Under the pieces are notes generated by a model. That model searched no databases. It had not been told where the DNA came from and saw nothing but the letters and a program-made list of their open reading frames with translations. Positions 1 to 35,539 of a stretch of 35,539 nucleotides of DNA are shown in pieces; positions within the stretch are counted from its first letter, which is position 1; every line of letters starts with the position of its first letter. A program made the translations under genes and the position numbers. This DNA is from Candidatus Rokubacteria bacterium GWC2_70_16 (lineage in GTDB: Bacteria; Methylomirabilota; Methylomirabilia; Rokubacteriales; CSP1-6), in assembly GCA_001788415.1 (NCBI GenBank), contig MGBV01000029.1:1-35539 (forward strand), given 5' to 3'.

Positions 1-1
1 C

Positions 2-439
2 AACCCGGAGCGCATCCTGGTGGCCTCCATGTGCGTCGGGCTGGGCGAGTACGTGCTGGACAAGGGCGTGGAGTACGCGAAGGGCCGCCAGGTCTTCGAG
101 GGACCCATCGCCGCCTACCAGGCCATCCAGCACCCGATGGCGCTGGCCAAGGCGCATCTCGAGCTGGCGCTCCTGATGAACCGCCGCGCCGCCCGCCTCT
201 TCGACGGCGGCCAGGCCGCCGGCCCCGCGGCCAATATCGCCAAGCTGGCCGCCGCCGATGCGGCGCTCGAGGCCTTCGACATCTCGCTCCAGGCCCATGG
301 CGGCAACGGCTTCACCAGCGACTACGACCTGCTGGACATCTACTCCTTCCTCAGGCTCCAGCGCACGGCGCCCGTGTCGCGCGAGATGATTCTCAACTAC
401 ATCGGCGAGCATCTGCTCGGCATGCCCAAGTCGTATTGA
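2..439 (+). CDS. Acyl-CoA dehydrogenase, C-terminal part (5' end outside window)
   Basis: This is the last 145 codons of an acyl-CoA dehydrogenase; the frame is open from the first bases of the window, so the gene begins upstream. These FAD enzymes introduce the alpha-beta double bond into acyl-CoA thioesters and pass electrons to ETF. The visible part is the C-terminal helical domain: the segment KGRQVFEGPIAAYQAIQHPM is the family signature in which Q-x-I/V-Q-H-P packs near the flavin of the neighbouring subunit, and QAHGGNGFT is the second conserved block contacting FAD. The end LLGMPKSY is a normal family terminus, so the 3' end is intact. The substrate cannot be read from this fragment. 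The stop is TGA at 437-439. Confidence 0.93.
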   Translation, partial: NPERILVASMCVGLGEYVLDKGVEYAKGRQVFEGPIAAYQAIQHPMALAKAHLELALLMNRRAARLFDGGQAAGPAANIAKLAAADAALEAFDISLQAHGGNGFTSDYDLLDIYSFLRLQRTAPVSREMILNYIGEHLLGMPKSY

Positions 440-454
440 GCAGACACTGCCCGC

Positions 455-487
455 GGGGAAGTGATCCGGAAGTTCCTGAGCCAGTAG
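455..487 (+). pseudogene. Relic of the 3' end of an alpha/beta hydrolase gene
   Basis: Thirty-three bases reading G-E-V-I-R-K-F-L-S-Q-stop match 30 of 33 positions with the 3' end of the hydrolase relic at 1814-1846 (G-E-V-I-R-Q-F-L-S-Q-stop). No coding continuation is visible upstream, where the acyl-CoA dehydrogenase ends at 439. I read it as the last trace of a deleted homoserine O-acetyltransferase-like hydrolase gene, or of a short duplication. It has no expected function. Confidence 0.6.
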
Positions 488-507
488 CCTCGACGGAGGA
501 CAATCGC

Positions 508-1362
508 ATGCGTCTCCGCCCCGCCCCGCCGGTCCTCGCGGCCCTGGTGGCCCTGCTCATCCTGCCGCTGGTCGGTCCCGCCCGGGCCCAGCCGGCGCGT
601 CAGCTCGTGGAGCGCCCGGGCGTGACCCGCGAGGTCTTCGCGGAGGGTCGCGGGCCCCTGGTCATCCTGCTTCCCTCCCTCGGGCGCGGAGCCGAGGACT
701 TCGCCGACCTGGCCCGGCGCCTCGCCGCCGCCGGCTTCACGGCGGCGCGGCCGGAGCCACGGGGCATCGGGGAAAGCCGCGGGCCGCTCCAGGGCCTCAC
801 CCTCCGCGATTTCGCCGCCGACGCGGCGGCCGTGATCGAGGCCTTCGGGGCGGGGCCCGCCGTCGTGGTCGGCCACGCCTTCGGCAACCGCGTGGCGCGC
901 ATGCTGGCCAGCGACCGCCCCGAGCTGGTTCGCGCGGTGGTGCTCCTGGCGGCCGGCGGCAAGGCGCCCATGGACCCGTCCATCCGCGACTCCCTCACGA
1001 AGAGCTTCGACCTGGGGCTGCCGGAGGCCGAGCGGCTCGAGCACGTGCGCCGCGCCTTCTTCGCCCCGGGCCGCGACCCGGCCGTCTGGCGGGGCGGGTG
1101 GCACCGGGCGGTGGCGCTGGCGCAGGCCGCGGCGACGCAGGCCACGCCGCTCGAGGCCTGGTGGGCGGGGGGACGCGCGCCGATCCTCGTCGTCCAGCCC
1201 ATGGCGGACACGGTCGCGCCGCCGGTCAACGCGAGGATGCTGCAGGAGGACATCGGCCCGCGGGTGACCGTGGTCGAGATCCCCGGGGCGGGCCACGCGC
1301 TGCTGCCCGAGCAGCCGGAGGCCGTGGCGACCGCGGTCATCGACTACATCCGGGCCCGCTGA
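508..1362 (+). CDS. Exported alpha/beta hydrolase-fold protein with Ala at the nucleophile position
   Basis: A 284-residue protein starting at ATG 508, with a GGAGGA ribosome-binding site at 495-500; the frame is open further upstream but only this start has a good site. Residues 1-27 form a signal peptide (Arg-rich start, hydrophobic core, ending A-R-A before Q-P-A), so it should be periplasmic or secreted. The body has the alpha/beta hydrolase layout: oxyanion strand VILLPSLGRG, the nucleophile elbow, a late acid in MADTVAPP and a catalytic-type His in GAGHALLPEQP. The elbow reads G-H-A124-F-G instead of G-H-S-x-G, so the nucleophile is missing although the acid and His remain. It may be a non-hydrolytic family member such as a binding protein, or use a different chemistry. 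Neighbours give no clear substrate. Confidence 0.85.
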   Translation: MRLRPAPPVLAALVALLILPLVGPARAQPARQLVERPGVTREVFAEGRGPLVILLPSLGRGAEDFADLARRLAAAGFTAARPEPRGIGESRGPLQGLTLRDFAADAAAVIEAFGAGPAVVVGHAFGNRVARMLASDRPELVRAVVLLAAGGKAPMDPSIRDSLTKSFDLGLPEAERLEHVRRAFFAPGRDPAVWRGGWHRAVALAQAAATQATPLEAWWAGGRAPILVVQPMADTVAPPVNARMLQEDIGPRVTVVEIPGAGHALLPEQPEAVATAVIDYIRAR

Positions 1363-1576
1363 GGGGCGGAGCCCCGGTGGCGCGCTCGATCCTTCCCGCA
1401 GCGCTCCCCCCGGGACCTCTCACTACGCAGTACCAACGGATGATCCGCCGGCTGCTCGATGCCCACGCTGAACACCACTCGCGATCTCTCACGGCGCGCC
1501 CAGCACGGACGCGCGCAAAGGCCGCGCGCGCTGGTTAGCGCAGCCGGTAGATTGCGGGACAACGGCGAGCGGGGGA

Positions 1577-1846
1577 GAGCACAATAGGGCCAACCAGCTC
1601 TTCGTGACCGGCCACTCGGGATCGCTCGAGGCGGGGCTCGCGGACGTCAAGGCCACGGTCCTCCTCATCCGGGCCCGGTCCGGCCTGCGGCTCTTCCCCG
1701 CCCACGCCGAGCGCGTCATGGAGATCCTCAAGAAACAAGGGAAGCCCGTCGAGTACTTCGAGATCGAGGGGGACGGCGGGCACCTGGACGGTGCCATCCT
1801 CATCACGAAGGCCGGCGAAGTGATCCGGCAGTTTCTGAGCCAGTAG
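1577..1846 (+). pseudogene. Truncated homoserine O-acetyltransferase-like alpha/beta hydrolase (C-terminal relic)
   Basis: The frame encodes roughly the last 90 residues of an alpha/beta hydrolase of the MetX-like group: R-A-N-Q-L-F, then G-H-S-G-S-L-E-A-G-L, the strand D-V-K-A-T-V-L-L-I, the segment F-P-A-H-A-E-R-V-M-E-I-L and the catalytic His block E-G-D-G-G-H-L-D-G, ending I-R-Q-F-L-S-Q. The N-terminal two thirds, including the nucleophile elbow, are absent; upstream sequence back to 1363 shows no homologous coding. A GTG at 1604 could start an 80-residue peptide, but it has no convincing ribosome-binding site. The 3' end is nearly identical to the relic at 455-487. I interpret it as a gene remnant. 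Confidence 0.65.
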
Positions 1847-2340
1847 GCGCGTTGGGCGGCCGGCACCGTTGCGTCAGTGCGTCGGCTGCCCCCAGATGCC
1901 GCGAGGTGTCGGGGATGCTTACGATCGAGCGCCGCGTCGAGGAGCCCGGCCATGACGATGGGCTCCTGCCGGCCCCTGACACGGCTCCCCGGGGCGCACC
2001 TCCTGGGTCCTTTGGCCTATCACCCGACCTCTCATTGGCCAGCGCGCCCTTCCCGCGGGCCGCGGGGAGGTCCCCACGGCGGACCTGAGGACATCAGCGG
2101 AGCCGCCGGCGGGCTCGCTCCGCCTCTCGGGGCTTCCGACGCTTCGGAGAGGGTGTCCGGGATCTTTACGATCTTCGAATGGGGGCCCGCCGTCGAATCG
2201 ACGCGGCCCGCGGGGAGTTCCGCTGTGACAGGGATTTGGGCGGCCGGCGGCCGGCCGGGCATTTGTCTTGCTAGTAGTCATTTGGTTTCGTGTGGAGCAA
2301 TTCCCAAGCTTTGGGACGCTTCTTCGAGGGAGGGTCGATC
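1847..2340. other. 494-bp intergenic region upstream of the PEP-CTERM gene
   Basis: No convincing gene is present on either strand. The region holds a direct repeat, 1904-1926 and 2151-2173, sharing 19 of 23 bases (GTGTC, then GGGAT, then TTACGATC), and an 8-bp inverted repeat (AGGAGCCC at 1940-1947 with GGGCTCCT at 1960-1967). The last 70 bases before the ATG are less GC-rich, as expected for a promoter, but no unambiguous -35/-10 pair can be assigned. The repeats could be regulatory sites for the gene at 2341. Confidence 0.4.
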
Positions 2341-2979
2341 ATGTACGGACGCCGAGGGGTGCTCGTGCTGGGGATGGCCGCGATCCTGCTCGGGAGCGTG
2401 ACGGCAGCCCCCGCGAGCCTCATCACCAACGGGACCTTCGACACCCCTGTCCCCAGCAATGGCACCGGCGGCGGCTGGACGTCGCTGCATATCGACGGCG
2501 CCGGCGGGCACCGGACCACTGGCGGGAACCCCGATGCCATGTTCATCCTCAACGACGGCGGGGCGTCCGCGACGGACCCGACCATCAGCCAGCTGGTGTC
2601 GGGGCTCACCGTCGGCGCCGTCTATCTCATCGCGGGGGACTACGCGAACGAGTACGGCTGCTGCGGCAGCATCACGCATCTCTCCTTCGGGGTCTTGCTC
2701 GACGGAGCGGCCATCCTGGAGCTGACTGGCGCGCCGACCGACACCTTCATGCCCTTCTCGACGACCTTCACGGCGACGAGCACGAGCCACACGATCGGCC
2801 TGGCGGGGGAGCGGAACGGCTCCGACTACGAGGCCAAGATCGACAACATCGCGCTGACGCTCCAGACATCTCCGCCCCCGCCGCCCCCCACCGGCGTCCC
2901 GGAGCCCGCCTCGGTTCTCCTGCTCAGCGCGGGCTTGCTCCTGCTCGCGGGCGCTGTCCGGAGGCGCTCCCGGAGGTAG
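2341..2979 (+). CDS. PEP-CTERM sorting domain protein
   Basis: A 212-residue exported protein. ATG 2341 is chosen because GAGGGAGGG lies just upstream and the signal peptide (YGRRGVLVLGMAAILLG, cut after A-P-A-S) starts there. The mature part begins with L-I-T-N-G-T-F-D, a beta-sandwich opening common in carbohydrate-binding-like and DUF642-like extracellular modules, includes a C-C pair (YGCCGS) and ends with a proline-rich linker. The last 27 residues (186-212) are a textbook PEP-CTERM tail: V-P-E-P-A-S, a hydrophobic stretch and R-R-R-S-R-R. Family knowledge: an exosortase recognises this tail and routes the protein to the envelope or the exopolysaccharide matrix. No exosortase gene is in this window. 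The ligand is unknown. Confidence 0.9.
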   Translation: MYGRRGVLVLGMAAILLGSVTAAPASLITNGTFDTPVPSNGTGGGWTSLHIDGAGGHRTTGGNPDAMFILNDGGASATDPTISQLVSGLTVGAVYLIAGDYANEYGCCGSITHLSFGVLLDGAAILELTGAPTDTFMPFSTTFTATSTSHTIGLAGERNGSDYEAKIDNIALTLQTSPPPPPPTGVPEPASVLLLSAGLLLLAGAVRRRSRR

Positions 2980-3065
2980 GCCGAACCCTCAGCGGCCCCG
3001 GCCGGCCGCGTGGAGCCCTCGGGCTCCCGATCCGGGAGCCGCGACGGGAGCCCGGCGCTGATCCG

Positions 3066-4340
3066 TCAGCGCGCCGGCTTGCCGAGGCAGCAGCGCTTGT
3101 ACTTCTTCCCGCTGCCGCAGGGGCAGAGGTCGTTGCGCCCCGCCTGCCGGGTGGCGCTCTGATCTGCGGCCCGCACCTCCTGCATGAGGCGCTCCATGGG
3201 CTGACCGGCCCGCCAGACGGCGGCGAGGCGTTCGAGGGCCGGCCGGCTGTGCGCGAAGAAGCGCTTGAAGCCGGCGCAGAGGTAGTTGAGGCCGGGCTCG
3301 CCGTCGGGCGTCTTGATGAAGCGGTCCTTGGGGCAGCCGCCATTGCACAGGGCCAGCACGTCGCACTCCCGGCAGTAGCGGGGCAGGGTTTCCCGCTTGG
3401 CTTGGCCGAACCGGATCTGGGGCTCGCTGTCCAGGAGCGCCGCCAGGGGCGTCTCCCTGATGTTGCCGAGGCGGTGGGCCGGGTCCACGAAGTGGTCGCA
3501 CGCGTAGAAGTCGCCGTTGTGCTCCACCACCGGGACATCGCCGCACTCCTCGCGGAAGTGGCAGAGCGCATGCGGCAGCCCGCAGGCCGGACGCGCCGCC
3601 TCGTCGAAGAGCTGCACCGTGACGCGCCCCACGTCCTGGCGCACCCACTCGTCGAAGATCGCGCAGAGGAACTCCCCGTAGGCCAGCGGCGGGACCGAGT
3701 GCAAGGTCACCCCGCCCGAGCCGTCGCGCAGCGGCTCCACGAAGGGGAGGAACTGCAGATGCCGGGCGCCGATCTCCTTGAAGAAGCGGTACACCGCCAT
3801 GGGCGAGCCCGCGTTGTCGGCATGGACCACGCAGAGGATGTCGAGGCGCACCCGGTGCTGCTGGAGGAGGCGGAAGGCGCGCATGACGGCCTTGTGGGTG
3901 GGCTTCTGCCCCTTGGTCACGCGGTGCCGGTCGTGGAGCGCCTGCGGGCCGTCGAGGGAGAGCCCCACGAAGAAGCCCTCGGCGGCGAGGAAGCGGCACC
4001 ACTCCTCGTCCAGCGTGGTCCCGTTGGTCTGGAGCCCGTTGGTGATCTGCCGTCCCGCCGGCTGATGCTTGCGCTGGAGCGCCACGATCTTCCGGAAGTA
4101 GTCGAGCCCCAGGAGCGTCGGCTCGCCGCCATGCCACTGGAAGTTGATGAGCGGGCGCGGCGCGGCGGCGATGTGCTGGACGATGTAGGCTTCCAGCAGG
4201 TCGTCGGGCATCCGCGGCGCGGCGGCGTCGGGGTAGAGGCGCTGCTTGTCGAGGTAGTAGCAGTAGTCGCAGCCCAGGTTGCAGAGGGCGCCGATGGGCT
4301 TGACCATCACCTGGAACTCCCGCGAGGCGGCCGTCACCAT
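3066..4340 (-). CDS. Radical SAM/SPASM protein, anaerobic sulfatase maturase type, with C-terminal SEC-C motif
   Basis: A 424-residue protein. Cys20-Asn-Leu-Gly-Cys24-Asp-Tyr-Cys27 is the CxxxCxxC motif binding the SAM-cleaving 4Fe-4S cluster; QWHGGEPTLLG and TNGTTLDEEW are radical SAM core motifs. From about residue 255 to 350 lies a Cys-rich SPASM domain (PACGLPHALC, REECGD, YACDHF, CRECDVLALCNGGCP) binding two auxiliary clusters. This order and the start GALCNLGCDYCYYLDK are those of anaerobic sulfatase-maturating enzymes, which oxidise a sulfatase Cys or Ser to formylglycine. The last 24 residues add a SEC-C zinc motif (CPCGSGKKYKRCC). No sulfatase lies in the window, so the substrate protein is unknown. 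It is divergent from the DUF2236 gene, sharing a 57-bp gap. Confidence 0.9.
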   Translation of the reverse strand: MVTAASREFQVMVKPIGALCNLGCDYCYYLDKQRLYPDAAAPRMPDDLLEAYIVQHIAAAPRPLINFQWHGGEPTLLGLDYFRKIVALQRKHQPAGRQITNGLQTNGTTLDEEWCRFLAAEGFFVGLSLDGPQALHDRHRVTKGQKPTHKAVMRAFRLLQQHRVRLDILCVVHADNAGSPMAVYRFFKEIGARHLQFLPFVEPLRDGSGGVTLHSVPPLAYGEFLCAIFDEWVRQDVGRVTVQLFDEAARPACGLPHALCHFREECGDVPVVEHNGDFYACDHFVDPAHRLGNIRETPLAALLDSEPQIRFGQAKRETLPRYCRECDVLALCNGGCPKDRFIKTPDGEPGLNYLCAGFKRFFAHSRPALERLAAVWRAGQPMERLMQEVRAADQSATRQAGRNDLCPCGSGKKYKRCCLGKPAR

Positions 4341-4397
4341 ACGCCCTGATAGCGCCAGATGGGGGCCGCCCTGTCAAGCCTCGCCGCCCGAGGGATA

Positions 4398-5270
4398 ATG
4401 ACGGCCAGGGAGGCGGGCGTGACCGAGGGACGCGGGCCGGAGAGCGTGTCGTGGCGGCTTCACCGCGAGGTCGTGCTCCTCGCCGGCTGGGGGCGCGCCA
4501 TCCTGCTCCAGATCGCCCATCCCCTGGTGGCGTGCGGCGTGGCCGAGCATAGCGACTTCCTGCGGGAGCCGCGGGGGCGGTGGCACAGGCTCCATCGCAC
4601 CCTCCGCGCCATGCTGGCGCTCACCTTCGGCACCGAGGAGGAGCGGCAGCAGGCCGCGGCGGGGATCCGTCACATCCATGGGCGGGTGCACGGGCGGCTG
4701 CCCGAGTCTGCCGGTTCCTTCGCCGCCGGCACCGTCTACACGGCCGAGGACCCGGCGCTGCTCGGCTGGGTGCACGCCACGCTGGTGGACTCCTTCCTGC
4801 TCACCCACGAGCTGTACGTCGGCTCCCTCGAGCCCGCCGAGAGAGACCGCTACTGCGTGGAGGCCGCCGGCATCGAGCCGCTGCTGGGCATCCCCCCAGG
4901 CGTCCTGCCAAGGAGCATCGCGGCGCTCCGGACGTCCACGGAGGAGATGCTCGCGAGCGGTGCCATCGCCGTGACGCCGACGGCGCGGGCGCTGGCTGCG
5001 GCCATCGTGACGCCGCCGGTGCCGCTGATCGCGCGCCCGCTCCTGCCGCTGCTCCGGTTGCCCACGGTGGGGCTTCTCCCGCCGGCGATCCGCGCCGCCT
5101 ACGGCTTCCCCTGGGACGCTCGCCGCGACCGGGCGCTCCGCCTCTCGGCGGTAGTCGTCCGGCGACTGCTCCCGCTCTGCCCTTCGGTGATCAGGCACTG
5201 GCCGGCTGCCCGCGCGGCCTATGCTCGCGAGCGGCGCGGGCCAGCGCCTGGCGCCGCGGGCGCGGCCTGA
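4398..5270 (+). CDS. Oxygenase MpaB-family protein (DUF2236)
   Basis: A 290-residue protein of the DUF2236/MpaB family, known from the fungal MpaB oxygenase and bacterial latex-clearing-type relatives and thought to be haem or metal dependent. Visible family features are the N-terminal SWRLHREVVLLAGWGRAILL, AHPLVACGVAEHS with a conserved His, the arginine segment RGRWHRLHRTLRAMLALTFG, the second His region IRHIHGRVHG, and WVHATLVDSFLLTHELY. ATG 4398 is preceded by GAGGG; an upstream in-frame ATG at 4359 overlaps the presumed promoter of the divergent maturase gene and has no such site. The real substrate is unknown. Confidence 0.85.
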   Translation: MTAREAGVTEGRGPESVSWRLHREVVLLAGWGRAILLQIAHPLVACGVAEHSDFLREPRGRWHRLHRTLRAMLALTFGTEEERQQAAAGIRHIHGRVHGRLPESAGSFAAGTVYTAEDPALLGWVHATLVDSFLLTHELYVGSLEPAERDRYCVEAAGIEPLLGIPPGVLPRSIAALRTSTEEMLASGAIAVTPTARALAAAIVTPPVPLIARPLLPLLRLPTVGLLPPAIRAAYGFPWDARRDRALRLSAVVVRRLLPLCPSVIRHWPAARAAYARERRGPAPGAAGAA

Positions 5271-5271
5271 C

Positions 5272-6420
5272 TCAGCCGAGCGCGCCTGCCGTCCTGAGCG
5301 CCGCGATGTCGGCCGCCGAGAAGCCCCAGTCGCCGAGCGCCTCCTCCGTGTGCTCGCCGGGGCGGGCGGGCGGCCGCTGGATGGCCGCCGGCGTGCGCGA
5401 GAAGCGCGGCGCCGGCGCCGGCTGCTCGATGCCGTCCACCTCCACGAAGGTGCCGCGCGCGCGGTTGTGCGGGTGCTGGAGCGCCTCGGAGTAGGAGAGC
5501 ACCGGGGCGAAGCAGACGTCGCTGCCTTCCATGATGGCGCGCCACTCCTCTCGCGTCTTGCTCTTGAACGTCGCCGCCAGCCGCGAGCGCAGCTCGGGCC
5601 ATTGCGTCCTGTCCCACTGCTTGGGCAGGTTGTCGTCGGCGAGCCCGGTGAGGCGCATCAGCTCGCCATAGAAACGTTTCTCCAGTGAGCCGATGGCCAC
5701 GTACTTGCCGTCCTTCGTCTCGTAGACGTCGTACCAGGGCGCGCCCGAGTCGAGGACGTTGTCGCCGCGCTCCTCGCTCCAGGCCCCGAGCGCGCGGAGC
5801 CCGAAGATGGCCGTGGCCAGCGAGGCCGAGCCATCCACCATGGCGGCATCCACCACCTGGCCGCGGCCCGAGCGCGCCGCCTCGAGGAGCGCGCAGAGGA
5901 GGCCGAAGGCGAGGTACATGCCGCCGCCGCCGAAATCGCCCACCAGGTTGAGCGGCGGCACGGGCGGCCCGCCGCGGCGGCCGATGGCGTGCAGCACCCC
6001 CGACAGCGCGATGTAGTTGATGTCGTGGCCGGCGGCATGCGCCATGGGCCCGTCCTGCCCCCAGCCCGTCATGCGGCCGTAGACGAGCCGCGGGTTCACG
6101 GCCAGGCACTCGTCGGGTCCCAGCCCGAGCCGCTCCATCACGCCGGGGCGGAAGCCCTCGATCAGCGCATCAGCGCCCGCGACGAGGCGCTTGACGGCGG
6201 CGATCGCCGCCGGGTGCTTGAGGTCGATGGCCACCGAGCGGCGGCCGCGGTTGAGGAGGCTCTTCCGGGGGTCGCCGGCGAAGCCGATGTCGGCCTTGGC
6301 GGTGCGGTCCACGCGGAGCACCTCGGCCCCCATGTCCGACAGCATCATCGCGCAGAACGGTCCCGGCCCGATGCCGGCGATCTCGACGACCTTGATCCCT
6401 GCCAGCGGTCCCGTGCTCAT
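5272..6420 (-). CDS. CaiB/BaiF family CoA enzyme, alpha-methylacyl-CoA racemase-like
   Basis: A 382-residue class III CoA-transferase-fold protein. The opening IAGIGPGPFCAMMLSDMGAE and the pair His132 (GHDINYIALSG) and Asp162 (LVGDFGGGG) match the alpha-methylacyl-CoA racemases, whose catalytic His and Asp are likewise 30 residues apart; true CoA transferases carry a single Asp in a different motif. It should invert the alpha-carbon of 2-methyl-branched acyl-CoA esters so that S-specific acyl-CoA dehydrogenases can oxidise them, as needed for branched-chain or isoprenoid degradation. The start is just 14 bp from an inverted-repeat element in the divergent gap to the nitroreductase. Its 3' end meets the DUF2236 gene tail to tail. 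Confidence 0.88.
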   Translation of the reverse strand: MSTGPLAGIKVVEIAGIGPGPFCAMMLSDMGAEVLRVDRTAKADIGFAGDPRKSLLNRGRRSVAIDLKHPAAIAAVKRLVAGADALIEGFRPGVMERLGLGPDECLAVNPRLVYGRMTGWGQDGPMAHAAGHDINYIALSGVLHAIGRRGGPPVPPLNLVGDFGGGGMYLAFGLLCALLEAARSGRGQVVDAAMVDGSASLATAIFGLRALGAWSEERGDNVLDSGAPWYDVYETKDGKYVAIGSLEKRFYGELMRLTGLADDNLPKQWDRTQWPELRSRLAATFKSKTREEWRAIMEGSDVCFAPVLSYSEALQHPHNRARGTFVEVDGIEQPAPAPRFSRTPAAIQRPPARPGEHTEEALGDWGFSAADIAALRTAGALG

Positions 6421-6434
6421 TGCTCCTCCTCGAT

Positions 6435-6575
6435 GGGGTCAGGTCTTGCAATCCAACACGTAGCCCCGTCCCCGCCGCTGCTGTGCCAGCGGCGGTACAC
6501 GATGAACAGTGCGCTGACCCCTCTCACAATGCAAGCCCACACCCCTGCCGATGTTGGATTGCAAGACCTGACCCC
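6435..6575. repeat. REPIN-like inverted-repeat element, copy 1
   Basis: A 141-bp element bounded by perfectly inverted 24-bp arms, 6435-6458 (GGGGTCAGGTCTTGCAATCC...) and 6552-6575. The 93-bp core holds a 9-bp hairpin (CCGCCGCTG at 6472-6480 with CAGCGGCGG at 6487-6495). The same arms occur at 12264-12434, and the reverse complement of this core aligns with the core there (for example a shared GTACCG and GGGTCAG spacing), so it is one family inserted in opposite orientations. No transposase is encoded. It occupies the divergent promoter region between 6420 and 6632, so it may influence either gene. It resembles non-autonomous elements moved by REP-associated Y1 transposases; that link is inference. 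Confidence 0.85.
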
Positions 6576-6631
6576 GGCCGGACTAGGGCGTGTGATAGGG
6601 TGCTCCCATCCCATCGCGAGGAGGAGAGGTC

Positions 6632-7255
6632 ATGGACCATCAGCGGCTTGCGATGCCCGTCGGCGAGGCGATGTTCACCCAGCGCGCCATCCGGCGCTTC
6701 CGCCCGGACCCCATCCCGGTGGAGGATCTCCGGCTCATCCTGGAGGCGGCCTCCAAGGCGCCCAATGGCGGCAACAACCAGATCGCCCGGTTCCTGGTCG
6801 TCACGGACCGCGCGCTCATCCGGGAGTTCGGCGCGCTCTACCGCGAGGCGTGGTGGGCCAAGCGCTGGGACGATCACCGCTGGACGGGGCCCGCGGACAT
6901 CCCCGTCGAGGACCGCACCCACCGCTCGGCCATGGGCCTCGCGGAGGAGATGAAGGACGTCCCCTGCGTCGTCTTCGCGCTGGCGGAGCCGCCCGGGGCG
7001 GCCAACTCGGTGCTCCCGGCCTGCCAGAACCTCATGCTGGCCGCCCGCGTGCTCGGCATCGGCTCGGTCCCCACCACACTGCACGCCAAGGTCATGGACC
7101 GCTTCCGCGCCATGTTCGGCATCCCGGAGCAGGTCGCGTTCCACTTCTGCATCCCCCTCGGCTATCCGCGGGGGCAGTTCGGGCCCAACACCCGGCGGCC
7201 CACCTCGGAGACCACGTCGCTCGACCGCTGGGGCGCGCCTGTGCCCTGGGCCTAG
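6632..7255 (+). CDS. Nitroreductase family FMN oxidoreductase
   Basis: A 207-residue protein with the nitroreductase fold signature: T-Q-R-A-I-R-R-F-R-P at 16-25 (the phosphate-binding arginines for FMN), A-P-N-G-G-N-N-Q at 43-50, and the C-terminal dimer segment GIPLGYPRG-like (CIPLGYPRG). These enzymes use NAD(P)H to reduce nitroaromatics, quinones or flavins, and some members carry out dehydrogenations. A GAGGAGGAGAGG ribosome-binding site precedes ATG 6632. The gene stands alone on the plus strand behind the inverted-repeat element. Substrate is not predictable. Confidence 0.88.
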   Translation: MDHQRLAMPVGEAMFTQRAIRRFRPDPIPVEDLRLILEAASKAPNGGNNQIARFLVVTDRALIREFGALYREAWWAKRWDDHRWTGPADIPVEDRTHRSAMGLAEEMKDVPCVVFALAEPPGAANSVLPACQNLMLAARVLGIGSVPTTLHAKVMDRFRAMFGIPEQVAFHFCIPLGYPRGQFGPNTRRPTSETTSLDRWGAPVPWA

Positions 7256-7283
7256 CGGCCGGCTCCCGCCCGGCGGCCCGGCG

Positions 7284-7955
7284 CTACCCGATGTGGCGGC
7301 GCAAGAACTCCAGCGTGCGTGTGCGGGCGAGCGTCGCGCTGGGCGCGTGGTAGGAGGCGCGCTCGTCGCAGTTGAAGCCGTGCCCCGCGGGATAGAGGTG
7401 CACGGGGATGGCCGGGTGCGCGGCCATCACGCGCTGGTACTGCTCCGGCGGGATGGAGGCGTCGGTTTCGCCGAAGTGCAGGAGCACCGGACAGCGCGGC
7501 TGCTCCTCCACCGCCGCGGCGATGCCACCCCCGTAGTAGCCCACCGCCGCGGCCACGCCCTCGACGCGCGTGGCGGCCAGCCACGCGAGCGTCCCGCCCA
7601 TGCAGTAGCCCACCACACCCACCTGGAGGCCGGCCGCTGCCAGGGCGCGCACGGCGGCGCGCACGTCCTTGACCATGTCGTCCATGTCGACCTTGCCGCG
7701 GATGCTGCGCCCGCGCTCGAGGTCGTCCTGCGTGTAGCCCAGCATGATGCCGCGCTCCACGCGGTCGAAGAGCGCCGGGGCCAGCGCCACGTAGCCGTCG
7801 GCGGCGAAGCCGTCGCAGGTCTTCTGGATGTGAGGGTTGACGCCGAAGATCTCCTGGACGATGACGAGGCCGCCGCGGGGCTGGCCCCCGGGGGCCGCGC
7901 GGTAGGCGGAGAGGGGGTGGGCGTCCTCGGCGGTGAGGGTCAGGGTCTCGCGCAT
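7284..7955 (-). CDS. Dienelactone hydrolase family protein
   Basis: A 223-residue carboxymethylenebutenolidase-type hydrolase. The catalytic set is complete: Cys nucleophile in G-Y-C-M-G-G (about 118), the arming Glu in V-Q-E-I-F-G-V-N (about 35), Asp in G-E-T-D-A-S-I-P and His in A-G-H-G-F-N-C-D. Family members open dienelactones from chlorocatechol degradation, though many relatives act on other esters. An AAAGGAG site precedes ATG 7955. It follows the PilZ gene by 31 bp on the same strand and is probably co-transcribed with it and amrS. Confidence 0.9.
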   Translation of the reverse strand: MRETLTLTAEDAHPLSAYRAAPGGQPRGGLVIVQEIFGVNPHIQKTCDGFAADGYVALAPALFDRVERGIMLGYTQDDLERGRSIRGKVDMDDMVKDVRAAVRALAAAGLQVGVVGYCMGGTLAWLAATRVEGVAAAVGYYGGGIAAAVEEQPRCPVLLHFGETDASIPPEQYQRVMAAHPAIPVHLYPAGHGFNCDERASYHAPSATLARTRTLEFLRRHIG

Positions 7956-7986
7956 GAGCCAGGCTCCTTTCCCGGAGGGGAGGATC

Positions 7987-8277
7987 TCAGACCGGCAGGC
8001 GGACCGTCATCTTCAGGCCCGCACCCTTGCCGCTGACGTGGCGGACCTCGGCGAGGGCCACGAGGGTGTTGCCCTTGTCGGCCACGAGCTCCACCCAGTA
8101 GGAGTGGCCGACCTTGAGCGTTGCCGTGGGCGCCGTGACCACGAGGAGGCCGTACGGGCTCACGTCCACCGTGCGGCCGACGAGGGTCTCCTCGTCCACC
8201 TGCACGCGGACGGGCCAGGCTGCGGGGACGCGGGGGTGACGCCGGCGCTCCTCTGTGGCCTGCCTCGCTGAGCCCAT
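7987..8277 (-). CDS. PilZ domain protein
   Basis: A 96-residue single-domain PilZ protein, a cyclic-di-GMP receptor. Both binding motifs are present: the arginine motif R-R-R-H-P-R near residues 11-16 and D-V-S-P-Y-G at about 58-63 (the D/N-x-S-x-x-G motif). There is no attached output domain, so it would act through a partner. It lies between amrS (30 bp upstream) and the dienelactone hydrolase (31 bp downstream), a likely transcription unit without an obvious functional theme. Confidence 0.88.
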   Translation of the reverse strand: MGSARQATEERRRHPRVPAAWPVRVQVDEETLVGRTVDVSPYGLLVVTAPTATLKVGHSYWVELVADKGNTLVALAEVRHVSGKGAGLKMTVRLPV

Positions 8278-8307
8278 ATGCCGGTCAAGGAAACCACGCC
8301 GGCGGGC

Positions 8308-9366
8308 TCAGCGCAAGTCAAAGCGTGCCTCCCACACCCCCGCGATGGCGGTGGCGCAGCCCGGACACCGGCCATCCGCCAGCGCGGTGGCGAGCACCTG
8401 GAAGCCGCGCCGGCGGATGAGCTCCCGCCCGCAGCCCGGGCAGCGGGTGCTCTCGAAGGGATCGCCCGGGACATTGCCCGTGTAGACATGGCGCAGGCCC
8501 GCGTCCCGGCCGATCCCCGCCGCCCGATGGAGCGCGGCGGGGGCGGTGGGCGGCACGTCCCGCATCCTGTAGGCGGAGGAGAAGGCCGAGAGGTGCCAGG
8601 GCATGTCGCGGTCCACGGAGGCGAGCCAGGCGGCGAGCGCCCGCAGCTCCTCGTCCCCGTCGTTGTGCCCGGGCACCAGGAGCGTCGTCACCTCGACCCA
8701 GATGCCGCGCTCGCGCAGGCCGCGGATGGTGTCGAGGACGGGCGTGAGGGTGGCGCCGCAGACCTTCCGGTAATAGCGGTCGGAGAAGCTCTTGAGGTCC
8801 ACGTTGGCGCCGTGGAGCACCGGGGCGACGAGGGCGAGGGCCTCCGCCGTCATGTAGCCATTGGTCACGAACACATTCCCGAGGCCCGCCGCCGCAGCGA
8901 GCCGGCTCGTCGTGAGCGCCCGCTCGAAGAAGACGGTGGGCTCGGTGTAGGTGTAGGCGATGGAGGCGCAGCGGGCCGCGCGCGCGGCCTGCACCAGCTC
9001 GGCCGGGGATGTCCGCTCGCCCGGGATCCGCCCGCGATGCTCGCGGGGCCACTGGGAGATGGACCAGTTCTGGCAGAAGAGGCAGTGGAAGTTGCAGCCG
9101 ACGGTGGCGATGGAGTAGGCCAGGCTGCCGGGCAGGAAGTGGAAGAACGGCTTCTTCTCGATGGGGTCCACCTCGGCGCTGACGCTGCGATCTGCCACGA
9201 GGGTGACCAACGTGCCGTCCCGGTTCTCCCTCACGCCGCAGATCCCGCTGAGCCCCGGGCGGATGCGGCAGCGGTGTGCGCAGAGGTGACACACGACGCT
9301 CCCGTCGGGCCGGCTGTTCCAGAGCAGCGCCTCGGGCGGGGTGGCGGGCGGGGCTTCGGGGCTCAT
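8308..9366 (-). CDS. amrS: AmmeMemoRadiSam system radical SAM enzyme
   Basis: A 352-residue radical SAM protein. An N-terminal Cys cluster (C26, C29, C33, C43; CHLCAHRC and GICGVR) precedes the radical SAM motif Cys91-Asn-Phe-His-Cys95-Leu-Phe-Cys98 in T-V-G-C-N-F-H-C-L-F-C-Q-N-W. VDPIEKKPFFHFLPGS and the C-terminal zinc-ribbon pairs (CPGC...CPGC) are typical of AmrS. The family, related to pyruvate formate-lyase activases, is found with the Memo-like AmrB and AMMECR1-like AmrA proteins; its reaction is not established. Here amrB is directly divergent, 107 bp away, while no amrA is in the window. Confidence 0.92.
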   Translation of the reverse strand: MSPEAPPATPPEALLWNSRPDGSVVCHLCAHRCRIRPGLSGICGVRENRDGTLVTLVADRSVSAEVDPIEKKPFFHFLPGSLAYSIATVGCNFHCLFCQNWSISQWPREHRGRIPGERTSPAELVQAARAARCASIAYTYTEPTVFFERALTTSRLAAAAGLGNVFVTNGYMTAEALALVAPVLHGANVDLKSFSDRYYRKVCGATLTPVLDTIRGLRERGIWVEVTTLLVPGHNDGDEELRALAAWLASVDRDMPWHLSAFSSAYRMRDVPPTAPAALHRAAGIGRDAGLRHVYTGNVPGDPFESTRCPGCGRELIRRRGFQVLATALADGRCPGCATAIAGVWEARFDLR

Positions 9367-9473
9367 GCGCTCCTCTCCGTCACACTATCCCATATCCGCT
9401 CCCCGGGCGCGGCGGGCCCTCCCCCCGGCTGAGCGTCTTGCGCTAGAGTCGAAGTCAGAGGAGCCCTGGCGCC

Positions 9474-10331
9474 ATGGAGGTCCCGGCGGATGTCCGTCCA
9501 TCGCCGATTGCCGGCTCGTGGTACCCCGGCGACCCGAGGCGGCTTGCCTGGAGCGTGGACGGCTATCTTGCCGCCGCCCGGCTGCCGGAGGTGACGGGCG
9601 CCGTGGTGGCCGTGGTGGCGCCTCATGCCGGGCACAGGTATTCGGGTGCCGTGGCGGGGTATGCCTTCGCCGCGCTGCGCGGACTGGCGCCCGAGCTGGT
9701 GGCCGTGGTCGGTCCTCTGCACGACCTCCACCCCCGACCGCTCCTCACCTCCGGGCACGCCGCCTACGAGACGCCGCTCGGCACGATCCCCGTGGACCGG
9801 GACGCTGTCGAGCGCCTGGAGACGCATCTCGGCGGGGAGGGGGACACGGGGCTGGCGCGGATCAGGAACGATCACGAGCACTCGCTCGAGATCGAGCTGC
9901 CCTTCCTCCAGCGCGCGCTCGCCGGGCCTTTCCGCCTCCTGCCGGTCATGGTGCGCGAGCGCCGCCCCGAGATGCTCCGCGCGGTGGGGCGGGCGCTGGC
10001 GCGAGCGCTCGAGGGGCGGCGGGCGCTGCTCGTGGCGAGCACCGATCTCTCCCACTTCCATTCGCAGGCCGTGGCGAAGACGCTGGATGGGGAGATGCTC
10101 AGGCGGGTGGAGGCCCTCGATCCGGATGCCGTGCTCGGCGCCGAGGCGGAGGGCAGGGGCGAGGCCTGCGGCGCGGGTGCCCTCGCCGCGGTGCTCTGGG
10201 CGGCGCGCGACCTCGGCGCAGATCGCGCCCGCGTCCTGCGCCACTCGACGTCGGGGGATGTGACAGGCGACCTCGACGAGGTGGTCGGCTACGGCGCCGC
10301 CGTCCTCACGCGCCCCTCCTCGATCCTCTGA
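9474..10331 (+). CDS. amrB: AmmeMemoRadiSam system protein B (Memo family)
   Basis: A 285-residue Memo-like protein, homologous to human MEMO1 and structurally related to non-haem iron dioxygenases. Family blocks are S-P-I-A-G-S-W-Y-P-G-D at the N terminus, V-A-P-H-A-G-H-R-Y-S-G (about 48-58), the central H-E-H-S-L-E-I-E-L-P-F-L and T-D-L-S-H-F-H, plus a Cys in G-E-A-C-G-A. The usual PHAGY is PHAGH here, a mild departure. It is transcribed away from amrS, so the shared gap 9367-9473 should hold both promoters. Memo proteins have recently been linked to metal binding and redox, but the role of the bacterial system is not settled. Confidence 0.92.
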   Translation: MEVPADVRPSPIAGSWYPGDPRRLAWSVDGYLAAARLPEVTGAVVAVVAPHAGHRYSGAVAGYAFAALRGLAPELVAVVGPLHDLHPRPLLTSGHAAYETPLGTIPVDRDAVERLETHLGGEGDTGLARIRNDHEHSLEIELPFLQRALAGPFRLLPVMVRERRPEMLRAVGRALARALEGRRALLVASTDLSHFHSQAVAKTLDGEMLRRVEALDPDAVLGAEAEGRGEACGAGALAAVLWAARDLGADRARVLRHSTSGDVTGDLDEVVGYGAAVLTRPSSIL

Positions 10332-10420
10332 TCCGCGCGCAGGAGCGGCGAGGGCTGGCCTGCGCGTGATGCGGGCTTTCCCTGCGTGCCGGCCCGTGGC
10401 AGGATACCGCGGGAGCCGAC

Positions 10421-11716
10421 ATGCGCGTGCCCTTCTTCTACGGCTGGGTGGTGGTGGCCGTGGCCTTCGTCACCATGGCCATCGGCGTCAACTCGCGCAC
10501 GGCCTTCTCCCTGCTCTTCCCGCCCATCCTGGACGAGTTCGGCTGGGAGCGCGGCGTCACCGCGGCGACCTTCTCCGTGGGCTTCATGCTCTCCATGCTC
10601 TTCACGCCGTTCCTCGGCCGGCTCATGGACCGGTGGGGCCCGCGCCGCGTGATCCCCCTGGGTGTGGGGCTCATCTGCGCCGGTCTCGTCCTGGGCACGC
10701 TGGCCCGGGAGCCCTGGCACCTGTACCTCACGCTCGGCGTGCTGGTGGTGGGCGGCAGCGTCTGCGTGGGCTACACGGGGCATGCCCTCTTCCTGCCCCA
10801 CTGGTTCATCCGGCGGCGCGGGGTGGCCATGGGGCTGGCCTTCGCGGGGGTGGGGATCGGCTCCATCATCCTCTTCCCGTGGCTGCAGGCGCTCATTCTC
10901 CGCTCCGGCTGGCGCCAGGCGTGCTGGGCGATGGCCGCACTCCTCGCCGTGACGCTCGTGCCGCTCAACGCCATCTTCCAGCGGCGCCACCCGGAGGACC
11001 TGCATCTCGTCGCCGACGGCGATCCGGCTCCCACCTCCATCGCCGCCGGCCGCTCGCATCCGGACAACGTCGTGGATCAGGCCTGGGCCTCGGTGGATTG
11101 GACGCTCGGCCGCGCCCTGGGGACGGCGAGGTTCTGGTGGGTCTTCCTCGGCTTCTTCTCCGGGCTCTTCGCCTGGTATGCCGTCCAGGTGCATCAGACG
11201 AAGTACCTGATCGAGATCGGCTTCACGCCCGCGGTGGCGGCCTACGCTCTCGGCTTCGTGGGGCTGGGCGGCGTCGTGGGCCAGATCGGCCTCGGCCATC
11301 TCTCGGATCGCGTGGGGCGGGAATGGGTCTGGACGCTCGCCAGCGCGGGCTTCATCCTCTGCTACGTCCTGCTGCTCCTGATGCGGCAGCATCCCACGCC
11401 GGCCCTGCTCTACCTCATGGTGGCCTCCCAGGGCATGCTCGGCTATGGCCTGGCCTCGGTCTTCGGCGCCATCCCGGCCGAGCTGTTCCAGGGCAAGCAC
11501 TATGGCACGGTGTTCGGCACTCTCGGCCTCGGCGCGGGGGCGGGCTCCGGGACAGGCCCCTGGGTGGCGGGCTTCATCTACGACCGCACCGGTTCCTACG
11601 CGCCCGCGTTCTGGCTGGCCATGGGCGCCAGCCTCGTCTCCATCGTCGCGATCTGGCTGGCGGCGCCTCGCAAGGTGCGCGCCGTCGCGGGCCGCATCCC
11701 GCACACCCCCCGTTAG
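10421..11716 (+). CDS. Major facilitator superfamily transporter
   Basis: A 431-residue integral membrane protein with about 12 hydrophobic segments in two halves. The A-motif-like loop between TM2 and TM3 is G-R-L-M-D-R-W-G-P-R-R and its second-half counterpart is G-H-L-S-D-R-V-G-R-E-W. The profile is like the oxalate/formate antiporter and monocarboxylate group, suggesting a small organic acid substrate, but this is inference. The gene ends 17 bp before the AhpD/CMD gene, so the two are probably one transcription unit. Confidence 0.9.
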   Translation: MRVPFFYGWVVVAVAFVTMAIGVNSRTAFSLLFPPILDEFGWERGVTAATFSVGFMLSMLFTPFLGRLMDRWGPRRVIPLGVGLICAGLVLGTLAREPWHLYLTLGVLVVGGSVCVGYTGHALFLPHWFIRRRGVAMGLAFAGVGIGSIILFPWLQALILRSGWRQACWAMAALLAVTLVPLNAIFQRRHPEDLHLVADGDPAPTSIAAGRSHPDNVVDQAWASVDWTLGRALGTARFWWVFLGFFSGLFAWYAVQVHQTKYLIEIGFTPAVAAYALGFVGLGGVVGQIGLGHLSDRVGREWVWTLASAGFILCYVLLLLMRQHPTPALLYLMVASQGMLGYGLASVFGAIPAELFQGKHYGTVFGTLGLGAGAGSGTGPWVAGFIYDRTGSYAPAFWLAMGASLVSIVAIWLAAPRKVRAVAGRIPHTPR

Positions 11717-11733
11717 TGGGAAGGAGGTTTTCC

Positions 11734-12261
11734 ATGGCGACCGTGAACCCGCTTCCCAGGGAGCAGGCGGCGGAGGACGTGAAGTCGGTCTACGACGGTC
11801 TCACGAAGGCCTACGGCAAGATCCCGAACATGTTCGCCGTGATGGCCCATCGGCCCTCCGTGCTCAGGCACTTCATGCCCTTCTATGCCGCCGTCATGCG
11901 CGAGGGGACGGTGGAGCCTCGCTACAAGGAGCTGGCCTACCTCAAGGCCTCGACGCTCAACGGGTGCGAGTACTGAACCCGCGCCCACACCGCTTCGTCG
12001 AAGCGGGTCGGGATCACCGACGAGCACATCCGGGCGCTCGGGTTCTTCCAGCGCAGTCCGCTCTTCGACGCGAAGGACAAGGCGACGCTGCTCTACGCCG
12101 AGCGCGTGACGCGCGGCGCGGCGGCCCTCCGCGAGGGCGCCCTCCAGGCGCTGCGGGAGCACTTCAGCGAGGACCAGATCGTCGAGCTCACGCTCGTGAT
12201 CTGCGCGGCCAACTTCACCAACCGGTTCAACGACGCCCTCCAGATCCCCCCCGACCTCTAG
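11734..12261 (+). CDS. AhpD/carboxymuconolactone decarboxylase-family protein with in-frame TGA; candidate selenoprotein
   Basis: Read through the TGA at 11974-11976, this is a 175-residue protein with a strong AAGGAGG site 6 bp before ATG 11734 and a TAG stop at 12259-12261. The centre reads N-G-C78-E-Y-(TGA81)-T-R-A-H85. AhpD-type CMD proteins have C-x-x-C-x-x-x-H there, the redox centre that reduces peroxides or disulfides, so TGA replaces exactly the second catalytic Cys. The 94 downstream codons stay open in the same frame and read as normal family sequence (KRVGITDEHIRALGFF, DKATLLYAERVTRG, IVELTLVICAANFTNRFND). A hairpin fitting bacterial SECIS rules follows. Family knowledge: Sec-containing AhpD-like and CMD-domain proteins with CxxU are known. 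Alternatives are a Cys-to-stop mutation or a sequence error, leaving an 80-residue product ending before the motif is complete. Confidence 0.72.
11990..12006 (+). promoter_or_regulatory. Candidate bacterial SECIS hairpin downstream of the in-frame TGA
   Basis: CCGCTT at 11990-11995 pairs with AAGCGG at 12001-12006 around CGTCG; closing C-G extends the stem to 7 bp and leaves a G-U-C loop. The loop begins 19 nt after the TGA, inside the 16-37 nt window used for bacterial SECIS elements, with G in the first two loop positions. In E. coli fdhF the SelB-binding loop G-G-U-C lies at nearly the same distance. A competing pairing, ACCCGC (11977-11982) with GCGGGT (12003-12008), is also possible. Hairpins are common in GC-rich DNA, so this supports but does not prove Sec insertion. 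Confidence 0.55.
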
Positions 12262-12263
12262 CC

Positions 12264-12434
12264 GGGGTCAGGTCTTGCATTCCAACATCAGCCGGGTGCG
12301 GTGCCGGGTCGGGATGCGGGTCAGGGCACCTGTCGTCGAGTACCGTTCCGAGCGCGACAGCCGTGACGCCGGGACCACATGTTGGATTGCAAGACCTGAC
12401 CCCCCTCACGTGTTGGATTGCAAGACCTGACCCC
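12264..12434. repeat. REPIN-like inverted-repeat element, copy 2, plus an extra half arm
   Basis: Arms at 12264-12287 (one mismatch to copy 1: CATTCC for CAATCC) and 12380-12403 face each other around a 92-bp core; a third arm, identical to the second, follows at 12411-12434 after 7 bp. The first two arms make a 140-bp element matching the 141-bp copy at 6435-6575, with the core in reverse orientation. A CTGTCG/CGACAG stem in the core corresponds in position to a CTGT/ACAG stem of copy 1. The element starts 2 bp after the stop of the CMD gene, and its last arm forms the 3' end of the LLM gene on the other strand. Confidence 0.85.
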
Positions 12435-13275
12435 CGAAGCGGGCGGCCAGGGGGGCCCAGCGGTCCAGCAGCGCGAGCACCGTGTCGGGCCCCTCCGACG
12501 GCAGGCGGAGGATCGAGCGGGTGATGCCGGCCGCGGCGTAGCGGTCGAGCAGCGCCTCGTCGGGCGCTGTGCCGAACACCGACACCGAGATCGTCTGCAT
12601 GTCGCGCCCGGCGCGCGCCGCCCGCGCGCGCAGGTCCGCGAGCCCCTCCAGCACGCGCGCGGCGGCGCGCGCCCGCGGGAACCATCCGTCGCAGAAATCC
12701 ACCACGCGCTGCAGCGTGTGGCCGCTCTCGCCGCCCATCAGGATGGGGGGGTGCGGCTTCTGCGCGGGCTTCGGCCATGCCCAGATGGGGTCGAAGCGCA
12801 CGATCTCGCCGTGAAACTCGGCCTCGTCCTTGGTCCAGATCTCCTTCATGGCGAGCACCTGCTCGGTGAGCCGCTTGAAGCGCGTCGTGAAGACGGTGCC
12901 GTGGTTCTCCATCTCCTCGGCGTTCCAGCCGCCGCCGACCCCGAAGAGGAAGCGCCCGCCCGAGAGGAGATCGAGGGTCGCCACCTCCTTGGCTGTCGTG
13001 ATGGTGTCCCGCTCGATGAGGAGGCAGATGCCCGTGCCGACGAGGAGCGTCCGGGTCGCCGCCGCGGCGGCCATGAGCGCCACGAAGGGATCCAGCGTAT
13101 GGGAGTACTCGCGGGGCAGCTCGCCGCCGCTGGGGAAGGGGGTGCGGCGGCTCGCGGGGATATGGGTGTGCTCGGTGAGGAAGAGCGACTCGAAGCCGCG
13201 CTCCTCCGCGGCGCGCGCCAGCTCGTCCGCGCGGATCGAGTAGTCCGTGGCGAAGATGCAGAGGCCGATATGCAT
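12406..13275 (-). CDS. LLM-class (luciferase-like) flavin/F420 oxidoreductase
   Basis: A 289-residue TIM-barrel oxidoreductase of the bacterial luciferase-like family: N-terminal H-I-G-L-C-I-F-A-T-D, A-E-E-R-G-F-E-S-L-F-L-T-E-H, R-T-L-L-V-G-T-G-I-C, the segment V-A-T-L-D-L-L-S-G-G-R-F-L-F-G-V-G-G-G-W-N, and P-P-I-L-M-G-G-E-S. The last block and length suggest the F420-dependent subgroup, but the cofactor cannot be fixed by eye. Family members oxidise or reduce alcohols, sulfonates or polycyclic substrates. The final eight residues (G-Q-V-L-Q-S-N-T) and the TGA stop come from a REPIN-like arm, so the native C terminus has been replaced or extended. Confidence 0.88.
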   Translation of the reverse strand: MHIGLCIFATDYSIRADELARAAEERGFESLFLTEHTHIPASRRTPFPSGGELPREYSHTLDPFVALMAAAAATRTLLVGTGICLLIERDTITTAKEVATLDLLSGGRFLFGVGGGWNAEEMENHGTVFTTRFKRLTEQVLAMKEIWTKDEAEFHGEIVRFDPIWAWPKPAQKPHPPILMGGESGHTLQRVVDFCDGWFPRARAAARVLEGLADLRARAARAGRDMQTISVSVFGTAPDEALLDRYAAAGITRSILRLPSEGPDTVLALLDRWAPLAARFGGQVLQSNT

Positions 13276-13398
13276 GGGTTCCTCCCGGGGGGGTCTGGTT
13301 GGGGTTCGCGCCGAGCGTAGCCGCCCGGAGCGTGTCCGTCAAGCGCCCCCGTCTGTCCGCTTGCATTCCGACCCCCGAGTCTGGTAAGGGGAGAGGTC

Positions 13399-13827
13399 AT
13401 GGCAGAGAGCGCGGCCTTCGCGGCCCTCCCCGTGGGGCGGACGGTGACGGTGCGCCGCACCGTCTCCGAGTCCGACGTCTACCTCTTCGCCGGTCTCACC
13501 GGGGATCACTCGCCGAACCACACGGACGAGGAGTACATGCGGGCGACGCGCTACGGCCGGCGCATCGCCCACGGGGCGCTCTGCATCGGCCTCATGTCCA
13601 CGGCCTCCACCAAGATCATCGACGGGCTGCCGGGCACCATCGTCTCCTACGGCTACGACCGCGTGCGCTTCCCGGCGCCGCTGTTCTTCGGCGACACGGT
13701 CACCGTGACCTACGAGATCGTCGAGCGCGATGAGGCGGCGCTCAAGACCTTCGCCCGCGTGACCTGCACCACGCAAAGGGGCGACGTGGTGGCCGCGGCC
13801 ACCCACATCCTCAAGATCGTCGAGTGA
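13399..13827 (+). CDS. MaoC family dehydratase ((R)-specific enoyl-CoA hydratase-like)
   Basis: A 142-residue hot-dog protein with the hydratase-2 motif A-G-L-T-G-D36-H-S-P-N-H41-T-D, supplying the catalytic Asp and His, followed by R-I-A-H-G-A-L, a conserved MaoC block. It would hydrate trans-2-enoyl-CoA to (R)-3-hydroxyacyl-CoA or run the reverse dehydration. GGGGAGAGG precedes ATG 13399. The stop TGA overlaps the GTG start of the next CaiB-type gene, implying coupled translation and use of the same CoA ester pool. Confidence 0.92.
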   Translation: MAESAAFAALPVGRTVTVRRTVSESDVYLFAGLTGDHSPNHTDEEYMRATRYGRRIAHGALCIGLMSTASTKIIDGLPGTIVSYGYDRVRFPAPLFFGDTVTVTYEIVERDEAALKTFARVTCTTQRGDVVAAATHILKIVE

Positions 13828-15026
13828 GCGCCGACCCGCGCCCGCCGCTGTCCGTCCTGGCGGGCGTCCGCGTGCTCTCCTTCACCCAGTTCCTCCTCGG
13901 GCCCTCGGCCGTGCAGTTCCTCGCCGACCTCGGGGCGGACGTGGTGAAGATCGAGCCTCCAGGAGGCAAGCTCTGGGAGCGCAACTGGGCCGGTTGCGAT
14001 CTCTACCTCAACGGCGTGAGCGCCTTCTACCTCCTGGCCCACCGGAACCAGCGCAGCCTCACGCTGGACCTCAAGCGGGAGGAGGGGCGCGCCGTGGCGC
14101 GCCGGCTCATCGAGGGCGCGGATGTGCTGGTCCAGAACTTCAGGCCGGGCGTGCTCTCCCGCTGGGGCCTCGGCTGGGAGGAGGCGCGAGCCCTGAACCC
14201 GCGGCTCATCTACGTGTCGGCCTCGGGCTACGGCGAGGCGAGCCCGTACCGCGACCGCCCCGGCCAGGACCTCCTCATGCAGGGCCTCTCGGGGCTCGCC
14301 TGGCTCTCCGGGCGAGCCGGCCAACCGCCGACCCCGGTGGGCACGCCCGTCATCGACCAGCACGGCGCGACGCTCCTGGCTCTCGGCGCCCTGGCGGCGA
14401 TCATCGAGCGGGGACGGACGGGGCGGGGAGTCCACGTCGAGGTGAGCATGCTGCGCGCGGCGCTGAACCTGCAGCTCGAGCCCGTCTCCTACTTCCTCAA
14501 CGGGGCGCGACTCGAGAAGAGCGACACGCCGCTGGCCGGAATGTTCCACCCGGCGCCGTACGGGGTGTACGAGACGCAGGACGGCCACGTCATCGTCTCC
14601 ATCTCGCCCTTCCAGGCGCTGGCCGATGCGCTGGCGCTGCCCGAGCTCGCCCGCCATGCCGGCGCGCCCCGCCTCTTCCACGCCAGGGAAGAGATCGCGC
14701 GGGCGCTCGTGCCCGTGCTCAGGACGCGGACCACGGCCGAGTGGCTGACCTTCTTCGCCGAGCGCGGGGTGTGGGCCGCCGCCGTCCTGACCTATGCCGA
14801 GACCTTCGCCGACCCCGCCGTGCGGGCGGCCGATGCGGTCGAGGAGGCGCCGCACCCCGTGGCGGGGCCGGTCAAGTTCCTGCGCTTCCCGGTGGAGCTG
14901 TCCACGGGACGGGCCGGCGTGCGCCGGCCGCCGCCCCTGTCCGGCCAGCACTCGGACGAGATCCTGCGCGAGGCCGGCTACCCCGAGGCCGACATCGCCC
15001 GCTTGCGCGCCGACGGCGTCATCTGA
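13824..15026 (+). CDS. CaiB/BaiF (class III) CoA-transferase
   Basis: A 400-residue protein starting with GTG 13824, which overlaps the MaoC stop. Family blocks are L-A-G-V-R-V-L-S-F-T-Q, F-L-A-D-L-G-A-D-V-V-K-I-E-P-P-G-G, R-N-Q-R-S-L-T-L-D-L-K, and the catalytic Asp149 in R-P-G-Q-D-L-L-M-Q-G-L-S-G, the residue that forms the acyl-anhydride intermediate in formyl-CoA transferase. Asp in this position and absence of the racemase His support a true transferase moving CoA between carboxylates. With MaoC it would form an activation-hydration pair for an unknown acid. Confidence 0.92.
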   Translation: MSADPRPPLSVLAGVRVLSFTQFLLGPSAVQFLADLGADVVKIEPPGGKLWERNWAGCDLYLNGVSAFYLLAHRNQRSLTLDLKREEGRAVARRLIEGADVLVQNFRPGVLSRWGLGWEEARALNPRLIYVSASGYGEASPYRDRPGQDLLMQGLSGLAWLSGRAGQPPTPVGTPVIDQHGATLLALGALAAIIERGRTGRGVHVEVSMLRAALNLQLEPVSYFLNGARLEKSDTPLAGMFHPAPYGVYETQDGHVIVSISPFQALADALALPELARHAGAPRLFHAREEIARALVPVLRTRTTAEWLTFFAERGVWAAAVLTYAETFADPAVRAADAVEEAPHPVAGPVKFLRFPVELSTGRAGVRRPPPLSGQHSDEILREAGYPEADIARLRADGVI

Positions 15027-15052
15027 CCGCGCGAGGCCGCGGGGGGCGCGGA

Positions 15053-16024
15053 CTACCGCAGCTCGGGGATCACCCACTCGGGGGGCCGGCCGGCCGCGAC
15101 GCGCTGGATATTGTCGAAGCCGTTGCGGAAGGCCTTGGCCCAGTTCTCCCAGGTGGGGCCGGCGGTGTGCGGCGTGATGATCACGTTGTCCAGCGCGAAG
15201 AGCGGGTGATCCGCCCCCGGCGGCTCCTGCACCATGACGTCGAGCCCCGCGCCGGCGATCTGCCCCGAGGTCAGCGCCTTGTGGAGCGCCGCCTCGTCCA
15301 CCACCGGGCCCCGGCAGGTGTTGATCAGCAGGGCCGTGTCCTTCATGGCGTTGAACTCCGCCGTGCTCATCAGGTTGCGCGTCTCGGCGTTCAGCGGCAC
15401 GTGCAGGCTCACCACGTCCGAGGTGCGGAGCAGCTCCGGGAAGAGCACGAAGCGCACGCCGAGGGCGTCCTCCTGGTCCTCGCTGAGCCGCACGATGTCG
15501 TGGTACTGCACGTCCATGTCGAAGGCGCGCGCCCGCCGCGCCACCCGCTTGCCGATGCGCCCGAGCCCCACGATGCCGAGCCGCTTGCCCTCGAGCTCGT
15601 AGAGCCGCGTCTGCGAGAAGTCGCCGACCCGCCACTTCCCGGCCACCACGTTCTGATGCTGCCAGACGAGCTGCTTGTAGACGGCCAGGATCAGCATGAG
15701 CGTGTGCTCGGCCACGGCCACCGAGTTGGCGCCGCCGTTATTGGCGACGGGCACCTGCGCCCGGCGCGCGGCCTCGAGGTCGAGGCGGTCGTAGCCGGCG
15801 CTGATGAGCTGCACCAGCCTGAGGCGGGGCGCCGCGCGGTAGAAGTCCCGGTCGAGCGCCTCCCGCGCGAAGCCCAGGAAGAACTCGGCGTCCTGGAGCG
15901 AGGGCAGGAACTCCGGCGAGGTCTGCTCCACCACGTGGAGCTCGAAGCCCGCGGGCACCATGGCGCGGGCGATGTTCATGACGGGGGCGGGGAGCACCGG
16001 CGAGAAGACGATCTTGATGGCCAC
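15053..16024 (-). CDS. D-isomer-specific 2-hydroxyacid dehydrogenase
   Basis: A 323-residue NAD(P)-dependent dehydrogenase. The Rossmann motif G-L-G-R-I-G is at 153-158, and the catalytic trio is Arg238 (NTCRGPVVDE), Glu267 (DVMVQEPPG) and His286 (TPHTAG). The family interconverts 2-keto acids and D-2-hydroxy acids; relatives include glyoxylate/hydroxypyruvate reductases and phosphoglycerate dehydrogenase, but no ACT domain is present. It sits 22 bp downstream of the PaaI thioesterase gene on the same strand. It ends tail to tail with the CaiB gene at 15026. Confidence 0.92.
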   Translation of the reverse strand: MAIKIVFSPVLPAPVMNIARAMVPAGFELHVVEQTSPEFLPSLQDAEFFLGFAREALDRDFYRAAPRLRLVQLISAGYDRLDLEAARRAQVPVANNGGANSVAVAEHTLMLILAVYKQLVWQHQNVVAGKWRVGDFSQTRLYELEGKRLGIVGLGRIGKRVARRARAFDMDVQYHDIVRLSEDQEDALGVRFVLFPELLRTSDVVSLHVPLNAETRNLMSTAEFNAMKDTALLINTCRGPVVDEAALHKALTSGQIAGAGLDVMVQEPPGADHPLFALDNVIITPHTAGPTWENWAKAFRNGFDNIQRVAAGRPPEWVIPELR

Positions 16025-16046
16025 GGGGTCCTCCTCGGGGCGCCGC

Positions 16047-16475
16047 TCAGGGGCGCGGCGCGATGATCATGTAGGTGGCGCGGCCGACGGCCACGAGCCG
16101 GCCGGCCGGGTCGGTGATGGTCGCCTCGCCGACGGCGATGGTCCGGCCCCGGCGCAGGATGCGCCCCTCGGCGAAGACCTCGCCCTCGCTGGCGGCGCCG
16201 AGGAAGCTCACGTTGAGGTCCAGCGTCGTCTGCCCCACCCCTCCCGCGGAGGCGTCGTGCAGCGTGCCCAGCGCCCCGCCCACGGCCGCGTCCACCAGCG
16301 AGCTCAGGACGCCGCCGTGGACGGGGGCGCCGGGGGCGTTCCGGAGCGCGTCGCGGATGGGGACGCGCAGGCGCACCCAGCCTTCCCGGGCGTCGTCCAC
16401 CTCGATGCCGAGGTGGCGCCAGAAGGAGTTGGCCTGGGCTCGCAGGCGGACGGCGGTCAGGAGGTCCTCGGGCAT
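16047..16475 (-). CDS. PaaI family hot-dog thioesterase
   Basis: A 142-residue hot-dog protein. The motif N-A-P-G-A-P-V-H-G-G-V-L-S-S-L-V-D is the PaaI signature with H-G-G-x-x-x-x-L-x-D, where the Asp activates water for acyl-CoA thioester hydrolysis; T-L-D-L-N-V-S-F-L and A-E-G-R-I-L-R-R-G-R-T-I-A-V-G-E complete the fold. It probably releases CoA from stalled aryl- or acyl-CoA intermediates. It is the first gene of the two-gene minus-strand unit with the 2-hydroxyacid dehydrogenase and is divergent from the potassium channel gene 93 bp away. Confidence 0.9.
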   Translation of the reverse strand: MPEDLLTAVRLRAQANSFWRHLGIEVDDAREGWVRLRVPIRDALRNAPGAPVHGGVLSSLVDAAVGGALGTLHDASAGGVGQTTLDLNVSFLGAASEGEVFAEGRILRRGRTIAVGEATITDPAGRLVAVGRATYMIIAPRP

Positions 16476-16568
16476 GGGTCGGGGCGCGCCGCGCGCGCGT
16501 TCCCCGCATCATGGGCGAGGAGACGGCCCTCGTCAACCCCGAGCCCGCGCTGCTATCATGCTGCCCTC

Positions 16569-17624
16569 ATGTGGAAGCCGCTGGCCCGCCGGGAGACGCG
16601 CTACCTGAGGCCCCGGGTCCTCCTCTCCCTCTCGCTCGTGACCGGGGTCGTGGGGGCGGGGACCGTGGGCTACGCCTGGCTCTGGCGGGGCATCGGAGGC
16701 ACCTGGCTCGACGCCCTGTTCATGACCATCATCACCATCACGACCGTGGGCTACGGCGAGGTCAGGCCGCTCGACGGGACGGGGCGCATCTTCACCATGT
16801 TCGTCGCCGTCATCGGCGTGGGGAGCCTCTTCTACGCCCTCGGCGTCCTCATGGAGTACCTCGTCACGGTCAGGCTGGCCGATCCCGGGGGGAGGCGCAG
16901 GATGGAGAAGCAGATCGCGAAGCTTTCGGGGCACGTGATCCTGGCGGGGCTGGGGCGCGTCGGGGGCCAGGCGGCGCTGGAGCTCAAGGAGGCGGGCGTT
17001 CCGTTCGTCGTCATGGATCCCAGTCCGGCGGCCTCGCGGAGGACCGAGGAGCGCGGCTACCTCTGGGTCCAGGGGGATGCGACGGAGGACGAGGTCCTCG
17101 AGAGCGCCGGCGTCCGCCGGGCGCGCGGCCTCATCGCCACGACGGCCAATGACGCCACCAACATGTACATCGTGCTCTCGGCGCGCGTCCTCAACCCGAC
17201 TCTCTACATCGTCTCGCGGGCCGTGGACGACACGAGCGTGGCCAAGCTCATCCGCGCCGGCGCCAACCGCGCCATCAGCCCCTACGCCATCGGCGGCCAC
17301 CGCCTGGCCCACCTCATCCTGAGCCCCACCGTCGTGGACTTCTTCGAGACCGCGCTCCGCAAGGGGAACGAGGCGCTCAACATCGAGGACCTGGCGGTCT
17401 CCGCCGACAGCCGCATCCTCGGGCGCACGCTGGGCGACATTGACATCCGTCAGGCCACCGGCGCCACGGTGCTGGCCATCCTGCGCGAGGGCACCCCCCT
17501 GGTGAACCCGGGGAGCGACCTGGTGCTGGCCTCGGGCGATCGCCTCCTGGCCCTCGGCACGAGCGATCAGCTGGAGCGGCTCGAGAAGCTGATCGGCAAC
17601 GGCGCGCCCCGGGGCCGACCGTGA
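16569..17624 (+). CDS. Two-TM potassium channel with RCK (TrkA-N/TrkA-C) domains
   Basis: A 351-residue channel of the MthK/Kch type. Two membrane segments (about 17-38 and 72-98) flank a pore loop with the potassium selectivity filter T-T-V-G-Y-G at 58-63. A cytosolic RCK domain follows, with G-L-G-R-V-G at 127-132, D-P-S-P about 156 and G-D-A-T-E-D-E-V, then a TrkA-C regulatory domain near 275-345. Such channels open on ligand (Ca2+, NAD(H) or nucleotide) binding to RCK. The start is ATG 16569 because transmembrane segment 1 begins soon after; the frame is open upstream across the divergent PaaI gene, which is antisense shadow. Its stop overlaps the next gene's GTG. Confidence 0.93.
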   Translation: MWKPLARRETRYLRPRVLLSLSLVTGVVGAGTVGYAWLWRGIGGTWLDALFMTIITITTVGYGEVRPLDGTGRIFTMFVAVIGVGSLFYALGVLMEYLVTVRLADPGGRRRMEKQIAKLSGHVILAGLGRVGGQAALELKEAGVPFVVMDPSPAASRRTEERGYLWVQGDATEDEVLESAGVRRARGLIATTANDATNMYIVLSARVLNPTLYIVSRAVDDTSVAKLIRAGANRAISPYAIGGHRLAHLILSPTVVDFFETALRKGNEALNIEDLAVSADSRILGRTLGDIDIRQATGATVLAILREGTPLVNPGSDLVLASGDRLLALGTSDQLERLEKLIGNGAPRGRP

Positions 17625-18808
17625 CCCCGTTTCCCCTCGAGGCGCTGCCCGCCGAACTGGAAGCCCTCCGCCAGCGGACGGGCGCTTTCCTCCGTGATGA
17701 GCTCCTGCCCGCCGAGCGCGCCCAGGGCGTCCGGGAGGAGGCGGATGCGCCGCCGGCCCTCAGGCGGTGGGTGCGCGCCCGCTCGGAGGCCCGCGGCCTC
17801 TTCCGCCTGCTCCAGCCTGCGGAGGCCGGCGGGGGCGGCCTCGGCCCTGTAGGCCAGGCCGCGCTGCACGAGGAGATCGCCGCCTCCAACTGCGTGCTGG
17901 GCCGCCTCGTGCTGGGCGGCGACGGCGGGCTCCTGCGCCACGGCACGGCCGATCAGCGCCGGCGCTTCCTTGCGCCTGTGCTCTCGGGGGAGCTCGGCGC
18001 CGCCTTCGCCTTCACCGACGCTCCCGAGGGACCGCGGACGACCGCGGTGCGGCGCGGCGAGGCCTTCCTCCTCACGGGCGTCAAGGCCTTTGTCACCGAC
18101 GGGCCGCAGGCCGACCTCCTCCTCACCGTGGCCCGCGTCACCGAGAACCAGGGCGGGCCCACCGGGACGGCGCTCTTCGTGCTCCGGCGCGCGGACCCGG
18201 GAGTGGTGCTGCGCCGCGAGCTGCGGACGCTGGACGGGGGGCTGCACGGCGAGTTCGAGCTGCGGGAGGCCGCCGTGCCGCCCGAGGACGTGCTGGGGGA
18301 GATCGGCCAGGGGCTGCCGCGCGCGCTGGAGAGCATCACGGCGCTGAGGCTGCGGGCGTCCGCTCAGGCCTGCGGGACGGGGCGCTGGGTGCTCGGCTAC
18401 ACCCTGAGCCAGACGGCGCGCCCCCACCGGAGCGGGACAGCCCTCGCCGCGCGGGAGCAGGTGCAGGCCATGATCGCCGACAGCGCGATGGACCTCTTCG
18501 CCGCGCGCTCGGCGCTCGGGGCCTGCGCCCGCCTCGCCGAGGGCGGAGGAGCTGTCGAGACCGAGACGGCCATGGCCAAGGTGCTCGCCACCGAGGCCGT
18601 GGCGCGCATCGTGGACCGCGCGATGCAGCTCACGGGAGGCGCGGCCGTGGTCGAGGGCCATCCGCTGGCGCGGCTCTACCGCCTGATCCGCGGCTGGCGC
18701 ATCGGAGAGGGCACGACGGAGGCGCTGCGGCTGGTGATCGCGCGCGGGCTCCTGGAGCGGCAGCCGCAGGGCGGGAGAGGCGAGGGTGAGTCGGCCGGGA
18801 GCGGCTGA
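17621..18808 (+). CDS. Acyl-CoA dehydrogenase
   Basis: A 395-residue flavoenzyme starting at GTG 17621, overlapping the channel stop. Family elements are the F-A-F-T-D-A-P-E-G segment (usual ACAD F-x-x-T-E-P), the S/T-G-x-K motif L-L-T-G-V-K-A-F-V-T-D, an E-x-G-x-G turn, and the C-terminal W-R-I-G-E363-G-T-T-E, whose Glu is the catalytic base in most ACADs. The Q-A-H-G-G-like block is T-G-G-A-A-V-V-E-G-H-P-L. Asp replaces the usual Glu in the first motif and the substrate pocket is not interpretable, so the chain-length class is unknown. Coupling to the potassium channel appears incidental. Confidence 0.9.
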   Translation: MTPFPLEALPAELEALRQRTGAFLRDELLPAERAQGVREEADAPPALRRWVRARSEARGLFRLLQPAEAGGGGLGPVGQAALHEEIAASNCVLGRLVLGGDGGLLRHGTADQRRRFLAPVLSGELGAAFAFTDAPEGPRTTAVRRGEAFLLTGVKAFVTDGPQADLLLTVARVTENQGGPTGTALFVLRRADPGVVLRRELRTLDGGLHGEFELREAAVPPEDVLGEIGQGLPRALESITALRLRASAQACGTGRWVLGYTLSQTARPHRSGTALAAREQVQAMIADSAMDLFAARSALGACARLAEGGGAVETETAMAKVLATEAVARIVDRAMQLTGGAAVVEGHPLARLYRLIRGWRIGEGTTEALRLVIARGLLERQPQGGRGEGESAGSG

Positions 18809-19568
18809 GCCCGGCGGGAGCCGGGGATGAAGGTGCCCGGTGGGCGGGACCGGTGCGCCGTCCACCGGGCGGTGGGGTTGCGGCAGGACTATGCCTGCGC
18901 GCCTCCCGGCATGCGCCGGGATCTCGGTACTGCCGTACCGCTGCTGCGCGACGCCGTCAGACGACAGAGCCCTGGCGGCGCTCTTCGTAGCCGGGTGGAG
19001 TATCTTCCATTTACCCTCCCCGACGGTGGTCGCCGCGACAAGGAGATCGATCTCATCTCCCGTCAATTTCACTCTAGTGGCGGACGGGGCCCGCGTCAAT
19101 AAGTGCAACGCACTAGCAGGCGCTGAAAAAGGCCCATCTGCGGAGGTACGGCGCCCTCGGCCGCACGCTCACCGTGGCTCGCTCACGCTCGCCCGGGTCT
19201 CCGGATCCGCTCCCCTCGCCTCCGGCTCGGCCCGCCAGGCGGAGTACGCCTCGCGTGCGGCCGTCGGGCGCCGGCTTGCATCTGGACCTTCTTGAGTGCC
19301 TGCGGCGTTCTTTCCGCATGCTGCCAGGCCCATCTTCTGACGCCCCTGTCGCCGCGACGCGGCACGAGGACGTGACGGGGGCCCAGGTTGGGGCGCGCGG
19401 GCCACACGTGAGACAGCCGCTGACCACCCCCGAGCGGGCCGCTCCCGCGCCCCCCCGGGCCAAGCCGCCGAGATTGAATCGTTCTGGGCCGGAGCACTGC
19501 GGCACCCCGCTTGCGCCGGAAACTGCTATAGTTAGCTGCAGGCAGGTGCCCCTGGGGGAGGGCGTGAC
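18809..19568. other. 760-bp intergenic region without a recognisable gene
   Basis: Both strands were read. Short open frames exist (for example 18827-19102 plus) but none shows a family motif, and composition differs from neighbours by containing AT-richer islands near 19000-19110. The stretch from about 19110 to 19340 begins with a CGCTGAAAAAGGCCC box and ends with GCCAGGCCCATCTT, sharing GGCCCATCT, which looks like a repeat or decayed insertion element, unproven. A possible -10 hexamer TATAGT at 19527-19532 lies upstream of the small gene at 19569; no matching -35 is evident. Confidence 0.4.
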
Positions 19569-19922
19569 ATGGACTGGCCCATCGACTGGTCGGGCCCGGG
19601 CGTCTCCGACGCGCTGATCCAGAGCATCATGAATGCGCTTGGCTGGGCCATGCTGGTCGCCTTCGTGATCCTGCTCCCCCTCGCCGTGCTCTTTTCCCCC
19701 ATGACCCGTCACCGGCGCTTCTGGTGCGCCCAGAGCCGGCGTGACGTGGAGGTGGAGTTCGCGCTGGGGGGCCTCCCGGGATTCGGGCGGCCCGTCGCTG
19801 TGAGGTGGTGCAGCGTGTTCGATCCTCCCACCGCCGTGCGATGCCGCCGGCTCTGCCTGGAGGCGAGCTACAGGCGCCGGTGGAACACCGCCTCGCCCCT
19901 GAGGCACACGGGCGCGGGGTAG
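19569..19922 (+). CDS. Small membrane-anchored four-Cys protein A
   Basis: A 117-residue protein of no family I recognise. ATG 19569 has GGGGGAG upstream. One hydrophobic segment (about 23-43) is followed by a soluble C-terminal part with four cysteines: C53, C81, C92 and C96 (C-x27-C-x10-C-x3-C), within R-F-W-C-A-Q-S-R-R-D-V-E-V-E-F and A-V-R-C-R-R-L-C. The next gene has the same pattern and the same S-R-R-x-V context, so the two are tandem paralogs. Four spaced Cys behind an anchor suggest a zinc or iron-sulfur site facing one side of the membrane; this is inference. Confidence 0.72.
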   Translation: MDWPIDWSGPGVSDALIQSIMNALGWAMLVAFVILLPLAVLFSPMTRHRRFWCAQSRRDVEVEFALGGLPGFGRPVAVRWCSVFDPPTAVRCRRLCLEASYRRRWNTASPLRHTGAG

Positions 19923-19977
19923 GCCGGGAGCGGCGCGAGAGGGTCGGGGGTCCAAACCGTTCAGGGAGGTGGCGATC

Positions 19978-20337
19978 ATGGAATGGGGTGGCGCAGTGAT
20001 GGCGAGCCTCGTGGTCCTGCTCCTGCTGGGTCCCCTGGCTGTGATGGTGGCCGGGGCGCTGCTGCTGTCGGTCTTCGCCCAGTTCCTGCCGGCCAGCCCC
20101 TCGGTGGCTCGGACGTCGTTCGACTGCCCGTTCTCCCGCCGGCGGGTGAACGCGGCGTTCCTGTCCTGGCCGGGGGCCGATCATCCGGACGATGTCGTCT
20201 CGTGCTCGGCCTTCGCGGAACCCCAGCGCATCCGCTGCAAGAAGGCCTGCCTCGCGATGGCGCACACGGCTTCCGTCGGCACGCCCGTCGTTCCGCGCTT
20301 CTCGCTGATCGCCGACGGCGTGGCCTACCGGACATAG
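19978..20337 (+). CDS. Small membrane-anchored four-Cys protein B (paralog of A)
   Basis: A 119-residue protein. ATG 19978 is preferred over GTG 19969 because the GGGAGG site (19963-19968) would lie too close to the GTG. A long hydrophobic segment (about 8-36) precedes cysteines C50, C76, C87 and C91: C-x25-C-x10-C-x3-C, the last three spaced exactly as in the preceding protein. Shared local sequence is F-x-C-x-x-S-R-R-x-V and I/V-R-C-x-x-x-C. No known domain is recognised. The stop is 2 bp before the next ATG, so the three small genes form one unit. Confidence 0.75.
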   Translation: MEWGGAVMASLVVLLLLGPLAVMVAGALLLSVFAQFLPASPSVARTSFDCPFSRRRVNAAFLSWPGADHPDDVVSCSAFAEPQRIRCKKACLAMAHTASVGTPVVPRFSLIADGVAYRT

Positions 20338-20339
20338 CC

Positions 20340-20558
20340 ATGGAGCGGAGCGCCAAGCCGGCGCCGCCCGAGATGTGCCCGTTCCTCGTGCCCGTGACGG
20401 CCGATCGCCTGTGGATGTACCCGGTGGGCGCGTACTGCCGCCGGCCGGGGGGCGGGGTGCGCGTCCCGGCGCCGGCGACCCTGGCCTCGGTGTGCGCCAC
20501 CCCGGCCCACCGGGCCTGCGGGGGCTACCGCGCGGGCCGGGACGAGCCTCCCCGATAA
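20340..20558 (+). CDS. Small soluble four-Cys protein C
   Basis: A 72-residue protein without signal peptide or membrane segment. Four cysteines are at 13, 33, 52 and 60 (M-C-P-F-L, Y-C-R-R-P-G-G, S-V-C-A-T-P-A-H, A-C-G-G-Y); His57 lies between the last two. The arrangement suggests a metal-binding knuckle but matches no family I know. It begins 2 bp after the stop of protein B and is probably translated with it. A shared metal- or redox-related role of A, B and C is inference from Cys content and arrangement. Confidence 0.65.
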   Translation: MERSAKPAPPEMCPFLVPVTADRLWMYPVGAYCRRPGGGVRVPAPATLASVCATPAHRACGGYRAGRDEPPR

Positions 20559-20663
20559 GCGCCGGTGATCGCTCGGTTCTGATCATTCGATTTGCCAGCC
20601 GCCCCGGCGGCCCCCTACGCTCGTGGGTGACCGATCCGACGCCCAGGAAAGGGGGGCCCCGCG

Positions 20664-21401
20664 ATGATCTTCCGGCAGTTTCTCGCGCCCGGCACCGGCT
20701 GCGCCAGCTATCTGCTCGGCTGACCGCGCGCAGCCAGCTGCGCTGTGGTGGATCCACAGCAGGACATCGCCCCGTATCTCGAGGCGGCCGCGCAGGCCTC
20801 GCTGCGCATCACCCACATCGTCGAGACCCACGCGCAGGGTGATCACCGCTCCGGCGCGCGCCTCCTCACCTCGGTGACGCGGGCCCCGGTCTTCTTCCAC
20901 GAGTCGGCCGAGGTGGGCTTCCCTCACGCGGACCTCGCCGATGAGGAGGAGCACGAGCTGGGCAATGTCCGCCTGACCGCGCTGCACACCCCGGGCCACA
21001 CCCCCGAGGGGCTGTCCCTCCTGGTGGCGGATCGGAGGCGAGCGACGGAACCCTGGAGCGTGCTCACGGGCGACACCCTCATGCCGGGCCGGGTGGGAGC
21101 ACCCGAGGTCGAGGAGGCCGGCGCGGCGGCCGCCCTGGCCGAGCGTCTGTACGACAGCCTCCACGGCACGCTGCTCAAGCTGCCGGACTCCGTGGAGATC
21201 TATCCGGCTCACGTGAGCGGCAGCGCAACGAGCCCAGGCCTGGTCGCGCCGATGGGCTCGACCATCGGCCGTGAGCGCCGCGAGAATCCCGCCCTCCAGT
21301 ACCGCTCCCGGGCCGAGTTTGTCCGCTTCGTCCTGGCCGACCTGCCGCCCGCTCCCCCGGAGTTCGCCAGGACCCGGCGCTGGAACCTCGGCCTGGAGTG
21401 A
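20664..21401 (+). CDS. Metallo-beta-lactamase-fold (ETHE1-like) protein with in-frame TGA; possible selenoprotein or pseudogene
   Basis: ATG 20664 begins M-I-F-R-Q-F-L, the usual start of this ETHE1-like hydrolase group, followed by T-G-C-A-S-Y-L-L-G, then TGA at 20721-20723 (position 20), and the same frame continues C-A-V-V-D-P-Q-Q-D for 225 codons to the TGA at 21399. As I recall relatives, Cys is frequent at this position. Later motifs include L-H-T-P-G-H-T-P-E, L-T-G-D-T-L-M, Y-P-A-H and S-T-I-G-R-E-R-R-E-N-P. The first metal motif is T-H-A-Q-G-D-H rather than H-x-H-x-D-H, and a usual Cys near the last His is missing, so activity is doubtful. An initiation at GTG 20745 after the TGA would lose a core strand. 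Sec insertion, mutation or sequence error are all open. Confidence 0.5.
20728..20759 (+). promoter_or_regulatory. Possible SECIS-like hairpins after the in-frame TGA of the MBL gene
   Basis: Two adjacent perfect 6-bp hairpins follow the TGA: GCGCAG (20728-20733)/CTGCGC (20738-20743) with loop CCAG, and CTGTGG (20743-20748)/CCACAG (20754-20759) with loop TGGAT. The second loop begins 25 nt after the TGA and has G as its second base, meeting the loose bacterial SECIS criteria. The stems share base 20743, so they are mutually constrained. Evidence is weak in DNA of this GC content. Confidence 0.3.
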
Positions 21402-21529
21402 CGGGCCGGCGGCCCCCTGGGCCCGCCGCCTCTTCCCGGCGCCGGCCAGCGTCCTCGTGATACGCTCCCACGCGGCCCCCGCCGCGGGGGCGGGGCCGGG
21501 CAGCCGCGAGTCACCCTGAGGAGGACGCA

Positions 21530-22078
21530 ATGGCGCGCATCCCCATGATCGAGCAGCGGGCCCAGGTCGAGCGCGGCGGCGAGGCCGCCTTCGACCTCAT
21601 CGCCGAGAGCCGCGGCAAGGTGGCCGGGCCCTTCGCCGCGCTTCTGCACAGCCCCGAGCTGGCGAGCCGCACGGCGCAGCTCGGCGCCCACATCCGCTTC
21701 GAGTCGGCGCTGCCGGGGCAGATCTGCGAGCTCGCCATCCTCACCGTGGCCCGCCAGCTCGACTGCCGCTACGAGTGGGCGATGCACGCGCCGCTGGCGC
21801 GGAAAGCGGGCGTCCGTGACGATGCCATCGCCGCCATCCGCGACTGGCGGGCGCCGGCCGGCCTCACCGACGACGAGGCGCAGATCGTGGGCTACGTGAC
21901 CCAGCTCCTCGCTGCCCACCGGGTGGACGAGGAGACGTTCCGCGCCCTCGAGGCGCGCCTCGGCGTTCGCGCCCTCGTCGAGCTCACCGCCACGGCCGGC
22001 TACTATGGGATGATCGCCTGCACCCTCAACGCCTTCGACGTGACGCCGGGGCCCGTGGCCGAGCGGCTCCCGGTCTGA
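21530..22078 (+). CDS. Carboxymuconolactone decarboxylase family protein
   Basis: A 182-residue CMD-domain protein with GAGGAGG before ATG 21530. The core helix pair reads E-L-A-I-L-T-V-A-R-Q-L-D-C79-R-Y-E-W-A-M-H86-A-P-L-A. Only one Cys is present: the place of the second redox Cys in AhpD is Glu82, so this is the non-AhpD, decarboxylase-like or unknown-function branch and differs from the candidate selenoprotein at 11734. The His and Glu could serve in general acid/base chemistry. It is followed after 23 bp by the zinc alcohol dehydrogenase, a probable operon partner. Confidence 0.88.
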   Translation: MARIPMIEQRAQVERGGEAAFDLIAESRGKVAGPFAALLHSPELASRTAQLGAHIRFESALPGQICELAILTVARQLDCRYEWAMHAPLARKAGVRDDAIAAIRDWRAPAGLTDDEAQIVGYVTQLLAAHRVDEETFRALEARLGVRALVELTATAGYYGMIACTLNAFDVTPGPVAERLPV

Positions 22079-22101
22079 GCCGGAGCTGACGAGGAGGATC
22101 C

Positions 22102-23154
22102 ATGCGGGGAGTCGTGTTCCTCGGGGAGCGGGAGCTGGCGCTGAGGGACTTCCCCGATCCCACGCCGGGGCCGGGGGAGGTGGTCATTGCCATGAAGGCC
22201 TCGGGCATGTGCGGGAGCGATCTCCACCCCTATCGTGCCTCCCGCCAGGGCGGCGCCGCCGCCGCGCTCGGGCTGGGCGGCAAGGGCGAGCCCGTGATCG
22301 CCGGGCATGAGCCCTGCGGCGTCGTCGCCGCGAGAGGCCCCGGCGTCAGCGCGGAGGAGGCGCCCACGGGGATGCGGGTCATGATCCATCACTACCGCGG
22401 CTGTGGGCGCTGCCGGCACTGCCGCAGCGGCTGGTCCCAGCTCTGCCCGCAGGGCATCGTCGTGTACGGCGTCACGGGGCATGGGGGACACGCTCACTTC
22501 ATGAAGGTGCCGGCGAGCACGCTGGTCCCGCTGCCCGACGCGCTCACCTTCGAGGAGGGCGCGGCGATCTCCTGCGGCACCGGCACCGCCTATGGCGCGC
22601 TCAAGCGCCTCGGCGTCTCGGGGCGGGACACGGTGGCCGTCTTCGGCCAGGGGCCCGTGGGCCTCAGCGCCACCATGCTGGGCGCGGCCATGGGCGCGCG
22701 GATGATCGCCGTGGATCCCGTGGCGGAGCGCCGGCGGCTCGCCGAGGAGCTGGGCGCGGCGGCGGTGATCGACCCGGGGGCCGTGGACCCGGTGGCCGCG
22801 CTGCACGACCTGACCCACGGCGAGGGCGTGGACGGCGCCATGGAGTGCGCGGGCAGCCCCGAGGCGCGGGTCGCGACGGTCAGGAGCGTGCGCACCTGGG
22901 GCCAGGCCTGCTTCGTGGGCGAGGGGGGGACGGTGACGCTGGAGGTGAGCCCGCACCTCCTGCGGCGCCAGGTGACGCTGCACGCCTCGTGGACATTCTC
23001 GACCGTGGGGCAGGAGGAGTGCGCCCGCTTCGTCGCCAGCCGGAAGATCCCGCTGCATCGCCTGCTGACGCATCGCTTCTCGCTCGAGCAGGCCGCCGAG
23101 GCGTACCGCCTCTTCGACACGCAGACCACCGGCAAGGGCGTCTTCCTCCCGTAA
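22102..23154 (+). CDS. Zinc-dependent alcohol dehydrogenase (MDR family)
   Basis: A 350-residue medium-chain dehydrogenase. Catalytic zinc ligands are Cys37 (S-G-M-C-G-S-D) and His69-Glu70 (A-G-H-E-P-C-G); the structural zinc site is C101, C104, C107 and C115 (G-C-G-R-C-R-H-C ... L-C). The Rossmann segment is V-F-G-Q-G-P-V-G-L. The C terminus A-E-A-Y-R-L-F-D-T-Q-T-T-G-K-G-V-F-L-P is complete, and a second copy of this tail occurs as a relic at 23902-23999. It should oxidise an alcohol or polyol with NAD(P)+; substrate unknown. GAGGAGG precedes ATG 22102. Confidence 0.93.
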   Translation: MRGVVFLGERELALRDFPDPTPGPGEVVIAMKASGMCGSDLHPYRASRQGGAAAALGLGGKGEPVIAGHEPCGVVAARGPGVSAEEAPTGMRVMIHHYRGCGRCRHCRSGWSQLCPQGIVVYGVTGHGGHAHFMKVPASTLVPLPDALTFEEGAAISCGTGTAYGALKRLGVSGRDTVAVFGQGPVGLSATMLGAAMGARMIAVDPVAERRRLAEELGAAAVIDPGAVDPVAALHDLTHGEGVDGAMECAGSPEARVATVRSVRTWGQACFVGEGGTVTLEVSPHLLRRQVTLHASWTFSTVGQEECARFVASRKIPLHRLLTHRFSLEQAAEAYRLFDTQTTGKGVFLP

Positions 23155-23180
23155 ACCATCCCTTGCCCGGGGGCGCGAGT

Positions 23181-23226
23181 CACGCCCGGGCTCGTGCCCG
23201 GGCGGCGATGGCGTCCTGGCAGAGGC
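23181..23226 (-). pseudogene. Relic of the 3' end of the nucleotidyltransferase-like gene family at 24460
   Basis: This stretch aligns without gaps to 24461-24506, with about 39 of 46 bases identical (CACGCCCGGG ... GGCGGCGATGGCGTCCTGG). On the minus strand the intact copy encodes the end of a protein, Q-D-A-I-A-A-Q-A-H-A-R-A, so the sequence here is a leftover of a related gene end. It also contains a 9-bp hairpin (23183-23191 with 23196-23204, loop TCGT) that may act as a weak terminator for the dehydrogenase; no T-run follows. Confidence 0.5.
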
Positions 23227-23265
23227 TCGTTGGTCCCGGGCCAGGCCCGTAGTACATTGTGCGAC

Positions 23266-23484
23266 ATGGGAAACACCATCACGATCCGCCTGGAGCCGGA
23301 ACTGGAGAAGCGCCTCGACCGGCTCTGCAAACAGACCGGCCGGAGCCGTAGCGACGTCGTTCGTGATGCGCTGCGACGCCAGCTGAGCCTGCTCCGTTTC
23401 GAGGCGCTCCGTCGAAAGACGCTGCCATTCGCCGAGGCGCGGGGCTACCTGACCGATGAGGATGTCTTCCGGGACATCTCGTGA
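23266..23484 (+). CDS. Ribbon-helix-helix antitoxin
   Basis: A 72-residue protein from ATG 23266. Residues 4-10 (T-I-T-I-R-L-E) form the beta strand and K-R-L-D-R-L-C-K-Q-T-G-R-S-R-S-D-V-V-R-D-A-L the two helices of the CopG/Arc RHH fold, which binds operator DNA as a dimer; the C-terminal 25 residues would wrap the toxin. Its TGA overlaps the GTG of the PIN gene, as is usual for vapBC-like pairs where the antitoxin represses its own operon. A frame extension upstream to 23194 is not supported by a start site. Confidence 0.88.
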   Translation: MGNTITIRLEPELEKRLDRLCKQTGRSRSDVVRDALRRQLSLLRFEALRRKTLPFAEARGYLTDEDVFRDIS

Positions 23485-23882
23485 GGGTGTTTCTCGACAC
23501 GAACGTGCTCGTCAGCGCCCTGGCGACGCGAGGCGTGTGTGCCGATGTGCTCAGGGTCGTCCTGGCCGAGCACACCCTCGTCACGAGCGAGGTCGTGCTT
23601 CGAGAGCTGACCCGGGCGCTTCGAACCCGCATCAGACTGCCCGCCCGGGCGGTTGACGAGGTCGAACGCTTCTTGCGCGAGCACGAGGTGGTCCCGCAAC
23701 CGAGCGCACCCTCGCCCCTTCGAATCCGGGACGCCGACGACCGCTGGGTGCTCGCGTCCGCCGTCGATGCTCGCGCGGATCTTCTCGTGACCGGCGACCG
23801 GGACCTCCTGGACGTCGCCGCGGATGCGCCCGTGAAGATCGTGGACCCGCGAGCCTTCTGGGAGCTCATGCGCCAGCCCTGA
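23481..23882 (+). CDS. PIN domain ribonuclease toxin (VapC-like)
   Basis: A 133-residue PIN protein starting at GTG 23481 inside the antitoxin stop. Acidic residues expected for the metal-dependent RNase centre are present: Asp6 in F-L-D-T-N-V-L, Glu42 in L-R-E-L, Asp85/Asp88 in R-D-A-D-D-R-W-V-L-A-S-A and Asp107/Asp109 in V-T-G-D-R-D-L-L. The layout is that of the 'putative toxin, PIN family' group paired with RHH antitoxins. Activity is likely intact; the RNA target cannot be predicted. Just downstream lies decayed sequence. Confidence 0.9.
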   Translation: MRVFLDTNVLVSALATRGVCADVLRVVLAEHTLVTSEVVLRELTRALRTRIRLPARAVDEVERFLREHEVVPQPSAPSPLRIRDADDRWVLASAVDARADLLVTGDRDLLDVAADAPVKIVDPRAFWELMRQP

Positions 23883-23901
23883 AGTGCCGGACAGCGGGAC
23901 C

Positions 23902-23999
23902 CGCTGACGAGCGGCCTCGACATCGCGCTCGAGCAGGCCGCCGAGGCCTACCGCCTCTTCGACACCCAGACCACCGACACGGGCGTCGTCGTCCCGTGA
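23902..23999 (+). pseudogene. Relic of the 3' end of a zinc alcohol dehydrogenase gene
   Basis: The frame ends L-E-Q-A-A-E-A-Y-R-L-F-D-T-Q-T-T then D-T-G-V-V-V-P-stop, nearly the C terminus of the intact dehydrogenase at 22102-23154 (which ends G-K-G-V-F-L-P). The nucleotide match covers about the last 75-95 bases, with scattered differences. Nothing homologous precedes it beyond about 23900. It is the tail of a second, otherwise deleted dehydrogenase, or a diverged tandem duplication spanning the toxin-antitoxin insertion. Confidence 0.7.
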
Positions 24000-24104
24000 A
24001 CAATTGCCGACCTCGCGAGGCGCGCGATCTGGGCGTGATCCCGTCGCGCCGACGTGGCGATCGAGCGCTGAGCGGAGAGGTGACGGGCGCCGGGGTCGCG
24101 CCCG

Positions 24105-24473
24105 TCACGCGAGCCCGAGCGCGGCGCGCATCCTCCCGCGGACGAGCTCGTACACGGGGCGCACGGCATCGAGGTCCGCCGGAGTGTACTGGCCCCCTTC
24201 GTAGCGGGCTTCCTTCGCCTCCTTGTAGAGGCGCTCGAAGGGCTCGGTGATCTCCCGCGTCTCAGCCTGGGCGCTCATCTTGGCCCAGCGGTCGCTGTGG
24301 CCGGCGATCTGGGCGTGGCCCTGGCCGGCGAGGAAGGCGTCGACATAGTGCAGCGCGATGTGAAACCAGACGATGACGACCTACTCCCGGTATGGCTGCC
24401 CGGGCGTGTTGATGTGGGCGGCGAAGGCCTCGAAGCGTCCCGCGGAGAGAAGGTGCTCGTCACGCCCGGGCAT
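24105..24473 (-). pseudogene. HEPN-like protein gene interrupted by an amber stop
   Basis: ATG 24473 opens M-P-G-R-D-E-H-L-L-S-A-G-R-F-E-A-F-A-A-H and runs 30 codons to a TAG at 24381-24383 (P-Y-R-E-stop), after which the same frame continues V-V-I-V-W-F-H-I-A-L-H-Y-V-D-A-F-L-A to a TGA at 24105. Read through, it gives a 122-codon protein like small HEPN-fold proteins (the F-x-x-A-L-H-Y-V-D-A-x-L helix, then R-Y-E-G-G-Q-Y and a helical end). The stop needs only one change from TGG (Trp). Its start overlaps the end of the upstream gene by 14 bp. Family assignment is from motif memory and tentative. Confidence 0.6.
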
Positions 24474-24816
24474 GAGCCTGGGCGGCGATGGCGTCCTGGA
24501 AGAAGCGGAGCGCAACGGGGTGCGTGACCTTGACGGGGTAAGCGCCCTCCGGGATGAACTGGCGCGGATCGCGGCCACGCAGGTGCACGGTGGTGAAGTC
24601 GAACCCGATACCGCGGAATGCCTCCATGAGCCGGCATTCGGCAGTGGCCAGCCCCGCCGCGGTTGGCTCATCCTGAGTGTCCACCAGGGTCCAGAGCTGG
24701 AGCTCGGGGGGATCCATCCGGATGGTCAGATACGCAGCCACCACGTCGGTGAGGGGGCCGAGATCGAAGCGGAGCTGATCCTCGATGTCTTTCAGGTTGC
24801 TTGCCACGGCGACCAT
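24460..24816 (-). CDS. Hypothetical protein, possibly nucleotidyltransferase-like partner of the HEPN-like gene
   Basis: A 118-residue protein. ATG 24816 (V-A-V-A-S-N-L-K-D-I-E-D-Q-L) is preferred because GAGAGGG lies upstream; the frame is open to 24924 but that extension looks non-coding. The alternating strand/helix text (E-L-Q-L-W-T-L-V-D-T-Q-D-E, F-D-F-T-T-V-H-L-R-G-R-D) recalls small nucleotidyltransferase-like proteins that pair with HEPN proteins in MNT/HEPN toxin-antitoxin operons, but a clear G-S ... D-x-D motif is not seen. A remnant of a related gene end lies at 23181-23226. Confidence 0.55.
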   Translation of the reverse strand: MVAVASNLKDIEDQLRFDLGPLTDVVAAYLTIRMDPPELQLWTLVDTQDEPTAAGLATAECRLMEAFRGIGFDFTTVHLRGRDPRQFIPEGAYPVKVTHPVALRFFQDAIAAQAHARA

Positions 24817-25085
24817 ACTAGACCCTCTCGACGCCACGAGCGTCAACTCCGGTGCGGCTGCTGCGATGCCCGAATCCCCCTGCGCAGGGATAGCGCCGCG
24901 ATCGGTGAGCAAGACATCAGGCACTTATGGAGACGGGCGGCGTGGGGCTGCCGCCAAGCGTTGCCGGGTGCCAGGCAGGCCTGCTCCCGTCGCCTCCCCG
25001 TCAGCCGCCCGGTGCCCCGCCGTTGCGGCATATCTCGCGCTCAAGCAGCAAGAGCCGCCTCTGCGGGCTCCTGGCCCGGGTCTGC

Positions 25086-25530
25086 TTCAACGCCTCGCCG
25101 GTCACCGCCCATCCGACCGAGGCCCAGCTCTACCGCTCAGCCGCCCGGACCGGGGGCGCCCAGCTCCTCGACGAGGTGGAGACGCTCCGGGGCGACAAGG
25201 ACCGCCTCGACGCCCTGATCAGCGGCCTCAACGTCGGCGTCGAGCTGGGCGGGGTGGTGACGCGGCTCGAGAAGCGGGGCGAGCGCTTCGTGGAGGAGCC
25301 GGACGAGGTCCATGCCCCCGCGGGTCCTGGCCGGCATCATGGGCCTCGAGGACACGCTCGAGGACCGGGCGCTGCCCCTCTTCATGCTCCGCCGGCGCCG
25401 CTCGGACGCCCGTCGCGCGGCTTGGTCGTGCCACCGAGGGCGAGGCCCAGACCCTCCGCGACCAGTGCGCCCTCGCCGGCCTCCCGAACCCCCTCGGGAT
25501 CGCCCGGCGGCAGCTCTGGAACGGAGGCCG
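25086..25530 (+). pseudogene. DUF3631-like ATPase fragment broken by two frameshifts
   Basis: Three frames in succession read as one protein: F-N-A-S-P-V-T-A-H-P-T-E-A-Q-L-Y-R, with a Walker-B-like Q-L-L-D-E-V-E-T-L, to about 25305; then P-R-V-L-A-G-I-M-G-L-E-D-T-L-E-D-R-A-L-P in the next frame from 25318; then V-A-R-L-G-R-A-T-E-G-E-A-Q-T-L-R-D in the third from about 25413. This order matches the C-terminal DUF3631 region found with primase/helicase-like proteins of plasmids, phages and integrated elements. The Walker A part and N terminus are absent. It is a decayed mobile-element gene. Confidence 0.6.
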
Positions 25531-25575
25531 GCGCCGATGGTGTGAACAGCAGCCCATCATGAGGCTGCGAGCCCC

Positions 25576-26010
25576 TCAGAACTGACGGCACCCGCCGCAC
25601 GTCTCGAGAAACCGAGAGAAGCGCTGGAGCCAACGCTGATTCTCGGGGGGCAGCGACTGAGGGTCGCGGGCCTTCCGCCGCACGCCCTTGATGCTCTCGC
25701 CCGTCGGCAGGCGGATCGTGAAGGGTCCGGCGTCGGTGGCGCACAGGCACAGGTGCTCCTCGGGTCTCTTCACATCGGCCCGCGGCACTTTCACGATGTG
25801 CAGGGCCGGCATGGCGCTCCGGAGGGCCCGTGCCCACTGACGACACGTCGCGGCCCGTATTCGCGCTCCGTCGTTCCAGTCGCTCATCTCCCGGATGTCA
25901 CAGCCGAGACGGAGCAAGAGGGAGCGGAGGATGCGCCAGGTGGGCCGATTCACCGCGAACGACCTCGGGGAGCGCGTCTTCGACCGGACGGCGAGGAGAT
26001 CCATACCCAT
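25576..26010 (-). CDS. Hypothetical protein
   Basis: A 144-residue cytoplasmic protein. ATG 26010 (M-G-M-D-L) is the likely start, resembling small phage-associated hypotheticals opening M-G-M/I-D; an upstream in-frame ATG at 26058 has no better site. Visible features are a basic N-terminal half, R-L-G-C-D-I-R-E-M-S-D-W-N-D-G and a C terminus F-S-R-F-L-E-T-C-G-G-C. No catalytic motif is recognised. It sits between the frameshifted DUF3631 fragment and the CHAT operon, so it may be the last intact gene of a decayed accessory insertion. Confidence 0.55.
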   Translation of the reverse strand: MGMDLLAVRSKTRSPRSFAVNRPTWRILRSLLLRLGCDIREMSDWNDGARIRAATCRQWARALRSAMPALHIVKVPRADVKRPEEHLCLCATDAGPFTIRLPTGESIKGVRRKARDPQSLPPENQRWLQRFSRFLETCGGCRQF

Positions 26011-26071
26011 GATGGTGAGCACCCTACTCCGTGGGCCAGATGTCGCACAAGGGGCCATGCGGGCCTGGGCG

Positions 26072-28543
26072 TCAGTCGGGGACGCCGGTGAGGACGAAGG
26101 CGGCCCAGGCGAAGGGGTGCGGATGCTGCGCCAGCGTGGCGCGCCCGGCCTGACGGAGGGCCTGCGCGGGCCCGAGCCGCTCGAGGGCGTCGTAGAAGTG
26201 CTCCATCAGCGCGAAGCTCGCCCGGTCGTCCACCTTCCACAGGGTCGTGATCACCGCGGGGGTGCCCGCGTAGAGGAAGGCGCGCTGCAGTCCCACCAGC
26301 TCGTCGCCGCGCGAGAGCCGTCCGAGTCCGGTCTCGCAGGCCGAGAGCACCACGAGCCGCGCCCCGAGGTCGAGCCCGAAGATCTCCCGCACCTCGAGCC
26401 GGCCGTCCTCGGCGCCCTCGGGCGCCAGGAGCAGGGCCGAGGCCAGCGGATCCTGCTCGTCCAGGGCGCCGTGGGTGGCGAAGTGCAGGAGCGCGCTTCC
26501 GCCCGCGAGCGTCTTCACGCGCGCCTCGGTGGCCTCAGCGCGGACCAGGATGCTCGCCCCGGGGAAGTGGGTGCCCACATTGCGCGCCTCCCGCTCCGCG
26601 TAGCGCAGCTCGAGGGCGGGGCCGAGATCGGGGTTGCCCACGGCCACCGCGCGCGCGTCCCTGCCTCCGCCCTTGCCCTCGAGGTACTTGAGCACGCTGG
26701 CGCTGGGCAGGGTGGCCAGCGTGTAGTCCTCGACCAGCCAGCGCCCCCGAGGACTCCTGAGCGCCGCGAACGGCAGGTAGTGGAGCACGTCGTGCGGGAC
26801 GATGAGGAGCCGATCCCCGGCGAGGCGAGGGCGCGCGGCCGACAGCAGCGCGTCGTGGAGCCGCCGGCTGCGGGCCTGGACCTCGGCCAGCGCGGCGTTG
26901 TCGGCGATGGCGGCGCGGAGCTCGCGCACGGCCCCGACCAGGAAGCGCCGGCTCACCGGGAGCCGCAGCGACTCCACTGCCGTCCGCGTGACGATCCAGA
27001 GCAGCGTCTCGGGCTCGGTGACCAGGTACTCGAGGAGCGCCGTCCCCTCGGGCAGGAGGCGCTGGAGCTCCGCCAGGTGCACCGGCTCCACGCTCATGAG
27101 CGAGGCCTGCTCGCGGCTCTCCCCGCGCACCCGCTCGAGGAAGGCGCGGTAGGCCGCCTCGGCGGCCTGGAGGCGCCCGCGCCGCCACGCCGGGTCCGCG
27201 GCCGCCTCGTCCTCCGTCCCCGCCTCGCTCTCGGCCGCGGCCGCGCGCGCCTCGGCGAGCTGGGCCCGGAGGCGCAGCTCCTCCTCCACCAGGGCCCGCG
27301 TCTTCCCCTTGGAGAGGGTGGTGTGGGTGCCCAGGAGATCGAGGAAGGCGCGCGCCCTGGCGCGCTCGGCGAAGCCGAAGGCCTCCTCGCTCCGGCCCAG
27401 CGCCAGCGCCGCGCGCGCCGCCCCGTGATAGATCCCGAGCTTGTCCTCGAGATACCCGCTCCTGTAGGCGGCCTCCTCCAGCTCGCTCCTCACGTCCTCC
27501 ACCAGGCGCATCGCCTCGCTGTACTCCCGCAGCGCCTCCTCCCAGCGCCGGTCCGCCAGGTGGATCCGTCCCATCTCGGAGTGGAGCGAGATCAGCAGCC
27601 CCACCCGGCCGAGCCGTTGCGCCTCGGGCAGCGCCCGGGCGAAATGCTCGAGCGCGCCCGCGCTGTCTCCCCGCGCCCGGGCCAGCTGGCCGAGGGCGCT
27701 CACCACCTGCGCCTTCACCTCGGGCTCGCCGGAAACCTCCAGCGCTTTCCGGAGCGTGGCCTCGGCCTCGGGGTAATGCCCCAGATGGCGCTGGGCATTG
27801 CCGACGAGGAGGAGCGCCTGGGCCAGGTGGAGCCGCGCGGTCTGTCTCGGGCGCGCGGCCTTCTCGCTCCGGACCCGCTGCTCGAGGAGCGCCACGGCGC
27901 GAGCGCCCTGCTCCGCCGCGGTGGCGTGGTCTCCCTGGGAGGCCGCGACGCCGGCGAGCCCCCGCGACAGGCTGCCACTCCAGGCCCCGGCGCGCCGCTT
28001 GAAGGGCGAGGCCTGGACCAGCTCGAGGGCGGATTCGAAGGTCTGCCGCGCGCGCGGGAGATCGCCCACCCGGCGGTACGAGGTGCCCAGCGAGTTGGAG
28101 GCGCTGACGAGGGCCGCGGTGACCTCCACCGTCCGGGGCGCGTCCCGGAGCAGCTCCAGCGCCCGCGTCCCCGCGCGGATGCCGCGCTGGTACTCGCCCA
28201 GCCGCGGGGCCGAGAAGGAGGCGGCGGTGTGCGCGTGGCCGGCCTCCAGCGGCTGTCCCGCGCGCTCGAGGCGCTCGGCCTCGCGCTCGTAGAAGGCCAG
28301 GGCCTCGCGCCCCGCGCCGTGCTGGATGGCCGCGAGGGCATCGGTGGGGCGCAGACCGAAGCGCCCCTCCTCGCGGGGCGGCGGGGCGGGAGCCGTGATC
28401 CGGGCCCCCGCGGCGGCCGGGGCGGCCCTGGCGGTGGGCGCCGGCGCAGGGACAGGCGCCGCCGCCGACGCGCAGCCTCCCGCCGCCAGGGCCAGCGCGA
28501 GCCCCGCCCCCAGCAGGCGGCTCCGGAGGCGCCGCGCCGTCAC
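26072..28543 (-). CDS. TPR-CHAT caspase-like protease, predicted lipoprotein
   Basis: An 823-residue protein from GTG 28543, which overlaps the crotonase stop. Residues 1-24 look like a lipoprotein signal (R-R-L-R-S-R, hydrophobic core, A-G-G-C24), followed by an Ala/Pro-rich linker. From about 75 to 400 lie tandem TPR-like helices (for example Y-P-E-A-E-A-T-L-R-K-A-L, G-D-S-A-G-A-L-E-H-F-A-R-A-L). The C-terminal half is a CHAT domain with both catalytic residues: His691 in H-F-A-T-H-G-A-L-D and Cys736 in L-S-A-C-E-T-G-L-G. CHAT proteases are caspase/separase relatives, several of which act in bacterial immunity. A membrane-anchored, TPR-sensing protease fits; its substrate is unknown, and the operon of CoA enzymes is an odd setting. 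Confidence 0.9.
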   Translation of the reverse strand: MTARRLRSRLLGAGLALALAAGGCASAAAPVPAPAPTARAAPAAAGARITAPAPPPREEGRFGLRPTDALAAIQHGAGREALAFYEREAERLERAGQPLEAGHAHTAASFSAPRLGEYQRGIRAGTRALELLRDAPRTVEVTAALVSASNSLGTSYRRVGDLPRARQTFESALELVQASPFKRRAGAWSGSLSRGLAGVAASQGDHATAAEQGARAVALLEQRVRSEKAARPRQTARLHLAQALLLVGNAQRHLGHYPEAEATLRKALEVSGEPEVKAQVVSALGQLARARGDSAGALEHFARALPEAQRLGRVGLLISLHSEMGRIHLADRRWEEALREYSEAMRLVEDVRSELEEAAYRSGYLEDKLGIYHGAARAALALGRSEEAFGFAERARARAFLDLLGTHTTLSKGKTRALVEEELRLRAQLAEARAAAAESEAGTEDEAAADPAWRRGRLQAAEAAYRAFLERVRGESREQASLMSVEPVHLAELQRLLPEGTALLEYLVTEPETLLWIVTRTAVESLRLPVSRRFLVGAVRELRAAIADNAALAEVQARSRRLHDALLSAARPRLAGDRLLIVPHDVLHYLPFAALRSPRGRWLVEDYTLATLPSASVLKYLEGKGGGRDARAVAVGNPDLGPALELRYAEREARNVGTHFPGASILVRAEATEARVKTLAGGSALLHFATHGALDEQDPLASALLLAPEGAEDGRLEVREIFGLDLGARLVVLSACETGLGRLSRGDELVGLQRAFLYAGTPAVITTLWKVDDRASFALMEHFYDALERLGPAQALRQAGRATLAQHPHPFAWAAFVLTGVPD

Positions 28544-29313
28544 CGCCCCCTGAAGCGAGGCTCGCGCTTCTCGAGGAAGGCCCTGATGGCCTCGCCCGTG
28601 TCCTCGGTGGTGATGTTCACGCTCTGGGCCATGCCCTCGTGCTCCAGCGCCTCGTCGAGCGTCACCGAGAAGGCATTGGTGAGCAGCCGCTTGGTCAGCC
28701 CCAGCGCGATGGGGGGGCCGGCGGCCAGCCGGTCGGCCCAGCCGCTCACGAAGGCGTCCAGCTCGGCGGCCGGCACGACGCGGTTCACGAGGCCGATCTC
28801 GGCGGCCTGCCTGGCGGAGATCACCTCCGCGAAGAAGGCCAACTCCTTCGCCCGGTGCATGCCGATGAGTCGCGGGAGGAGCCAGGTGCCGCCCACATCC
28901 ACGCTGAGGCCGCGCCGGGAGAAGATCTCCGAGAAGCGCGCGGTGTCGGCGGCGACGATCAGGTCGCAGCCCAGCGCCAGGTTGCAGCCGCCGCCCGCGG
29001 CCACGCCGTTGACCTTGGCGATGACAGGCTTGGGAATGCGGTGCAGCGCCAGCGCGACCTCGGCCACATGCCGCATGGCGGTCATCGGCGGCCCCTGCAC
29101 GGGTGGGCCCGCCGAGAGATCGGCGCCCGAGCAGAAGGCATCGCCAGCCCCGGTGATGACGAGCACGCGGTCGGTGGGGCTCGCCGCCACCTCCCGGAAC
29201 ACGGCGAGCAGCTCGTTCCACATGGCGCCATTCATGGCGTTCTTCTTCTCGGGCCGGTTGAGCGTGAGCGTGACGACGCCGTTGGGCATGCGATCGAGCA
29301 GCAGGGTCTCCAT
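28540..29313 (-). CDS. Enoyl-CoA hydratase/isomerase family protein (PaaG-like active site)
   Basis: A 257-residue crotonase with AAAGGAC before ATG 29313. The CoA-oxyanion motifs are A-F-C-S-G-A-D-L and V-A-A-G-G-G-C-N-L-A-L. Neither catalytic Glu of classical enoyl-CoA hydratase is present (Asn111 replaces the first). Instead it has the R-F-S-E-I-F-S-R-R-G-L-S-V-D139-V-G-G block typical of PaaG-type isomerases, where the Asp moves the double bond or opens an epoxide. An isomerase role is therefore more likely than hydration. It lies 11 bp after the thiolase gene and overlaps the CHAT gene start. Confidence 0.9.
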   Translation of the reverse strand: METLLLDRMPNGVVTLTLNRPEKKNAMNGAMWNELLAVFREVAASPTDRVLVITGAGDAFCSGADLSAGPPVQGPPMTAMRHVAEVALALHRIPKPVIAKVNGVAAGGGCNLALGCDLIVAADTARFSEIFSRRGLSVDVGGTWLLPRLIGMHRAKELAFFAEVISARQAAEIGLVNRVVPAAELDAFVSGWADRLAAGPPIALGLTKRLLTNAFSVTLDEALEHEGMAQSVNITTEDTGEAIRAFLEKREPRFRGR

Positions 29314-29324
29314 GGATGTCCTTT

Positions 29325-30470
29325 CTACCGGTCGTTCGACAGGATGAGGGTGCCGGCGGCGGAGAGCATCCCGCCCATGCCGTTGACGAGCGACAGCCGG
29401 AGGCCCGGGACCTGGCGGGCCCCGCACTCGCCGCGGAGCTGGCGCGTGGCCTCGATGATGGGGAAGATGCCGTACATGCCGCTATGCGTGTAGGAGAGGC
29501 CGCCGCCATTGGTGTTGATGGGCAGCGACCCGCCCGGCGTGGAGCGGCCCTCCGCGAAGAAGGAGACGCCCTCGCCCGGGCGCGCGAAGCCCAGCGACTC
29601 GAGCATGATGGGCGGCCCCGAGGTGAAGGCGTCGTAGAGCATGATGTGGTCGATGTCGTCGTGGGTGACGCCCGCCATGGCGAAGGCCCGCGCGCCCGAC
29701 AGCCGAGTGGCCTCGCTGCGGGTGAGCCGCTTCATCTGCGTGAGCATCACGTGCTCGGTGGCCTCCCCGGTGCCGAGCACGTAGACGGGGGCCTTCGGGC
29801 AGTCCCGGGCGCGGTCGGCCCGGGTGAGGACCACGGCGCCGCCGGCATCCGTCACGAGGCAGATGTTGAGCACGTTGAAGGGGTAGCACACGGGCCGCGA
29901 AGCGAGGACATCGGCCACGGTGATGGGCTCGCGGCGCGCCGCCTTGGGGTTGAGGCAGGCCCAGGCCCGCGTGGAGACGGCCACCTGCGCCCACTGCTCG
30001 AGCGTGGTGCCGTACTCGTGCATGTGGCGCGTGGTGATCATGCCGAAGTAGGTGGGCGCCCCGCCGAAGCCGAAGGGCGCCTCGTACTGGCCCTGGAGGC
30101 TCAGATCGCGGCGCGGGCTCACGCCCACACCTGACCGGCCGCTCTCGCCGTGGGAGATCACCGCCACGTCGCAGAGGCCGTGGTGGAGCGCCGCCACCGC
30201 GTGCTCCACCATGATGATGAAAGAGCAGCCGCCCACGCTGGTGCCGTCCACGTAGCGCGGGGTGATGCCCAGCGCCTCGCCGAGCAGCGCGGGGGAGTGC
30301 TGGCCGGCCGTGAAGAGCCCGTCCACATCCGCGATGCGGAGCCCCGCGTCGCGCACGGCGTTGCTGACGGCCTCCAGGTGCAGCGAGAGCTGGCTCTTGT
30401 GCGGCAGCGTGCCGATCTCGTCGCTCTCGTCCACGCCCACGATGCAGGCGGCGCCGGAGAGCGCCCTCAT
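29325..30470 (-). CDS. Thiolase/SCP-x-like acetyl-CoA acetyltransferase family protein
   Basis: A 381-residue thiolase-fold protein. ATG 30470 overlaps the TGA of the DUF35 gene, supporting this start. Recognisable parts are I-V-G-V-D-E-S-D-E-I-G, D-V-D-G-L-F-T, T-S-V-G-G-C-S-F (the nucleophile-loop region), Y-D-A-F-T-S-G-P and N-T-N-G-G-G-L-S-Y-T-H-S-G. The type is the lipid-transfer/SCP-x-like thiolase that works with a DUF35 OB-fold partner, as in steroid side-chain aldolases and the benzylsuccinate pathway; such pairs can do retro-aldol or thiolytic cleavage of branched beta-hydroxy or beta-keto acyl-CoA. The partner is encoded immediately upstream. Confidence 0.9.
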   Translation of the reverse strand: MRALSGAACIVGVDESDEIGTLPHKSQLSLHLEAVSNAVRDAGLRIADVDGLFTAGQHSPALLGEALGITPRYVDGTSVGGCSFIIMVEHAVAALHHGLCDVAVISHGESGRSGVGVSPRRDLSLQGQYEAPFGFGGAPTYFGMITTRHMHEYGTTLEQWAQVAVSTRAWACLNPKAARREPITVADVLASRPVCYPFNVLNICLVTDAGGAVVLTRADRARDCPKAPVYVLGTGEATEHVMLTQMKRLTRSEATRLSGARAFAMAGVTHDDIDHIMLYDAFTSGPPIMLESLGFARPGEGVSFFAEGRSTPGGSLPINTNGGGLSYTHSGMYGIFPIIEATRQLRGECGARQVPGLRLSLVNGMGGMLSAAGTLILSNDR

Positions 30471-30901
30471 GGCCCCGCTCCCGCCGGCCGCGCCGGCCGG
30501 AAGAGGGGCAGCGTGATCTCCTCGGTGAGCCGCTCGAAGACCACCTCCACCGGCATGTCGCACCGGATCGCCCGCGGGTCGGGCTCGACGTCGATCAGGT
30601 TCGACATCATCCGCGGCCCTTCCTCGAGCTCGACCATGGCCAGGACGTAGGGCGGCTTCACCTTGAAGGCGCGATTCATGGGCTGATGGGCGATCTCGAA
30701 GGCGTGGAGCCGCCCGCGGCCGCTGGCCTCTATCCAGGCGATCTGTCGCGAGTGGCAGTGCGGGCAGGCGATGCGTGGGTAGAAGAAGCAGCGGCCGCAG
30801 TCGAGACAGCGGGGCAGCATGAGCCGCTGCTCCCTGAGGCCGTTCCAGAAGGGGGTCGCCTCGGGCGTGATCGGGTGAGGCAGCGGGCGCTCGGGCTCCA
30901 T
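30467..30901 (-). CDS. Zn-ribbon OB-fold protein (DUF35), thiolase partner
   Basis: A 144-residue protein with an AAAGGAG site before ATG 30901. Residues about 32-51 hold the rubredoxin-like zinc ribbon (R-C-L-D-C-G-R-C and A-C-P-H-C), and the C-terminal two thirds form an OB-fold with Y-V-L-A-M-V-E-L-E-E-G and M-P-V-E-V-V-F. Proteins of this type form heteromers with SCP-x-like thiolases and help hold the acyl-CoA. It is the first gene of the four-gene minus-strand operon and its stop overlaps the thiolase start. Confidence 0.92.
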   Translation of the reverse strand: MEPERPLPHPITPEATPFWNGLREQRLMLPRCLDCGRCFFYPRIACPHCHSRQIAWIEASGRGRLHAFEIAHQPMNRAFKVKPPYVLAMVELEEGPRMMSNLIDVEPDPRAIRCDMPVEVVFERLTEEITLPLFRPARPAGAGP

Positions 30902-31015
30902 CGGGCTCCTTTCCGTTTGACCGGTCTCTGCCGCGCCGGTAGCATACCCGCCTGGGCCGAGGCAGGACAAGGGCGCAGCAGGCGAGAGCGGAACGGAGCC
31001 AAGGGGAGGCGGCGC

Positions 31016-32989
31016 ATGGCGGTGACAGGCCTCGAGATCACGACGCGCGAGACCGTCCTCGGCGGCCGTGGCTTCGGCGCGGCGGGCGCCTACGAGAAGT
31101 GCGCGGGGATCATCCGCTTCGCGGTGGACCCGGCCGATCCGCTCCACCGCGGCATCACCGACCTCGACCTGGCGCCGCGGAGCGCCCGGGGACTCGTCGA
31201 GTGCTGGGCCGACTTCTACCTGCTCCAGCCGCTGGATCCCGCGCGGGGCAACGGCCGGCTGCTCCTGGATGTCCCGAACCGGGGGCGCAAGGTCGCGCTG
31301 GGCATGTTCAACAGCGCCGTCCGCGTGCCCGACCCCAGCGCTCCCGAGGACTTCGGCAATGGCTTCTTGATGCGCCATGGCTGGACAGTCGCCTGGTGCG
31401 GCTGGCAGCCCGATGTCCCGCGCCAGGACGGGCTCATGGCCCTCGGGGCGCCCCGGGCCGCGGGCGCGGGGGGCCGGCTCCGCTGCCAGTGGCGGCCCAA
31501 TGCCCGCACCGATGTGCTGCCGCTCGCCGACCGCTACCACATCCCGTATCCGAGCGCGGATCTGCACGACCCGGAGGCGGTGCTGACGGTGCGCGAGCAC
31601 GCGGACGCTCCGGCCGCCGTCGTGCCCCGGAGCGCCTGGGGCTTCCGCCGCCGCGAGCAGTACCGCCTCGTGACCGATGCCTCGCATATCCACCTGGGCG
31701 GCGGCTTCGAGCCGGGGAAGATCTACGATCTGGTCTACCGCTCCCAGGATCCGGCCGTCGTGGGGCTGGGGCTGCTGGCCTTGCGCGACGCCGCCGCGTA
31801 CCTCCGCGGGGCCGGTGCCGCCGCCGGCAACCCTTGCGCGGGCCGCATCGAGCGCGCCTACGGATTCGGGGTCTCGCAGAGCGGGCGCTTCCTGCGCCAT
31901 CTCCTCCACCTCGGGCTCAACGAGGACGAGGCGGGCGGACAGGTCTTCGACGCCGTGATCCCGCATGTGGCCGGCGCCCGGCGCGGCGAGTTCAACATGC
32001 GCTTCGGCCAGCCCTCGCTCAATGCCACGGAGAGCGTGGGCAGCCTCTTCCCATTCACGGACGACGAGGCGACCGATCCCGTGACCGGCGAGCGCGACGG
32101 CCTCCTGCTGCGGCTCAGGGCCCGGGGAAAGGTGCCGAGGATCTTCACCATCAACACCTCGGCGGAGTACTGGCGGGGGGATGCCTCGCTGATCCACACC
32201 GATGTCGAGGGGGGCCGGGAGGTGGAGCCGCCGGCGGAGGTGCGCATCTACCTCCTCGCCGGGACACAGCACACGCCGGGCACGCTGCCGCCGCCCCCGG
32301 CCGATCCCAACACGGGCGGGCGGGGGCTCCACGCCTTCAACGTCGTGGACTACGCGCCGCTCCTACGCGCGGCCCTGGTCAACCTCGACCGGTGGGTGTC
32401 GGCAAGCGTGGAGCCGCCGCCCAGCGCCTTCCCGCGCCTCGCCGACGGCACGGCCGTGGCCGGCGAGTCCACGCGGGCGACCTTCGCCGCCATCCCCGGC
32501 CTGCGCTTTCCCGACCGGATCGCGCGGCCCGCGCGGCTGGACTTCGGCGTCTCCTTCGCGGAGGGCGTGGTGACGGAGCTGCCTCCCAAGGCCGGCGCGC
32601 CCTTCAGGACCTTCGTCTGCGCGGTGGATGGCGACGGCAACGAGATGGCAGGCATCATCCCCGTGGAGCTCCGCGTGCCGCTCGGCACTTTCACCGGATG
32701 GAACCCCCGCCATCCCTCCCAGGGGGCGCCGGGGGACCTCATGAGCATGATGGGCTCGACGCTGCCCTTCGCGCGCACGGCGGCGGAGCGCGCGGCCTCA
32801 GGCGATCCCCGTCCCTCCATCGGCGAGCGGTACGCGTCGCGCGACGACTACCTGCGCCGCGTGCGCGAGGCCGCCGAGGCGCTCGTGGCGGCCCGCCACG
32901 CCCTCGCCGAGGACGTGGAGGCGATGGTGGAGCGCGCGGGGCAGCAATGGGACCTCTTCCACCAGGGCCTCACCACGCAGCCGGCGTAG
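31016..32989 (+). CDS. Alpha/beta hydrolase domain-containing protein (Abhydrolase_10 type)
   Basis: A 657-residue protein with an AAGGGGAGG site before ATG 31016. The opening L-E-I-T-T-R-E-T-V-L-G-G-R-G-F-G-A-A-G-A-Y-E is typical of a long, poorly characterised hydrolase-fold family common in soil bacteria. A serine elbow is visible in Y-G-F-G-V-S-Q-S-G-R-F-L-R-H, with candidate acid and His residues in the C-terminal half (A-G-T-Q-H-T-P-G). No signal peptide is evident. Substrates of this family are unknown. The Gfo/Idh/MocA gene follows after 22 bp; the divergent DUF35-thiolase operon starts 114 bp upstream, so both may share a regulator. Confidence 0.85.
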   Translation: MAVTGLEITTRETVLGGRGFGAAGAYEKCAGIIRFAVDPADPLHRGITDLDLAPRSARGLVECWADFYLLQPLDPARGNGRLLLDVPNRGRKVALGMFNSAVRVPDPSAPEDFGNGFLMRHGWTVAWCGWQPDVPRQDGLMALGAPRAAGAGGRLRCQWRPNARTDVLPLADRYHIPYPSADLHDPEAVLTVREHADAPAAVVPRSAWGFRRREQYRLVTDASHIHLGGGFEPGKIYDLVYRSQDPAVVGLGLLALRDAAAYLRGAGAAAGNPCAGRIERAYGFGVSQSGRFLRHLLHLGLNEDEAGGQVFDAVIPHVAGARRGEFNMRFGQPSLNATESVGSLFPFTDDEATDPVTGERDGLLLRLRARGKVPRIFTINTSAEYWRGDASLIHTDVEGGREVEPPAEVRIYLLAGTQHTPGTLPPPPADPNTGGRGLHAFNVVDYAPLLRAALVNLDRWVSASVEPPPSAFPRLADGTAVAGESTRATFAAIPGLRFPDRIARPARLDFGVSFAEGVVTELPPKAGAPFRTFVCAVDGDGNEMAGIIPVELRVPLGTFTGWNPRHPSQGAPGDLMSMMGSTLPFARTAAERAASGDPRPSIGERYASRDDYLRRVREAAEALVAARHALAEDVEAMVERAGQQWDLFHQGLTTQPA

Positions 32990-33011
32990 GACCGGCGAGG
33001 AGAGACACGAC

Positions 33012-34115
33012 ATGGCGAAGCGGCGGTACACGGTGGGCATCGTCGGGCTCGGCTTCGGCCGCGCTCATATCCCGGCCTTCCAGTCGCAGGGGTGCGAGGT
33101 GGTCGCCGTCTGCCAGCGCGATCAGGCCAAGGCGCGCGAGGTCGCGCAGCGCTACGGCGTGCCGCGCACCTTCGAGCGCTGGGAGGCCATGCTCGAGCAG
33201 GCGCGCCCCGACATCGTGGTCATCGCCGCCCCGCCCGCGGTCCATCACGTGATCGCCGTCGAGGCGCTCTCAGTCGGCGCGCATGTGCTGTGCGAGAAGC
33301 CCATGGCGATGAACGCCGCCGAGGCGCGCGCCATGACCGAGGCGGCCAGCCGGGCCGGGCGCGTGGCCATGACGTGCTTCAACTGGCGCTTCCCCGCCGC
33401 CATGCAGCGGCTGCACGCCATGGCGGACGAGGGCTTCCTCGGCCGGCTCTTCCACGTGAGCGCCCGCTACCTGGTCCCCCGCTGGGCGGACGAGTCGGTC
33501 AAGCCCACATGGCGCATGGACAGGGCGCAGGCCGGGCACGGGGTCATGGGCGATCTCGGCGTCCACCTGGTGGACCTCATCCGGTGGAACTTCGGCGAGC
33601 CGGTGCGCGTGTCGGCGAGCGCCGGCATCGCCTATCCCTCGCGCACGGTGCCGGGTGGCGAGAGGGCGGCGGACACGGAAGACTTCTGCACGGCGATGCT
33701 GGAGCTCGCCTCCGGAGCGCAGGCCACCTTGCAGGTGAGCCGCGCGGCGCGCGCCGCCAACGACCAGACCCTCGAGGCCTACGGCAGCCTCGGCGCCCTC
33801 CGCTACAGCATCGGGCGGGGCCGGGTGGGGCGCTGGTACCGGGGCGAGCTGCTCGCCGCCTCGGCCACGACGGGGTTCGAGCCCGTGAAGGTCAGGGCGG
33901 GGCTGCCGCGCTCGGCGGGCGAGGGCGATCAGATCGAGGTCACGGGCAAGGCCACCATCGGCCCGCTCGTGAAGCGCTTCCTCGCGGCGATCCGGAAGGG
34001 GCAGAGCGCATCTCCCTCGTTCGAGGACGGCATGCGCGCCCAGGCCGTGCTCGACGCGGTGGCGGCCTCGGCGAGAGGCGGCGGCTGGGTCGGGGTGGAG
34101 GGCGCGCCGCGCTGA
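33012..34115 (+). CDS. Gfo/Idh/MocA family oxidoreductase
   Basis: A 367-residue NAD(P)-dependent dehydrogenase. The N-terminal Rossmann fold has V-G-I-V-G-L-G-F-G-R-A-H, followed by A-A-P-P-A-V-H-H and the family hallmark C-E-K-P-M-A, whose Lys is catalytic. The C-terminal alpha/beta domain holds G-V-M-G-D-L-G-V-H-L-V-D, with the second conserved Asp and His. Members oxidise or reduce sugars, inositols and related polyols, and some act on other hydroxyl compounds. GGAGAGA precedes ATG 33012. It is the second gene of a two-gene unit with the Abhydrolase_10 protein. Confidence 0.92.
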   Translation: MAKRRYTVGIVGLGFGRAHIPAFQSQGCEVVAVCQRDQAKAREVAQRYGVPRTFERWEAMLEQARPDIVVIAAPPAVHHVIAVEALSVGAHVLCEKPMAMNAAEARAMTEAASRAGRVAMTCFNWRFPAAMQRLHAMADEGFLGRLFHVSARYLVPRWADESVKPTWRMDRAQAGHGVMGDLGVHLVDLIRWNFGEPVRVSASAGIAYPSRTVPGGERAADTEDFCTAMLELASGAQATLQVSRAARAANDQTLEAYGSLGALRYSIGRGRVGRWYRGELLAASATTGFEPVKVRAGLPRSAGEGDQIEVTGKATIGPLVKRFLAAIRKGQSASPSFEDGMRAQAVLDAVAASARGGGWVGVEGAPR

Positions 34116-34139
34116 CTGGGAGTCGTGCGCCCGGCGCCG

Positions 34140-34943
34140 TCAGGCGGGATCAGCGAAGCGCGGCGCCCGCTTCTCCACGTTGGCGCGGACGGCTTCGATC
34201 TGGTTTGGCGAGTGGATCAGCGAGAGCTGGATCGTTTCCTCGAGGCGCAGCCCCTCCTCGAGGCTCACGAGGCCTGCGCGGTTGAGGAGGCGCTTGGCGG
34301 CGCGCACGGCATCCGGCGAGCGGCTCGCGATCTCCCGAGCCAGCCCGAGCGCCGCCCCGCGGGGATCGTCGCTCACATGGGTGGCCAGGCCCAGCACCAC
34401 CGCCTCGGTGCCCGAGACGATGCGCCCGGTGAAGGTGAGCTCCTTGGCGACGTCCAGGCGCACGAGGCGTCTCAGCGTCTGGCTGCCCGTCATGTCTGGG
34501 ATGAGCCCCCACTTGACCTCCATCACCGAGAGCTGTGCCTCCGGCGCGACGAAGCGGATGTCGGCGCCGAGCGCGATCTGGAGCCCCCCGCCGAAGGCCA
34601 CGCCGTGCACGGCGGCGATCACCGGCACCAGCAAGTCCGTCCACACCGAGGCGGCCTGCTGGGCGTAGTTGGCGGCGTTCCCCGGCTCGCGCCGGAGAAG
34701 CCTGCCGGCCCCCTCGCTTCCCTCGGCCAGGGCCACAAAGCTCGCGAAGTCGAGCCCCGCCGAGAAGGCGCGCCCCTCCCCCGACAGCACCACGACGCGG
34801 AGCGACCGGTCGTCTGCCAGCGCGCGCCCCGTCTCCACGAGCCCCTCGAACATGGCCAGATCGAGCGCGTTCATCTTGTCGGGGCGGTTGAGCCGCACAT
34901 CCGCCACGCCATCCTGCGTCGACACGATCACCCGGGTTGTCAT
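34140..34943 (-). CDS. Crotonase/enoyl-CoA hydratase family protein
   Basis: A 267-residue crotonase. CoA-binding and oxyanion motifs are A-F-S-A-G-L-D-F and V-A-F-G-G-G-L-Q-I-A-L-G-A-D. The first Glu of classical hydratases is Gln122 here, while M-E-V-K-W-G-L-I-P-D150 carries Glu142 and Asp150; the arrangement is seen in hydratase/isomerase relatives of uncertain reaction. The end K-R-A-P-R-F-A-D is a normal family terminus. The start 34943 follows the MBL-fold gene by 32 bp on the same strand. The reaction could be isomerisation, hydration or hydrolysis of an acyl-CoA. Confidence 0.88.
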   Translation of the reverse strand: MTTRVIVSTQDGVADVRLNRPDKMNALDLAMFEGLVETGRALADDRSLRVVVLSGEGRAFSAGLDFASFVALAEGSEGAGRLLRREPGNAANYAQQAASVWTDLLVPVIAAVHGVAFGGGLQIALGADIRFVAPEAQLSVMEVKWGLIPDMTGSQTLRRLVRLDVAKELTFTGRIVSGTEAVVLGLATHVSDDPRGAALGLAREIASRSPDAVRAAKRLLNRAGLVSLEEGLRLEETIQLSLIHSPNQIEAVRANVEKRAPRFADPA

Positions 34944-34975
34944 GGGCAGGCAGCCTCCATGGGTAGCTCCCCTCG

Positions 34976-35539
34976 TCAGGCGGTGGGCGGCTTGAGGTGG
35001 TAGAGCGAGCCCACCACGCTGGGCCCGTAGCGCCCCGGCGCGAAGACGGCCGTCAGGGCGGCGCGGGCGCGCCAGCCCGTGCAGTGGCCGGGCGCCACGA
35101 CTCTGGGGCGGATGCGATCCTCCAGGTCGCGCACGGTGGCGGCGATGCGCGCTTCCATGGCCTTGCCGCTGAGGTGGTAGCCCCCCAGCACCACATCGAT
35201 GGGCGCATCGGGGAACGCTTCCTGCGCGGCCAGACAGGCGTTGACGACCCCCGCGTGGGAGCAGGCCGAGAGCACGGACACGCCCCGACCGCGCACCTCG
35301 GCCGCGACGAACCGTTCGTCCAGGATCAGCGGATCCGGCTCCAGGCGCTCGCCGCGCAGGCTGTGGTGTCCGACCAGGCCCGTCTCGTAGGCCGTCACGC
35401 GCTCGATCTGCCCGCTCCCCAGGAAGAAGCCGCCGCACAGCCCGTGGGCCTCCCCGTGCTTCACCACCCGCCCGCCCGCCGCCTCGATGGCCTCGAAGCG
35501 CGGCTCGGGCGGCAGCAGGATCAGGATTCCGGAGGGTTG
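34976..35539 (-). CDS. MBL-fold metallo-hydrolase, C-terminal part (5' end outside window)
   Basis: The frame is open to the last base of the window, giving the final 187 residues of a larger protein. The text L-I-L-D-E-R-F-V-A-A-E-V, S-V-L-S-A-C-S-H-A-G-V-V-N, V-L-G-G-Y-H-L-S-G and V-V-A-P-G-H-C-T-G-W-R-A is that of the metallo-beta-lactamase group annotated as dihydropterin ribofuranosyl-aminobenzene phosphate synthase-like, with metal-ligand His residues in S-H-A-G, G-G-Y-H-L and P-G-H-C. Function in this lineage is unknown. It is the upstream partner of the crotonase gene. Confidence 0.82.
   Translation of the reverse strand, partial: QPSGILILLPPEPRFEAIEAAGGRVVKHGEAHGLCGGFFLGSGQIERVTAYETGLVGHHSLRGERLEPDPLILDERFVAAEVRGRGVSVLSACSHAGVVNACLAAQEAFPDAPIDVVLGGYHLSGKAMEARIAATVRDLEDRIRPRVVAPGHCTGWRARAALTAVFAPGRYGPSVVGSLYHLKPPTA

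Follow-up and report, generated by a model that had tools for sequence, protein, structure and literature searches.

The forward strand of a Rokubacteria contig holds a reading frame that is interrupted once by a TGA codon and then continues as recognizable family sequence, and the question at this locus is whether that codon ends translation or is read as selenocysteine. The window, by which we mean the whole stretch of DNA that was analysed, comprises 35,539 nucleotides of contig MGBV01000029.1 of Candidatus Rokubacteria bacterium GWC2_70_16. An earlier note, made from the letters alone, had described one in-frame TGA inside a 175-codon frame and had proposed a selenoprotein; the frame was confirmed on the sequence, with its start ATG at 11734, its stop TAG at 12259-12261 and a read-through product of 175 amino acids (Table 1). 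The proposal itself is supported by the presence of selA, selB, selC and selD in the genome, the restriction of codon 81 to TGA or Cys codons, the selection acting downstream of the TGA and a SECIS-like hairpin that is absent from the Cys homologues. We hold with high confidence that this is an AhpD-like selenoprotein gene in which UGA 81 is read as selenocysteine.

Table 1. Positions of the gene, its signals and its neighbour in the window, together with related TGA-containing genes in the same genome and copies of a short repeat.
Feature	Position	Strand	Details
AhpD-like (CMD, YciW/TIGR01926-like) gene, with high confidence a selenoprotein gene	11734..12261	+	175 codons, Sec codon 81, stop TAG
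UGA, with high confidence read as selenocysteine (U81), second residue of CxxU redox motif	11974..11976	+	TGA/Cys codons across subfamily
Bacterial SECIS-like hairpin, 7 bp, loop GUC (11997-11999)	11990..12006	+	24/24 Sec genes, 0/11 Cys genes
Shine-Dalgarno-like GGAAGGAGG, strong, 6 nt 5' of ATG	11719..11727	+	sequence
MFS transporter gene (PF07690)	10421..11716	+	17 nt 5' of selenoprotein gene
AhpD-like paralogue L091	G000:C171:13266-13775		CPFU
AhpD-like paralogue L092	G000:C280:21183-21524		CETU; 7-bp hairpin CCGCCTC-GGC-GAGGCGG, same offset as window gene
AhpD-like paralogue L093	G000:C153:9936-10433		CVHU
24-bp repeat GGGGTCAGGTCTTGCAWTCCAACA	window 6435-6458, 6552-6575, 12264-12287, 12380-12403, 12411-12434

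Family membership and related selenoproteins

The motif around the recoded codon reads C78-E-Y-[TGA81]-T-R-A-H85, and relatives carry TGC or TGT at the same place, confirming that the TGA occupies the second Cys of a CxxC motif. The Pfam CMD domain (PF02627) matches residues 41-123 (E=1.7e-19, 70 bits against a gathering cut-off of 23), so the domain spans the TGA. The TIGR00778 AhpD core domain scored 32.9 bits, above its curated cut-off of 27.8, and the TIGR01926 peroxidase-related enzyme model (COG2128/YciW-like) scored 74.1 bits, below its curated cut-off of 81.8; ten other proteins, Cys forms included, scored 50.0-79.5 bits with the latter model. Among the NCBIfam models, NF053654 (GroundWater_YciW) matched best, ahead of TIGR01926, covering residues 1-173 with E=4.9e-29; its score was 101 bits, under the equivalog cut-off of 310. 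As the scores fall under the cut-offs of both TIGR01926 and NF053654, the exact subfamily lies outside the curated models, and the window gene is related to the "YciW-related (seleno)protein" of NF053654 but is not a member of that equivalog.

Selenocysteine-containing AhpD-like and CMD-domain proteins had already been reported, as the earlier note stated. The Sargasso Sea data contained 27 AhpD-like CxxU selenoprotein sequences of COG2128 (PMC1088965), the Global Ocean Sampling data contained 299 sequences designated AhpD-like 1 (PMC2398784), and a 2026 review lists AhpD-like selenoproteins and a CMD-like family and mentions a genome of Methylomirabilota in which 63 selenoprotein genes are predicted (PMC13188914). 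The window gene has in common with the AhpD-like selenoprotein family (COG2128 YciW/TIGR01926) the CMD/AhpD fold, a CxxU motif with selenocysteine second and a bacterial SECIS downstream. It is likened to the marine AhpD-like 1 group by published descriptions, whereas its own branch comprises Rokubacteria and Acidobacteria. Because AhpD-like CxxU selenoproteins have been reported since 2005, the window gene is not the first of its type, and its description as a known type in a different lineage is well supported. No paper on the window gene turned up in a literature search on rokubacterial or acidobacterial selenoproteins.

Conservation at and beyond codon 81

Scanning 84,980 species genomes yielded 40 related loci, mainly from Rokubacteria and Acidobacteria, and further loci were obtained from 60 relatives. 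After removal of duplicates, codon 81 was TGA in 24 subfamily genes (the window gene included) and TGC or TGT in 11, with no other codon at this position; the comparison of this column across independent genomes, which the earlier note had recommended, thus returned TGA or Cys and nothing else. TGA-bearing subfamily genes occur in two phyla, Rokubacteria and Acidobacteria. The 94 codons after the TGA, previously described as intact, are fully conserved across the subfamily, with invariant N160, N163 and R164. Across seven comparisons free of gaps, among which two pairs are of identical sequence, dN/dS was 0.17-0.36 after the TGA versus 0.13-0.45 before it. Purifying selection thus acts on the downstream region much as on the upstream one, and the relaxed selection that would have spoken against a selenoprotein was not seen. 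A downstream dN/dS of 1.5 for L049 was discarded because it arose artificially from a one-residue insertion that the ungapped comparison did not accommodate.

These observations decide whether the TGA could instead be a real stop, arising from a nonsense mutation or a sequencing error and leaving a pseudogene or an 80-residue truncation. Although TGA ordinarily serves as a stop codon in this genome, its occurrence at the same codon in so many distinct genes of two phyla, followed by conserved codons with low dN/dS, refutes that reading, to which we assign a negligible probability. Genome-wide reassignment of UGA, for example to Trp, is even less credible and was rejected, as the earlier note had anticipated: the frame would stay open under such a code and nothing else favours it, whereas TGA terminates 5 of the 7 Pfam-supported genes in the same part of the window, relatives have Cys and never Trp at column 81, and the genome carries a full selABCD set with a tRNA-Sec.

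The tree of the proteins shows at least seven changes of label between Sec and Cys, with the distant Cys rows L033 and L035 included in the count, and on it a Cys form (L009) and a Sec form (L017) are sister rows. A second related AhpD-like group from Rokubacteria/NC10 (Methylomirabilota), L028-L032, shares the TGA at the corresponding column (C-x-Y-U-A-T-H-N), followed by a different hairpin (GGCCCTC-GGTCA-GAGGGTC).

A hairpin that accompanies the TGA codon

Directly downstream of the TGA lies the hairpin CCGCTTC-GTC-GAAGCGG, the first base of which is the 14th nucleotide after the TGA, with the loop following after 20 nt. A hairpin of 6-7 bp with loop C-GUC-G had been noted at this distance; the stem was found to have 7 bp and to be kept only in TGA genes. 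All 24 TGA genes contain a 7-bp stem with a GUC or GGC loop at an offset of 16-32 from the first base of the UGA, as opposed to 0 of 11 Cys genes, which form 2-6 of the 7 pairs at the site (Fisher p=2e-9, relatedness ignored). The published bacterial SECIS model has a loop of 3-9 nt, a stem of 4-16 bp, a distance of 16-37 nt from the UGA, and a G at loop position 1 or 2 with G or U after it (PMC13188914). The window hairpin fits this model, with its 3-nt loop, G then U/G, and 20 nt from UGA to loop. Rfam SECIS_1 (RF00031) gave no match in the window's own genome, and likewise none in 14 control genomes, so that this negative result is uninformative.

Of the synonymous re-codings of the sequence, about 0.1% had a 7-bp stem at the exact site, and 0.7% had any stem of 7 bp or more that conforms to the model. 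The rarity of seven pairs at the site among these re-codings indicates that the amino-acid sequence alone does not account for the stem. Among 19 distinct TGA sequences, every pair is formed in every sequence, both sides vary in three of the seven pairs (compensatory changes), and the covariation score is higher than in any of 500 shuffles or any slid version; relatedness inflates these figures. In addition, the substitutions K90R (L024) and R91Q (L002, L006 and L025) are each accompanied by a matching change of the opposite base, so the pairing has been kept through amino-acid changes.

Selenocysteine machinery and other TGA genes in the genome

The window's genome is a 4.70-Mb draft that is 87% complete. 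All four genes for which the earlier note had suggested a search were found in it: contig C150 carries selA (573 bits) adjoining selB (372 bits), plus selC, a tRNA-Sec with anticodon UCA, and selD (350 bits) is located on contig C95. The gene for SelD (L090:5952-6929, G000:C95) has an in-frame TGA of its own, in C-A-G-U-A-S-K, followed by a strong hairpin, and this SelD is likely to be a selenoprotein itself. With these components, UGA 81 would be decoded by the tRNA-Sec (UCA), which SelB would bring upon recognition of the hairpin directly 3' of the UGA, and the selenocysteine would be made by SelD and SelA.

Among the genomes of loci from the species-genome scan, selA was present in 23 of 23 with a TGA locus versus 6 of 11 with a Cys locus (Fisher p=0.0017, relatedness ignored), and within the main subfamily only, in 18 of 18 versus 6 of 9 (p=0.03, relatedness again ignored). 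Two TGA-bearing draft MAGs from another genome set gave incomplete results: neither selA nor tRNA-Sec was found in G032, which is listed as 100% complete, and in G001 selA was found and tRNA-Sec was not. In the window's own genome selA, selB and selC are clustered, an arrangement in which one assembly gap could remove all three.

Three more AhpD-like paralogues in the same genome (L091, L092 and L093) each have one in-frame TGA at a CxxU motif (Table 1); L091 is nearer to NF053654, with 145 bits compared to 101 for the window gene. As a separate feature, the 24-bp GGGGTCAGGTCTTGCAWTCCAACA occurs in 29 exact copies in the genome, five of them in the window. There the copies face each other in pairs that span about 120-140 bp, and one of these pairs directly follows the selenoprotein gene on its 3' side. 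The sequence resembles a REP-type element or a small mobile repeat.

Fold, active site and gene neighbourhood

The AlphaFold2 model of the protein is confident and all-helical (pLDDT 93.4, pTM 0.89), and its Foldseek matches are AhpD-like proteins, including 6k40 of D. radiodurans (TMq 0.89), 2oyo (0.88), PA0269 (2ijc) and the debrominase Bmp8. E66, C78, Y80, U/C81 and H85 are invariant in 27 aligned subfamily members. The proton relays described for PA0269 (Glu36, Cys48, Tyr50, Cys51, His55) and for M. tuberculosis AhpD (Glu118, Cys130, His132, Cys133, His137) (PMC3141380) provide the template for these residues, as the five-residue series Glu-Cys-Tyr/His-Cys-His recurs in the window protein with the correct spacing and with Sec for the second Cys. 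Since this spacing gives Glu66, Cys78, Tyr80, Sec81 and His85, selenocysteine replaces the second active-site Cys. The helical hairpin is common to PA0269, M. tuberculosis AhpD and the window protein, as is the distance of 12 residues between Glu and the first Cys; at the second position, PA0269 and M. tuberculosis AhpD have Cys where the window protein has Sec.

From the fold and the active-site residues, the natural inference is that the gene product would be a faster thiol-dependent peroxidase or disulfide-exchange enzyme; the peroxidase activity of the AhpD-like PA0269 is weak (PMC3141380). In such a cycle, Sec81, located where the active-site helix begins, would presumably attack a hydroperoxide or related electrophile with the assistance of a proton relay of Glu66, Tyr80 and His85, Cys78 would resolve the selenenic acid to give a Cys78-Sec81 bond, and a thiol partner might then reduce that bond. 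Judging from fold and active-site residues only, we lean towards peroxide or disulfide reduction as the main reaction. The earlier description of a Sec-dependent peroxide or thiol redox enzyme accordingly stands as to selenocysteine and is less firm as to the redox activity.

The gene neighbourhood bears on the same question. Co-transcription with the MFS carrier gene, as the earlier note had proposed, is plausible given the 17-nt gap and the strong Shine-Dalgarno-like sequence, but the pairing is seen in only three genomes, all of the same genus, and thus gives no evidence for a functional link. Elsewhere, the upstream neighbours are a CoA-transferase (L005 and L011), a TPP enzyme (L017), a UGSC-family gene (L007) and other genes, and the neighbourhood comparison found no partner gene conserved beyond the genus. 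The UGSC-family gene (L007:1306-2985) has an in-frame TGA (U-G-S-C, position 1606) and lies directly upstream of a Sec AhpD-like gene, a putative case of two adjacent selenoprotein genes.

A selenoprotein with another main reaction, either reductive dehalogenation of the Bmp8 type or service as a dithiol adaptor of a peroxiredoxin, as AhpD serves AhpC, is the alternative that survives best, and we consider it the less probable option but a serious one. Bmp8, which belongs to the CMD family like the window protein, provides the top Foldseek matches by E-value (6ohj and 6ohi, TMq 0.82-0.83) and also matches by sequence (6ohi, E=4e-11), and the CoA-transferase neighbours would be in keeping with a different role. 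However, identity to Bmp8 over the aligned fold is just 22-23%, the AhpD-type match 6k40 has the higher TM-score, and the lack of a partner gene shared beyond the genus does not favour a dedicated adaptor or dehalogenation function. Peroxide or disulfide reduction by the selenoprotein is the reading we consider somewhat more probable.

Implications

A broader picture is offered tentatively, as one that we think rather unlikely to hold in full. The window gene would represent a YciW/AhpD-like subfamily of Rokubacteria and Acidobacteria, outside the NCBIfam models, that has repeatedly exchanged with Cys forms and of which one genome carries at least four TGA-containing AhpD-like genes; the hairpin would constrain the protein at residues 90 and 91 and be lost in Cys forms, and the enzymes may act on non-peroxide substrates such as halogenated aromatics.

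For the annotation of such genomes, a standard gene caller that treats TGA as a stop would fragment the gene, and a redox enzyme of uncultured bacteria from soil and groundwater would go unnoticed. Closely matched Sec and Cys versions, such as L017 (Sec) and L009 (Cys), constitute a natural experiment on the gain or loss of selenocysteine together with its RNA signal. The results also add evidence for the use of selenocysteine by Rokubacteria in several paralogues of the AhpD-like type.
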